Program-made: the position numbers and the translations under genes | Shown: positions 1 to 40,858 of the stretch, in pieces | Position numbering within the stretch: the first letter of the stretch is position 1 | How the letters are laid out: each line of letters begins with the position of its first letter | The notes under the pieces: model-generated | The model's input: only the letters and a program-made list of their open reading frames with translations | What the model was told of the DNA's origin: nothing | The model's database searches: none | From: a virus | Direction: 5' to 3' (one strand) | Virus record (IMG/VR): IMGVR_UViG_3300012964_000020 | Span: 1-40,858 of that record | Length of the DNA: 40,858 nucleotides

Positions 1-2
1 AA

Positions 3-2756
3 TTTAAGACACTTGTTCCCAGGCTGGTCGCTGCTGGCGCTGACGCATATTTCGGCTGTGCCTCCTACACAAACGCTTCGGGCCGTACCAAGGCCGACGT
101 GCACTACGTTAAATCATTCTGGATCGACCTCGATTGCGGGGTTGATGCCCCCTACAAGACACAGGAAGAAGGCCTGGACGCTCTGCGCGCCTTCTGCAGG
201 AAGACTCAGCTACCCAAGCCCTGGATTGTGAACTCCGGACGCGGCTGGCACGTCTACTGGCCGCTGGCCACCCCTATACTGATGCCCCTATGGCGCACCT
301 ATGCCGCCCGATTGGTGGAGCTCAGCGCGACTTCAGGGCTCAAGATCAAGGACCCCGGCTGCAGCACGGACGCCACGCGTATTCTGCGTATCCCCGGCAC
401 GTTGAACTTCAAAGACCCTGAGAATCCCTTGGAGGTCGGAGTCGTAACCACTGGTGGTATCAACGACTGGGAGCTGTTGCGCGATCGTATACAAGCCGCT
501 TGTGGCGAGGTAGGGATTAATGGATTCCACGAGAAACCCCAAGTTCCAGTGACCCGCGGCCCGGTAGATGCGCTCACCGCCGCGCTGGCCGGCAACACCA
601 CCAGTAACTTCAAAAAGATACTAATGAGAAGTCTGGGTGGGAATGGTTGCGCGCATATCGCTTACGCGGCCCAGCACCCAGCCGAGACAACAGAACCTTT
701 GTGGCGCTCAGTGCTCTCGACCGCTAAGTTCTGTGAAGATAACGACAAGGCGATCCATGCTATATCGAAGGGGCACCCCGAGTATTCGATCGAAGCCACT
801 GAAAAGAAAGCCGCTGAGATCAAAGGCCCCTATAACTGCCAGACTTATGCAGAACAGGCTGGCAGCGAACGCTGCGCTGACTGTCCGCACCGCGGCAAGA
901 TAACGAATCCGCTGCAACTAGGCAAGGTCGGAGTACCAGCAACGGAACCGATCGTGGTAGCGCGCAGCGTGGAGCAGGCCGGCCTGCCTGTCGAAGGGTT
1001 GACTGCTGCGGAGATACTCCCGGAGCTGCCTTTCCCATATTTCCGCGGGATCAACGGGGGTATTTACGCTCAAGGGCCTAAAGGGCCTGATGGGGAGTCC
1101 GGCGAGCCGGTCTTGATCTATGAATACAACCTGGATGTGGTGCGGTTGTTAAAAGACCCTGAGAAGGGGGACACGCTGGTGATCCACCTGGCACTGCCGC
1201 AGGATGGGCTCCGCGAGATTCTGATGCCATTGGCCGATGCACAATCAATCGAACGTATGAAAGATAAACTTGGGTTCTATGGCGTAGCCGCCGGCAAAGA
1301 CCAGATGAACCGGATCGGGATATATCTCACTCGGATGGTGAAGCAGATGCAGGCTGAAAAGCCGACAGAAATTGCCCGGACACAGATGGGTTGGACAGAA
1401 GACAGGAAGGGGATCGTGTGGGGGCGCACGATGTTTACTAAGGCGGGGTTGCAGTACTGCCCGCCCGCAGCGAAAGCCGCTACTGCGGCTAATATGTTGA
1501 AGACTAGCGGAACACTGGAGGCATGGGAGTCCGTAGCTTCCCGTTATGCTGCGCCAGGGTCAGAGCTGTATGCATGCTGCCTGCTGGCGGCCTTCGGCTC
1601 AATGCTGAATCACTACACCTATGAAGATCCTGTGTGGGTGCATCTGGTCAGTTCACATTCAGGCACCGGCAAGACCACGCTGACACGGGTGATGAATAGT
1701 ATCTGGGGCGACCCGACGGCGATGGCTATGACAGTGACAGATACAGTAAACGCAGTAGAGAAACGCCGGGTGGTGTTCAACAGCGTCGCAGTAACACAGG
1801 ACGAGATCACCAACTTGCCTGCAGATAAGTTAAGCCAATTGGCTTACGCACAATCCCAAGGGCGCGAGAAGCTTCGCCTGACCAGTGGATCAACAGAGAT
1901 AGTCAACACAGACCGCCGCAATAATACATTTTTCTCAACCGGTAACCGCTACATCAGTGACGTGTTGAGTTCATTCAAAACTAACGCTGCAGGCGAGTTT
2001 GCCCGGCTGGTTGAAGTATCATTCGCCCCGCTGCAGAATGTTGTGGCTGGGGAGGACCATTTTGGTATTGTGATGAAAAATTACGGGCATGCAGGTCCGA
2101 TATTCGCCAAGTGGTTGGTGATGCATGAAGAGTCGCTGCAAGCGCGTGTAGATGCCGAGCGTGTACGGTTCTCGAAGCAGTTCAATAGTGTGAGCAGTGA
2201 GCGCAACTGGGTGGGGCTGACCTCTACGATGTTTGCAGCGCTGAGTATCTTGCAGCGTGAATTAGGCTTGCTACGCGCTTACGATGGCGAACGACTTTAT
2301 GCTGTATGGCTGGAACATATGAAAGCGATCAGGAAGAGCGCCGCGGAGCATGTAGTCTCACATGAAAATCTGCTTGGTGATTTCATCAACGAGAACTATG
2401 CAAATATCATTATCCCAGATGCGAACGTAGCCCACGCAGCTGCGGTTAGCCCAGCCACTGCATCTTTGTATGGCCGCAAGACTGAACGCGAAGCCCGCAA
2501 CAAGCTGGTCATCCGCTGGGAGAAAGATACACAGCGGTTGTATATTGCGCAACACGAACTAAAGACTTACTGCATCAAGCGTTCGCATTCATATGTTGAT
2601 TTCCTGGCGCACTGCATGCATGATAAGCAATTCGTCGGTATGGAGAGTAAACGTATGGGTAGCAATACTGGGGTAATTACGGGGCCGGTTAAAGCGCTGG
2701 TGTTCAAAGTCACCGGTGAAGGGTTAGGGGCGATATTAGAGGAGGTCGGGGTATGA
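3..2756 (+). CDS. Primase-helicase fusion, 5' end outside window
   Basis: Replicative enzyme expected to make primers and unwind phage DNA. The frame is open from base 3 with no stop before it, so the N-terminus lies outside the window; the GTG at 99 is only an internal start-like codon. Numbering from base 3, WIDLDCG (residues 40-46) supplies the D-x-D metal site and SGRGWHVYW (78-86) the nucleotide-binding His motif of archaeo-eukaryotic (AEP) phage primases. A Cys/His cluster CADCPHRGK lies near residue 290. The C-terminal half has a Walker A, SGTGKTT (near 552-558), an acidic pair in TQDEITNLP and a STGNR motif, as in DUF927/SF3-like helicase domains. The stop overlaps the next start (ATGA). 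The primase assignment is strong; the helicase class is inferred. Confidence 0.85.
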   Translation, partial: FKTLVPRLVAAGADAYFGCASYTNASGRTKADVHYVKSFWIDLDCGVDAPYKTQEEGLDALRAFCRKTQLPKPWIVNSGRGWHVYWPLATPILMPLWRTYAARLVELSATSGLKIKDPGCSTDATRILRIPGTLNFKDPENPLEVGVVTTGGINDWELLRDRIQAACGEVGINGFHEKPQVPVTRGPVDALTAALAGNTTSNFKKILMRSLGGNGCAHIAYAAQHPAETTEPLWRSVLSTAKFCEDNDKAIHAISKGHPEYSIEATEKKAAEIKGPYNCQTYAEQAGSERCADCPHRGKITNPLQLGKVGVPATEPIVVARSVEQAGLPVEGLTAAEILPELPFPYFRGINGGIYAQGPKGPDGESGEPVLIYEYNLDVVRLLKDPEKGDTLVIHLALPQDGLREILMPLADAQSIERMKDKLGFYGVAAGKDQMNRIGIYLTRMVKQMQAEKPTEIARTQMGWTEDRKGIVWGRTMFTKAGLQYCPPAAKAATAANMLKTSGTLEAWESVASRYAAPGSELYACCLLAAFGSMLNHYTYEDPVWVHLVSSHSGTGKTTLTRVMNSIWGDPTAMAMTVTDTVNAVEKRRVVFNSVAVTQDEITNLPADKLSQLAYAQSQGREKLRLTSGSTEIVNTDRRNNTFFSTGNRYISDVLSSFKTNAAGEFARLVEVSFAPLQNVVAGEDHFGIVMKNYGHAGPIFAKWLVMHEESLQARVDAERVRFSKQFNSVSSERNWVGLTSTMFAALSILQRELGLLRAYDGERLYAVWLEHMKAIRKSAAEHVVSHENLLGDFINENYANIIIPDANVAHAAAVSPATASLYGRKTEREARNKLVIRWEKDTQRLYIAQHELKTYCIKRSHSYVDFLAHCMHDKQFVGMESKRMGSNTGVITGPVKALVFKVTGEGLGAILEEVGV

Positions 2757-2968
2757 GCCCGCGTGAAGCTGCAGCTATCTGGCTGATGAAGTTTGGAACC
2801 GAGCGGGTCCTCATAAAAGAGGCGCTCTCTGTTGGTGTTGATACGTTAGTCTCATTGATAGGTGCGGATTATGTTGCGCAGTGTCGGGGTACGAGCAGTG
2901 AGTTACTTTGTTATTTGACCGAAGTAGGTCTAGCCGCAATAAAAGGAGACGATCATGAATCATCTTAA
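2753..2968 (+). CDS. Small paralogue-family protein, copy A
   Basis: 71-residue protein of unknown function, first of eight related proteins in this window (also at 3199, 37385, 38932 broken, 39137, 39505, 39719, 40048). Shared layout: an N-terminal helix of the type (E)-x-x-x-x-W-L-M-x-F-G-T, a middle that differs completely between copies, and a C-terminus of the type L-T/N-x-x-G-L-A-x-h-K-G. Here the ends read SPREAAAIWLMKFGTE and LTEVGLAAIKGDDHE. The tail resembles the wing and last helix of a winged-helix fold, which is inference only. The start overlaps the primase stop (ATGA) behind GGAGG. Its own last codons AAAGGAGACGATCATGA contain the ribosome site and start of the next gene. Confidence 0.8.
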   Translation: MSPREAAAIWLMKFGTERVLIKEALSVGVDTLVSLIGADYVAQCRGTSSELLCYLTEVGLAAIKGDDHESS

Positions 2969-3212
2969 CGTAGTTAAATTCCCTGAAGACGATGCGAACA
3001 ACGTCGTTGCTGGATTGCGTAATTTAGCTGATAATATCGAGGCCGGTCAGTTCGGTGATGCGCACAACTTGGCATGGGTTATTGATAAGGGTGATGGGGC
3101 CATAAGCGTCGGTTTGCTGGGGAGAAGTGGTTCACCGGGGGCGGAGGCGCATCTGTTGTTAGCGCTAGGATTGCGGAACCTTGAAGGCGCAAGAGTTTAT
3201 GAGCCCACGTGA
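2955..3212 (+). CDS. Conserved small phage protein, function unknown
   Basis: 85 residues, starting inside the end of the preceding gene; its SD (AAAGGAG) is coded by that gene's C-terminus. The pattern LRNLADNIEAGQFGDAHNLA followed by a hydrophobic strand with KGDGAISVGLLG and a C-terminal LLALGLRNLEG helix looks like a small alpha/beta protein often found beside phage replication genes. No catalytic motif, signal or membrane segment is visible. The last 14 bases overlap the start of copy B of the paralogue family, suggesting coupled translation. I recognise the type but know no function for it. Confidence 0.75.
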   Translation: MNHLNVVKFPEDDANNVVAGLRNLADNIEAGQFGDAHNLAWVIDKGDGAISVGLLGRSGSPGAEAHLLLALGLRNLEGARVYEPT

Positions 3213-3429
3213 ATTAGCTGTAAGTTGGCTCATGAATTTTGGGATGGATGAGGTAGGTCCACACGCAATTGCACAGTGGCGTCACACTGTCGCCACTTCT
3301 GAAAGCCCTTACCCTTGGACGACTATCAGCCTATCCGGGTATTTGACTCCAACTGAGCTTCCATTAAAAGCATATACGTGGCGCCTGAACGAGATGGGCC
3401 TAGCAGCAATAAAAGAACCATGCCAGTAA
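3199..3429 (+). CDS. Small paralogue-family protein, copy B
   Basis: 76-residue member of the family described at 2753. ATG 3199 is chosen over the upstream TTG 3181 because MSPRELAVSWLMNFG then aligns with copy A's MSPREAAAIWLMKFG. The C-terminus WRLNEMGLAAIKEPCQ keeps the LNExGLAxIK core but has lost the KGEDH tail: the coding DNA there reads AAAAGAACC, so the embedded ribosome site seen in other copies is degraded even though the next ATG (3420) still falls inside it. The middle (about residues 20-60) shares nothing obvious with copy A. Weak SD; probably translated by coupling to the overlapping upstream gene. Confidence 0.75.
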   Translation: MSPRELAVSWLMNFGMDEVGPHAIAQWRHTVATSESPYPWTTISLSGYLTPTELPLKAYTWRLNEMGLAAIKEPCQ

Positions 3430-3626
3430 AGAAACACATCGCTGTTCGGTATCCTGTCGGCCTGCTCGACGTAGGGGACAGTTTTTTTATCCCCGTCCTT
3501 TACGCGGGGGGCCACATGCACAAAATCCGCAAGCTCGCGGATCAGCTAGGGGTAGAGGTTTCATACAAAACCGGCATCGACCAAACGACTGGTCTGTACG
3601 GGGTTCGCGTATTTAGGACGCGTTGA
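3420..3626 (+). CDS. Small conserved phage protein
   Basis: 68 residues. It starts at ATG 3420 inside the end of copy B; a longer version from 3378 would only read through copy B in another frame. The pattern VGLLDVGDSFFIPVLYAG, then a basic helix (HKIRKLADQLG), then GLYGVRVFRTR at the C-terminus matches a type of small phage protein with a V-G-D-S-F-F entry and an R-V-(F/W)-R exit, whose role I do not know. It is the last + gene of the left cluster and its end overlaps the convergent late-operon gene by 14 bases. No terminator hairpin is evident between the two transcription units. Confidence 0.7.
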   Translation: MPVKKHIAVRYPVGLLDVGDSFFIPVLYAGGHMHKIRKLADQLGVEVSYKTGIDQTTGLYGVRVFRTR

Positions 3627-6600
3627 ACTGCTGCCGGGATTTCATCTCGCGTTGCTGCGCACGTTGCGGAGCGGATATCAGAGTCGATAGAGGTTGATGC
3701 TTCAGGATATCCGGCAACTGTTTAAACTGCCCGCGCTGATCATCCTTGCTCTTCTGCAACTCCATCCATTTCGCGCGCAGGTCGTTCATTTTTTCCTGAT
3801 CCTTAGCCTTGTACGCTTGCACATATTGATGCTCCAGCTCACGGCTTTTATCGTTATAGAACTTCGTTATCTTGTATTGGCGGATCTCTTGGTCTTGTAG
3901 GTCTTTTACCTCGGTGGACGGCAGGCCCGCAGCAGTCAGCAGAATACCGAACGCAGAGATATCTTCTGGTTTAACAACCAGGTCCCCATTCTTCAGTGTG
4001 TACCCATCATTAGCCAAGCGGAACGCTTGCATGGCCTGCTCCAGCCCTTTCGGCATCAGCTTCTCAGCCCCTTTGTACATATCGCCTTGGCCGATCATAC
4101 CTACACCCTGCGCCATGCGCCCAGCCTGGCCCACACCCGGCCCAGCCATTCCAGCTAAAGTCTTCGCTACACCGGTCTTGCTGGTGAGATCGAACTGTGT
4201 ATACGGGGCGATACTGAAAATATTATCATCACCGAGTTTCGCTGACATATCCAGCCCGACGAAGGACGGGAACCCGTGTAGCAATAACTGGGCCAGGTTC
4301 TTGTCGCCAATCAACTTCTGCCCCTTCGACTCCAGATCGTCCGAGCCGCCGCCAACAGCGCCGTATACCAACCCTGCGAGGTTCATCAGGGGCAAGCCCA
4401 ACACACCGCTGGCAATACCTGTATGCAGCAGCTTGAATCCCAGCATGCGCCGACCGATCTCTCGCTCATTCGCGGTAGCTCCACGGAAGGCTCCAACAAA
4501 CGCCTTGGTGTAGTATGCCGCCATCATCAGCTGGAACTTCTTGTACTGCCCAACAACCTTAGGCAGCTTCTTCAGCAGCAATGGAGCAGCGCTGTGAGTA
4601 AAGTCGCCTTGGGTCTCCCTCAAGATGTTGACCATATACTCTCTGGCTTCCATCGGGGACATTTTTTTTTCGATAGCCATATTGTACGCCGCGGTGGCAC
4701 CTGAAACCCGGTTCCAACGCTCCACCGCGCTGGAAACTTGACGCAGCTTGTGGATCGCACGGGCAGCCAGGCCGCTCGTAGCGTCGATCGGCCGGTAGCC
4801 GGTGGTGAAGCGGTCGAAGTGTTTCAAGTCTTCTGTCATACCTACATCCAACAGCTGTAGGTTAGCTGCGTGCTCTAACGCGCCGCGCAGGTTCTGGTCT
4901 TTTATCTTGGTGAGGTCGATGGTCATCCCCCAATCTTTCGTGATCGCCATCATCTGTTTGTACCCCACTCCCACATGCCTCCACCCACCGGGGTAGTCAT
5001 TGAAGTCCGCAGCCAGTTTCGGGAGTAGGACCATGACAGTCTGGGTGAAGTTGGCCAAGTGATAGCTCAGGCTGGTAGCCAGCTGCATAGCCGACGTAGC
5101 TGCTACAATGCCGTCCTGGATCGGGGTCGGGTTATACTTCAGGCTGTCTACATGGTGTGCGGCGATCAGGTTGAAATCGTCTTGCCCAACACGGTGCAAT
5201 GTCTCTGGGTGTTCGATCTCATTCTGCATCTGGTGGAAGGCTTGGTTGATCTCCGCGCCGTGGGCCACGTTGGCAATGTATGCCGCCCGTGCGCGGCCGT
5301 GGTTCAGCATCGTACTGATCACATCCTCATCCCACCCAGCGGTACCGAGCCGCGCCCGGTTCGCCTGCTGCGCGCTGTTTCTATCCAGTGTCGAGAGATA
5401 TAGTGAGCGGATGCTGTCTTCCATCGCTTTGCGCACTTCAAGTGGGGTATGCTCATCAACCCCCAAGGCAGCCCGCACGCGCTCCAGAACCCGAGGGCTC
5501 ATTGTGCTACGGTCCTCGATCTGCGGACTTTTAGCGTAGGCATCGACAGAAGCGAACTTGCCCTTGTTGGCGCGAGCGAACTCATGCGCTTGGCCAGGGG
5601 TATCAAACCCTCGCAGTACATACTGCGTAGGGTCCGATTTTAATTTAAGCACCAAAGCTCTATTTTTGGCCTTCTCGGCGTCCAAATACGCTTGCGATTT
5701 CAGCTCGGCAAAAAAGTCGCCTTTACGTTCCAAGTGAACGTACGGTCCTTCCATCATCTGGCGCTGGGCAAACACACCCTGCGCGCCGCGCTTCTCCAGC
5801 ACATCTCGCTGCATCTGACCTATTTCTTCGTTGGTCTTGAACACGAGGTCGATCAATTGTTGCTCTTCTGGGGAGAAGCTCTTGAACTCAGCGGCGAACT
5901 TCGGATCGATTGTCACGGTGCGGCCGAGTCCTTCGGGTTGGTGCCCCCACTTCTGCTCCAGCGAGGAACGCGCCAGGAAGTCACCGACGGCTAGACGTCG
6001 CTTGGTGTCCAGCTTGTTTGCCAACTGGGCTACGTCCTCAAACTTGCGCTCGATCGCGCCGCGAGTCGCTTCCTTCGCAGATAATCCTGCGCGCCATGTT
6101 TTGGCCGAAGGCATGTGACGCTGCACCCGCTGCACAATGGCATCCAGCGACTCCAAGGAGCCTACCAGTTTTTTCAACACATGGGATGTATCGGTGATCA
6201 CCGAATGACCGCGGGAACCGAGATACTTATCAGCCATGTCATGCGCAACGCTGGTAACCCCATCTAGCACTGAGGCTTTGCGCGCTTCCGGCGAACCGCC
6301 GAGTGGACCTTCCTCGGTTTCCCGAGCAGTAGGCTCATTGGCCGGTACTTCCTCGGCCTGTTTCACTGAGGGCATGACGGGTTCTTTGCCGGTGACTTCT
6401 TCGCCGGGCGCGCGCAGCTCTTTCGCTACCGCGCCGTGCAGCACGTCAACCAGATCCTGGCCAGTCAGTTCTTTACCCAACCCGAGACGACGCATAACAT
6501 CTTTGGCCAGATCGCGGATGTAACTCAGGAACCGGCCCCCCAATGAATTTGTGCGTGGAGTGACCCCGCGAGCATGCAGTTCTTCGGCGGTGTAGGCGAT

Positions 6601-9144
6601 CAGTTCCTTCCCGCGGAGATCTGCAGGTGTATCCGCTGGGATACGTTTCTCAGCAGCCAGTGCAGCTTCACGTTCCAGCGGAGCGGTACCTGTCTTCCAG
6701 CGCTGGACTTCGGCAACCAGCTTGACAACATTCGCTGGGCCGACCAGACCATCAAGACCGACGTGCTCACCGACCTCATGCAGGATGACCGCTTTCTCCT
6801 GTCCTTTGGTAACCCGGTCAGCGACGATAACCGCTTTCTTGCCGCGGAACGACACTGCAGTGGTTGTATCCTGGAAATGCCGGCGCTCTTCGGCCGGCAC
6901 ATCGTTCAGAGTTTCGTAAACTTGTAATTTGTTCTTATTCCACTCCGGCCCGGCTAGATCGGCCGCGGCCTGTTCAACGTCCGCCTTCCTTGAAATTTGT
7001 CCCCCGGCTTGGCCTTCGCGGTACATAAACTCATCAGGGTCGTGCTGCCCCAGCTCGGCTTGGATCTCTTGCCGGCGGCCGGCAGCCGCATGCTCTTTCA
7101 TGGCCTTCTTGAACATCGCCGGGGTCAGATCAACTTTCTCTGGGCGCAGGCGGCCACGCGCGTCTACCGCCGGGGACTCTTTATTGCTTTGAATCTGTGC
7201 ATGCAGGGAGTCCTGCACATCAGGATCGAGCTCTTTGAATGCTGGGATGTCCGGGCTGTTATCCCGCATATCTTCCCACTGGGACTCCACTTCCTTATTG
7301 TAACGAGCCTCGCGCGAGGTACCGCTTTCCGGTGCCTGTTTGGTTGGCCGCGCCGCTTCTTCAGGCGCGCGTTCCTCCGGAACGGATTTCTCTGGAGCGG
7401 GTTCCACCGCTTTCGGGGCTTCTTCAGGTGCTGACTCTACGGCTTTTGGCGCCTCAACAGGTTTTTCCACCGGCACGGTCTCTGCTACCTTCGGCACTTC
7501 CGCCAGCGGCACTTCCGCCAGCGGCAATTCTGGCTGCAACACAGGAGCACTTTGGTCTTTTGCCTTGGCCAGGATGTCACGCAGCGGGGCCTCGTCGCCT
7601 GTGGTCTGATACAGCTTATTCGCTTCGTCGAACTTACTACGCAGCAGGGTGATGTTCAGATCATCAATAGTCGTAGTCAGCCGACGCATCGCATCGCCGG
7701 TAGGCGCTTGTTTCGAGTTGGCGTGATCCATCAGTGCTTGCTGCAAGGCTTCTATCTTTGCTGGATCATCCAGTGGGGTACCGGTAAATTGCTCGCGGAT
7801 CTTCTTGCCCGTACCAGCGTTACCAATCCCAGCCAGGTTGAAGAAAGTTCTGCCCGCAACAGGTGGCGCGCCTTCTTCTGGAGCCGCTGGTTGCATCGGA
7901 TTTGCTTGCAGCTCCTTGATGACATTTCGCTGTGCGGTGATGTCCGACTTCGGCGCCTTTTGGCTTTTCAGGTAGTCCAGCACGGCCTGCTCACGGGGTA
8001 GATCAGGATGCACAGGTGTCTTCGGAGCACCGAAGCCCATATCCTGTGTCCCCCCTTGTGGCGTAGCTTGGAACGCCTGCTCTTTCGCTACACGGCCGGC
8101 CTGTTCCGCCTGTGCTTCATCCCATGTTTTGCCGAACTGGGCCCCGGCCTGCTCAACAGCCTTAACCTGTGGGCGACGAGCGAATGCCCCCATCACCCCA
8201 CCGAGCGGCGCGAACGCTACCGCGGCTTTCAGATTCTCAGCCAAGCGTGCCTGTTCTTCGGGGCTGCTTAAGTCCTCACCAGCCTGCGCGGCGCGCAGCG
8301 CTTCTGTTCCCACCATCATAGGGGCGCCAATAGCGGCGGCCTCACCGGTGCGTACTAGCATATTCTTGGCGGTGCTATTAAGCGTAGCGATCGCTGCTTT
8401 CGTGCTCATCTGCCCGTTGGCCACCGCTGTGGCTGTTTCTGCCAAGTTCGGCCCCAGCAACTTGAAATACTTCACCCCGGCAGGGCCCAGACTACCGAGC
8501 ACAGGCATTAGAGCGGCTTGCGCCAAGGAAGCCATAATCGTGTTGGTCTGATCGAATTGCGGAGCTGACTGTCCTTGTGCTTGCGCTTGTTGCGCAACCT
8601 CCTGCTGGCGCTGAACGTTCTCCCCTTGCTCCATCGGGAAATCAGAGGCTATAAAACCGGCGCCGCGAACCAGCGCGGCCGTACCCGCCGCACCAAGACC
8701 GAACAAACCTGCTTCAGGGGCGGCCAAAGCCGCAGCGGCGCCGGCGGCGGTCGGAATAGCATAGCGCCCGACCATACCCCCAACAGGCTCAGAAACATTG
8801 CGCTCAAATGCGGTGCCTAGCCCCGGCAAGATACCCTTCTGCCAAGCCGCTTTGGATTCTTCATCGGTCACCGGGTGGTACGCGCCGGGGGTTTGATCTG
8901 GCGCCATCATCTGCGCGCCATACTGTTGCATCCCTTCACTACCGGCAAGGTTGCCTATCCCTCGGATACCCGCCCCAACACTCTCGCGCCCCGCAGCCCA
9001 AGCGGCTGGGAAGAACCCATGTTTTTGTGCGATGCCGTACGCCTCCGGAAACTGCCGCATTGCTTTAGCGTCAGCCTCCTCCCACGACATATTATCCGGA
9101 ACCGTAACGTATCCGCCATCCGGTAGGTAGTGCACGCGCGCCAT
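3613..9144 (-). CDS. Giant polyvalent internal virion protein (1843 aa)
   Basis: The largest gene and the distal gene of the late operon. It is probably packaged in the capsid and ejected with the DNA, as for the large internal proteins of podoviruses (inference). Visible parts: an N-terminal segment followed by Ala/Gly-rich hydrophobic stretches (about 85-160); Ala/Gln-rich helical regions; a Pro/Glu/Ala-rich linker with repeated EAPK/EKP units (about 530-620); a zincin-like ILHEVGEHVGLDG (HEVGEH at 789-794) of the kind seen in large polyvalent phage and mobile-element proteins; long amphipathic helices; and a C-terminal part (about 1470-1600, QYKKFQLMMAAYY, then a hydrophobic LLHTGIASGVLGLPLM) resembling the LPD38-type domain of such proteins. 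The spacing HExxxH is not the canonical HExxH, so peptidase activity is uncertain. A weak GGAG lies 13 bases before the start. Confidence 0.8.
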   Translation of the reverse strand: MARVHYLPDGGYVTVPDNMSWEEADAKAMRQFPEAYGIAQKHGFFPAAWAAGRESVGAGIRGIGNLAGSEGMQQYGAQMMAPDQTPGAYHPVTDEESKAAWQKGILPGLGTAFERNVSEPVGGMVGRYAIPTAAGAAAALAAPEAGLFGLGAAGTAALVRGAGFIASDFPMEQGENVQRQQEVAQQAQAQGQSAPQFDQTNTIMASLAQAALMPVLGSLGPAGVKYFKLLGPNLAETATAVANGQMSTKAAIATLNSTAKNMLVRTGEAAAIGAPMMVGTEALRAAQAGEDLSSPEEQARLAENLKAAVAFAPLGGVMGAFARRPQVKAVEQAGAQFGKTWDEAQAEQAGRVAKEQAFQATPQGGTQDMGFGAPKTPVHPDLPREQAVLDYLKSQKAPKSDITAQRNVIKELQANPMQPAAPEEGAPPVAGRTFFNLAGIGNAGTGKKIREQFTGTPLDDPAKIEALQQALMDHANSKQAPTGDAMRRLTTTIDDLNITLLRSKFDEANKLYQTTGDEAPLRDILAKAKDQSAPVLQPELPLAEVPLAEVPKVAETVPVEKPVEAPKAVESAPEEAPKAVEPAPEKSVPEERAPEEAARPTKQAPESGTSREARYNKEVESQWEDMRDNSPDIPAFKELDPDVQDSLHAQIQSNKESPAVDARGRLRPEKVDLTPAMFKKAMKEHAAAGRRQEIQAELGQHDPDEFMYREGQAGGQISRKADVEQAAADLAGPEWNKNKLQVYETLNDVPAEERRHFQDTTTAVSFRGKKAVIVADRVTKGQEKAVILHEVGEHVGLDGLVGPANVVKLVAEVQRWKTGTAPLEREAALAAEKRIPADTPADLRGKELIAYTAEELHARGVTPRTNSLGGRFLSYIRDLAKDVMRRLGLGKELTGQDLVDVLHGAVAKELRAPGEEVTGKEPVMPSVKQAEEVPANEPTARETEEGPLGGSPEARKASVLDGVTSVAHDMADKYLGSRGHSVITDTSHVLKKLVGSLESLDAIVQRVQRHMPSAKTWRAGLSAKEATRGAIERKFEDVAQLANKLDTKRRLAVGDFLARSSLEQKWGHQPEGLGRTVTIDPKFAAEFKSFSPEEQQLIDLVFKTNEEIGQMQRDVLEKRGAQGVFAQRQMMEGPYVHLERKGDFFAELKSQAYLDAEKAKNRALVLKLKSDPTQYVLRGFDTPGQAHEFARANKGKFASVDAYAKSPQIEDRSTMSPRVLERVRAALGVDEHTPLEVRKAMEDSIRSLYLSTLDRNSAQQANRARLGTAGWDEDVISTMLNHGRARAAYIANVAHGAEINQAFHQMQNEIEHPETLHRVGQDDFNLIAAHHVDSLKYNPTPIQDGIVAATSAMQLATSLSYHLANFTQTVMVLLPKLAADFNDYPGGWRHVGVGYKQMMAITKDWGMTIDLTKIKDQNLRGALEHAANLQLLDVGMTEDLKHFDRFTTGYRPIDATSGLAARAIHKLRQVSSAVERWNRVSGATAAYNMAIEKKMSPMEAREYMVNILRETQGDFTHSAAPLLLKKLPKVVGQYKKFQLMMAAYYTKAFVGAFRGATANEREIGRRMLGFKLLHTGIASGVLGLPLMNLAGLVYGAVGGGSDDLESKGQKLIGDKNLAQLLLHGFPSFVGLDMSAKLGDDNIFSIAPYTQFDLTSKTGVAKTLAGMAGPGVGQAGRMAQGVGMIGQGDMYKGAEKLMPKGLEQAMQAFRLANDGYTLKNGDLVVKPEDISAFGILLTAAGLPSTEVKDLQDQEIRQYKITKFYNDKSRELEHQYVQAYKAKDQEKMNDLRAKWMELQKSKDDQRGQFKQLPDILKHQPLSTLISAPQRAQQREMKSRQQFNAS

Positions 9145-9146
9145 AG

Positions 9147-10727
9147 TTATTGTAGTGCTCCGTAGTTTTTACCCCCTGTAGGGGCACCTGACCCGACCAT
9201 CTGATACATCTGAACCGCCCGAGCCCCGCTACCGGGCTGTTGCTTTTCCGCCTCGCTATATATCTTCGCCAGCGTAGCTCGGTCACCCATTTCCTGCCGC
9301 AGCCCCATAATGCCTGTTTGCTGGTTAGCTTGGCCCAGCCCTAACTGGTAGTACTCGCCCCTCGTCTTCGGTGGGACATTATTTGCTACATCTCGGGCAT
9401 AGGCATCTTTAGCGAACAGCCAGGCGTTCTTATCCATCACCTGCGCAGATCTGTTCATTGCAGCTAGACGAGCGGTGTCACGGGCATTCGCTGCGGCTTC
9501 TTGCATCTTGGCTACCTCGACCGCCTTGGCAGCTTGCACATCTGCGCGGTGCTCGCCCGCACCATAACGATACAGATCCGCTGCTTCTTGGCGAGATATT
9601 TGGCCAAGCTGTACCTGACGCTGCAGTTCTTCCGCCTGGTCTTTGTTCAGCGCGTCGCGCTCAGCGGTGTACTGCCCCAACCCCTGTGTAGCGCCGGTGG
9701 CTAGATTGCCCAGAATCCCCGCGCGGGGGTTATCAGAAGCCGCACCCGCCATACCTAACCCTGCGCGGATCATTGCCATATTCAGGGAGTTCGCAGCTTG
9801 GCTCTTCCGGCTTTGGATCATATCCGCCAACTGCTGCCGCGCGGCTGCCATATCTGTGTTCGGTCCCATGTAATCCTGCTGGGCTTTGATGTATTCTGCC
9901 GTCGGTTTGATACCGGGTGTCGCCGGGAAATATCCCGCGCCGCGCCGGCCACTGGAGACGCCAACGGAGTACAGGTCGCTATCTGCACTTCCAGCACCAG
10001 CAAAGTAGTTCGGATCATATTGAACTGCTGGGGCCGATTGATCTGCCGTAGCGGGCTGCGCCACTGCTGGCGTTGCGGTTTTAGCTGCTATCGCTTGCCG
10101 CGCAGCAATCTCACGATCCAACTGTTCCTGATAGGGATCTACCAACGAGAATGGGTTTGTCCACCCTGATGTAGTTACAGGCGCGTGCTCCATTCCGATA
10201 TGAGAGTCCTCTTGTTCGGGTGGGTTGTATTGTTTAAATGCTTTCATGGCTGAGGTAAGATCCCCACCAACCGCGAACCCGCGCACACCTGTAGCCGCCG
10301 GCGCTGAAGCTGGAGTACTTGCGTTCAGTTGCTGCAATAGATCATTCATATTAGGCCCAGCTACAGGTGCCTGCGGAGTGATATCCATCGGAATGTCTTT
10401 AGGCGTCGGGGGTACGTATTCCGGATTTTTATACTTATAGTCATCCAGTTTTTTAACTTTACCACCAGAACGAAACGCGACGATACCACCGCGCGCCATA
10501 CCTTGCGGGGGCGGAACTTGCCCGGCGGCAGCCTGCTGCGCTACAGTTGGCGCCTGTGGAGCGGCGCCTTGAGCGGCCTGACGCATATGATTGATCTCGG
10601 TCAAGCGCGCAATAATGACGCTCGTAAATCCCGCGTACTGCGGATTCCGTAGCATAGCCTGCAGCTGGTTTGGGTCAGTAATGCGGCTGATAATGTCTGC
10701 CGTAGAACCAAAATTAGAACGATCCAT
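9147..10727 (-). CDS. Internal/minor virion protein (526 aa)
   Basis: Probable internal virion protein, two bases upstream of the 1843-residue gene and behind the SD AGGGGG. The N-terminus has helix-forming motifs (ITDPNQLQAMLRNPQYAG) followed by Gly-rich MARGGIVAFRSGGKVKKLDD. That G-G-h-V-A-F pattern is common in low-complexity phage virion proteins. The C-terminal half (about 270-500) is a long Ala/Gln/Arg-rich helical region with likely coiled coil. There is no enzyme motif, signal peptide or convincing membrane span. Composition and position match the Ala/Gln-rich ejection-type proteins that precede the giant protein in podovirus operons. The role is inferred from context. Confidence 0.65.
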   Translation of the reverse strand: MDRSNFGSTADIISRITDPNQLQAMLRNPQYAGFTSVIIARLTEINHMRQAAQGAAPQAPTVAQQAAAGQVPPPQGMARGGIVAFRSGGKVKKLDDYKYKNPEYVPPTPKDIPMDITPQAPVAGPNMNDLLQQLNASTPASAPAATGVRGFAVGGDLTSAMKAFKQYNPPEQEDSHIGMEHAPVTTSGWTNPFSLVDPYQEQLDREIAARQAIAAKTATPAVAQPATADQSAPAVQYDPNYFAGAGSADSDLYSVGVSSGRRGAGYFPATPGIKPTAEYIKAQQDYMGPNTDMAAARQQLADMIQSRKSQAANSLNMAMIRAGLGMAGAASDNPRAGILGNLATGATQGLGQYTAERDALNKDQAEELQRQVQLGQISRQEAADLYRYGAGEHRADVQAAKAVEVAKMQEAAANARDTARLAAMNRSAQVMDKNAWLFAKDAYARDVANNVPPKTRGEYYQLGLGQANQQTGIMGLRQEMGDRATLAKIYSEAEKQQPGSGARAVQMYQMVGSGAPTGGKNYGALQ

Positions 10728-10735
10728 ACTGCCCC

Positions 10736-11611
10736 CTACGTAGTTGATTTGTTGGCCGCATTATACGCACCAACGCCCGCAATGCCCAACCCTGTCAACT
10801 GCCCGGCGACATTAGGAGGGGGTGTGTACACCTGTGTGCTTGTGTCCGTCGGGGTCGGGGTACCGTGCAAAATACTGGACATCCAGGCGGCTTGCTGCTT
10901 GCCATAATCCCTCTGATTCAAGAAGTCCTGATAGTCTTGGGACAACCCTTGCTGTGTCAGGGCTTGCTGTTCTGCACCAACACCGGCTTGAGCACCAAAA
11001 CGAGCTAAATCAGCCTGCTGCTGCGCTGTACCGAGGTTCGCCAACTGGTTGGCCGCCCCTAATTGGGTCTGGTTTTGGATATTGTATTGCTGCATGCCGG
11101 TTTGATAGGCTTGGTTCGCCCCCTGCATCTGGATATCATTCATCTGCTGCCCCAGGTTACGCTCGCGCTCGGCGTCCACGATACCTTGGCGGCTCCCACC
11201 GAAAGCACCAGCTTTCGCAAACTTGGCCGCATCAGCGGTACCTTGCATCGCAGCTTGGCGGGAAGCCTCACGTTTTGCAATATCAGTCACATTTTGCTGG
11301 TATGGATTCATGAACGCTGCGGCGGTATCTGGATTGGCCCAGCTACTATTCATGATGTCTGCGGTAGCTGCGTTGGCGGGGGTAAACTGGCCGGGGGTCT
11401 GCATCCCCATGATATTTGCCTGTGTACCTGCCTGATTGGCGTTGAACCCCGCAATGCGTTGGCCACCATAAGCCTGATACGGCTGGTTAGCTACTCCTTG
11501 AGCTGCGGCGATATTCTGCTCCACGTAGGGCTGCAGGTATGCAGGTAAACTTGAGTTCGTGACTGTTGTACTTGTAGGGCCGCCACCGCCACCACCGCTT
11601 CCTCCGCACAT
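10736..11611 (-). CDS. Minor virion protein, Gln/Ala-rich (291 aa)
   Basis: Starts MCGGSGGGGGGPTSTT, then SSLPAYLQPYVEQNIAAA and a repeated Q-A-G/A-N-Q helical pattern to about residue 240, ending in a Gly/Ala-rich hydrophobic tail (LTGLGIAGVGAYNAA). The Gly run directly after the initiator Met-Cys is a notable feature of this protein type in aquatic phage virion operons. The SD AAAGGA is well placed. The middle is dominated by Gln and Ala with FGGSRQG, consistent with a helical filamentous or internal capsid protein. No catalytic residues are recognisable. It sits between the 526-residue virion protein and the acetyltransferase. Confidence 0.65.
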   Translation of the reverse strand: MCGGSGGGGGGPTSTTVTNSSLPAYLQPYVEQNIAAAQGVANQPYQAYGGQRIAGFNANQAGTQANIMGMQTPGQFTPANAATADIMNSSWANPDTAAAFMNPYQQNVTDIAKREASRQAAMQGTADAAKFAKAGAFGGSRQGIVDAERERNLGQQMNDIQMQGANQAYQTGMQQYNIQNQTQLGAANQLANLGTAQQQADLARFGAQAGVGAEQQALTQQGLSQDYQDFLNQRDYGKQQAAWMSSILHGTPTPTDTSTQVYTPPPNVAGQLTGLGIAGVGAYNAANKSTT

Positions 11612-11614
11612 AAT

Positions 11615-12064
11615 TTATCCTTTCTCGTAAAAATAATTCACGCCTGAGCGGACAAATCCGGCCCGCGTAACCAACGACGATATATTTACCCCATCTGCGT
11701 GCGCCAACAACACACGTTGTATTCCATTATTGGTGAGGTGCTGCGCTGCGAAGCGTAGTAGCTTTGTCATGGCAAAGGAACCTCTGTGCTCCGGTAAGAG
11801 ATAAAATCCTGCCTCTGTCGCAATATTGATACCGAAAAATGGAGACCTTGCTAGAGTAAAAGCCGCATAACCCACCAAAGTGCCCACTGCATCGCGTAGC
11901 GTAAATAGTGCAAACGCTCCAGCCCGTTCCATATCAGTGATAGCGCCGCTGTCAGCACGATATCCTCTAGCCCCGAACAACTCTTTCCAGTGCATGGCGG
12001 AGAGCACGGCCATGTCTGCTGCACAGGACGCATATTTATCAGCTTGTGGGGTAAGTTCGCTCAT
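11615..12064 (-). CDS. GNAT-family N-acetyltransferase
   Basis: 149 residues with the GNAT fold pattern: an N-terminal helix, a central strand GTLVGYAAFTLARS, then the acetyl-CoA-binding turn GFYLLPEHRGSFAMTKLLRF (conserved Arg-Gly, then a helix), and a C-terminal strand-turn RVLLAHADGVNISSLVTRAG with the N-x-x-x-x-x-x-x-x-GF signature. It would move an acetyl group from acetyl-CoA to an amine; the substrate is unknown. Its start overlaps the stop of the 542-residue virion gene (ATGA) and it ends 4 bases before the next, so it is fully embedded in the late virion operon. Modification of a host or virion protein is plausible but inferred. Confidence 0.8.
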   Translation of the reverse strand: MSELTPQADKYASCAADMAVLSAMHWKELFGARGYRADSGAITDMERAGAFALFTLRDAVGTLVGYAAFTLARSPFFGINIATEAGFYLLPEHRGSFAMTKLLRFAAQHLTNNGIQRVLLAHADGVNISSLVTRAGFVRSGVNYFYEKG

Positions 12065-13689
12065 GTAGGCAAGTACTTCTGCGGATTGATTTTGGGTGCT
12101 TGCTTGGCCTTACCTGTGCGAGCCTTGCGCACTTTTGCCACCATCTGGTCCAGTTTTTTTGCCCCCGCATCGGAGCTGCCATTACCAAGATGTGAGACAG
12201 CATCAGCCGGCACAATATATTCATTGGTCGCAACACGGATCGGCTCATGCGGCCGTGTGCCGCCACCGTCAATATAAGCGGGGATCGAGTCAGACATCCC
12301 ATCACCACCTCCGCGCAAGAACATCGGATTCATCGTTTGGCCATGTGGCCGCAGGTTCAGAATTCCGCCCTTGGCAAAACCAATAGAGCTAGCCCAGTGA
12401 GAAATCGTATCGGATGCGCCCTGATATGCATTGGGGGCTATTGCCTGAGCTACGTAGTTCAACCCCCCAGTCGGCACCGCGACCGCCGCTTGCTGCGAAT
12501 CATGACTTCCCACCCAGCCTTGTGACGGGGCATCTCCTGGCCCGGTGTCTGGTTGTACCAGTGTATTCGCCTTGGCTGTGTTCTCGTACCAGTTCTGGCC
12601 ATATAGACCAGACGGGGTAGTCACAGGTTGCGAGTATTTGGCCTGGTCTGCCGCTTGCTGCGCCTGCCATTGCTGCTGCGCCTGCGCGCGTTCGCCTGCC
12701 TGCTGGGCAGCCAGATTTGGGTCAACCCACTGCCGCGCGGGGTTAATCGCTCCACCGTCAGCATACGCCGCGCTGCTCTTAATGGGGCCGCCAGCAGCAT
12801 AAGACCATCGGTATGTGGATGGGTCTTGAGTGAAACTCAGGTCATTATCTGTGAAGTACTGTTTTTCTGCCCCGCCATAGGGTTCTGTCGGGATTGCAGC
12901 GATACCCCGGTTGGAATGGGCCATCCCAGGTACGCGAACTTGATGCTTCTGTGGGGGTGGGGTGTAAGCAGGGATCAACGCATTAGCGGCGGTACCACCA
13001 AGAATCGCGGCTTGCATCGGGTGCTCACCTACCCAGTTACCTGCTTTACCCCAAAAACTAGGGGCAGCCGCCTGCGTACTACCCGCTGCTGGGGTAGGGG
13101 TGTACCCTGGAATCGATTCGCCGGTAGCGGTCATACCTCCAGGAGGGAGGCTATACAAGTTCTCATAGGGCGCGATGGGGGCACCAACTGTAGCCGGGGC
13201 GCCGCTGAAGGTACCCAACGCAGGTTGTGCGGGGGTTTGCAAGTAATCAGGGATAGCTCCTGGTGCCACACCTTCGATCGGTGCTGCAGGCGCTGCAGCA
13301 GCTGCAGGCGCGGCTTCTCCAAGCCCGCTGGCATAAGCCCCAAGACCACCTAACACTCCGCTGATAGCCGCACCGCGCAGGGCATCCTGATCACTTTTAC
13401 CCGCCAGTTTCGAGCCTAAGCCGGAGCCTAGTGCAGCTCCGCCGGCAACCCCCATCGGTGTGCCAGTCATAGCGCCCAGTGCCCCGCCACCGATACCCCC
13501 AAGGATAGGAACCAATGTATCCAATAGGTTGGCCTCCGACAGCCCAGTAGTGGGGTTCCGGGTCAAGCTACCCAGCCCATGCTTCGCCGCCAGCCCATTC
13601 AAAGCTTGGAGCTCGTTCTTGGTGACGTGCAGAAGCTCGGAATCACCGTTCCGGCCTTGGGACGCCAGGGCTTTCGCTATATGTTTCAT
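12061..13689 (-). CDS. Virion protein with conserved C-terminal domain (542 aa)
   Basis: A glycine/alanine-rich segment at about 60-125 (LGGIGGGALGAMTGTPMGVA) could act as a membrane-active or packing region, as in ejected internal proteins. The middle is Ala/Gln/Pro-rich. The last ~110 residues hold a recognisable phage domain: FLRGGGDGMSDSIPAYIDGG, EPIRVATNEYIVPADAVSHL, and GSSDAGAKKLDQMVAKVRKA with a basic tail ending in YLPT. This domain recurs at the C-terminus of large virion proteins in environmental podoviruses; its function is unknown to me. The start is preceded by AAGGAG and by a sigma-70-type promoter at 13713-13740, so this and the following genes may have their own transcript. 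Confidence 0.7.
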   Translation of the reverse strand: MKHIAKALASQGRNGDSELLHVTKNELQALNGLAAKHGLGSLTRNPTTGLSEANLLDTLVPILGGIGGGALGAMTGTPMGVAGGAALGSGLGSKLAGKSDQDALRGAAISGVLGGLGAYASGLGEAAPAAAAAPAAPIEGVAPGAIPDYLQTPAQPALGTFSGAPATVGAPIAPYENLYSLPPGGMTATGESIPGYTPTPAAGSTQAAAPSFWGKAGNWVGEHPMQAAILGGTAANALIPAYTPPPQKHQVRVPGMAHSNRGIAAIPTEPYGGAEKQYFTDNDLSFTQDPSTYRWSYAAGGPIKSSAAYADGGAINPARQWVDPNLAAQQAGERAQAQQQWQAQQAADQAKYSQPVTTPSGLYGQNWYENTAKANTLVQPDTGPGDAPSQGWVGSHDSQQAAVAVPTGGLNYVAQAIAPNAYQGASDTISHWASSIGFAKGGILNLRPHGQTMNPMFLRGGGDGMSDSIPAYIDGGGTRPHEPIRVATNEYIVPADAVSHLGNGSSDAGAKKLDQMVAKVRKARTGKAKQAPKINPQKYLPT

Positions 13690-13712
13690 AATGGAGTTTC
13701 TCCTTGCGCGCG

Positions 13713-13740
13713 ATTATACTCATTTATCAGGCCGTTTCAA
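13713..13740 (-). promoter_or_regulatory. Sigma-70-like promoter for internal virion genes
   Basis: On the minus strand TTGAAA, a 16-base spacer and TATAAT lie directly upstream of the SD and ATG of the 542-residue gene. The hexamers are near consensus. The spacer is one base short of ideal. No terminator hairpin was seen just before it. Confidence 0.55.
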
Positions 13741-13746
13741 CTGTTT

Positions 13747-13908
13747 TTAACGGGCTTGGCATCGAAAGGTTGGGAAGAAGCTCGTTACAAAATTTACAGA
13801 AAACAAAATTGAAACGAAACCTATTAAAAATATTAGCGCGCATAAAATGCACAAAAAGGATAAAAAAGCAGACCCACCGGACAGACTAATGAAGATTATA
13901 GATTTCAT
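13747..13908 (-). CDS. Small membrane protein, 53 aa (holin-like candidate)
   Basis: Begins MKSIIFISLSGGSAFLSF and continues as an almost unbroken hydrophobic run (ILCALIFLIGFVSILFSV) to about residue 45, then a short polar tail ending FRCQAR. It could form one long or two closely spaced transmembrane helices. The ATG is preceded by AGGAG at 8 bases, inside the 3' end of the preceding 42-residue frame, with a 23-base overlap. Base composition is clearly more A+T-rich than the surrounding operon. Small size, strong hydrophobicity and late expression fit a holin, antiholin or superinfection-exclusion protein. None is proven by sequence. Confidence 0.6.
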   Translation of the reverse strand: MKSIIFISLSGGSAFLSFLCILCALIFLIGFVSILFSVNFVTSFFPTFRCQAR

Positions 13909-14014
13909 TTTGTAAGCTCCTCATAGACATTAAAGCTACGAAAAAGACAAAGGTACTAATGAATAAGGTTACAGAAAAACCAAGCCATGAGAGTATTATG
14001 ATTAAAGTTGTCAT
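13886..14014 (-). CDS. Small membrane protein, 42 aa
   Basis: Starts two bases after the stop of the 371-residue tail fibre gene and lacks a clear SD, so coupled translation is likely. MTTLIIILSWLGFSVTLFIS continues into TFVFFVALM, a single strong transmembrane segment, followed by a short polar tail (RSLQNEIYNLH). It overlaps the 53-residue membrane gene, which has the better ribosome site. As a pair downstream of a receptor-binding protein they could modify the host envelope or assist lysis. The function is unknown and reality rests on hydrophobicity, overlap and tight packing. Confidence 0.5.
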   Translation of the reverse strand: MTTLIIILSWLGFSVTLFISTFVFFVALMSMRSLQNEIYNLH

Positions 14015-14016
14015 TT

Positions 14017-15132
14017 TTAAAGTTCTGAGATTAATTGCCACACACTCGTTACATTATATATTTCGCCCCCCGCAGAACTTGTAATATCAAATCGAGCACC
14101 AATATTTGTTATGCCATTTACCCCCGAGCTAGAAACACCTTGAGTTATACCCGCAGATAATAGTGTGATAGACGGGGCTGCTAACATATTGAAATACAGA
14201 GGAGTTGCTATTGTTTGCCCCGCCGCTGAAACATAGCCACGAGCATTCAGTTGCATAGTTCTGTACCTCTGCTGACATCTTACCAACATCTCAGCATTTG
14301 ATTCTTGATGCTGCGTAGCAACAGTACCAAGGTTTAATTTAACCTCTTCTAGCGCCCATACGTTGCCTATAGTGGCTAGGTCGTTTACTTGATTGGCTGT
14401 AGCTATAAAGTTTCCAGTTACCCATGAGTCAGTTGTTGCTGTTTGGTATGTTGATCCGCATGCGTGTGTAAAGAGTAAAACTAATCCAATTCCATTAGTG
14501 TAATTCCACGTCCCTGCTGTTGGCAAACCTCCAGTTACAGTGAAGCTATAATCAGCCCATGTGTTCGCAGCGGAAACTGAAATTTCATGCACATAGCTTC
14601 TATCTACTCCACCATTTCTTAAGGAAACGCAGTGTATCCCTGTAACAGGGAATTTTGCTCTGAAAGAAACAGTAAAAGTTTGCCCGACATATTTTACTAT
14701 GTCATAACCAAGCATTCTTTGTTGTTCATTAACCACATCCCCAGCAGCAATTGCCGCATCAGCGGTCGTAATGGTTACCTGTCGGCACAGTCTTCCTGTT
14801 ACACTGCCTGCGGCTTGCGCAACTGTAAAACCAGCCGCAGATGAATTTGCATTCATCCAACCATCAAGATCATAAGCGACACTAGCAGGTGCAGCAAAAC
14901 TAGTCCCCCTTTGTGCTATCTGGAAGTTACCGTTGAGAATGCTATTGTGCTGTGCTGGATATACGCCGTTCAATGTTGAGGTGTATAGCTGCTGGGAGCT
15001 ACCCGGTGTCAATACCGCCGTGTTCGCATCCTGATTATTCAAATACTGGGTCAGAATACGGGTGAGCTGATTGATATAATCAGCGTTGTACTCTTTTGGC
15101 GCGATGGGTAGGGCTGGTGGTTTCGTACTCAT
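14017..15132 (-). CDS. Tail fibre / receptor-binding protein (371 aa)
   Basis: The N-terminus PPALPIAPKEYNADYINQLT has the short attachment pattern used by fibres that dock on a podovirus tail. The body starts with NSILNGNFQIAQRGTSFAAP and YDLDGWMNAN, the N-G-N-F-x-h-x-Q-R-G-T-S plus D-x-W motif of carbohydrate-binding beta-sandwich domains in phage fibres and tailspikes. The remainder is Ser/Thr/Asn-rich beta structure ending in SVWQLISEL. It overlaps the tail hub gene stop by ATGA. The DNA is visibly more A+T-rich than its neighbours, as expected for a host-range module gained by exchange. Receptor binding is inferred; no catalytic tailspike residues are recognised. Confidence 0.75.
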   Translation of the reverse strand: MSTKPPALPIAPKEYNADYINQLTRILTQYLNNQDANTAVLTPGSSQQLYTSTLNGVYPAQHNSILNGNFQIAQRGTSFAAPASVAYDLDGWMNANSSAAGFTVAQAAGSVTGRLCRQVTITTADAAIAAGDVVNEQQRMLGYDIVKYVGQTFTVSFRAKFPVTGIHCVSLRNGGVDRSYVHEISVSAANTWADYSFTVTGGLPTAGTWNYTNGIGLVLLFTHACGSTYQTATTDSWVTGNFIATANQVNDLATIGNVWALEEVKLNLGTVATQHQESNAEMLVRCQQRYRTMQLNARGYVSAAGQTIATPLYFNMLAAPSITLLSAGITQGVSSSGVNGITNIGARFDITSSAGGEIYNVTSVWQLISEL

Positions 15133-16997
15133 CTTTGGCCGTCCTCTCGCACATCGATACGTGGCGTGCCCATCTGCCAGGCCACACCAACGTCGGTGGA
15201 TTCAACCCGATATGTTATCTGCCGGCCGCGCACGCGGACCCAACATTGTTCTGTAAACTGCTGAAAGGGGACTATCGAAGTTTGCGCCACGGTGCTGGCC
15301 TGTGTCTCCCCGAAGTTACCCCCGGCACTATCACGCGCCTTGATTGTGATTGTCACCGAAGGTGTCACCGCAGTTGAATTGTCGAAATCTATGTCAGGTA
15401 AAATGCGGGAGACGAAGGAAAAGTTCTGCCCGTCGCCGATGTCGATATCAGCGGACTCCAAGTAGGCATTGATCGCGCTATATGGCGCGGTCGAGCCATC
15501 GTCAAATCCATACTCATGGTAGTACAGCTTACCGTCATAAGCAGCCGCAACAGGAGTGCTCTGCAGTGCGGTGTCTAACCACGCAGTGCGTGCCAAAGTA
15601 CCGAATGTCCAGATGTTCTCCACGTAGTTATAAGTTACGTAATTACTGACCGTGTTCGACCCAGTACCGCAATAGTACCAGGTCACTTCATTGAATGCTG
15701 CATTTGTGCCGGTGAAGACCTGCCCGATCTGAGTAGTGTTCATCCCGTTAAACACATACTTCCGCACATCACATGGTAGCGTTTGAACCTGCCCATTGTA
15801 TACGTAGAACTTGCCATTCCCCATCCAGTAAGCAACGTTGTTCGCCACAGCAACCGCCGTAGGCGAAACGATAGAGAGATTATTCGCTAGGGTCGTGAAA
15901 GAAAAAATAACTGGCGGACCGACAAACTGCATAGAGACCAGCGCAGTGTCTGTCCAAATCAGATTTTCCTGGCGCATCTTCTCGCCGCATACGATATAAC
16001 TGCCGGTGGTCAGTCGCTGATCCCCCGCGGTAGTAGTGGCGCTGGGGGTCCAGTTCACGGGGTTACCCTCATCGCACCAGCGGACAAGCAACGGATCTTG
16101 CGTACTTGTGCCACGCGTATTCGCACCGAGGGCCACAACGTGCACATCGTCGGTTACAAAAATATCTGCAGCAATCGTCGGAGCATCAGAAGCACCGACC
16201 TGCGAAGCTAGCGTTGTGCCTCGAACCGCGAGGGATGCTGGGGCTCCGATGGCCGCTGACCAGTAATAGATCCCCGCGTTCTTGATGCAGTAAATAAAGT
16301 CCTGCCCGAAGTTATCCCCACGCCATTGACGCAATCCTGTGGTGATTACACCGGTGCCGGTAGTAGCTGCGAGTCCGTAACCACCAACGCCGTAGGCGCC
16401 GACGCCATAACCCAAGCCGACGACAGAGATATCCGAGCCGGTATTTACTTGGAATGCCGCAACAACTGCCGCGCCACCGCCTGTTATCCCGCCCGCTGTA
16501 CAGGGCGTAGCGGTGATTGTAAAAGTATTCGCGGTCAGCACCGTGACTTGGAACTCTGCATTAAGTGTGGCTGCCAGGATACCATCGACTGCGGCGGAGC
16601 CGGAGAAAGTGACGAAATCCCCAGTGATTGCCCCATGACTGTTTATTGTGACTGTTACAACTGAAGAACCAGCCGTGCCAGTGGTAAAAGGATTCGTGAG
16701 CGCCCCAGTGGTGTATCGAATAGGGGTAATATCGTAATACGCGGTACCGCGTTCAAGATACATCTTCAAGTTTGTGCCTACCGCGATCAAGTTCTCACCA
16801 GCGAGGGTCACCCAGTTATGCAGTAGTCGAGCTACACCTTTAAATGTGCTGGACCCGAGGGGGGCCCACCCGCCGATTTTCTCAGGTGTGCCAGACCGGA
16901 ACCGAATTTTGTCCATATCCCACCAGCGTCCCTCATTTGTATACCTTGAGTTTTCACGGTTGACTCCTGGGCGGAATATCAGTTTTTGCAATGGCAT
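15129..16997 (-). CDS. Tail hub / packaged-DNA stabilisation protein, P22 gp10-like
   Basis: 622 residues. The start MPLQKLIFRPGVNRENSRYT followed by EGRWWDMDKIRFRSGTPEK and IGGWAPL is the well-known N-terminal signature of the gp10-like beta-propeller tail proteins in podoviruses, which close the portal channel and carry fibres. Repeated strand motifs follow (VRWCDEGNPVNWTP; WTDTALVSMQFVGPP; AYWMGNGKFYVYNGQV), as expected for propeller blades. An inserted Gly/Ala/Thr-rich domain at about 100-200 (including GLGYGVGAYGVGGYG) looks like an added Ig-like module. Overlaps the downstream fibre gene (ATGA) and follows the spanin gene by one base. Confidence 0.8.
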   Translation of the reverse strand: MPLQKLIFRPGVNRENSRYTNEGRWWDMDKIRFRSGTPEKIGGWAPLGSSTFKGVARLLHNWVTLAGENLIAVGTNLKMYLERGTAYYDITPIRYTTGALTNPFTTGTAGSSVVTVTINSHGAITGDFVTFSGSAAVDGILAATLNAEFQVTVLTANTFTITATPCTAGGITGGGAAVVAAFQVNTGSDISVVGLGYGVGAYGVGGYGLAATTGTGVITTGLRQWRGDNFGQDFIYCIKNAGIYYWSAAIGAPASLAVRGTTLASQVGASDAPTIAADIFVTDDVHVVALGANTRGTSTQDPLLVRWCDEGNPVNWTPSATTTAGDQRLTTGSYIVCGEKMRQENLIWTDTALVSMQFVGPPVIFSFTTLANNLSIVSPTAVAVANNVAYWMGNGKFYVYNGQVQTLPCDVRKYVFNGMNTTQIGQVFTGTNAAFNEVTWYYCGTGSNTVSNYVTYNYVENIWTFGTLARTAWLDTALQSTPVAAAYDGKLYYHEYGFDDGSTAPYSAINAYLESADIDIGDGQNFSFVSRILPDIDFDNSTAVTPSVTITIKARDSAGGNFGETQASTVAQTSIVPFQQFTEQCWVRVRGRQITYRVESTDVGVAWQMGTPRIDVREDGQR

Positions 16998-16998
16998 T

Positions 16999-17457
16999 CT
17001 ATTTCACCAACTCAAGCAAATAATGACACTGCACGTGCTCCCTCATAGCGCGGGCATAGAAATCCGAGTCGCATACTCCTCCTCCAACGGCAAGGGCTGT
17101 AAGAGTATGGGTGGTATCGGCTGCTTCTCTGGGCACACCACTGGTGCCACTTCCTGCCACGCACACACTTGGGTTCCGTGGCACAGCTTCAGCGATGCGC
17201 AGCCTGTTACTGATAACAGACAGAGCACCAAGATACCCATCTTGAGACATGTCAGCTTTGGCGCGCTGCTCAGCTTCCTGTTTTGCTTTTGCTTTTTCGG
17301 CTCTCTGCATTTGGTCATGAATATTCTCCTTATAAGCATCGAATTCGACTTGCTTACGCTCTTCCCCGAGGCGATACCCTTTATAGCCAGCCGAAGCCAG
17401 CAGCGATGCTAGCAGTAGGCCAAAAGCACCGAACTTATATATGGCGGTCAGATCCAT
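16999..17457 (-). CDS. Rz: Rz-like inner-membrane spanin
   Basis: 152 residues. One N-terminal transmembrane segment (FGAFGLLLASLLASAGYKGY) is followed by a charged helical periplasmic part (YKENIHDQMQRAEKAKAKQE) with coiled-coil character, the layout of i-spanins that bridge inner and outer membranes in the last step of Gram-negative lysis. The identification is strengthened by a second frame inside it coding a lipoprotein (17043-17240), the nested Rz/Rz1 arrangement. The start overlaps the stop of the upstream membrane protein (TAATG) and the gene ends next to the tail hub gene. Cysteines in the C-terminal part (CVAG, GVCDSD, VQCH) are frequent in Rz proteins. Confidence 0.8.
   Translation of the reverse strand: MDLTAIYKFGAFGLLLASLLASAGYKGYRLGEERKQVEFDAYKENIHDQMQRAEKAKAKQEAEQRAKADMSQDGYLGALSVISNRLRIAEAVPRNPSVCVAGSGTSGVPREAADTTHTLTALAVGGGVCDSDFYARAMREHVQCHYLLELVK
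17043..17240 (-). CDS. Rz1: Rz1-like outer-membrane lipoprotein spanin, nested in Rz
   Basis: 65 residues in a different frame, wholly inside Rz. MGILVLCLLSVTGCASLK is a lipoprotein signal with lipobox VTGC, so Cys13 would be lipidated and carried to the outer membrane. The mature part is Pro-rich (PEKQPIPPILLQPLP), typical of Rz1. ATG 17240 is chosen because the signal peptide starts right there; the frame is open further upstream (to 17339) but that would bury the signal. The SD is weak, as is usual for nested Rz1 genes. It would pair with Rz across the periplasm. Confidence 0.8.
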   Translation of the reverse strand: MGILVLCLLSVTGCASLKLCHGTQVCAWQEVAPVVCPEKQPIPPILLQPLPLEEEYATRISMPAL

Positions 17458-17825
17458 TATTTTTTGGTCACCAATGTTTGAACATTATTGCTTAGGCTGT
17501 CCGCGGCGTAGCCAACAAGCACTGCTGCAACAATCACGTCTATGCCAGTGACGGGTAAAAACCCGTGTGCGATCCTAGCCCACAATAGTTCGAGATTGAG
17601 ACTATTTGCTCCTGGGGCTGTTTTGCAGAATTGCCACGCAGAAGAAGCCAACGCCCCAGCCTTCAACAGCACCCCGGTGCGGTTCCCGAAGACCATATAA
17701 GTCAGCAGTGAGACAGACGAGCGCTTCGTCGCTCGTACCATTGTGTAGTGCGCCACCGCCCCGACATATATGCAGAACAATACTGCGAGGTACGTCCACA
17801 CCAATATTTCGCCTTTATCATCCAT
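17457..17825 (-). CDS. Membrane protein of lysis block, possible holin
   Basis: 122 residues with two clear transmembrane stretches: VWTYLAVLFCIYVGAVAHYT near the N-terminus and GIDVIVAAVLVGYAADSL near the C-terminus, with a weaker hydrophobic patch around LLKAGALASSAW. Location between the DUF5675 gene and Rz/Rz1 makes a holin or holin-associated role likely. ATG follows the preceding stop by one base. The polar tail SNNVQTLVTKK ends at the Rz start. An alternative is an antiholin paired with the 88-residue protein upstream; sequence alone does not decide. Confidence 0.6.
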   Translation of the reverse strand: MDDKGEILVWTYLAVLFCIYVGAVAHYTMVRATKRSSVSLLTYMVFGNRTGVLLKAGALASSAWQFCKTAPGANSLNLELLWARIAHGFLPVTGIDVIVAAVLVGYAADSLSNNVQTLVTKK

Positions 17826-17826
17826 A

Positions 17827-18240
17827 TCAATCCCGCGTGATAGTCAGTTGAAAAATACTCCCGTTCATCTCTTCTTCAAATTCAGCGATCGCTTGCTTGC
17901 TGCGCAGCACGCCGGTCTGGCCATCAAGTTTGCCTACGTCTTTGCCGAGGGCTATACAGCCTTCCAGTTGCTTCCTGAGCGGAGCATCCCCCATCCAGTT
18001 CGCTGAGTGAATCTCAATCATGTTCCGCCCAGGCACATTATAAACCTGATAGCACCAACCGTGTTTTGGGGAGTTGAACCACCGGCAGGTGTATACACCC
18101 TCGGGGATGCAGCTGACTCCATTCTTGTTATCATGCCAAGCTAGTTCGCCTGTATGCCACGACTTTCCAGTATCAGTGGTAAGAACTCCAAAAGTACCTT
18201 CTACAGTACTCGGCTTACTCATCAGCGTTGCAGTTCTCAT
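17827..18240 (-). CDS. DUF5675-family protein, candidate cell-wall lysis enzyme
   Basis: 137 residues from ATG 18240, which has GGGAG 8 bases upstream and overlaps the previous stop (ATGA); a longer start at 18261 lacks this. Motifs in order: EGTFGVLTTD, LAWHDNKNGVSCIPEGVYTC, VPGRNMIEIHSAN, then EGCIALGK. This is the DUF5675 pattern (T-x-G-V-L, N-x-x-S-C-I-P-x-G-x-Y, I-H-x-x-N, G-C-I-x-L-G). Members usually sit in phage lysis regions with unproven activity. The order S-C-I-P...H-x-x-N...G-C-I recalls the His/Cys layout of L,D-transpeptidase-like enzymes, so it is the best endolysin candidate here, an inference. Confidence 0.7.
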   Translation of the reverse strand: MRTATLMSKPSTVEGTFGVLTTDTGKSWHTGELAWHDNKNGVSCIPEGVYTCRWFNSPKHGWCYQVYNVPGRNMIEIHSANWMGDAPLRKQLEGCIALGKDVGKLDGQTGVLRSKQAIAEFEEEMNGSIFQLTITRD

Positions 18241-18500
18241 TTCAGATGCTCCCTGATCCAATCAAGCGCCCCTGCGCCGATAAGCCCAATCAGAGTTATT
18301 ATGAACCCTAGTATTAATGACCCGGCAATCTTGTCTTCCAAGGCTTTACGCCGTGCCGCTTTCTCCGCCCGCTCCTCGATCAACGTTTGGATGAACGCAT
18401 GCTGTTGCGAGTGCGTCTCTGGGTCAATCCAGAAAATATGTTTATCTTCTTTCAACTTAGCTAATACTGCGTCAGCTATATCTTCCGGTTTCAGTTCCAT
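18237..18500 (-). CDS. Single-span membrane protein, holin-like (87 aa)
   Basis: The N-terminal part is soluble and charged (LKPEDIADAVLAKLKEDKHI then FWIDPETHSQQHAFIQTLI), followed by a basic helix EERAEKAARRKALEDK and one C-terminal transmembrane segment (IAGSLILGFIITLIGLIGAG) with a short DWIREHLK tail. The W-x-x-x-E-x-H-x-x-H pattern plus C-terminal span is seen in small phage lysis-region proteins. ATG 18500 is preferred because GGAG lies 6 bases before it; the ATG at 18512 directly follows the previous stop and has no SD. The stop overlaps the DUF5675 start. Holin, antiholin or accessory lysis role is inferred. Confidence 0.65.
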   Translation of the reverse strand: MELKPEDIADAVLAKLKEDKHIFWIDPETHSQQHAFIQTLIEERAEKAARRKALEDKIAGSLILGFIITLIGLIGAGALDWIREHLK

Positions 18501-18512
18501 ACCAAACTCCAT

Positions 18513-18926
18513 CTATTTCAAATTATATTTCGCCTGCAGCCCTAAAAATCCGTCGATATCAGTGCTACCTATTTTCGCGTTAGGGACCGCCATCAAATTT
18601 ACCCCAAAAGGCCCTTTTTCATATGAACCCATCAAGCCTGCGGCTGGCACCACATCAGCTACAGGGTATCCTGTAATCCCCCCGCCAACGACCCCGGCGC
18701 TGAATCGTCCTATACCGGTATCCGCATGCACTGGCATATATCCGGCAAGGGCATAATTCGAGTTATTCCTCAGACTGTTCAGGTATTGCCCGAGCATATA
18801 CCTCATATCACCATCCTGATATTCGAGCCCGAATCCAGGATTGGTTTCGTTGTAGTCCATCTGGTTTTTCTTATCTCGATTCCAGTGATAAGCTGATAGA
18901 CTCTGATCTAAATATAATTTAGGCAT
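18513..18926 (-). CDS. Putative beta-barrel-like protein after tail fibre
   Basis: 137 residues without a signal peptide. The run NETNPGFGLEYQDGDMRYML then GQYLNSLRNNSNYALAGYMP, SAGVVGGGITGYPVADVVPA and a C-terminal GFLGLQAKYNLK show regular alternation of aromatic/hydrophobic and polar residues, like an antiparallel beta-barrel or sandwich. The motif N-P-G-h-G-h-E-Y followed by G-x-Y-x-N-S is one I associate with small outer-membrane-type proteins carried by phages, but I cannot name the family. Position between a fibre gene and the lysis block fits either a tail component or an envelope-acting protein. Confidence 0.55.
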   Translation of the reverse strand: MPKLYLDQSLSAYHWNRDKKNQMDYNETNPGFGLEYQDGDMRYMLGQYLNSLRNNSNYALAGYMPVHADTGIGRFSAGVVGGGITGYPVADVVPAAGLMGSYEKGPFGVNLMAVPNAKIGSTDIDGFLGLQAKYNLK

Positions 18927-18929
18927 TAT

Positions 18930-20174
18930 CTACCCGCAGTACCAACCTGACCCATCGCACCATACTGGCGATACATAAGACCCCCCGCCGCTGCCGACTG
19001 CCGCTGCCCAAGAAGGACCCGTTAATTTATCAGTTACAAATGCTCTAGCGCCAGTTAATGCCGCTGTCGGCGTGGGAAGCGTTGCAACAGTATATACGTC
19101 TGTGCCGATCGTTGATCCTTTAACTCCAATGTTATTGCTTGTGTTACATACTCCATAGACAGCGACGCCGCCCGATTGGTGAGTGACCTTAGCGCCAAAC
19201 CCGGTTGAAGAGTTACTGGTGGCTAATAGTCCAGTCCCCCCAACACCTGACGCTGCCGCATACACTCCGTATCCTGTAGCGGTTAACCCATAAACACCGT
19301 ATCCGCTACTAGTGCTTGCCCCATATACTGATGCAATACCTCCTATACCACCGGTAGTGGCACTAATCCCACCCCCTGAGCCGCTGTTAGCTACAGTGAC
19401 AATAGCGCCACCAGTGCTTGTATTAAACTGCCCGGTAGTTGCGTTCACTGTCCCGCCTGATTGATTGGTACAGTTAGTTGCTGTGCCTACAGTTAATCCT
19501 GCCGCCGTACCAGTAATATTCGTACCAACCAATACCGAGGGAGTCCCAAGATTTGGAGTAACCAATGTCGGGCTATTGGCGAACACCGCAGCGCCGGTGC
19601 CAGTCTCATCGGTCAACGCAGCGGCCAGGTTCGCGCTTGATGGGGTTGTCAGGAACGTAGCGACGTTCGCCCCAAGGCCGGATACACCAGTGGATACCGG
19701 AAGCCCAGTGCAGTTTGTTAGTGTACCGGAGGCGGGGATGCCAAGCGCAGGGGTCACCAGTTGTGAACTGGTCAGCATGTTGTACACGTTGGTTCCGTCG
19801 CAGTACAACAGCATGTAGCTGCCTTGTGGGCACACTACGCCGGTGCCGGTAGAACCTTTGAACGTGATCGTGAATGCGCCTGTCGTGTTGTTTATGACGA
19901 GATACGTTTTGCTGACCAAAGGGCATATGACGTTGTGGCTGCCTGTCAGGGCGCCGGTGAGTTTAATCACATGCGAGCGCGCTTCGTCTGCAGTGCCGTT
20001 CAGCGCGGTCAGGGTGGTGTCCGCCGCGCCGGCAGTATTATGACTCACCGTGCCGGCAATTGCGGCTTCCAGCAAGGTTCCGATATTGATATCGTTGACA
20101 TCGCCCCAGGTGCCCGCCTGTTCACCTGTGGCGATAAGTTCTGTACGTAAAATCGAGCTGTAGCTACTTGGCAT
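18930..20174 (-). CDS. Tail fibre protein (414 aa)
   Basis: The N-terminus PSSYSSILRTELIATGEQAG then TWGDVNDINIGTLLEAAI is the attachment signature found in many podovirus fibres (h-L-R-x-x-h-h-x-x-G-x-x-x-G-x-W-G). The central part is Thr/Gly/Asn-rich with strand-turn repeats: PALGIPASGTLTNCTG, PTLVTPNLGTPSVLVGTN, then GYGVYGLTATGYGVYAAASG. This matches a trimeric beta-helical shaft. The C-terminus is short (PVWCDGSGWYCG) with two Cys and two Trp. The DNA has normal GC for the operon, unlike the second fibre at 14017. SD AGGAAT precedes the ATG. Probably mediates adsorption with that second fibre. Confidence 0.75.
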   Translation of the reverse strand: MPSSYSSILRTELIATGEQAGTWGDVNDINIGTLLEAAIAGTVSHNTAGAADTTLTALNGTADEARSHVIKLTGALTGSHNVICPLVSKTYLVINNTTGAFTITFKGSTGTGVVCPQGSYMLLYCDGTNVYNMLTSSQLVTPALGIPASGTLTNCTGLPVSTGVSGLGANVATFLTTPSSANLAAALTDETGTGAAVFANSPTLVTPNLGTPSVLVGTNITGTAAGLTVGTATNCTNQSGGTVNATTGQFNTSTGGAIVTVANSGSGGGISATTGGIGGIASVYGASTSSGYGVYGLTATGYGVYAAASGVGGTGLLATSNSSTGFGAKVTHQSGGVAVYGVCNTSNNIGVKGSTIGTDVYTVATLPTPTAALTGARAFVTDKLTGPSWAAAVGSGGGSYVSPVWCDGSGWYCG

Positions 20175-20176
20175 GT

Positions 20177-20782
20177 TTAATTCCTGAATTCTTGCATTTT
20201 GGTTTGGGCGATCATGGCTTTCATCTCCGTCAGGCCGGTGTCATACGCCGTTTTGTAGTAGGCCATAACGTCTGCACTTCCTTTCAAGAAAGTATAAGCA
20301 TGCAGCAGGGAGCCGTAAAGCAAAACCTGCTCAAAATTGTTTCCTAGCCAGGTCGTGCTGGCTGTAACGATTGAGGTGGGCATCGCATTGTAGTGGAACC
20401 CCACCGTATAAATCTGATCTGGAGTCGGCCCGAGAATGATCGTGGTCTCGTCGTAGCGCGCGTAAAACTTCGGTTGGGCCTGCGTAGCAGACACAGGATA
20501 CATCTCGGAAATATATTCTGCCGCCTTCGGCAGGAGATTTACCACACCGGAAGCAGTGGTGATATCGATCGCCTTGTCAGTGATGTAGTCCGTTGGTAGA
20601 GTAACACTTCTGCTACCTACCACCGTTGCTCCGGTCGAATTTTTCCTCATCGAAGGCAGCTTTGCCTCCATATGAATCATTCGCTCGGCCTGTTGCACGA
20701 ACGTAGGTATCGTGGCTATGAACGTAGTGTCATAACTCTGGGCGGTAGACTGTATCAACGAAGCCAGCGTGGCGTAGTTCAC
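20177..20782 (-). CDS. Head-tail adaptor protein (phage adaptor family)
   Basis: 201 residues. The N-terminal helices QSYDTTFIATIPTFVQQAER with MIHMEAKL, the central beta segment VTLPTDYITDKAIDIT, and the patterns PKFYARYDETTIILGPTPDQ and YTVGFHYNAMP are those of the adaptor proteins that ring the portal exit in podoviruses (SU10/gp6-like adaptor). A C-terminal helix pair EQVLLYGSLLHAYTFLKG follows. It starts with GTG, overlapping the preceding stop (GTGA), so translation is coupled. Its place between the small basic protein and the fibre gene is standard for this module. Confidence 0.75.
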   Translation of the reverse strand: MNYATLASLIQSTAQSYDTTFIATIPTFVQQAERMIHMEAKLPSMRKNSTGATVVGSRSVTLPTDYITDKAIDITTASGVVNLLPKAAEYISEMYPVSATQAQPKFYARYDETTIILGPTPDQIYTVGFHYNAMPTSIVTASTTWLGNNFEQVLLYGSLLHAYTFLKGSADVMAYYKTAYDTGLTEMKAMIAQTKMQEFRN

Positions 20783-20958
20783 TTATTGAGCCCTTTTAAT
20801 GTCTCAGCCAGTCGGGCACGTTTGCCGGTGACCCCAGGTTTCTTTGCTGCAGCAGCCAGTTTCTTCGCTGGGATGGGCTTACCTTCCTTGGCCCCGAGCG
20901 TTTTACGTAGCGCGCCAGGGTGCGCGATGGCTTCTTTTATCCATTTCTTCTCGCTCAT
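20779..20958 (-). CDS. Small basic conserved virion-module protein (59 aa)
   Basis: A short gene linked by ATGA to the gene before and by GTGA to the adaptor after it. MSEKKWIKEAIAHPGALRKT, then LGAKEGKPIPAKKLAAAAKK and GKRARLAETLKGLNK, matches a small protein common in podovirus head-tail regions (K-W-I-x-x-A-I-x-x-P-G-A-L-x-x-x-L-G ... I-P-A-K-K-L ... R-A-x-L-A-x-T-L). It is strongly basic and helical. The function is unknown; it may bind DNA or a connector component. The conserved motif and the double overlap make it a confident gene. Confidence 0.75.
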   Translation of the reverse strand: MSEKKWIKEAIAHPGALRKTLGAKEGKPIPAKKLAAAAKKPGVTGKRARLAETLKGLNK

Positions 20959-21305
20959 TTCATCGCCTTTCCATGACCTTTACGAGCGAGGCCAACACCG
21001 CGTGGTTTAGACTTGGCTTTGACGCGGCCACCTTTCCTGTAGTTATCCGCATCCTCCGCTTGGGTGAACCCAGAACGCAGATCGCGGGTCAACCGCGGAT
21101 TAACCAAGTCTTCCGGATTGGGGGTGGCGACTGTAGCCGCGGGGGTCGCGCGGCGCGCGGGAGCGACCAGGTTAATGATGCGTTCCCGCACATTTCCGAG
21201 GTATGTGTTCGGCTCATCTGAATCCGCCGCCATGCGCCCGTGCGGGTAACGCACGCCCCCGCCGTCAGCAAATTTAGCTAGCCTGGTTTTCTTCTTTGTC
21301 GGCAT
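20955..21305 (-). CDS. Small basic virion-associated protein (116 aa)
   Basis: ATG 21305 is chosen because GGAG lies 6 bases upstream; the open frame continues to 21404 but that extension overlaps the previous gene. It begins MPTKKKTRLAKFADGGG, continues YPHGRMAADSDEPNTYLG and NVRERIINLVAPARR, and ends in a Gly/Lys/Arg-rich tail (NYRKGGRVKAKSKPRGVG). The F-A-D-G-G-x-V and Y-R-K-G-G-x-V repeats resemble the short G-G-x-V elements in several virion proteins of this operon (for example MARGGIVAFRSGG at 10.5 kb). No enzyme motif. Likely structural, role unknown. Confidence 0.6.
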   Translation of the reverse strand: MPTKKKTRLAKFADGGGVRYPHGRMAADSDEPNTYLGNVRERIINLVAPARRATPAATVATPNPEDLVNPRLTRDLRSGFTQAEDADNYRKGGRVKAKSKPRGVGLARKGHGKAMK

Positions 21306-21315
21306 GGTATTCTCC

Positions 21316-21546
21316 TTAACCGTTTCGGGTAAATCGCTTGCCTTTAACTGCCGCGCCGGTGCCGCGCATGATGCCACCTTCAGCGGCACACTTGATCTTA
21401 CCACCAGTCTTCATACCCTTTTCCTTGTTGACTGCCTTCAGCTGGGCACGATCGCGGGCCTTATCGGCTTTCGAACCTTCCTTCTCACCCTTCTTCTCGA
21501 CATCAAACTTACTTTTCTCGAACTGTTTCATCGTCATCTTTGCCAT
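21316..21546 (-). CDS. Small basic conserved phage protein (76 aa)
   Basis: MAKMTMKQFEKSKFDVEKKG followed by EGSKADKARDRAQLKAVNKE and a tail with GGKIKCAAEGGIMRGTGAAV, KGKRFTRNG. This is a recurrent small phage protein type (K-x-x-F-E-x-S-x-x-D ... K-E-G-S-x-x-D ... G-G-x-h-K ... A-E-G-G). ATG 21546 has GGAG 6 bases upstream, whereas an upstream extension to 21579 would run into the zinc-ribbon gene and has no SD. Very Lys/Gly-rich, so nucleic-acid contact is possible. Sits among head-tail genes. Confidence 0.65.
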   Translation of the reverse strand: MAKMTMKQFEKSKFDVEKKGEKEGSKADKARDRAQLKAVNKEKGMKTGGKIKCAAEGGIMRGTGAAVKGKRFTRNG

Positions 21547-21559
21547 CACTATCTCCTTG

Positions 21560-21838
21560 TTATTTATACAGAAAATCACCGGTCGTGGGGCTGACTTCCG
21601 GGGTCAGCGTCCTGTCTGTGTTGCTTTCAGGCCTTGGATTCTTGAGCGCCTGAGGGTCGAACACCTTGAAAGTCCCCAATTTATACTGGGGATGATCCGC
21701 TTCCCAGCACTCAGGGCACACACGTATATTGGTACGCTTCATCCTGATAGTCAGGAACTTCAATGTTTTTAGCGGCCGGGTGAATCCACAACGATCGCAA
21801 TTTCCAACAGCCTTATTTTCACTAGCAAATTGAGCCAT
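21560..21838 (-). CDS. Zinc-ribbon protein in connector module (92 aa)
   Basis: Two CxxC pairs, CDRCG (about residues 14-18) and CPECW (about 41-45), spaced like a zinc ribbon, with strands TRPLKTLKFLTIRMK and TNIRVCPEC between. The C-terminal half is polar (HPQYKLGTFKVFDPQALKNP). Small zinc-ribbon proteins of this form occur next to head-tail connectors in podovirus genomes; their role is not established. The start follows the previous stop by three bases. No HNH residues are present, so it is not an HNH nuclease. Confidence 0.7.
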   Translation of the reverse strand: MAQFASENKAVGNCDRCGFTRPLKTLKFLTIRMKRTNIRVCPECWEADHPQYKLGTFKVFDPQALKNPRPESNTDRTLTPEVSPTTGDFLYK

Positions 21839-21841
21839 GAT

Positions 21842-22684
21842 CTACCTCAAGTTCCTCGGCTGTACGCGGAATGAGCTGCGCTCCCGGTCTTCCTCTACCA
21901 TCATTTGGAACTGCTCGTCGTATATCGCCTTTGTCTCCATGAGACGCTCTGGCGCACGTTTCATTGCCAGGTAATATGCCAATCCAGACACCAATGCGGG
22001 GATCGCGCGGGCAGATACATCCATCGTCAAAGCACCATCAGTGCCTGTATCTTGTATCCGACGCATGCGCCAGTAGGCCAAAGTATAGTCCTGCGCAGCT
22101 GTCCAGTTTGCTGCCTCTGCGGCATCAAATGTGGCCCCGGTTGTCCGGGCCGAGTTGCTCTTGATTACCTGCCCGACGATAAATCCACCGACGGCGGCGG
22201 TGGCTAGATAGAGACTGTTTGCGGTTACAGCAGCCAGTGCCAGCCAATTAGTCGCTGTAGAAGTGGGGGGCACCGGCCAAAGGGTCAGCGTAGGTGCGGC
22301 AATCTGGCGATTCACATAAAACTGCACTGGGCGACCATTGGTTTGTTTCGCCGGAATAGCTGAATAGTCTCCAACCGAAAGCCGACCGATGGCCAGATCT
22401 GTGTTCACTGTACCTACTGTGGTGCGGATTACCACGTCCAACACGTCAATCGTGTCCGCTGGTAGAGTGATCGTAGCGGCATTGGGTAGCAGGGCAATTG
22501 TGACCGCTTCGATAGTCCAGAGGTGTATACCTCTATTACCCCACTCCAGGGCAAGCAGATTCAGGCTACGGCGCGCGGTACGCACCTCATAACCTGTGGT
22601 GGCTTCAACCCCGATACGTTCGTATGCCTCTTCAATCAGCTCTGAAACGTCGGGGTTGAATACAGCGGTACCCGAAGTAGCCAC
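21842..22684 (-). CDS. Head-tail connector / tail accessory protein, gp4-like
   Basis: 280 residues, GTG start behind AAGGAG. The N-terminal pattern DVSELIEEAYERIGVEATTG, VRTARRSLNLLALEWGNRGI, HLWTIE, then ITLPADTIDVLDVVIR is characteristic of the connector proteins of P22 gp4-like type that attach to the portal. An inserted Ala/Thr/Asn-rich segment (about 145-195) interrupts the usual domain and has Ig-like strands. The C-terminal helix pair ends ERSSFRVQPRNLR. Family assignment follows the N-terminal motif and its place between capsid and adaptor genes. Confidence 0.7.
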   Translation of the reverse strand: MATSGTAVFNPDVSELIEEAYERIGVEATTGYEVRTARRSLNLLALEWGNRGIHLWTIEAVTIALLPNAATITLPADTIDVLDVVIRTTVGTVNTDLAIGRLSVGDYSAIPAKQTNGRPVQFYVNRQIAAPTLTLWPVPPTSTATNWLALAAVTANSLYLATAAVGGFIVGQVIKSNSARTTGATFDAAEAANWTAAQDYTLAYWRMRRIQDTGTDGALTMDVSARAIPALVSGLAYYLAMKRAPERLMETKAIYDEQFQMMVEEDRERSSFRVQPRNLR

Positions 22685-22687
22685 GAA

Positions 22688-22834
22688 TTACTCCTTGTCG
22701 CCTGACACTTGTTCTGGTTGAGGGGCTTCGGCCGGGCCGGTTTTCACCGAGGGCTCAGGGGCTGGCTGTTTCAGAATCTTGGCCAAAGCCGCTTCAACAA
22801 CATCCATACGTTGCTTCAAAGCAATGATTTCCAT
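22688..22834 (-). CDS. Small acidic/Pro-rich protein (48 aa)
   Basis: A short frame between two structural genes: MEIIALKQRMDVVEAALAKI then a Pro/Glu-rich tail (PAPEPSVKTGPAEAP) ending SGDKE. A strong SD (AAAGGAG) stands 6 bases before the ATG, and the stop is 3 bases before the next gene's GTG, whose own SD lies inside this gene's last codons. The N-terminal helix is amphipathic and could form a short coiled coil. No homologue recognised. Supported by ribosome site and tight packing. Confidence 0.6.
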   Translation of the reverse strand: MEIIALKQRMDVVEAALAKILKQPAPEPSVKTGPAEAPQPEQVSGDKE

Positions 22835-22845
22835 CTCAATCTCCT

Positions 22846-23310
22846 TTAGTAAACAAACGCGCCAGGTTCAAGTGGCCGATACGTAATGTAATGCCTCCAA
22901 GTGGCTGTGGTAGATCCTACACCCACGACCAACTTAATCGCGCCGTCAGGGCAGAATATGCCGAGTGGGTAGGTATTTTGATTGTTAGCCCCGCTAACTA
23001 CGAAGGTAGGTGCAGTGGTTTGTCCGTCAGCAACAGATAGGGATGAACCGGCGATAGCGGAAGCCAAAGACGCAGAGGCCCCAGTGAATGTAGCTGCGGC
23101 GCCCACAGTCGGAGCTGACTGATACTGCACTGTGCTCGCCACTGATGTACCGGAAGTAATACATTCTGAAATCAAGTTGATGATCTGTATATCCCCAGAT
23201 ACAGTAAAAATCGTATCCCCATTCACCATAGTTTTCGTCGCCGAAACCGCATTACCAACGCTGTTTCCTCCGGGTTGCCCCGCTATAGCGGGGGTAGCAT
23301 ATGCTGTCAT
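22846..23310 (-). CDS. Structural protein, decoration-like (154 aa)
   Basis: Gly/Ala/Ser/Thr-rich beta protein: GNSVGNAVSATKTMVNGDTI, FTVSGDIQIINLISECITSG, and a C-terminal TTATWRHYITYRPLEPGAFV. One or two compact beta domains with no charged clusters, typical of head decoration or stopper/tail-completion proteins. It follows two other beta-rich small proteins in a row (23312 and 23660), all 111-171 residues, suggesting a group of decoration proteins from one mRNA. Start right after the previous stop. The role is inferred from composition and position. Confidence 0.6.
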   Translation of the reverse strand: MTAYATPAIAGQPGGNSVGNAVSATKTMVNGDTIFTVSGDIQIINLISECITSGTSVASTVQYQSAPTVGAAATFTGASASLASAIAGSSLSVADGQTTAPTFVVSGANNQNTYPLGIFCPDGAIKLVVGVGSTTATWRHYITYRPLEPGAFVY

Positions 23311-23311
23311 G

Positions 23312-23647
23312 TTATGCCCCCATCCAAGTAGACACGGAGGCTCCGGTACCCGCTATAGCAGTCACCCGAGCACGCACCCACGCCCACGGAGCGGTAGAGG
23401 TGGCAAAACCATCTGAAGCCGCGGTAGTGGCTGTGCCAGAGACTGAAATAGTTCCGAGAACCGTACCGACGGCAGTCGTGCCATCGTTCGATACCTCGAT
23501 CACCACAGTAGCACTGAAGGCCCCCGAGGTACCGTTAGCTACAACCTGATACGTCTGAGCCAGCCCATAGCATTTGACCCAGCCACCAGTCGCAGTTGTA
23601 GTCGCCGCGCTCTGGAGTGGGACCGATCCATTCTGACGAATGATCAT
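23312..23647 (-). CDS. Structural protein, decoration-like (111 aa)
   Basis: A single beta domain: MIIRQNGSVPLQSAATTTAT, GWVKCYGLAQTYQVVANG, FSATVVIEVSNDGTTAVG, APWAWVRARVTAIAGTGASV. The arrangement of an Ala/Gly-rich strand, then V-x-h-E-V-S-N-D-G-T, then W-x-W-V-R-A-R-V resembles the immunoglobulin-like or head-fibre-like domains found in small phage virion proteins. GGGGG-type SD before the ATG. It lies between two similar-sized beta proteins. Probable capsid decoration, not certain. Confidence 0.6.
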   Translation of the reverse strand: MIIRQNGSVPLQSAATTTATGGWVKCYGLAQTYQVVANGTSGAFSATVVIEVSNDGTTAVGTVLGTISVSGTATTAASDGFATSTAPWAWVRARVTAIAGTGASVSTWMGA

Positions 23648-23659
23648 GTCAACCCCCTA

Positions 23660-24175
23660 TCAGTTCTGGATATAAACCACAGTCACCATAACGACGCCGG
23701 CTGTGAAGTTAGCTACAGTGCCAGTCAGCTGAGTATAGAACACGGTGTTTGTGGTCGCATTCATCATGGCCAACAGCTGCGCATTGGTGAAAGTCGGGCG
23801 AGAGCGCACAACTGGGCCGGTCATCAGGTTGGTGGAAGAGACATAATCCGTGCCCGTAGCGGTTACACCCGCAGTCAGGTTGGCCGCAGTTGGGCCGACG
23901 ATCGCTGTCGGGACATCGATGATGATATCCAGGATCGAGGAGTTGGCTGGCAGATTGAATGATGCGGTAGCTGCGCTACCGAAAGCTGCGAAGGCTGTTG
24001 CTGGAACACCGTTATACTGCGAAGTAGTTTGGCCATCAGCGTCGGTGACACTGGTGATATTTGCTGATGTAGCGAAGCAGACTTGCTGAGACAGGACGTT
24101 GTCGCCCAAGTTCTGCAAGCTACCTACTTTGACTGTGCCGACCTTGACCGGGCCGCTGAAAGTTGTAAGTGCCAT
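23660..24175 (-). CDS. Structural protein, decoration-like (171 aa)
   Basis: First gene after an internal terminator-promoter pair (24268-24322), so it opens its own transcript within the late region. Starts MALTTFSGPVKVGTVKVGSL, continues with beta strands (SFNLPANSSILDIIIDVPTA) and ends FTAGVVMVTVVYIQN. The opening F-S-G-P-V-x-V-G is common in small head-fibre or decoration proteins. CAGGAG stands 6 bases before the ATG. It lacks catalytic or membrane features. A position close to the capsid gene but on a separate promoter suggests high copy in the virion. Confidence 0.65.
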   Translation of the reverse strand: MALTTFSGPVKVGTVKVGSLQNLGDNVLSQQVCFATSANITSVTDADGQTTSQYNGVPATAFAAFGSAATASFNLPANSSILDIIIDVPTAIVGPTAANLTAGVTATGTDYVSSTNLMTGPVVRSRPTFTNAQLLAMMNATTNTVFYTQLTGTVANFTAGVVMVTVVYIQN

Positions 24176-24267
24176 CTGAGTTCTCCTGTAAGGGAATTAG
24201 CCGCCCCAGTCTCTTACACGTCCGTCGAGCCGGTCTGGGTAGGTGAAGTGTCTCGAATACTGAGTGT

Positions 24268-24296
24268 CTTATACAGGGAATTCAGGAGAAAAGCAA
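24268..24296 (-). promoter_or_regulatory. Internal late promoter
   Basis: On the minus strand TTGCTT, 17 bases and TATAAG lie immediately after the terminator at 24299-24322 and about 90 bases before the 171-residue structural gene. The -35 core GCTTGCT resembles that of the promoter at 25793-25822 (GCTTGCTA), so the two form a pair. Confidence 0.6.
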
Positions 24297-24298
24297 GC

Positions 24299-24322
24299 AA
24301 AAAAGACCTCCCGCAGGAGGTC
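24299..24322 (-). terminator. Rho-independent terminator after metallophosphoesterase
   Basis: On the minus strand a perfect 7-bp stem GACCTCC / GGAGGTC with loop TGCG is followed by TTTTTT. It closes the transcript carrying the 69-residue and metallophosphoesterase genes, 68 bases after the latter's stop. Confidence 0.8.
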
Positions 24323-24390
24323 AAGGCGGGGGCATCACTCCCCAGGAGGTACATCATGAATACTGCCGGGACTGTATCACATAAGTGAGA

Positions 24391-25563
24391 TTACTTCAAC
24401 ATATCTGGCACCGCTGTGGTTGTAGCCACCCGGCCAAACTCCTTGTGGTACGTAATTACTGTCATCTGTCGATCGGCGATCCAACCACCACGTGCCGCAT
24501 AGGCATCACGCGCGGCAATTGTCGGATGCTGCGTCACTATCATTCCGCTGTGTTCTTTTTCTTCGATGTGGTGTCTGTGTCCGGTGTGGCAGTATCGTCT
24601 GGTGGATGACCCCCATGCAACAGGAAACTGCGCAGCAAATAGTATAGGAAGCTGATCATTTTTTCTCAAGTGTCCGTGGTGAAAGGCCAACATGACCTTA
24701 CCGTGAGTATATACATAATAGGGTGTTTCTGACTCCATCACAGAGACACGTGGATCATCCGCGTACAGCAGACTGAATAGGTGCCGCAGCCAGACAGAGC
24801 TGGCCATATCATGGTTGCCTTCGGCGATTAATACGACTACTTTCTCGTGCTTCTGCAGGGCTTTATCGACCGCATGCCGCAATACACGAGTGCCAACTTG
24901 TACCACCTTACTGAAACGGCTATCCGCATCCAGGAGATGTCCGCCGGTGGGGGTGATAGCTTGCAAGCTATCAAAATGCAACCAATCCCCGAGTTGATTT
25001 ATGAACCCAATGTGTGCTGCTGGAGAGGCTTCGACCAGATAATCGATCGCGCCATTCAAGGTCCTTTCGGCTATCTCGAGGTCCCAATCCTCACCGGTCT
25101 CAGGTGCCCAAGCCTTCATCCCGATATGGCAGTCAGTCAAGGTATACAAATTGCACAGATTCTCCTGTGTTTGTGCTGGGGGCGGCACGGTGGGCGCTTT
25201 CGGGATATTTTCCACCAAAGCTTCTACCGCTGCGCGCATCGCGGCTTCTGCTTTCAGATCATCCAGTTTGGTTTTTACCCACTGCAGCTTGACCTCGCCA
25301 TCCTTGTATAGCGTGGACGTGCCGCGAAGGATTAGCGGGGCCGGAACGACATGATTGAGGTCATACTCTGGGTTGTATCCATGCATCGTTTCGATGACTG
25401 TAGCGCGCGCGGTAATGCCGCGCCTGGCGGCTAGCTGTAGTCGCCCCCGAAGGGTGCTCCGGGGAATGCCCAATAAAACAGCCGCGCCTCGCTTACTACC
25501 CGTCTTCTCAAACGCTTCAATTGCGGCATGCAGATCTTCGTCACTGCAAGGGGGGAGTGTCAT
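24391..25563 (-). CDS. HTH-metallophosphoesterase fusion (390 aa)
   Basis: N-terminal residues 8-45 (DEDLHAAIEAFEKTGSKRGA, then AVLLGIPRSTLRGRLQ) form a Fis/HTH-type DNA-binding helix-turn-helix. A linker (about 55-135, with Pro-rich PKAPTVPPPAQTQ) leads to a calcineurin-like metallophosphoesterase with all metal motifs: D144-x-H146 in LTDCHIGM, GD at 192-193 in NQLGDWLH, GNHD at 249-252, HHGH at 295-298 and GHRHH at 328-332. It should hydrolyse phosphodiester or phosphomonoester bonds; a nuclease acting on DNA is suggested by the HTH. It overlaps the 69-residue gene (ATGA) and is flanked by terminators, so it forms a separate two-gene unit beside the capsid gene. Confidence 0.85.
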   Translation of the reverse strand: MTLPPCSDEDLHAAIEAFEKTGSKRGAAVLLGIPRSTLRGRLQLAARRGITARATVIETMHGYNPEYDLNHVVPAPLILRGTSTLYKDGEVKLQWVKTKLDDLKAEAAMRAAVEALVENIPKAPTVPPPAQTQENLCNLYTLTDCHIGMKAWAPETGEDWDLEIAERTLNGAIDYLVEASPAAHIGFINQLGDWLHFDSLQAITPTGGHLLDADSRFSKVVQVGTRVLRHAVDKALQKHEKVVVLIAEGNHDMASSVWLRHLFSLLYADDPRVSVMESETPYYVYTHGKVMLAFHHGHLRKNDQLPILFAAQFPVAWGSSTRRYCHTGHRHHIEEKEHSGMIVTQHPTIAARDAYAARGGWIADRQMTVITYHKEFGRVATTTAVPDMLK

Positions 25564-25769
25564 GAGTGTAACCTCGGATTAAATAAATGGCATGGGGGAT
25601 CTTCTGGGAGTACTTCCGCGCCGCGATAGGCTTCGGGCTCTCCATTTTCATTGAAGGCCAGCACAGGGGGCGCCCCGAAACAGAGCAGTGCCCCCTCCAT
25701 ATTATGGGAAAACTTGCACACGGCACAGCAGTCCGCGGGAATTGTTGGGGTCAGTTTCGGTTTAGCCAT
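25560..25769 (-). CDS. Small cysteine-rich protein (69 aa)
   Basis: MAKPKLTPTIPADCCAVCKF, then a Cys at about residue 30 in ALLCFGAPP and PCHLFNP near the C-terminus. The pattern C-C-x-x-C ... C ... C-H could bind one zinc ion. It is first of a two-gene unit with the HTH-metallophosphoesterase, behind a TTGCTA/TATAAT promoter and GGAGG. The P-A-D-C-C-A-V-C-K-F and P-P-C-H-x-F blocks recall small phage proteins with an h-C-x-x-C-x-F ... C-x-x-x-P-P signature. Function unknown; partnership with the phosphoesterase is suggested by coupling. Confidence 0.7.
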   Translation of the reverse strand: MAKPKLTPTIPADCCAVCKFSHNMEGALLCFGAPPVLAFNENGEPEAYRGAEVLPEDPPCHLFNPRLHS

Positions 25770-25792
25770 AGCACCTCCGCGTAGATGTTTGG

Positions 25793-25822
25793 ATTATAAG
25801 CACAGGATCAAGTATTTAGCAA
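25793..25822 (-). promoter_or_regulatory. Internal late promoter after capsid gene
   Basis: On the minus strand TTGCTA, 18 bases and TATAAT are located between the capsid terminator (25830-25851) and the SD of the 69-residue gene. The -10 is consensus. The leader is short, about 15-20 bases before GGAGG. Confidence 0.65.
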
Positions 25823-25829
25823 GCCAAAG

Positions 25830-25851
25830 GAAAAACCCCCTTGCGGGGGTT
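25830..25851 (-). terminator. Rho-independent terminator after major capsid gene
   Basis: Minus-strand stem AACCCCC / GGGGGTT with loop GCAA and a following T run (TTTTT including the stem end), 25-46 bases after the capsid stop. A GNRA-type tetraloop adds stability. It should make capsid mRNA end here. Confidence 0.8.
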
Positions 25852-25875
25852 AGAAGTCTCTTAAAAATCAGAGAC

Positions 25876-26784
25876 TTACGCTGAACCGTAGACACCCAAC
25901 GGATCACTGACCCCGAATGAGTACCGCTCACGAGCCTTGTAACGTGCGTTGCCTGTCTCGAAATCGCCCAGCATCTCCTGTTTAACAGGAGCGCGAACGA
26001 AGTGTTTCAGGCCGTTGGGCACGTCTGTCAACAGGAACCACTGAGTGGTGTTGGTCAACCAGTGGTTGACGGTATAACCTTCAGGGATCGAGCCGTTGGT
26101 CAGGATCGCGTTGATATCACGGTCAGCAGTGCCAGGACGCTCGGCTTTGGAACCATCCAGAAGACGGGAAGCTACGAACATCAGTGCAGGCGGAACCACC
26201 AGCTTGCGAGGTTTGGCGGCGATCAGCAGGCCTTTCTCATCAGTCCAGCTTGCCATGGCGATAATCGCATTTTCCAGCGAGGTCTCGTTCAGGTCAGCGT
26301 GGGCAGCCGGACGGTTCGAGTTGGTCGCACCATTCACCAGCGGGTGATCAGTAGCCAGCAGAGACTTACCATCACCGTACAGATACGAGCCAGAGGTCGC
26401 ATTGTTCAGGATGGCGGCTGCCTTCACTTGCTTGGTGTAGGCCATACCACGAGCCAGTGCTTTGGTGTAGCGAGCAGAGAGTGAGTCGTACAGGTTGTCC
26501 TCTACGGCTTCCTCGGTGATCGCAAAACCCATCGCAATGGTTTCGTGAGTGAAGCGTGCCACATAGGCTTCCTGTGCAGCATCATAAGTGATGCCAGCAC
26601 CCTCGGCCTTAACTGGGGCGGCGCCAAAACCAGCCAGTTTAACTTCTTCTTCAAAGGAACGCTCAGAGGTCTCGATTTCATAGATCTCTTTGTGCTCTTC
26701 ACCATATCGGTTGTACTCCAGACCGAACAAAGCATTCAGGCCGGGGAGCAACTCTTTCAGTAACTGCGAACGACTAATAGCCAT
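25876..26784 (-). CDS. Major capsid protein, Mu gpT-like
   Basis: 302 residues. Signature stretches of the Mu-like major head subunit (gpT) family: KEIYEIETSERSFEEEVKLA, GFGAAPVKAEGAGITYD, then RFTHETIAMGFAITEEAVED, LLATDHPLVNGATNSN, LIAAKPRKLVVPPALMFVAS and RDINAILTNG. It has the HK97-type layout with an N-terminal arm (ISRSQLLKELLPGLNALFG) and no large cleaved delta domain. A separate scaffold gene lies upstream. AAGGAG precedes the ATG and a terminator follows the gene. Forms the capsid lattice. Assignment rests on several conserved blocks and is strong. Confidence 0.88.
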   Translation of the reverse strand: MAISRSQLLKELLPGLNALFGLEYNRYGEEHKEIYEIETSERSFEEEVKLAGFGAAPVKAEGAGITYDAAQEAYVARFTHETIAMGFAITEEAVEDNLYDSLSARYTKALARGMAYTKQVKAAAILNNATSGSYLYGDGKSLLATDHPLVNGATNSNRPAAHADLNETSLENAIIAMASWTDEKGLLIAAKPRKLVVPPALMFVASRLLDGSKAERPGTADRDINAILTNGSIPEGYTVNHWLTNTTQWFLLTDVPNGLKHFVRAPVKQEMLGDFETGNARYKARERYSFGVSDPLGVYGSA

Positions 26785-26796
26785 GTCTTATTCTCC

Positions 26797-27381
26797 TTAT
26801 TGACCGGTGGGGAAATCGTACGCATGGGTTTGCCAATTGTACTTTACGATAACATCGGTGTAAGTGCTGCCATCACCACTCAACACGTCCACAATGCGGA
26901 ACGGGAAGGTGTTGGTAGTGGCCGCGCCGGTGCAGTAAGACTTGGCTACGCCGGTTACAGAGTCTGCAGCCGAGTACACGAAGTTCACATTCAGGCCAAT
27001 CGAAGTATATGTCAGGGCTGCGTCCACACGAGTCTGGAACAGTACTGTCGGATCATCGACAACTTTTGCGAAGATGTTGGTATAACCGGTCGAATCGGCC
27101 GGCAGATATTGGCTGTGCTGCTGCTGCTTCAGTGTTGGATCATTGAAACGCAAGCCAACCAGCACGCCGATTGGAGTGTTGGTGCTCAGGGTACCAGCGG
27201 CCGGAGCGGCAGCACCTACGACTTTTGCCACGCCTGCAGCAGAAGTAATGAGTGCGCCTTGGCCGAAGGCATAGGTGTTGTTGCCTGGAGTAACAACGAA
27301 TTCGCGGATGGTACCACCCGAGAATGCTTTGCCGCCCAGCAACTGTACAGGTTTAAGCCCGTAACCAGTAGTGATCGCCAT
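26797..27381 (-). CDS. Head protein, possible decoration/vertex protein (194 aa)
   Basis: Directly upstream of the capsid gene. MAITTGYGLKPVQLLGGKAF, then a beta domain with FVVTPGNNTYAFGQGALIT, TNTPIGVLVGLRFNDPTLK and a C-terminal IVKYNWQTHAYDFPTGQ. The G-L-K-P-V-x-L-x-G-G start and the G-V-L-V-G-h-x-F-x-D motif belong to small head proteins next to gpT-like capsid genes. SD AAAGGA is good. Beta-rich with few charges, so a decoration or cement protein is likely; I cannot name it precisely. Confidence 0.65.
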   Translation of the reverse strand: MAITTGYGLKPVQLLGGKAFSGGTIREFVVTPGNNTYAFGQGALITSAAGVAKVVGAAAPAAGTLSTNTPIGVLVGLRFNDPTLKQQQHSQYLPADSTGYTNIFAKVVDDPTVLFQTRVDAALTYTSIGLNVNFVYSAADSVTGVAKSYCTGAATTNTFPFRIVDVLSGDGSTYTDVIVKYNWQTHAYDFPTGQ

Positions 27382-27433
27382 CGTATATTCCTTTCAAAAA
27401 TATGCTAAAAATAACGGTGGCAGTCGTTCCCTT

Positions 27434-27892
27434 CTACCTGCCGTTCCCAAAAGTGATCTTTGTATCCCGTTCCTTGAAGAGCGGCATCCGCGGATCATTC
27501 TCTCTATCAACCTGCGCATCTACGGATTCCATCTGCCCACGGGCCTGATTCTCGTAGTACTTCTGGCGCTGGTTAAACATCTCTGCCGGCATGCGGCATA
27601 ATACGAGCCCACCTACTTCAATCAATCCGGAGTTTTTGGCATCGCCATCTACTGCCAACATCAGCTCAGGGTAATCCTCCAAGCGACATGGCTCCCAACC
27701 TTCACGCATCGAACGCGACATATTGGTTGGATCAGCGATTCCCAGAACCGACCTGCGAATCCATTTATGCTCGATACCTTCAACGTAGTGCGGTTCTGGT
27801 AAGAGATCCGCTGGCTTCCACATCTGTGGGCGGGCCGCTGCTTCACGGGTTTCAGTTGTACGAGACAAACGTGGTTTTACGGGTTCTGTCAT
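27434..27892 (-). CDS. Conserved head-module protein (152 aa)
   Basis: ATG 27892 is chosen: GGAG lies about 7 bases upstream, inside the last codons of the scaffold gene; the frame extends to 27925 but without a ribosome site. Content: KPRLSRTTETREAAARPQMW, EGIEHKWIRRSVLGIADPTN, MSRSMREGWEPCRLEDYPEL, then GLIEVGGLVLCRMPAEMFNQ and a helical RQKYYENQARGQMESVDAQ. The R-x-x-x-R-E-G-W-x-P and G-G-L-V-L-C-x-M-P blocks recur in proteins between scaffold and capsid genes of environmental podoviruses. Function unknown; probably head assembly. Confidence 0.65.
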   Translation of the reverse strand: MTEPVKPRLSRTTETREAAARPQMWKPADLLPEPHYVEGIEHKWIRRSVLGIADPTNMSRSMREGWEPCRLEDYPELMLAVDGDAKNSGLIEVGGLVLCRMPAEMFNQRQKYYENQARGQMESVDAQVDRENDPRMPLFKERDTKITFGNGR

Positions 27893-27893
27893 T

Positions 27894-28853
27894 TTATTTC
27901 TCCAGTTTTGCAAGTTCAACGGCATACTGCTCAGGTGTGATACCCATGCGGCGTGCTACAGCGACTTGTGATTGAGTGAGTGTTATGCGTCGTGCTGTCT
28001 TGGTGGACCGCGTTACCGGTGCGACAACTGACGTAGGCTTTTTCTTCGGTGCGTCTCCCCAGTCGTACGACGGGAATGCGGCGCGCATCTCAGAGTTCAA
28101 CTTTTTGTAGTATTGGTCAGCATCAATGCCTGGGTCTATACCTTCAGCGACGATCTCATCATGGATGGCATAAGCCATGTTTGTCATGCGACGATCTGCG
28201 CCAAACCACTTGTTTTTTGCTGCCCATTCCTTGGCGTCCGGGTCGGGTTCTGGGACCGATGCCTGTGACGGTTGCTGGCTTTGTACCATAGGTTGCTGCT
28301 GTTGTCCAGTATTTTCTTTACGGACTGCAGCTTGCCGGCTCCATGTCTCTGCATCTTTCTTCTCCGCCGCGATAGACGCCATACGTTCCTGAGCGTCAGC
28401 CATCTTGGCTGCATCTCCGGTCTCATAGGCGGTAATGTAGTCCCGTTTCGCCGAGGCCATTGCCAAGTCTGCTTTCTCTTTGGCTTGAGAGATGAACGCA
28501 TCTTCGCCCTGAGTGTAGCGAGCTTCCAGCGCTTTCTTCTCCTCCAGAACACGACGCGCGTACTCGATCGCAGCGTCACGCTCACGGGCGGCGGCTTCCT
28601 TGGCTCGGCGCTCGTCGTGGATACCGTGCTTCATCTTGGCAATACGGCGCTTGACGTTCTCGGAATACTCTTCCATCTCTTCGTCAGACGGCTCCGCCTC
28701 GCCTTCTGGCAGGGGCTTGCGGTTGCGATCTTCCTTCGGTGTGTCGTCCACAACCTCTACTTCAATGCCATCGCCATCAGCGATGACAACTTCCAGCTCT
28801 TCACTGGGTTTCTCTCCTGGCTTCAGGATATCCTTCTCATCAGGCAAACTCAT
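27894..28853 (-). CDS. Scaffolding protein
   Basis: 319 residues, very acidic at the N-terminus (EELEVVIADGDGIEVEVVDD), then long charged coiled-coil helices (about 65-180; ARERDAAIEYARRVLEEKKA, and DAQERMASIAAEKKDAETW), a Gln/Pro-rich hinge (GQQQQPMVQSQQPSQ) and a folded C-terminal part (AKEWAAKNKWFGADRRMTNM) ending with basic helices RITLTQSQVAVARRMGITPE. This is the classic scaffold architecture: acidic, helical, capsid-binding basic tail. It lies two genes before the major capsid gene. AAAGGAG precedes the ATG. Confidence 0.75.
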   Translation of the reverse strand: MSLPDEKDILKPGEKPSEELEVVIADGDGIEVEVVDDTPKEDRNRKPLPEGEAEPSDEEMEEYSENVKRRIAKMKHGIHDERRAKEAAARERDAAIEYARRVLEEKKALEARYTQGEDAFISQAKEKADLAMASAKRDYITAYETGDAAKMADAQERMASIAAEKKDAETWSRQAAVRKENTGQQQQPMVQSQQPSQASVPEPDPDAKEWAAKNKWFGADRRMTNMAYAIHDEIVAEGIDPGIDADQYYKKLNSEMRAAFPSYDWGDAPKKKPTSVVAPVTRSTKTARRITLTQSQVAVARRMGITPEQYAVELAKLEK

Positions 28854-28882
28854 TTGGTGCTCCTTTCTGCGCTATGGCGGCG

Positions 28883-29329
28883 TTAAATCCTTGAATAGCC
28901 CCGTGGGTCCTGCACAACCGCTTCCACCGTATCATCGTTCACGAGCCGGAACTCAACTCCGTGCAGCTTGAACCGTGTGCCTGCATACGCGCGCAGCAAA
29001 ACAAAATCGCCTTCCTTGCAGTAGGGGCCGTTCGGAAACCGGGTGGTGTCCTTGTAGCAATCCGGCCCCATCTTGATAACGAACCCCACAACAGTGGCAA
29101 TCTCATCATTGCGTACCACTGCGTCCGCCTTCAGGATACCGCTGTCGTACTTCACCTCAATTTTCGGGAGACCAATCAGCATTTTGTACCCTTTCGGTTC
29201 TGGCAGCTGGGAGGCCTTTTCCGCCGCTGGGTCGACAGCCTCGTCCGCAGGGGATTCAACTGCTTCTTTCTGTGTTGCTTCGCGTGCTTTCTCCTTCGCC
29301 AGGTAGTCTGGCAATACGAGCTCACTCAT
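28883..29329 (-). CDS. GroES-like co-chaperonin (148 aa)
   Basis: An N-terminal Ala/Glu-rich region (1-45) is followed by a GroES fold: KGYKMLIGLPKIEVKYDSG then ILKADAV (mobile-loop region), VVGFVIKMGPDCYKD, then CKEGDFVLLRAYAGTRFKLH and GVEFRLVNDDTVEAVV. The last blocks line up with bacterial GroES (h-x-x-G-D-x-V-L-h-x-x-Y-x-G-T-x-h-x-h-x-G-x-E-Y/F-x-h-h-x-x-D-D-h-h-A-V). The expected role is to cap host GroEL and help fold the capsid protein, as T4 gp31 does. It is located between portal and scaffold genes, behind AAGGAG. The N-terminal extension is unusual for GroES. Family match is good, function inferred. Confidence 0.7.
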   Translation of the reverse strand: MSELVLPDYLAKEKAREATQKEAVESPADEAVDPAAEKASQLPEPKGYKMLIGLPKIEVKYDSGILKADAVVRNDEIATVVGFVIKMGPDCYKDTTRFPNGPYCKEGDFVLLRAYAGTRFKLHGVEFRLVNDDTVEAVVQDPRGYSRI

Positions 29330-29378
29330 TTACATCTCCTTGTATGCACCCTTTAAGTGGTGGGTGTGGCCACTGTTA

Positions 29379-29570
29379 CTATTCCTGCCGGTCGAAGCGT
29401 TCCATCACCTCGTCCAATTTCTCCAGCGCCTGGGTAACCCCCCGGCGTTGCCCGGTCAGGCGTACATAGTCATCCCATGTCTTTACCCCGGACAAAATAC
29501 TTGTCTCAATAAACCGTAGATCATTCTCTATCTCTTCCCGCGCGGCGCGGGCGAAAGCGACGACGCTCAT
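29379..29570 (-). CDS. Small helical protein after portal (63 aa)
   Basis: An ATGA overlap joins it to the portal gene. VAFARAAREEIENDLRFIET, then KTWDDYVRLTGQRRGVTQAL and EKLDEVMERFDRQE form two to three amphipathic helices. Short helical proteins with a W-x-x-Y-x-x-h-x-G-x-x-x-G pattern commonly follow portal genes of this podovirus type. The W-D-D-Y...R-G-x-x-x-A-h-E-x-h motif suggests a protein-protein interface. No known function; likely portal- or scaffold-associated. Confidence 0.65.
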   Translation of the reverse strand: MSVVAFARAAREEIENDLRFIETSILSGVKTWDDYVRLTGQRRGVTQALEKLDEVMERFDRQE

Positions 29571-32191
29571 TTAGTCTCTCCTTTTTTCATATGCTCCTTG
29601 GCGGAGTGCATTGCAGCATTGATCAGACGCTGTTCTTCAGCCTGTTTCATCTTCTGCTTGTGCGCTTCACTGACATGCAAGGTTTTCTGGTTATGTGCTT
29701 GCGCTTGAGTGGCTACTCCGAGAGCGTGCTGCTGGGCTTGCTGCGCCATCTGTTGCTGGTGCTGCTCGGCATTGTGCTGCATCTGTTGCGCGTGCTCTTG
29801 CGCAACTTGCTCCGGCGTTGGGCCGGTCGCTGACTGCTCCGCATCGAACTGGGCTGCTTTTATCACGGCCTCTGTAGCCTGCTGCTTGTCATCGTGCGCA
29901 TGCTGGGCATCTACCTTGCCGGCGTCTAGCGCGAGTTTCTGCATGGCAATCTCATAATCCTTGTCGATCTTGTATTTGGCTATCTGATTTTTTTCCTTAT
30001 CAATCGCAGTTTGTTGTTGCTGTTGTTGCAGGACGGGATCTTGCGCAGCTTGTTGGGCTGCAGCCTGCGCTGCCTCGGTCTGGTGTTGCTGCAGTAGTTG
30101 CTGCGCGGCCTGGGCCATTACAACACTTAGCTGCTTCTCGACTTCCGGCGCCATCTTCTCATCGCCCTGTGGGAGTGGTGCGCCCATCTGCTGTTCGATC
30201 CGACGACGATACTCAAAGGCGACGTGCTCCGCAATATGAGCATTCGCCGCTGCCGCAATCATCTGCGCATTCGGCATCTGACCGATGATCTGCTGGATAT
30301 GGGGGTCTTGTTGCGCGGCCATGTGTGCCTTCAGGTGAGACTCATGATCCTGATACGCAAACGCCTTCACCGGTTTCCCGTTGATGATATCCATGTTCTC
30401 GATAATCGGGTCTTTCGGATTCTGATCTGCGCTCGCGGGGATCAGCTTCTCCACATTCTTGATACCCAAGGTCAGTAGCATCTGGCGGTTCAACTCCACC
30501 TGATCATATATCGATGGGTTGGCTTGCGCCATCTGCATCACCGCTTGGTACTGTACCACCCGCTGGCTCATAGTAGCCGCGTTCGGGTCGGACACAGGAA
30601 TGATCTCGGAGATCTCGTAATCCTCCTGCTTGATCTGGCGGCCTTCCTCGACATCGTAGTCGTAGTCTTCTGGCAGCTGGTCCTTGATAATGCCGTGCAG
30701 CAGCTGCAATTCCTCTTTCATACTGGCATGCAAACGCGCCTGAATAGCCGTCATCACTTTCAAACTACGCTCAAGGATGGCCAGTGTGGTCCCGACTGGT
30801 GCCTCCTGGTTCATATCCGAGGCGTTCAGATCACTGACCGCGGCCATGCGGCGGCCTTCCTCAACTACCTCGTTGAACAGAGCCAATAATGTCTGGCTAG
30901 GCTCCTTGAACGGAAGCGGGATCAGATTGTCACGCAGGTTGCCACTTGGCACATCCACATCCCGGAACTCGCCTGGCTCTAGCGGGTCACTGTCTCGCTG
31001 AACGCGGATACCCTTTGCTTTAAAGCCAGCCGGCAAGTTAGCCAGAGTGCCGGCATCGATCAGCTGGCGTACTAGTGATGTGGCTGAGCTGGCAAAGCCG
31101 CCCACCAGATGGACCAACCCCATACCGTAAAACCCGAAGCCGGGAACGTAGATGTAGTGAACGAAATGCTGCACGCGCTTCTTGGTTTTATCGTCGATCT
31201 TCCAGTTACGATAGATAGACAGGACAGTTCGGTCTTGCAGATTGAACGTCACGATGAACGGCAGCATGATTCCTGTTTGCTGCCCCTTCTCGTCTACATC
31301 CTCATAGCCTTCAATCTCCAGATCGATGTGCATCTCTACCAGTTCCAACCGATCGTCATCCAACGCGACCGCGCCGGTAATCTTATCCTTGGAACTCTGC
31401 TTGGTGCTCTTGGTTGGTTCTTCCAACTCGACGTCGCGGTAGAACCCGGCGACCTGCAGCTTCTTGATATCGTTCTTCGACTTGCGCATGCGGTGCGCGA
31501 GGCGTGGTGTCGTGGAGATATCCGACGCGCCGTACGGTACAACCAGGTCTTCAGCTGCAACAAACACCGAAGTCTGGCGGTCCAGGCTCGGGTCGAAGTA
31601 CACTTTCTTGAATGCAGACCCTGTAATGGCCAGATTCCACAGCATGCGCTCATGTTCCGGCCGATATTCCTTCATCTGGGTGGTCAAACGCCAGTTCATA
31701 TCGTTCTTTACGCGCTCGGCCGCCTTATCTTTGACCGGATCGGACTTGCCGATGATCATAGCCTTGCAAATGCCTTGGGCACTGAAGGTTTCCGTGATAC
31801 TTTCAGCCTGAAAACGCACCGCTGCCTCGGCCATCAGGGGGTGTACGACGCCACAGGCCCCATCCCAAGGTTCCGTGCGCTCTTCCAGCCCCAAACCGAG
31901 CAGTTTGATACCCTCTTCCAGCATTTTTTCCCAGTCTGCGCGGGAACGGAGGTCATTATCGTACGCTTCCGCGACTTCTTCGGCGATTTTTCCAAGGATT
32001 TCAGTATCCAGGTCCTCAGCAATGTTCTTATAGAACTCATCGTGAAGTATTTCAGCCGGGTCATCAACCAAACTGTGTTCGTCAGTGCCCTCATCCTCGT
32101 CATCGGGCGGCAGAACGACCTCGATATCCATCGGATCTTCCTCACCGGTGAGTTCTTTGCGTGAATCTTGATGCATCGAAGGTACAATCAT
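29567..32191 (-). CDS. Portal protein (874 aa)
   Basis: Forms the dodecameric gate through which DNA is packaged and ejected. ATG 32191 is preferred over TTG 32206 because AGAGGA lies 6 bases before it. The acidic N-terminus is followed by RSRADWEKMLEEGIKLLGLG, ERTEPWDGACGVVHPLMAEA, AVRFQAES and RPEHERMLWNLAITGSAFKK, the block set of large podovirus portals (P22-type size class). The stem/clip region includes GFGFYGMGLVHLVGGFASSA and PLPFKEPSQTLLALFNEVVE. The last ~250 residues are a Gln/Ala-rich helical barrel (for example QAAQQLLQQHQTEAAQAAAQ), as in P22-like portals. It starts 11 bases after the terminase gene. Confidence 0.85.
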   Translation of the reverse strand: MIVPSMHQDSRKELTGEEDPMDIEVVLPPDDEDEGTDEHSLVDDPAEILHDEFYKNIAEDLDTEILGKIAEEVAEAYDNDLRSRADWEKMLEEGIKLLGLGLEERTEPWDGACGVVHPLMAEAAVRFQAESITETFSAQGICKAMIIGKSDPVKDKAAERVKNDMNWRLTTQMKEYRPEHERMLWNLAITGSAFKKVYFDPSLDRQTSVFVAAEDLVVPYGASDISTTPRLAHRMRKSKNDIKKLQVAGFYRDVELEEPTKSTKQSSKDKITGAVALDDDRLELVEMHIDLEIEGYEDVDEKGQQTGIMLPFIVTFNLQDRTVLSIYRNWKIDDKTKKRVQHFVHYIYVPGFGFYGMGLVHLVGGFASSATSLVRQLIDAGTLANLPAGFKAKGIRVQRDSDPLEPGEFRDVDVPSGNLRDNLIPLPFKEPSQTLLALFNEVVEEGRRMAAVSDLNASDMNQEAPVGTTLAILERSLKVMTAIQARLHASMKEELQLLHGIIKDQLPEDYDYDVEEGRQIKQEDYEISEIIPVSDPNAATMSQRVVQYQAVMQMAQANPSIYDQVELNRQMLLTLGIKNVEKLIPASADQNPKDPIIENMDIINGKPVKAFAYQDHESHLKAHMAAQQDPHIQQIIGQMPNAQMIAAAANAHIAEHVAFEYRRRIEQQMGAPLPQGDEKMAPEVEKQLSVVMAQAAQQLLQQHQTEAAQAAAQQAAQDPVLQQQQQQTAIDKEKNQIAKYKIDKDYEIAMQKLALDAGKVDAQHAHDDKQQATEAVIKAAQFDAEQSATGPTPEQVAQEHAQQMQHNAEQHQQQMAQQAQQHALGVATQAQAHNQKTLHVSEAHKQKMKQAEEQRLINAAMHSAKEHMKKGETK

Positions 32192-32202
32192 GCTCTTTCC
32201 TC

Positions 32203-33753
32203 TCAATAATATCTAGTTTTCCGGCGGAACGAATCTTCCTCATCGCGTTCATCTGTCGGGAGACGAATAAAACCGCCCGTCCTGAACCGGCGAATCGCCA
32301 GTGTCATCGCGTCTACCTGGTCATCATGCTCACCGTTTGGGAAGTCGGAGCATTCTTCAACAACCTCCAGTGCCCAGCGGCGCTCCATAGGCGCCCAGAC
32401 CAGTCCGGATGAGAATATATCAGAAACCGAGTTCACACGCGCGATCTTATCATTACCCTTGCCGGGGGTGAACTCACTCACTGGCACACCGGCCGCGCGC
32501 ATCTCCTGGAACAGTACCGAACCGGAGCTCTTCTTCTCGATCACAAACGAGTCTGGCTGCCACCGTTCGTACTCCTGCATCATGGTTTTCTTCAACTCCG
32601 GATACTCCATCCGGCGCTTCCACGCATTTAGCAGGATAATGTTCGCTGTTTCCCGGTCGTCGTAAAATACACCCCATACCTGGAATGCATTGAAGTCCGC
32701 GCGGTTATGGGCTTCCTGAGCTGCGTCTAAACTGGCGATCACATATTCGCAGTCGGGGGGGTCATCCTTCTCCCATGCTCTCCACCACTCGCGCTTGATC
32801 AGCGCCCCTTCCACCGAGGTAGGATTCTGCATGTACTGCGCCTGCCAGAACTGCGGCGCCATATTGGCCTTCTTCTGCAGCAGCGCCTCAAGCGGCCACC
32901 GCTCAGGCCATAAACTTTTCTGGTCCTCGGTACCATCGCCCATGATCGCCGGAAACTCTACCACTTCCCACTGCTCGGAGTCCGGATTAGTCTCCATCTG
33001 CTTGATCAGCCGACCGATCAGATCTCCTTTGTTCCATCGTGTATGGATGATTATGCACGCGCCGTCTGGCGCCAAGCGCTGCAGCGGACCTGTCTGGAAC
33101 CAACTCCAGGCGTCGTCGAACACATCCGTATTGCCGGCCATTACCACCTGCTCCGAGAACGGATCGTCGATCACAACCAGGTTCGCACCGCGCCCGGCCA
33201 GCGCGCCACCGACACCCACCGCGTAATACTCGCCGCCTTTGTTTGTCGCCCACTGCCCCGCGGCCTTGCTATCCGCCTTCAACGAGACTTCCGGGAATAC
33301 TTCCCGGTACTCGGGGGTATCGATCAGGTCGCGGACTTTCCGGCCGAAGCCGGTTGCCATGTCGCCGGTATGTGATGCCATGATGATCCGCCGGTTCGGG
33401 AACTTGCCCAGATACCACGCCGGGAATAAGTAACTGCTCATCAGACTCTTGCCGAAGCGTGGTGCGATCGACAGCAGTATCCGTTTCTTCTCGCCCCGCG
33501 CCACGGCGTCCATCAGTTTCGCCAGCCGCTTGTGGTGTGGCCCGACCATGAATACTTTCGGCTCTGTCTCGATCTGCAGCGCCGGCGCAACCTTATGCGC
33601 GAACGCCAGTAACGAATCCTTTGCCTGCACCGATGCTCTCCGGTTGATTAGCTCATCCAGAATTTCAAGCGTCTCCGCCTGGGCGGCCGGCGGCAGCTTG
33701 TGCAGGTTCTGCATAATCCCACGCAGCTGATCTGGGTTCAGGTCGTTAAGCAT
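32203..33753 (-). CDS. terL: Terminase large subunit
   Basis: 516 residues with ATPase and nuclease domains. Walker A is APRFGKS (97-103), Walker B is LVVIDDP (192-198), and a coupling region IIIHTRWNKGDLIGR follows near 234-248. The RNase H-type nuclease contributes D343 in IASLDAA, E406 in VIEKKSSG and the D478-D481 pair in EHDDQVDA. It packages DNA into the prohead through the portal and makes the terminal cut. It overlaps the small subunit gene by 8 bases and precedes the portal gene. All catalytic residues are present, so it is probably functional. Confidence 0.9.
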   Translation of the reverse strand: MLNDLNPDQLRGIMQNLHKLPPAAQAETLEILDELINRRASVQAKDSLLAFAHKVAPALQIETEPKVFMVGPHHKRLAKLMDAVARGEKKRILLSIAPRFGKSLMSSYLFPAWYLGKFPNRRIIMASHTGDMATGFGRKVRDLIDTPEYREVFPEVSLKADSKAAGQWATNKGGEYYAVGVGGALAGRGANLVVIDDPFSEQVVMAGNTDVFDDAWSWFQTGPLQRLAPDGACIIIHTRWNKGDLIGRLIKQMETNPDSEQWEVVEFPAIMGDGTEDQKSLWPERWPLEALLQKKANMAPQFWQAQYMQNPTSVEGALIKREWWRAWEKDDPPDCEYVIASLDAAQEAHNRADFNAFQVWGVFYDDRETANIILLNAWKRRMEYPELKKTMMQEYERWQPDSFVIEKKSSGSVLFQEMRAAGVPVSEFTPGKGNDKIARVNSVSDIFSSGLVWAPMERRWALEVVEECSDFPNGEHDDQVDAMTLAIRRFRTGGFIRLPTDERDEEDSFRRKTRYY

Positions 33754-34327
33754 CGGTGGGGTTCTCTTCCATTATTCTCCGATACTCGTCTGGCATCAAT
33801 GTCCGCAGGCGATCATGCAGCCGCTGCTCCAGGTTCTCGGTGGTAATTGTTTTCACGGTAACCTCGCTGCGCTCAGTGAACAGATCCACCCCGGTGATCT
33901 TGCCTAGGTTCTCCAGCGCGCGCATGCGCACATTCGCTGGTTTGTCCGGACCTGACTCTTCAAGCAGCCGGTTAGTGATGTACGTCCGCATCTGGGCGGC
34001 ATCCTGCACAACCTCATGGTCATACTCGGACAATAGTGCTGTCAGCTTAAGCACCACTGCGGGGGAGTTCAGGGTATGGGGTTCGATCGGGAGTTGCTGG
34101 ATGTGCCGGTGGAATTGCTGCAGCGCTTTGTCGTTCTCCGCGTCGTCGATGGTAGCTTCGAGGCCGTGCTGAAGCATAGTGGCCGTGGTCTTTGCCTTCG
34201 CCTTGATCAGCTCGCGGTCGCTGCTCGCGTCGCGTATCAGCTCTTTCGCTGGGGCGCGTTCGATCGTGGGTTCGTAGGTTCCCAAGTCTTCAGGCATTCG
34301 TATCAGGTGTTCGAGCAAGCTTTCCAT
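33746..34327 (-). CDS. Terminase small subunit (probable)
   Basis: 193 residues, first gene of the late operon, 27 bases or so after the predicted start of transcription and without a clear SD. The C-terminal pattern NVRMRALENLGKITGVDLFT followed by ERSEVTVKTITTENLEQRL is found in small terminase subunits preceding this TerL type. The helical N-terminal and central part (DSSDRELIKAKAKTTATMLQ resembles ASSDRELIKAKAKTTATMLQ here; PAVVLKLTALLSEYDHEVV) fits DNA binding and oligomerisation. It overlaps the terL start by 8 bases. No HTH could be defined with confidence, so the call rests on position and C-terminal motif. Confidence 0.65.
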   Translation of the reverse strand: MESLLEHLIRMPEDLGTYEPTIERAPAKELIRDASSDRELIKAKAKTTATMLQHGLEATIDDAENDKALQQFHRHIQQLPIEPHTLNSPAVVLKLTALLSEYDHEVVQDAAQMRTYITNRLLEESGPDKPANVRMRALENLGKITGVDLFTERSEVTVKTITTENLEQRLHDRLRTLMPDEYRRIMEENPTDA

Positions 34328-34360
34328 AGGGCGGTGCGCAGTTCAGGACTGGATGGGTGG

Positions 34361-34389
34361 CTTATACCATGCGGACCAGGATTTGTAAA
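34361..34389 (-). promoter_or_regulatory. Late-operon promoter
   Basis: On the minus strand TTTACA, a 17-base spacer and TATAAG, with transcription expected to start about 27 bases before the terminase small subunit ATG. An A6T6 tract lies right at the -35 and may bend DNA. This is the only good promoter in front of the terminase genes. Confidence 0.6.
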
Positions 34390-34441
34390 AAATTTTTTCA
34401 GACAGGTCTTTTCTGGGGGGAGGGGGGGGGTCTTCTGCCGC

Positions 34442-34470
34442 TTGACAATGTACCAACTTGACAATATTGG
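34442..34470 (+). promoter_or_regulatory. Weak early promoter candidate
   Basis: TTGACA, 17 bases and TATTGG. The -35 is perfect, the -10 poor. A second TTGACA starts at 34457 but has no -10 at a proper distance. May act with the stronger promoter at 34571. Confidence 0.3.
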
Positions 34471-34546
34471 GTGTTGCGAGGCAAAAACTGGGAGTATAGG
34501 ATGGCCGCTGCGTGCGCGAAAAAAGGGGTTATACCTCCCCCGTGGG

Positions 34547-34570
34547 GTACGCGTAGGCGCCTACGCGCAC
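34547..34570. repeat. 24-bp palindrome copy 1 (GTACGCGTAG-4-CTACGCGCAC)
   Basis: Arms of 10 bases with one mismatch around a 4-base centre, ending one base before the -35 of the strong promoter at 34571. It is one of five such elements, all in the + strand early region (also 35437, 35796, 37956, 38773). The position suggests an operator; as RNA from the weak upstream promoter it would form a hairpin. Confidence 0.7.
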
Positions 34571-34599
34571 TTGACATTCCAGTCAAACAAGCGTATAGT
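34571..34599 (+). promoter_or_regulatory. Strong early promoter
   Basis: TTGACA, exactly 17 bases, TATAGT; one base from sigma-70 consensus in total. It drives the 253-residue gene after a leader of about 60 bases. It abuts the palindrome at 34547-34570, so a protein bound there would touch RNA polymerase. Confidence 0.8.
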
Positions 34600-34665
34600 G
34601 GTAACCATTAGCTGATTGATTCTAATCATCTAATACCTTATTACTTTATTAATGGAGATTACCAA

Positions 34666-35427
34666 ATGAAAACAGCTACCAAACAAACTAACCCAGTTAT
34701 CAACCAAACAACTCAGCCCAATACCGAAGTATCCAAAGGCGCGGCGGTTGTGTCAGTCATGTCAGCTAGCAAGTTATCTGAGATTGTTCAAAAGGCTATC
34801 GCGGCTGATCAAGCCTTCGATAAGGCAAACAAGACTCACAAAAGCATTTATACGGCTTGCGCGGCGAGTCTGCGCGAGGGTATCGAAAGCAATGTATGCT
34901 CTGATACTTTGTTGAAGGAGTATGATCGCCGGCGCACTGAGTTCGTGCGTGCAGTGGTTGAAGCCCGCTTCAAAGATTACCCCGGCGAAGACAAAACCGA
35001 AGTTATGGAGCGTGCACGCTTGGCAATCATGCAGGGGATCAAAACTGATAACGCGAAAGCTGAATGGGTTAGTCCGAAGTCTGAAACGGTACGTGACCAG
35101 AAAAAGGCCGAAGCCGAAAAAGAGCGCGCACAAGTCAATCGTGAAGTTGAAAAAGCCGTTAAAGCCGCGAAGAAAAAGGAACCGCAAGCCGATGAAAAGG
35201 CGCTGCGTGCGGCGATCAAGGCGGAAATACTGGCTGAAGGCAAGGAAGCCCGCGAAGAAAAACGGGCACAAGTCCGTTTTGCGGCGAACGAAGCGCGGTA
35301 TATCGAGCAATTGACGGCCGTACTGACCCGCATGCCGGATGTATTCCAGGCCGACGTGCGCGAGGCGCAATTGCGTGGTGCGGCACTGCTGGCAGAACTG
35401 AAACACCTGCAAACAAAGGCCGAGTAA
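34666..35427 (+). CDS. Charged helical early protein (253 aa), function unknown
   Basis: First gene behind the strong early promoter; GGAG 7 bases before the ATG. A polar N-terminus rich in Thr/Asn/Gln (residues 1-25) is followed by helical segments (SASKLSEIVQKAIAADQAFD; TLLKEYDRRRTEFVRAVVEA) and a highly charged Lys/Glu/Ala helix at about 135-205 (EKERAQVNREVEKAVKAAKK) predicted to be coiled coil, ending with QLTAVLTRMPDVFQADVREA. No enzyme motif, zinc site or membrane span. The strong promoter implies high early expression, as for host-takeover or DNA-coating proteins. I do not recognise the family. Confidence 0.75.
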   Translation: MKTATKQTNPVINQTTQPNTEVSKGAAVVSVMSASKLSEIVQKAIAADQAFDKANKTHKSIYTACAASLREGIESNVCSDTLLKEYDRRRTEFVRAVVEARFKDYPGEDKTEVMERARLAIMQGIKTDNAKAEWVSPKSETVRDQKKAEAEKERAQVNREVEKAVKAAKKKEPQADEKALRAAIKAEILAEGKEAREEKRAQVRFAANEARYIEQLTAVLTRMPDVFQADVREAQLRGAALLAELKHLQTKAE

Positions 35428-35436
35428 TTAAACCTA

Positions 35437-35460
35437 GTACGCGTAGACTTCTACGCGTGC
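35437..35460. repeat. 24-bp palindrome copy 2 (GTACGCGTAG-4-CTACGCGTGC)
   Basis: One mismatch between arms, centre ACTT. It sits in the 55-base gap between the 253-residue gene and the next gene, 10 bases after the former's stop. There is no T run behind it, so it is not a simple terminator. Confidence 0.7.
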
Positions 35461-35482
35461 AATCAACCAATGAGGTGCAACC

Positions 35483-35683
35483 ATGGATAAGCAAAAAACA
35501 CTGCGCGCAGAACTCGAATTCGAGCTGCAAGAAGGCACAATCCACCCGCAAGAAGTCGCGGATCAACAAGGCACAACCATTGCGCAGTTGCTGGTGCAAT
35601 GCGAAGCCCGCTCCCAAGAAATTATGAAGGGCGCGCCGGATGATCTTGATGCACGGGTTAGGGTTTGCCGGACAATTCATTAA
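35483..35683 (+). CDS. Small early protein (66 aa), function unknown
   Basis: MDKQKTLRAELEFELQEGTI, then HPQEVADQQGTTIAQLLVQC and EARSQEIMKGAPDDLDARVR. A short soluble alpha-helical protein; the segment PQEVADQQGTTIAQLLVQ could form a degenerate helix-turn-helix (helix, G turn, T-T-x-x-x-L-L). GAGGTG lies 6 bases before the ATG. Second and last gene of the unit ended by the terminator at 35764. A small regulator is possible but unproven. Confidence 0.65.
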   Translation: MDKQKTLRAELEFELQEGTIHPQEVADQQGTTIAQLLVQCEARSQEIMKGAPDDLDARVRVCRTIH

Positions 35684-35763
35684 CAAACTCTAATCAGCCC
35701 GCCGATAAAATGCTGCACGCCTTTTGTGGTTTATGGGGCGTTAAATGAAAAGCCAAAATTTAC

Positions 35764-35787
35764 CCCGCCGAAAGGCGGGCTTTTTTT
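35764..35787 (+). terminator. Rho-independent terminator of first early unit
   Basis: Perfect 6-bp stem CCCGCC / GGCGGG with GAAA loop, one C and then seven T. It lies 80 bases after the 66-residue gene. In the other direction there is no T run, so it does not serve the opposing gene at 35849. Confidence 0.9.
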
Positions 35788-35795
35788 CGCCCTGT

Positions 35796-35819
35796 GTACG
35801 CGTAGATTGCTACGCGTAC
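35796..35819. repeat. 24-bp palindrome copy 3 (perfect)
   Basis: GTACGCGTAG-ATTG-CTACGCGTAC, ten-base arms without mismatch, 8 bases after the T run of the terminator and 30 bases before the end of the opposing gene. The best match to the palindrome consensus. Confidence 0.8.
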
Positions 35820-35848
35820 ATTTTGACACTTGTTCGTGTTGCGGGCGT

Positions 35849-36286
35849 TTATAAGTATTTGGTTATATCGTCAGGCAAAACACCTTGCCGGATGAGTTCA
35901 ATCTGTTTTGCATAGGCCGCTTCATATTTAGCAATGATCAGTTTTCGCGCTTCGATGGCTTGCATCGTTTTTGTCGTTTGCAGTTGTTTACTCAAAACCC
36001 CCAGCCGGTACTTGTGAGGCCCCACCAAGGCGCCAAAACGTTTTTTGGCTACCCTAAGCCGTGACCGCGCTAAAAGTGCCTTGGCGACCTCTTTGGCGCG
36101 TCCTGAACGGGCCATTACAGATTCCCTCAGTTTGTCCCGTGCATACTTCTTCCGCATGCACTTCCTGGACAAGGCACGGGCGACACATTTCTTACATTCC
36201 ATCCGCTTCTTGATGAATTCCGATTCCAGGAACGCATGGCCACATGCGGTGCATTGCTGGGTTGCTTCGTCGTAGGTCTCGCGCAT
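35849..36286 (-). CDS. Zinc-binding basic protein (145 aa), lone minus-strand gene
   Basis: The only minus-strand gene in the early region. ATG 36286 is chosen: AAGGAGG lies 4-5 bases upstream, while the frame start at 36310 would fall in the -10. The N-terminus YDEATQQCTACGHAFLESEF followed by KRMECKKCVARAL forms a CxxC...CxxC zinc site with the x-C-x-x-C-x-x-x-F-x-x-x-x-F pattern common at the start of phage HNH/endonuclease VII-like proteins; the HNH residues themselves are absent. The rest is Lys/Arg-rich helix (KYARDKLRESVMARSGRAKE). DNA or RNA binding is likely. It has its own extended -10 promoter. Confidence 0.7.
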   Translation of the reverse strand: MRETYDEATQQCTACGHAFLESEFIKKRMECKKCVARALSRKCMRKKYARDKLRESVMARSGRAKEVAKALLARSRLRVAKKRFGALVGPHKYRLGVLSKQLQTTKTMQAIEARKLIIAKYEAAYAKQIELIRQGVLPDDITKYL

Positions 36287-36308
36287 ATTTCCTCCTTGTG
36301 AGGCACGC

Positions 36309-36317
36309 ATTATAACA
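36309..36317 (-). promoter_or_regulatory. Extended -10 promoter for zinc-protein gene
   Basis: Minus strand TGTTATAAT: consensus TATAAT with the TG extension one base before it. No good -35 at 16-18 bases. The leader to ATG 36286 is very short, leaving just room for AAGGAGG. Confidence 0.55.
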
Positions 36318-36757
36318 CAAGAAAACTACTAAGGTCGTGTTTTCGGCTACGAAGCCGGTGTCTACTGAGTTTTTGCCCGCCACTGTAGCTGCGTTTTATC
36401 AAAGCATCTTAATAAAAGACACCGCAACCCCGTATTTACGGCATTCCCCAGCCGAGGCGTTGTTTTCCTGAAACATATATATATAGAAAGAGGGTAAATA
36501 ATATATATAATAGACAGACACACAATTTCCCCAGAGATATATATTTCTGAAAAACACCTCTCCTCCCGTGCCCCAAAGCTAGAAAGCCCGCTGCGCTTGG
36601 GGTGTAGCCTGAAAGTAAAGTCATCCGCACCCTTAACATTTTTCGGCTACCTCCCAATGCCCGCTCGTGTACCTTGGAAAAAACCCACTTTTTCGGCCAC
36701 TACCCCAGTAAATACAGGGCGTGTCACGTGTACCTAATTTTCCTTAATAAACCCGAT
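36318..36757. other. Non-coding region with AT-rich tract and short repeats
   Basis: About 440 bases without a supportable gene. It contains alternating TA tracts at 36474-36484 and 36500-36511 and further A/T at 36536-36548, the least stable DNA in the window. TTTTCGGCTAC-type 11-mers occur at 36340, 36640 and (one change) 36690. A CCCCAAAGC ... GCGCTTGGGG inverted repeat lies at 36571-36602. Together with the adjacent iteron array this looks like a replication origin or centromere-like region, which is inference. Confidence 0.5.
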
Positions 36758-36977
36758 GTACGACGTACTTCAGCATATGTACGGCGCACTTCACCCCTTT
36801 GTACGACGTACAAACCCAAATGTACGACGCACTTCGACGATGTACGGCGTACTTCACCCTTTGTACGGCGCACTTCGATGATGTACGGCATACTTCACTA
36901 CATATACGGCGTACATTTGGGTTTGTATGTCGTACTTTTATTTTTATGTACGCCGCACATTGACATGTACCTCGTAC
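36758..36977. repeat. Iteron array: 11 near-palindromes GTACGNCGTAC, about 21-bp period
   Basis: Eleven 11-base units start at 36758, 36779, 36801, 36822, 36842, 36863, 36883, 36904, 36925, 36948 and 36967. Units read GTACG-N-CGTAC or close variants (CGCAC, CATAC; the eighth begins ATACG, the ninth GTATG, the last GTACC). Start-to-start distances are 19-23, mean 20.9, two turns of B-DNA, so all sites face the same side. Most of the first seven are followed by TTC. The last two flank and enter the promoter at 36960. The next gene codes for an HTH protein. Operator array, origin iterons or partition site are all possible. Confidence 0.9.
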
Positions 36978-36988
36978 TTCCATATAAT
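36960..36988 (+). promoter_or_regulatory. Consensus promoter overlapped by iterons
   Basis: Perfect TTGACA and TATAAT at 17 bases. Unit 11 of the array occupies the spacer (36967-36977) and unit 10 ends just before the -35, so a bound protein would exclude RNA polymerase. It reads into the HTH gene at 37014. Confidence 0.85.
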
Positions 36989-37013
36989 GCGTTTACTCTA
37001 CTAAGGAGAAATC

Positions 37014-37388
37014 ATGACAAATCAGCCCTATGACATCCTCGCCCACTATGATGATGCCCCCACAAACCCGGCGCCGGTGACCGATGCCGACCGCGAGTTT
37101 TATACCAAATATGGTATGACCCGTGCGGAGTACACCGCTTGGGGGGATCAGCACACCAAACAGATTACCCCGCTGGAACCCGTTGAGGCCCCGCCCAAGA
37201 AACCACGCGCACAGCACCGCCGATTGGCGCCCCACTTGGCCGACCAAGTTCTGGTAGACTTCAGTATGGGTGACACCCCGACAGAGATCGCCGCGCGATA
37301 CAACACTACACCTGGCGCCGTGCGTAACCGCCTGCGGCGGGCGGGCATGCTGGACAAGACGTGTCCTCACTGCGGGGGAAAATTATGA
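37014..37388 (+). CDS. HTH DNA-binding protein downstream of iteron array (124 aa)
   Basis: AAGGAG stands 6 bases before the ATG. The N-terminal half is acidic and Pro-rich (DILAHYDDAPTNPAPV; FYTKYGMTRAEYTAW), then a basic hinge KKPRAQHRR. Residues 77-112 form a helix-turn-helix: ADQVLVDFSMGDTPTEIAAR then YNTTPGAVRNRLRRAGM, a sigma-region-4/GcrA-like tri-helical pattern in which N98-x-x-P-G-A-V-R-N-R-L would be the recognition helix. A CPHCG near the end gives half a zinc site or a dimer contact. The 11 sites overlapping its promoter make autoregulation likely. It could equally be an origin or partition protein. The stop overlaps copy C (ATGA). Confidence 0.75.
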   Translation: MTNQPYDILAHYDDAPTNPAPVTDADREFYTKYGMTRAEYTAWGDQHTKQITPLEPVEAPPKKPRAQHRRLAPHLADQVLVDFSMGDTPTEIAARYNTTPGAVRNRLRRAGMLDKTCPHCGGKL

Positions 37389-37618
37389 CTGACGATGAGA
37401 TCAAACAGATGCTAGTCCTCTGGTTGCTGCACCATGGGACGGAGCCGGTATTGTTGACCCGTAGCAACCCCGCCGCGCGCTGGTATTTTGATGATGTATC
37501 GACTAGTTGGCTATACAGCCATATTAAAGCTTACGTAACGCGCATGAATGACAGTAGACTGTTTCTTAACGAAGCAGGCCTTGCCCGTATTAACGGAGTT
37601 AATCATGACCAGGATTGA
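37385..37618 (+). CDS. Small paralogue-family protein, copy C
   Basis: 77-residue member of the family described at 2753, directly coupled to the HTH gene by ATGA. The ends read MTDDEIKQMLVLWLLHHGTE and FLNEAGLARINGVNHDQD; the middle contains ARWYFDD and WLYSHIKAY. The Trp-Tyr in the middle (R-W-Y-F) recurs at a similar place in copies E (AWYHD), F (QWYIS) and G (LWYVR), so that spot is semi-conserved. The end AACGGAGTTAATCATGA carries the next gene's ribosome site. Function unknown. Confidence 0.8.
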   Translation: MTDDEIKQMLVLWLLHHGTEPVLLTRSNPAARWYFDDVSTSWLYSHIKAYVTRMNDSRLFLNEAGLARINGVNHDQD

Positions 37619-37898
37619 TTACGCATACGGCTGGACACCTGCCATGGAGAAGCGGATCGAGAAACGCATCGCCAATGCGAAAGCTGCGAAGTTGAAACGC
37701 AAGCGCGAACGCGCAAAGAAAGCCAAGACCATCCGGGAAGCGGTTGAGCTCGCCCTGGCTATTGAACGTGAACGGACACTTGTTCGCAAACAGCGCGCCA
37801 AAGAGCGTAAACAACAACGTGCCGACGAACGAGCGCGGGAGCGTGCAGTGCGCGAAGCCGCTGAATTACTCTTAATAAAACGAAAGTACGAAACTTGA
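37605..37898 (+). CDS. Highly basic helical protein (97 aa)
   Basis: ATG 37605 uses the GGAG inside copy C's end; the frame is open upstream to 37548 but only as a shadow of copy C. After YAYGWTPAMEKRIEKRIANA nearly every residue is Lys, Arg, Glu or Ala (KLKRKRERAKKAKTIREAVE; RKQRAKERKQQRADERARER), a single long charged helix. Such proteins often bind nucleic acid non-specifically. There is no family I can name. The promoter at 37895 overlaps its stop, so the next transcript starts at its end. Confidence 0.65.
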   Translation: MTRIDYAYGWTPAMEKRIEKRIANAKAAKLKRKRERAKKAKTIREAVELALAIERERTLVRKQRAKERKQQRADERARERAVREAAELLLIKRKYET

Positions 37899-37923
37899 CA
37901 ATGCTGGAAACAAAGAGTATAAT
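37895..37923 (+). promoter_or_regulatory. Consensus promoter for distal accessory genes
   Basis: TTGACA, exactly 17 bases, TATAAT. It starts inside the stop region of the basic protein gene. The leader of about 70 bases contains palindrome copy 4 and then AAAGGAG. Probably drives the genes from 37999 to the window end. Confidence 0.85.
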
Positions 37924-37955
37924 AGACTCATAAATCAGAGGTTTAGCAACAAAAC

Positions 37956-37979
37956 GAACGCGTAGAACGCTACGCATAC
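37956..37979. repeat. 24-bp palindrome copy 4 (two mismatches)
   Basis: GAACGCGTAG-AACG-CTACGCATAC, in the 5' leader between the consensus promoter and the ribosome site. Here it would be transcribed and form a hairpin just before the SD, or act as a downstream operator. Confidence 0.65.
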
Positions 37980-37998
37980 TTAATTAAAGGAGATGATC

Positions 37999-38205
37999 AT
38001 GTGGGAAGATATGGTTTTATATTGGGCTTGGCGAGGAGATGAACCGGCGAGCTACCCGCCACCCACCCGCAAACGGATCGTATACACCGATTTAGGATTT
38101 AATGACATGCATATGGCCTCGCATGTATATGACGATCCGATGGGCGGCACGCCAGACACTATCGGCCGGGTGCTAAAAGGTGCTATGCTTACTTATTGGA
38201 GGTAA
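37999..38205 (+). CDS. Small accessory protein (68 aa)
   Basis: ATG 37999 rather than 37993, because AAAGGAG ends directly at 37992 and gives proper spacing only to the second ATG. MWEDMVLYWAWRGDEPASYP, then TRKRIVYTDLGFNDMHMASH and TIGRVLKGAMLTYWR. Rich in Trp, Tyr and Met; no membrane segment or known motif. First gene behind the 37895 promoter. Its start context AAAGGAGATGATCATG is the same ribosome-site cassette that ends the paralogue genes. Function unknown. Confidence 0.65.
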   Translation: MWEDMVLYWAWRGDEPASYPPPTRKRIVYTDLGFNDMHMASHVYDDPMGGTPDTIGRVLKGAMLTYWR

Positions 38206-38207
38206 TC

Positions 38208-38366
38208 ATGCAGACATACACATGCATTGTGATCATTAAGCAAGAAGCCGACACCGCCGAAGACGCGGCCAGGCAAATTCAGTCTTGCATACCGAGCGTC
38301 ACCGAAGTGAAGGTGCACTCATTCGGCCCGGATCAGGTAGTGATGCTGGAAGAGAAAAAGAGGTAA
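38208..38366 (+). CDS. Small alpha/beta protein (52 aa)
   Basis: QTYTCIVIIKQEADTAEDAA, RQIQSCIPSVTEVKVHSFGP, then DQVVMLEEKKR. The strand-helix-strand order (CIVII, EDAARQIQSC, VTEVKVHSF) is that of half a ferredoxin-like fold. GGAGG at the correct distance lies before the ATG, two bases after the previous stop. Too short for family assignment, but codon use and the ribosome site support it. Confidence 0.65.
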   Translation: MQTYTCIVIIKQEADTAEDAARQIQSCIPSVTEVKVHSFGPDQVVMLEEKKR

Positions 38367-38368
38367 TC

Positions 38369-38671
38369 ATGAGAGAGATCGAACGCAAAATGCTGAAGGC
38401 GATTGAAGACAAGCGTGACTGGTCTTTGTCCAACACCCGAGTTGAGTATCAACACGAACCCGCACATAAGGGTAACTTCGTTGGCACACATGCCAGGGTG
38501 TACCTGCACGGCCACCACATAGCAAACTTCTGGCAGCACGGCGGGGTTGAGGTAAACACGGATACACTGCGCCGCTGGCCTACGGTAACAACAAAGAGTC
38601 GTCTGCGCGCGCTCGGCGCAAAGTTGACGCAGAAGAACTGGCAACTCTACCTGAACGGGGAGGCGATATGA
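38369..38671 (+). CDS. Conserved small phage protein with LHG-IA and TKSRL motifs (100 aa)
   Basis: The start follows the previous stop by two bases, behind AGAGGTAATC. SLSNTRVEYQHEPAHKGNF, then THARVYLHGHHIANFWQHGG and VTTKSRLRALGAKL. The blocks V-x-L-H-G-x-x-I-A and T-x-K-S-R-L-x-A-L are those of a small protein widespread in phages of Proteobacteria, with a strand-rich core and a C-terminal helix. Function is not known to me. It belongs to the accessory run, and its stop overlaps the next start (ATGA). Confidence 0.7.
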   Translation: MREIERKMLKAIEDKRDWSLSNTRVEYQHEPAHKGNFVGTHARVYLHGHHIANFWQHGGVEVNTDTLRRWPTVTTKSRLRALGAKLTQKNWQLYLNGEAI

Positions 38672-38823
38672 CACAGGCCATCGGGTTAATAGTATTGTTC
38701 ATCGGCTTCGTGATGCTGTTCGTTGCAGCTATCGTGCTGGGCACGGTTGTCGCCGTGATGTTTCTTATCAACGTATGCGTAGCGTTCTACGAGTACAGAA
38801 AACCTGAAGGAGAATCAGAATGA
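38668..38823 (+). CDS. Small membrane protein (51 aa)
   Basis: MTQAIGLIVLFIGFVMLFVA continues AIVLGTVVAVMFLINVCVAF, a hydrophobic stretch long enough for one to two transmembrane helices, then a short polar tail YEYRKPEGESE. GGAGG precedes the ATG. The last codons contain AAGGAG for the next gene, which starts at the overlapping ATGA. Palindrome copy 5 (38773-38796) lies inside its coding sequence. Small early membrane proteins of phages often alter the host envelope or block superinfection; unproven here. Confidence 0.65.
   Translation: MTQAIGLIVLFIGFVMLFVAAIVLGTVVAVMFLINVCVAFYEYRKPEGESE
38773..38796. repeat. 24-bp palindrome copy 5, inside a gene
   Basis: GTATGCGTAG-CGTT-CTACGAGTAC, two mismatches between arms. 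It codes VCVAFYEY in the membrane protein, so it is the only copy in coding sequence and may be a chance or degenerate copy. Confidence 0.45.
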
Positions 38824-38948
38824 CAACCGCGATCATTATCTATCTCTACTGCCTCGGCCTCTCCGCAGGTCTGGTCGTTGCCTTAGCCCTTGGGGCGGTG
38901 TTCTCAAAAGAGATTCGTCAAGGAGTACGAGATGAGTGGAACCGATGA
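38820..38948 (+). CDS. Small membrane protein (42 aa)
   Basis: MTTAIIIYLYCLGLSAGLVV followed by ALALGAVFSKEIRQGVRDEW. One transmembrane helix and a basic cytoplasmic-type tail. AAGGAG 6 bases before the ATG, with an ATGA overlap to the previous membrane gene, so the two are translated together. The next gene begins inside its 3' end (ATG 38932). Function unknown. Confidence 0.6.
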   Translation: MTTAIIIYLYCLGLSAGLVVALALGAVFSKEIRQGVRDEWNR

Positions 38949-39144
38949 AGCAATAAGGCAGGTACTGGCAGTACTCGCTATGAGTGAGGATATGTCTTTC
39001 GGAGACTTTATACAGCTCAAACGCTAATTGGGCGCTTATAGAGTTAGTCTTTTTGGCGCTGGGTATATCTGCTCCGGTACATCTAACAACATAGCCATAA
39101 CTCCGAAAGGCTTAGCCTTCCTGAAAGGAGAAGATCATGACTGA
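38932..39144 (+). pseudogene. Paralogue-family copy D, interrupted by in-frame TAA
   Basis: The frame codes SGTDEAIRQVLAVLAM and SFGDFIQLKR, then TAA at 39025-39027, then continues in the same frame with LGAYRVSLFGAGYICSG, and ends ITPKGLAFLKGEDHD. Both conserved ends of the family are present, and the closest relative is copy H (EAIRQILAVMVM; HIRQRVG), where Gln occupies the position of the stop: CAA to TAA is one transition. Other genes here use TAA as a normal stop, so it is not recoded genome-wide. Either a recent inactivation, or a 31-residue truncated product. The intact end still carries AAAGGAG and ATG for copy E. Confidence 0.75.
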
Positions 39145-39382
39145 CGCCGAGATTCGCCTGTTTCTAGCTGGTTGGTTGATGCACTTCGGCACCGATTCAG
39201 TTACGTGGCCTACTCGAAGCGCGTGTGCTTGGTACCATGATGAAATCCCCCATGACTGGGTAGCCTTGGATCCCCCACTACTTCAGTATTTCAACTACGA
39301 CGACGAGGATGGCCCAGCTCAGTTGAATGAGAAAGGGCTAGCCTTCCTGAAAGGAGACACTGATGGACAACCCAATGACTGA
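39137..39382 (+). CDS. Small paralogue-family protein, copy E
   Basis: 81-residue member of the family described at 2753. MTDAEIRLFLAGWLMHFGTD at the start and AQLNEKGLAFLKGDTDG near the end; the middle is acidic and aromatic (AWYHDEIPHDW; LQYFNYDDEDG). The ribosome site is embedded in the end of copy D. Unlike others it runs 7 residues past the KGD motif because the downstream start lies in another frame (ATG 39363), so the fusion of signal and coding end is preserved but shifted. Function unknown. Confidence 0.8.
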   Translation: MTDAEIRLFLAGWLMHFGTDSVTWPTRSACAWYHDEIPHDWVALDPPLLQYFNYDDEDGPAQLNEKGLAFLKGDTDGQPND

Positions 39383-39539
39383 GTATAGGGCGCCAGATGA
39401 AGGTAAGATGTACCCCATTTACCTGGCGGTGCGTGATACGCGTACTGGTGCGCTGTGGTATCTGAACCCAATCAATATTGAGGCGTGCTTCGCACGAGCA
39501 AACGATGAACAAAGACGACCTCCGCCTGTTCCTAGCTGA
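39363..39539 (+). CDS. Small protein between copies E and F (58 aa)
   Basis: Starts at an ATG behind AAAGGAG inside the end of copy E. TEYRAPDEGKMYPIYLAVRD then TRTGALWYLNPINIEACFAR, ending in a basic, Pro-rich tail (RRPPPVPS). The Y-P-I-Y-L-A-V-R-D-T-R-T-G-A-L-W-Y order suggests two beta strands. The tail is read through the start of copy F in another frame, so the last ~11 residues may be unconstrained. Unrelated to the paralogue family. Function unknown. Confidence 0.6.
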   Translation: MDNPMTEYRAPDEGKMYPIYLAVRDTRTGALWYLNPINIEACFARANDEQRRPPPVPS

Positions 39540-39726
39540 GTGGCTGATGCACTGTGGTGCAGATTGGTGCTGTCCTTTCTATCCGCCAGTACACCAATGG
39601 TATATATCAAGTGCTTATCACTGTAAGACGCTTCCGAACTACTTCGACTCGCGCGAAAAGGATAGGCTAGAGTTTAAACTTACGCCAGAAGCATTAGCCT
39701 TCCTGAAAGGAGAAGACCATGGATGA
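39505..39726 (+). CDS. Small paralogue-family protein, copy F
   Basis: 73-residue member of the family described at 2753. ATG 39505 gives NKDDLRLFLAEWLMHCGAD in register with copies E and G; the longer TTG form from 39478 does not. The end is KLTPEALAFLKGEDHG. The middle has two adjacent Cys (WCCPFYPP) and QWYIS. No clear SD; starts within the 58-residue gene, so re-initiation after that gene is likely. The last codons AAAGGAGAAGACCATGGATGA hold the start of copy G. Confidence 0.8.
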   Translation: MNKDDLRLFLAEWLMHCGADWCCPFYPPVHQWYISSAYHCKTLPNYFDSREKDRLEFKLTPEALAFLKGEDHG

Positions 39727-39955
39727 CGACGAGATGCGCCAGTTTTTGGCAACGTGGCTGATGTACTTTGGGACAGAGGCAGGTGATCCATATGATGCTA
39801 GTACGCCCGGCGGGTTGTGGTATGTGCGTGGTAGTGGGGTGTCTTTAGCTGATGCACGGACAGAGAACTTTTTAGTCCGCTGTGGTATAGCCTCACTTGA
39901 GTACCGCCTAACAGATAAAGGCTTGGCGTTTATCAAAGGAGAGGATCATGGATGA
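39719..39955 (+). CDS. Small paralogue-family protein, copy G
   Basis: 78-residue member of the family described at 2753. MDDDEMRQFLATWLMYFGTE and YRLTDKGLAFIKGEDHG are near-consensus ends. The middle (DPYDASTPGGLWYVRGSG, then SLADARTENFLVRCG) again differs from all other copies except the aromatic pair L-W-Y. Ribosome site AAAGGAG is coded by copy F. Its own end AAAGGAGAGGATCATGGATGA launches the 39-residue gene. Function unknown. Confidence 0.8.
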   Translation: MDDDEMRQFLATWLMYFGTEAGDPYDASTPGGLWYVRGSGVSLADARTENFLVRCGIASLEYRLTDKGLAFIKGEDHG

Positions 39956-40067
39956 AGTCGAAGAGTCATTTTATTTTTACACCAGCCACGACGAGGACGG
40001 CAAACCTGAGATCGTCATACCAGACGAGTTACTTGCGGGAGATTTCAATGACGACGAAGAGTTCTGA
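39948..40067 (+). CDS. Very acidic small protein (39 aa)
   Basis: MDEVEESFYFYTSHDEDGKP and EIVIPDELLAGDFNDDEEF. About 14 of 39 residues are Asp or Glu, so it could mimic DNA charge. The ribosome site AAAGGAG and start lie in the end of copy G; the GGGAG for copy H lies within this gene. Acidic DNA-mimic proteins are used by phages against host defence, but with this length the idea is only a suggestion. Confidence 0.6.
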   Translation: MDEVEESFYFYTSHDEDGKPEIVIPDELLAGDFNDDEEF

Positions 40068-40308
40068 AGACGAAGCGATCAGGCAGATACTTGCCGTGAT
40101 GGTAATGCAGGGTGGTCAGTTCGGTCCTGGTGAGTTGTATCACATACGACAGAGAGTGGGTATTATGCCCCAGGTGAATTTATTGCTGTACGGGTCTATA
40201 GAGTTCGTCGACACCGGCGAAGTCTCTTGGCGCATCACCGAGAAAGGTTTAGCCTTCCTACGCGAAGGAACAACTACCAAACTAGAGACTTGGCATGGAG
40301 CTACTTAA
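40048..40308 (+). CDS. Small paralogue-family protein, copy H
   Basis: 86-residue, most divergent member of the family described at 2753. SSEDEAIRQILAVMVMQGG has lost the W-L-M but keeps the helix, and RITEKGLAFLREG keeps the end with REG instead of KGE, followed by a new tail TTTKLETWHGAT. That tail is written by the CATGGAGCTACTTAA sequence which starts the Gly-rich gene and is repeated at 40600. Closest relative is broken copy D. GGGAG 8 bases upstream. Function unknown. Confidence 0.75.
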   Translation: MTTKSSEDEAIRQILAVMVMQGGQFGPGELYHIRQRVGIMPQVNLLLYGSIEFVDTGEVSWRITEKGLAFLREGTTTKLETWHGAT

Positions 40309-40615
40309 ATTAAACGGCAGCGGCTACGGCTACGGCGACGGCTACGGCGGCGGCAGCGGCTACGGCGGCGGCTACGGCAACGGCAGCGGCAACGGCTACG
40401 GCCGCGGCAACGGCAACGGCATCGGCAGCGGCTACGGCTACGGCAGCGGCATCGGCAGCGGCATCGGCAGCGGCATCGGCGACGGCAACGGCAACGGCAG
40501 CGGCAGCGGCTACGGCGACGGCACACCTGAGCAGTTGTTCATGCGGATGGTGTTTAATGCAGCAATTTATAAGGATATGAGGATAACCTGTAAGGTGCAG
40601 CATGGAGCTACTTAA
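40295..40615 (+). CDS. Gly-X repeat protein, copy 1 (106 aa)
   Basis: MELLKLNG, then about 35 dipeptides Gly-X where X is Tyr, Ser, Asp, Asn, Ile, Gly or Arg, then a unique C-terminus TPEQLFMRMVFNAAIYKDMR, ITCKVQHGAT. Within the repeat every Gly is GGC and every X codon ends in C, so the DNA is (GGC-NNC)n. The SD is weak. Starts inside copy H. The conserved non-repeat ends, shared with copy 2, support a real gene. A flexible or self-assembling region is likely; the function is unknown. Antisense frames through the repeat are open only because of its composition. Confidence 0.65.
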   Translation: MELLKLNGSGYGYGDGYGGGSGYGGGYGNGSGNGYGRGNGNGIGSGYGYGSGIGSGIGSGIGDGNGNGSGSGYGDGTPEQLFMRMVFNAAIYKDMRITCKVQHGAT

Positions 40616-40858
40616 ATTAAACGGCTACGGCGGCGACTACGGCGGCGACTACGGCGACGGCCGCGGCAGCGGCAGCGGCTACGGCAGCGGCAGCGGCTAC
40701 GGCATCGGCGACGGCAGCGGCAGCGGCAGCGGCTACGGCATCGGCTACGGCGACGGTAGCGGCGACGGCAGCGGCAGCGGCTACGGCTACGGCAGCGGCG
40801 ACGGCACACCTGAGCAGTTGTTCATGCGGATGGTGTTTAATGCAGCAATTTATAAGGA
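40602..40858 (+). CDS. Gly-X repeat protein, copy 2, 3' end outside window
   Basis: Tandem duplicate of the previous gene, same start MELLKLNG and, after a different series of about 31 Gly-X units (more Asp and Gly at the start, YGGDYGGDYGDG), the same unique segment TPEQLFMRMVFNAAIYK, cut by the window end. AAGGTG lies before the ATG, inside the end of copy 1. One GGT codon is the only departure from GGC. The two copies have near-identical flanks but different repeat order, so the repeat changes faster than the rest. Confidence 0.65.
   Translation, partial: MELLKLNGYGGDYGGDYGDGRGSGSGYGSGSGYGIGDGSGSGSGYGIGYGDGSGDGSGSGYGYGSGDGTPEQLFMRMVFNAAIYK

Follow-up and report, generated by a model that had tools for sequence, protein, structure and literature searches.

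A DUF5675 protein with a predicted YkuD fold as candidate endolysin in the lysis block of a phage genome record

Genes of the lysis block

The DNA analysed here (the window) is the whole of IMG/VR virus record IMGVR_UViG_3300012964_000020 with its 40,858 bases. The record is linear and has no end repeats, so that part of the phage genome may be missing; it ends (40295-40858) in long simple repeats of the GGCTACGGC type, which probably mark a break in the assembly. The lysis block occupies positions 16999-18512 of the minus strand, on which the transcription order is PagP-like protein, 91-aa protein, DUF5675 protein, 122-aa membrane protein, Rz-like protein with an Rz1-like frame inside its gene, and 622-aa virion protein. 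The PagP-like outer-membrane protein directly upstream of the block (18513-18926, minus strand; phrog_3600, E 1.7e-9) could alter the outer membrane at about the time of lysis. At a distance from the block, a 1843-aa protein (3613-9144, minus strand) resembles the DarB-like antirestriction family phrog_10089 in its C-terminal third.

A preliminary description of this DNA had reported two holin-like proteins together with Rz and Rz1, and all of these elements were found on the minus strand, the holins and spanins being assigned from topology and not from family matches. Neither spanin is named by PHROGs or NCBIfam, and NCBIfam names no protein of the lysis block. The 91-aa protein (18237-18512, minus strand), a candidate holin or release helper, combines a soluble N-terminal part with one C-terminal hydrophobic membrane helix (hydropathy 2.39 at residues 62-80) and has no family in PHROGs, nor one above cut-off in Pfam or NCBIfam. 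It is the membrane protein previously given as 88 residues long, a length that results from reading from the second ATG, while the full ORF encodes 91 residues. The 122-aa membrane protein (17457-17825, minus strand) is a holin candidate with at least two strong hydrophobic segments (residues 7 and 89), and the holin family PF06946 matches it with E 0.013, below the family cut-off. For the Rz-like i-spanin candidate (152 aa; 16999-17457, minus strand), which carries an N-terminal membrane anchor (hydropathy 1.72 at residue 3), no family was obtained above cut-off in Pfam, PHROGs or NCBIfam. Its gene overlaps and contains the Rz1-like lipoprotein frame (17043-17339, minus strand), whose likely start is an internal Met at about 17240; a V-T-G-C, taken as lipobox by eye, closes its hydrophobic segment and is followed by a Pro-rich tail. 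Beside the block, the conserved marker gene of the 622-aa virion protein (15129-16997, minus strand) matches phrog_3287 with E 2.3e-71.

The remaining gene (17827-18240, minus strand) encodes a 137-aa protein of the Pfam family DUF5675 (PF18925; E 6.6e-25, 87.6 bits against a cut-off of 26.7), which is a predicted YkuD-fold Cys L,D-peptidase and candidate endolysin. It is also matched by phrog_1501 ('unknown function') with E 8.9e-23. The longest ORF (17827-18261, minus strand) begins with a TTG; the ATG at 18240 was chosen as start on the basis of the homologues and of the 4-base overlap with the upstream gene. The protein exhibits neither a membrane segment nor a signal peptide. Assignment as a SAR endolysin was dropped, since the maximum 19-residue hydropathy is 0.4 and an N-terminal membrane segment is absent.

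The preliminary description had recognised no endolysin in the block and had pointed out that one elsewhere in the genome would speak against the DUF5675 protein. In a six-frame search of the whole 40.9-kb record no match was found for PF00959, PF01510, PF08291, PF05838, PF00182, PF01464 or PF13539, and no other wall-degrading enzyme emerged when 26 proteins of the window were scanned with Pfam and/or PHROGs.

Predicted fold and active site

The structural model of the DUF5675 protein, calculated from a 66-sequence alignment, has a mean pLDDT of 97.6 and a pTM of 0.91. A comparison with YkuD-type folds, as had been suggested before, was run on this predicted model: in VIA-align seven entries reached Z 8.2-10.7, with 97-110 residues aligned, and every one has the YkuD fold (two entries of Pgp2, and Csd6, LdtMt2, Tlde1a, Ldtfm and DpaA). 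After these, Z dropped to 2.2. The sole good PDB match in Foldseek was H. pylori Csd6 (E 0.015, probability 0.99). With Csd6 (4xzz; Z 9.9, 110 aligned residues) and Pgp2 (6xj7; Z 10.7, 109 aligned residues) the fold is shared over the whole 137 aa including the His/Cys pair, although both are larger bacterial cell-shape enzymes with 16% identity to the DUF5675 protein. Tlde1a (7uo3; Z 9.2) is a small YkuD-like enzyme with a short His-Cys spacing like that of most DUF5675 members, but it is a type VI antibacterial effector passed between bacteria, whereas DUF5675 is a phage protein. The predicted fold of the DUF5675 protein is thus the L,D-transpeptidase catalytic-domain fold (YkuD superfamily). 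Searching solved structures by sequence, either with the single protein or with a 9-sequence profile, gave nothing meaningful. PF03734 (YkuD) did not match the window protein up to E 0.1, and consequently the protein is not filed as a PF03734 member. In a viral structure library the model resembled other DUF5675 proteins and a crAss-like phage 'L,D-carboxypeptidase/transpeptidase'. The crAss-like phage cr124_1 relative (L216, 3842-4264), annotated 'putative transpeptidase', is interrupted by a single in-frame stop when read with table 11, which would fit stop recoding in this phage.

Profile comparison with YkuD domains matches IPxGxY to TPxGxY and places the IH and the GC of DUF5675 on those of YkuD (Prob 68.9 and 76.9, E 4.5e-5 and 2.1e-5); 30 column-shuffled decoys per target (60 in total) reached at most 0.94 and the reversed targets 0.17. 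His78 (codon 18007-18009, minus strand), the predicted catalytic histidine, aligns with the histidine of the YkuD IHG, and Cys95 (codon 17956-17958, minus strand), the predicted nucleophile, with the cysteine of the YkuD GC. In an alignment gathered without any motif (18 sequences, the window protein and 17 relatives) both residues are kept in 18/18 and are invariant together with Met1, Tyr50, Arg72 and Gly94. The 66-sequence alignment comprises the window protein and 65 of 80 loci found with a peptide pattern, redundant or broken ones being omitted; here His78 is kept in 65/66 and Cys95 in 66/66, the conservation of Q91, L92, G94, C95 and G99 being given by construction because the collecting pattern contains GC, including this Cys. 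From the sequences, His78/Cys95 is the predicted catalytic pair.

The order S43-C44-I45-P46, H78-S-A-N81 and G94-C95-I96, which had been described as recalling an L,D-transpeptidase layout, is indeed present. This likeness held for the fold, the profile alignment and His78/Cys95, and failed for the cysteine of S-C-I-P: Cys44 varies (Cys in 53 of the 66 and 16 of the 18 aligned sequences) and was dropped as catalytic candidate. The window protein (H78-S79-X15-C95) fits the motif H(S/G/D)X14-19C, given for YkuD-type enzymes in the accessible text of PMC4599014. In most relatives (55/66 and 16/18 in the two alignments) the His-Cys distance is 11, so that they fall outside this motif; the distance is close to that of the Tlde1a active pair H121/C131 (PMC9638812, accessible text). 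At the (S/T)HGC signature the window protein reads L-E-G-C; Tlde1a retains the histidine of this signature (PMC9638812), whereas DUF5675 has QLEGC or similar. One DUF5675 homologue (L033, 7995-8411) carries Glu instead of the conserved His and, judged by this exchange, may be inactive or use altered chemistry. Other members exhibit a long C-terminal extension or an N-terminal membrane-anchor-like stretch (L046, L047, L048; L087, L088).

Genomic context of DUF5675 genes

For the 622-aa protein 80 viral relatives were obtained, and DUF5675 occurs in 0/80 of them in the DNA fetched around this gene. Directly upstream of the 622-aa gene, 59/80 encode a known lysis enzyme, namely GH24 lysozyme (47), GH108 (5), M15 (4) or GH19 (3), with representatives named by Pfam. 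The window therefore has DUF5675 where its relatives have known endolysins. The remaining 21 comprise nine with less than 700 bases upstream, eleven without a match, and the closest lineage relative (L095), whose unassigned 132-aa slot protein (5949-6347) was matched by nothing in Pfam, PHROGs, NCBIfam or PDB; we take it by eye to look M15-like (SxHxxxxAxD...WxH), and it was left uncounted because it matched only itself. Among the eleven, L098, L124 and L132 match the PHROG endolysin phrog_7, the L099 record matches PF00959, and the ORFs of L100, L102, L126 and L127 are positioned as in L098 or L124; no lysis enzyme was seen at the slot of L112, L119 and L122.

Slot replacement is seen in this lineage and in two other settings, one Mu-like and one HP1/P2-like. 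Mu encodes, in this order, late activator C, endolysin gp22, Rz-like gp23, gp24, DUF2730 gp25, gp26 and terminase small subunit. For martha 12B12 and ZX4290, two Mu-like Vibrio phages, the order is late activator, DUF5675, two hypotheticals, DksA-like, DUF2730, a small protein and terminase small subunit, with one hypothetical gene between late activator and DUF5675 in martha 12B12; in both, DUF5675 lies where Mu has lys. Mu gp22 and DUF5675 thus share a genomic slot, which runs from late activator through enzyme, spanin region and DUF2730 to terminase, but gp22 is a SAR muramidase (PMC9239132, accessible text) of PF00959. The HP1/P2-like Vibrio phage PQ189327 carries DUF5675 in its HP1-type lys region: the next gene bears the note 'Holin of 3TMs' and, two genes on, the HP1-type protein 'in lys 3'region' is matched. 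PF10805, the Pfam accession for DUF2730 (PMC9239132), is represented in Rheinheimera phage Barba8S by a gene two places downstream of DUF5675. Neither the 622-aa gene nor the small lysis genes of the window were found near other DUF5675 genes, and without common neighbours the enzyme seems to move alone. DUF5675 is also carried by three microviruses of 4.8-6.2 kb. In a gokushovirus (L090) an unannotated DUF5675 gene is followed by a hydrophobic mini-frame of 30 residues (2045-2144, start MSFIV), which could be a tiny release protein.

DUF5675 neighbours are enriched in holins. With genes taken from a simple longest-ORF model, 66 of the 200 same-strand genes that lie no more than two places from DUF5675 encode small membrane proteins, compared to 17 of 246 for those four to six places away (Fisher p 1.3e-12). 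A same-strand membrane protein lies within two genes at 46 of 66 loci, and 20/66 loci have none in this range. For family scans 150 of the 181 near and 150 of the 165 far proteins were used, each of at most about 320 aa. Among the first 25 of 98 families listed for the near proteins, holin phrog_3427 matched 12, holin phrog_6384 two and phrog_1544 nine; the first 25 of 34 Pfam families listed include GTA_holin_3TM (9) and Phage_holin_3_3 (2). None of the three PHROG families appears among the first 25 of 159 families listed for the far proteins. DUF5675 is accordingly encoded, as a phage endolysin would be, together with holin and spanins (in the window as judged by topology), and it stands at the place of known endolysins in related phages.

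Each of the seven endolysin families searched in the window was found in 0/36 DUF5675 records, whereas at least one occurs in 12/13 DUF5675-free lineage relatives (Fisher p 1.4e-10); the records were picked mainly for length after the slot enzyme types were known, and all but two are from IMG/VR and possibly fragments. The 13 relatives contain PF00959 (7), PF08291 (2), PF05838 (2), PF00182 (1) and PF01464 (1, in a relative that also has PF00959), with PF01510 and PF13539 at 0. Furthermore, three of the seven families were searched in another 18 DUF5675 phages, all of them reference phages, and in Mu, which as positive control matched PF00959: PF00959 (GH24) and PF01510 (Amidase_2) gave 0/18 each and PF08291 (M15_3) 1/18. 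As an exception to mutual exclusion, Pseudomonas phage pf16 (L206, 1931-3463) has an M15_3 match in a 541-aa frame that directly precedes DUF5675. PT11-V22 carries, about 2.5 kb from DUF5675, a gene with the annotation 'permuted papain-like amidase'. As the search covered seven families, an unrecognised endolysin elsewhere in DUF5675 phages is possible.

Discussion

The suggestion that the DUF5675 protein supplies the muralytic activity is supported by the predicted fold, the decoy-controlled profiles, slot replacement, exclusion of seven endolysin families and the holin neighbours, all of them computational. The DUF5675 gene is most likely the endolysin gene of this phage and would encode a soluble YkuD-fold enzyme with a His78/Cys95 site that is released by a holin. 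The protein would build up in the cytoplasm, from where the 122-aa and/or the 91-aa membrane protein would let it into the periplasm; release by a pore-forming holin is expected for a protein without signal peptide, SAR anchor or membrane segment. YkuD enzymes act at the L-centre of mDAP. Cys95 may attack the stem-peptide bond on the L-centre side of diaminopimelate, and we presume hydrolysis, rather than transfer, of the mDAP-D-Ala bond in 4-3 cross-links as the preferred reaction. Since the bond from mDAP3 to D-Ala4 of the donor stem sits inside the ordinary 4-3 cross-link, such a cut would unzip the wall, after which Rz/Rz1 would disrupt the outer membrane; the DUF5675 enzyme alone would presumably suffice for cell lysis.

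What weighs against an endolysin is that YkuD enzymes mostly cross-link or trim, together with the homologue L033 that lacks the His, the exceptions pf16 and PT11-V22, and the 20/66 loci that lack a same-strand membrane protein nearby. According to the accessible text of the review PMC12729407, enzymes of the YkuD fold include transpeptidases, carboxypeptidases and endopeptidases, with L,D-endopeptidase activity reported for only a few of them. The nearest solved folds include the trimming enzymes Csd6 and Pgp2 as well as DpaA, and pf16 has its M15_3 domain beside DUF5675, as might be expected if DUF5675 were a wall-modifying accessory for stem-peptide trimming or Lpp release and the real endolysin belonged to an unrecognised family. 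DpaA frees Lpp from the wall. Such an accessory should co-occur with ordinary endolysins, yet the seven families are missing from all 36 DUF5675 records and DUF5675 fills the endolysin slot one-for-one; we regard this explanation as quite improbable.

Tlde1a possesses exchange and carboxypeptidase activity (PMC9638812), and the typical DUF5675 His-Cys spacing of 11 is near its H121/C131. By analogy, DUF5675 could be a transpeptidase that exchanges or blocks cross-links with an amine acceptor, the wall failing without net hydrolysis. We consider this unlikely, as exchange usually requires ongoing wall synthesis or free acceptors while phage lysis is abrupt. That DUF5675 adds L,D cross-links during infection, as a wall-strengthening or superinfection-exclusion factor, would agree with the common cross-linking by YkuD enzymes and with those DUF5675 genes that lie away from obvious holins. 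The position in the lysis block, the replacement of GH24, GH108, M15, GH19 and Mu gp22, and the missing export signal do not fit such a factor, which appears very improbable indeed.

The endolysin assignment has one precursor. In 2022, synteny and HHpred led to the proposal that the endolysin of martha 12B12 is a soluble protein weakly similar to L,D-transpeptidases (PMC9239132); the gene at this position encodes DUF5675 (YP_007877532.1) and lies where Mu has lys. As far as the accessible text goes, that work covers this one phage without naming DUF5675, and the window belongs to an unrelated phage type. PhaLP lists YkuD as catalytic domain in 10 lytic-protein entries (PMC8310338, accessible text), but the domain is defined there through PF03734, PF10908 and cd16913, a set that does not include DUF5675. 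In the literature searched, which left most subscription papers and preprints outside, the accessible texts mention DUF5675 as a bare annotation only and contain no activity test of a phage endolysin of YkuD/L,D-transpeptidase type. Most likely, DUF5675, a family of unknown function, consists of putative YkuD-fold endolysins, foreshadowed for one phage and now supported by predictions across many.

Going further, there is an even chance that DUF5675 constitutes a separate, widely spread endolysin class, a holin-released cysteine L,D-endopeptidase that cuts mDAP-D-Ala inside cross-links and is swapped as a cassette in unrelated phages and microviruses. If so, it would be exchanged with muramidases, GH19, GH108 and M15 enzymes, its users being unrelated tailed phages of Proteobacteria and Bacteroidota and a Microcystis phage, and 5-kb ssDNA microviruses would possess a real wall-degrading lysis enzyme and not only a wall-synthesis inhibitor. 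Carbapenems inhibit YkuD enzymes, which raises the question whether they could block phage lysis; as a small single-domain enzyme, the protein is also an antibacterial candidate. Endolysins are classed by the bond they cut into muramidases, transglycosylases, amidases and endopeptidases, and a cysteine-dependent L,D-type endolysin would add a further chemical class. A function would thereby be assigned to the Pfam family DUF5675 and to phrog_1501, and it would be explained why large groups of marine Vibrio phages seem to lack an endolysin.

Follow-up and report, generated by a model that had tools for sequence, protein, structure and literature searches.

A bacterial virus carries, within the 40,858-nucleotide window analysed here (the whole stretch of DNA), eight copies of a small early gene, one of them broken, and our leading but tentative reading is that their products are small early phage proteins that share a single winged-helix scaffold and form a family particular to this lineage. 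We would likewise give somewhat less than an even chance to the fuller proposal that this early, translationally coupled scaffold presents an exposed face that is diversifying against varying, probably host, partners. Phage early regions contain many small genes without relatives or known targets; here orphan genes of different phages are tied by computation to one predicted scaffold, a conserved frame is separated from a changing face, and a single-copy orthologue can be set beside expanded sets in a related group.

All eight copies lie on the plus strand. An initial sequence-only reading had placed six genes at 37385-40308 and two more at 2753 and 3199; these locations hold, with five of the six intact but the sixth (m4, 38932-39144) broken by an in-frame TAA at 39025-39027, 31 codons in, for which an alternative genetic code is an unlikely explanation. 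When a profile is built from the remaining members, it picks out the omitted intact copy among some 20,000 ORFs every time, at E-values of about 1e-4 to 2e-15, namely m1 (2753-2968, 71 aa, 2.5e-7), m2 (3199-3429, 76 aa, 1.3e-4), m3 (37385-37618, 77 aa, 1.1e-4), m5 (39137-39382, 81 aa, 1.9e-10), m6 (39505-39726, 73 aa, 5.6e-7), m7 (39719-39955, 78 aa, 2e-15) and m8 (40048-40308, 86 aa, 5.5e-6), whilst the two halves of m4 match the family profile at 2.6e-6 and 2.2e-13. This leave-one-out recovery rules out chance similarity and, judged by their sequences, m1-m8 are a real paralogue family.

The copies are tightly packed with their neighbours. m1 adjoins a DUF927 primase gene (directly 3') and its end overlaps the next ORF (2955); m2 overlaps the start (3420) of a conserved 68-aa ORF, and m3 the next start codon (37605). 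A perfect sigma-70-type promoter (TTGACA, 17 nt, TATAAT; 36960-36988, plus strand) precedes the early operon whose first gene is ORF 37014, and a second of identical form (37895-37923, plus strand) lies upstream of m4-m8; scanning the window for Rfam families and tRNAs gave no hits.

Similar termini around strongly diverged middles, as first noticed from the sequence, are borne out by mean pairwise identities of 45% for the N-terminal block (13 residues) and 53% for the C-terminal block (11 residues) against 21% for the middle, where the alignment Z is about 3 or higher in only 3 of 21 pairs. The single N-terminal motif originally described is present, but in two forms rather than one: W-L-[ML]-x-x-G in m1, m2, m3, m5, m6 and m7, and A-I-R-Q-[IV]-L-A-V in m4 (38932) and m8 (40048). 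Likewise, the aromatic W-Y ascribed to the middle is found in m3, m5, m6 and m7 but not in m2 (3199; W-R), m8 (L-Y) or m1 (neither).

The shared C-terminus has to be divided. Its [LI]-[TN]-x-x-G-L-A-x-[LI] part (LTEKGLA) is conserved at the protein level, as its sequences indicate, because many codons for the identical residues differ synonymously, and for the same reason gene conversion is rejected as the only cause of the conserved ends. The K-G-[ED] that follows, often with D-H, is the next gene's Shine-Dalgarno sequence, spacer and start: in five copies this tail is encoded by AAAGGAG...ATG, as at 39105-39139 (plus strand), where the m4 end KGLAFLKGEDH comprises the Shine-Dalgarno AAAGGAG and the start codon of m5, and junctions of this type recur at the ends of m1, m5, m6 and m7. 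Common C-termini in tightly packed phage operons can thus be ribosome-binding sites read as protein. Some C-terminal tracts are also nearly identical in DNA between copies.

The suggestion that the family adopts a winged-helix fold is supported by AlphaFold models of two divergent copies, m7 (pLDDT 90) and m8 (pLDDT 82), by Foldseek matches and by matches of the combined profile in the PDB. The m8 model comprises H3-20, H27-37, H42-47, E51-55, E59-63 and H65-73, m7 has the same order of elements, and both show the winged-helix arrangement H1-H2-H3-strand-strand-H4 with H2-H3 in a tri-helical core. Foldseek returned STIV F93, AspA and MarR (probability about 0.99, E 0.02-0.1), with weak similarity of the m7 model to solved winged helices, and the combined profile matched AspA, eS10, a PhiH1 repressor-like protein, PadR and HxlR in the PDB (best E 0.007); profiles built from the window alone or from the phage G004 alone matched no winged helix in the PDB at E below 1. 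The alignment behind both the m8 model and the PDB profile (A7) included an ORF of L089 that was later dropped from membership. The family fold is thus predicted to be a winged helix, and in the predicted models the fixed ends correspond to H1, H4 and the final part of the wing, and the variable middle to H2-H3. The E-values of the fold searches are marginal.

Relatives, to which only the primase, the terminase and the 68-aa ORF led, occur in a small phage group, one 66-kb phage having up to seven copies and five others (L186, L187, L188, L190 and L195) a single copy, so that copy number ranges from one to eight across phages. A G004 copy is recovered with the window-only profile (5e-5) and m8 with the G004-only profile (1.1e-9), and the two profiles match one another with a probability of 96%. 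Late genes of the two phages are mostly 50-93% identical, yet window positions 34.3-40.8 kb have no blastp match in G004, and the primase-side slot is empty in L002, L003 and L090; both observations speak for turnover of the copies. In L096, ORFs at 1286, 3766, 4178 and 4381 are probable members (E 0.05-0.16, all within one 3.4-kb stretch), and that at 3996-4181 is only a possible one (E 140 when left out). Two winged-helix-like ORFs in the primase-side slot, L004 9902-10174 and L089 9714-10010, were first counted and then rejected, with E-values of 13 and 3 once they were removed from the profile.

Between L190 and L186 the family orthologue is the least conserved gene of its operon (68% identity, dN 0.18), against 93-100% identity and dN of 0.000-0.036 for most neighbours; other faster neighbours are a 74-aa ORF (dN 0.14) and an 86-aa ORF (dN 0.08). 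Change is concentrated in the middle (dN 0.31, dN/dS 0.6-0.8) relative to the ends (dN 0.06-0.07, dN/dS 0.26). Arms-race selection had been proposed for the family from its sequences; the fast, middle-focused change stands, but the arms race itself does not follow, as dN/dS is nowhere clearly above 1 and the few values that exceed 1 stem from very small numbers of changes. Furthermore, dS of the family gene is 0.32-0.37, against 0.08-0.20 in most early neighbours, and exchange with divergent alleles may therefore explain part of the fast-change pattern.

These rates also bear on a mostly neutral process of birth and death, in which a small dispensable gene duplicates and decays under little constraint on its middle, whose variability reflects tolerance rather than conflict. 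Such a process would fit the loss of one copy in eight, a middle dN/dS that approaches 1 without clearly exceeding it, the empty primase-side slot in three relatives (L002, L003 and L090) and the similar behaviour of the 74-aa ORF in the same operon (dN/dS 0.5). We nevertheless regard it as distinctly unlikely, since seven of eight copies are intact, the ends are constrained by the evidence of both their synonymous codon differences and their low dN/dS, and the single-copy relatives retain the gene in a stable operon.

Winged helices most commonly bind DNA, which counts against a reading in terms of protein partners, and the main rival, to which we assign an appreciable but smaller probability, is that these are DNA-binding transcription regulators whose fixed ends dimerise and whose H2-H3 reads DNA, the paralogues having drifted to different early-region operators or host promoters. 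The nearest structures (STIV F93, AspA, MarR) are DNA-binding winged helices, and each phage has its own dispersed early-region palindrome, some sites lying inside or adjoining the family cluster: GTACGCGTAG-N5-TACGCGT in the window (at 35437, 35796, 37956 and 38773) and GGACAGCAGT-N4-ACTGCTGTCC in G004 (eight exact copies, one at 1758). Copies in the G004 cluster range in net charge from -4 to +6, and some are basic (pI 10.2 and 9.5). In contrast, every copy in the window is acidic (net -2 to -11, the extreme being m5), and protein rather than DNA partners are therefore favoured. The predicted H3 segments, moreover, have no common basic or polar recognition pattern, eight copies are not needed for two operator types, and the HTH-like ORF 37014, directly after an 11-site operator array (36758-36977), is a better candidate for the regulator of that array. 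A clean test is now possible of whether the partners of these faces are distinct host proteins or distinct DNA sites.

Gene neighbourhood suggests a further role, as adaptor or substrate selector for an adjacent cassette of AAA+ ATPase, DUF3150 and DUF2201 metallopeptidase-VWA genes, different copies handing over different clients. In L190 the single-copy gene shares an overlap with the DUF2201 gene, in L195 it sits between DUF3150-like and DUF2201-like genes, and the G004 cluster is followed directly by a DUF3150-like gene; a chaperone role has been put forward for a phage AAA+-VWA-metallopeptidase pair (PMC7824862). We consider this role highly improbable: the cassette is nearly invariant (97-100% identical) whereas the family gene changes fast, the primase-side copies are far from it, and the window did not yield it, the record stopping short of the expected place.

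Under the preferred reading of a scaffold diversifying against its partners, H1, the last wing strand and H4 would form the core and probably also a dimer frame, leaving H2-H3 and the start of the wing exposed. The copies would be made together early in infection, each with its own face for binding a host (or rival-phage) protein and either blocking or redirecting it; they would be gained by duplication, diversify in the middle and be lost where the target is absent. With eight copies here and one to about seven in relatives, the family looks like a rapidly diversifying host-interaction or regulatory set. A bolder version, which we think unlikely as a whole, is a phage binder repertoire: one winged-helix frame would be kept for folding and for homo- or hetero-dimerisation, H2-H3 faces would be fast-evolving and interchangeable, and one early operon would make all of them, such that one infection delivers several host-factor inhibitors and duplication and exchange of middles create new ones.

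That no known family was evident at the outset is confirmed: Pfam, PHROGs and NCBIfam gave no match above curated or significance thresholds, and direct searches of IMG/VR, GTDB genomes and GenBank phages, whether with single members or with alignments of them, recovered no relatives. PADLOC, which holds defence models, gave one unconvincing hit for one member (E 0.013), no likeness to a known anti-defence protein was seen, and the anti-defence and toxin/immunity roles raised at the outset are conjectural. Our literature search on phage winged-helix paralogue expansions found nothing matching.

Among characterised systems, AspA of the Sulfolobus plasmid pNOB8 (PDB 4rs8, 5k1y, 5k5q) gave the strongest PDB match to the sequence profile (E 0.007) and ranks near the top in Foldseek. 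It is likewise a small stand-alone winged helix, and its gene, like several of the present family, overlaps the next; this centromere protein is a dimer, binds a 23-bp palindrome, spreads, and works with ParB and ParA (PMC5120986). Unlike AspA, the present family is multi-copy, variable and, in the window, acidic, the operator arrays present are not tied to any member, and no ParB or ParA came to notice in the analysis. F93 of Sulfolobus turreted icosahedral virus (PDB 2co5), the best Foldseek match of m8 (E 0.021, probability 1.00, TM about 0.5), is also a small viral winged helix, but shares about 20% identity, belongs to an archaeal virus and was not found recorded as a tandem diversified set. 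MarR/PadR/HxlR-type regulators and Pfam HTH_45 have in common with the family the fold and a 'y-x-L-T-e-k-G' at the end of the wing, but match it weakly in sequence (HTH_45 E 0.15, under its cut-off; PadR 0.35; HxlR 1.4), and the family proteins lack the length to accommodate the extra dimerisation helices that MarR proteins carry. Archaeal viruses have sets of small early genes, many of which have been proposed to act in anti-defence; these sets resemble the family in being early, fast-evolving and mostly without homologues; they include anti-CRISPR paralogues within one genome and some genes with HTH domains (PMC11065993). In those sets a common promoter motif is repeated for many individual genes, and part of them have been tested (PMC11065993), whereas the present genes are translationally coupled in an operon and share one predicted scaffold.

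The family of small, putatively winged-helix proteins occupies eight loci in the window, comprising seven intact genes (m1, 2753-2968; m2, 3199-3429; m3, 37385-37618; m5, 39137-39382; m6, 39505-39726; m7, 39719-39955; m8, 40048-40308) and one copy, m4 (38932-39144), broken by an in-frame TAA at 39025-39027; each half of m4 matches a family profile built with m4 included. Each intact copy, when left out of the profile, was recovered at E values of 1.3e-4 to 2e-15 among ~20,000 ORFs searched. The two conserved blocks are 45% and 53% identical and the middle 21%, so the shared ends and variable middles that the sequence-only reading attributed to eight genes hold as a pattern, although only seven of these are intact. 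Because codons for identical residues often differ (at 3-6 of 7-13 such residues in the N-terminal 20 codons of m3, m5, m6 and m7), the ends are kept mainly through protein-level selection. The last residues are to be viewed apart from this: in m1, m4, m5, m6 and m7, AAA-GGA-G encodes K-G-[ED] and doubles as the Shine-Dalgarno sequence for the gene that follows, which has its ATG in the codons directly after, and two copies in G004 (IMGVR_UViG_3300036987_000008, a 66.5-kb relative) end alike, in IRGEDHANG and IKGDNHG.

The 40,858-base window record, for which no end repeats are reported, has a truncated DUF927 primase gene (99-2756) at its left end. Its late genes, including those for the large terminase, head protein, virion protein and DNA ejection protein, lie on the minus strand and are collinear with those of G004 (protein identity mostly 50-93%); the early region occupies the plus strand from ~34.4 kb to the right end, which falls within glycine-rich repeats. 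As blastp found no G004 match for window ORFs right of 34.3 kb, part of the early region probably lies outside the record ends, and the family copy numbers are thus minima. We infer the early status of the family genes from strand, neighbours and promoters, with perfect sigma-70-type promoters before the operon at 36960-36988 and 37895-37923.

Direct searches of IMG/VR, GTDB genomes and GenBank phages with family members or alignments returned no relatives; five were reached through the primase and a conserved ORF of 68 aa beside it. The primase adjoins this ORF directly in three related stretches (L002, L003, L090), and in the window m1, an 85-aa ORF and m2 sit between the two, which makes this a variable slot. 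A window-only profile found one copy in G004 (E 5e-5), a G004-only profile found m8 (E 1.1e-9), and comparison of the two profiles gave 96% probability; in the G004 cluster (L096 1286-4656) two members are clear, four are probable and one is possible. Starting from the terminase, single copies were found in L186, L187, L188 and L190 (73-74 aa; window-only profile, E 3e-4 to 2e-3) and in L195, where the 136-aa product is either a fusion with a second segment or runs on into it (E 0.04, or 4e-5 with a wider profile), with no further copies in the records behind L187 and L195, most of whose remaining sequence was covered. Whilst neither the winged-helix fold nor, as a general theme, the rapid evolution of small early phage genes is new, no match was found in searchable libraries or literature for the family (as first supposed), its restriction to a single phage group, its 1-to-8 expansion or its frame-plus-variable-face pattern.

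AlphaFold2 models built from 13-15 aligned members predict winged helices, rather than unrelated folds, for both m8 (mean pLDDT 82, pTM 0.69) and m7 (pLDDT 89.9, pTM 0.77). By Foldseek the m8 model lies nearest to STIV F93, pNOB8 AspA and MarR proteins (prob ~0.99, E 0.02-0.1); m7 gave weaker matches, many of them winged helices. A 15-member profile matched mainly winged helices among PDB sequences, starting at E 0.007 (AspA, eS10, PhiH1 repressor-like, PadR, HxlR), a result not reproduced with the window-only or G004-only profiles, so that the sequence evidence depends on the combined profile. These predictions agree with the earlier hint of such a fold, in which the N-terminal motif would form the first helix (H1), LTEKGLA the wing end and H4, and the variable middle H2-H3 plus the wing start.

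Substitutions were counted among L186, L187, L188 and L190, which are sufficiently close to one another. The winged-helix proteins of L190 and L186 share 68% identity (dN 0.18, dN/dS 0.57), versus 97-100% (dN/dS 0.01-0.11) for the ATPase, DUF3150-like, DUF2201 and terminase proteins; only another 74-aa ORF (0.52) and an 86-aa ORF (0.35) come near its dN/dS. On small counts, dN is 0.31 and dN/dS 0.6-0.8 in the middle, against 0.06-0.07 and 0.26 in the ends. Since dS too is raised in the middle (0.39-0.54; ends 0.21-0.26; most early neighbours 0.08-0.20), exchange with divergent alleles may contribute to its variability. Of the arms-race selection first proposed, fast change centred on the middle is thus supported, but dN/dS above 1 is not established with these small counts.

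Small, early, co-translated proteins in which the frame is conserved and an exposed face varies, in varying copy number and with one copy dead, would fit host-interaction proteins diversifying against changing partners. DNA-binding regulators are a serious rival, favoured by the basic charge of some G004 copies and by the phage-specific palindromes in the early regions of both phages; all window copies, however, are acidic (net -2 to -11), for which reason we prefer protein partners over DNA in the host-interaction role.

The long dispersed palindromes differ in sequence between the two phages, being GTACGCGTAG-N5-TACGCGTRC in the window (34547, 35437, 35796, 37956, 38773) and GGACAGCAGT-N4-ACTGCTGTCC in G004 (eight exact copies, 58502-66251 and 1758; L098, L096), and recall the inverted repeats of extended start-associated sequences in cluster K mycobacteriophages (PMC3203893). 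A further palindrome, GTACGNCGTAC, occurs 11 times at window 36758-36977 (0-1 mismatch, spacing 19-23 bp, ~two helical turns), in an arrangement resembling an array of operators or iterons; its last copy lies within a perfect TTGACA-17-TATAAT promoter and directly before ORF 37014 (124 aa, HTH-like, C-terminal CPHC motif), and all matches elsewhere carry two mismatches.

In G004, L190 and L195 the family gene or cluster sits with AAA+ ATPase, DUF3150-like and DUF2201 metallopeptidase-VWA genes (L190 3106-6381, L195 1-3726, L096 4663-5517, L098 12357-16239), the DUF3150 and ATPase assignments resting on weak matches in some of the phages. This cassette is conserved in the early region of the phage group; for an ATPase-VWA-metallopeptidase pair of jumbo phages, a chaperone role in virion assembly has been proposed (PMC7824862). 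Tandem glycine-rich (GYG/GDG) low-complexity ORFs with a conserved short tail occur at window 40295-40858 (...TPEQLFMRMVFNAAIYKD), where the record stops within the second copy, and at L195 1853-2572 (...APDSDDWFIQTIYRAKLIKGE). Unrelated to the winged-helix family, three further small genes in tandem (L002 684-1701) form a second family with differing N-terminal parts and a common C-terminus, AYFGWELMNGADLEALKxDPYWKYMED, with one relative at L089 2254-2640 (E 1e-13). Finally, the DNA polymerase A-like gene of a relative (L099 750-3521) carries, judged by translation only, an apparent intein-like insert and an overlapping HNH-like ORF.
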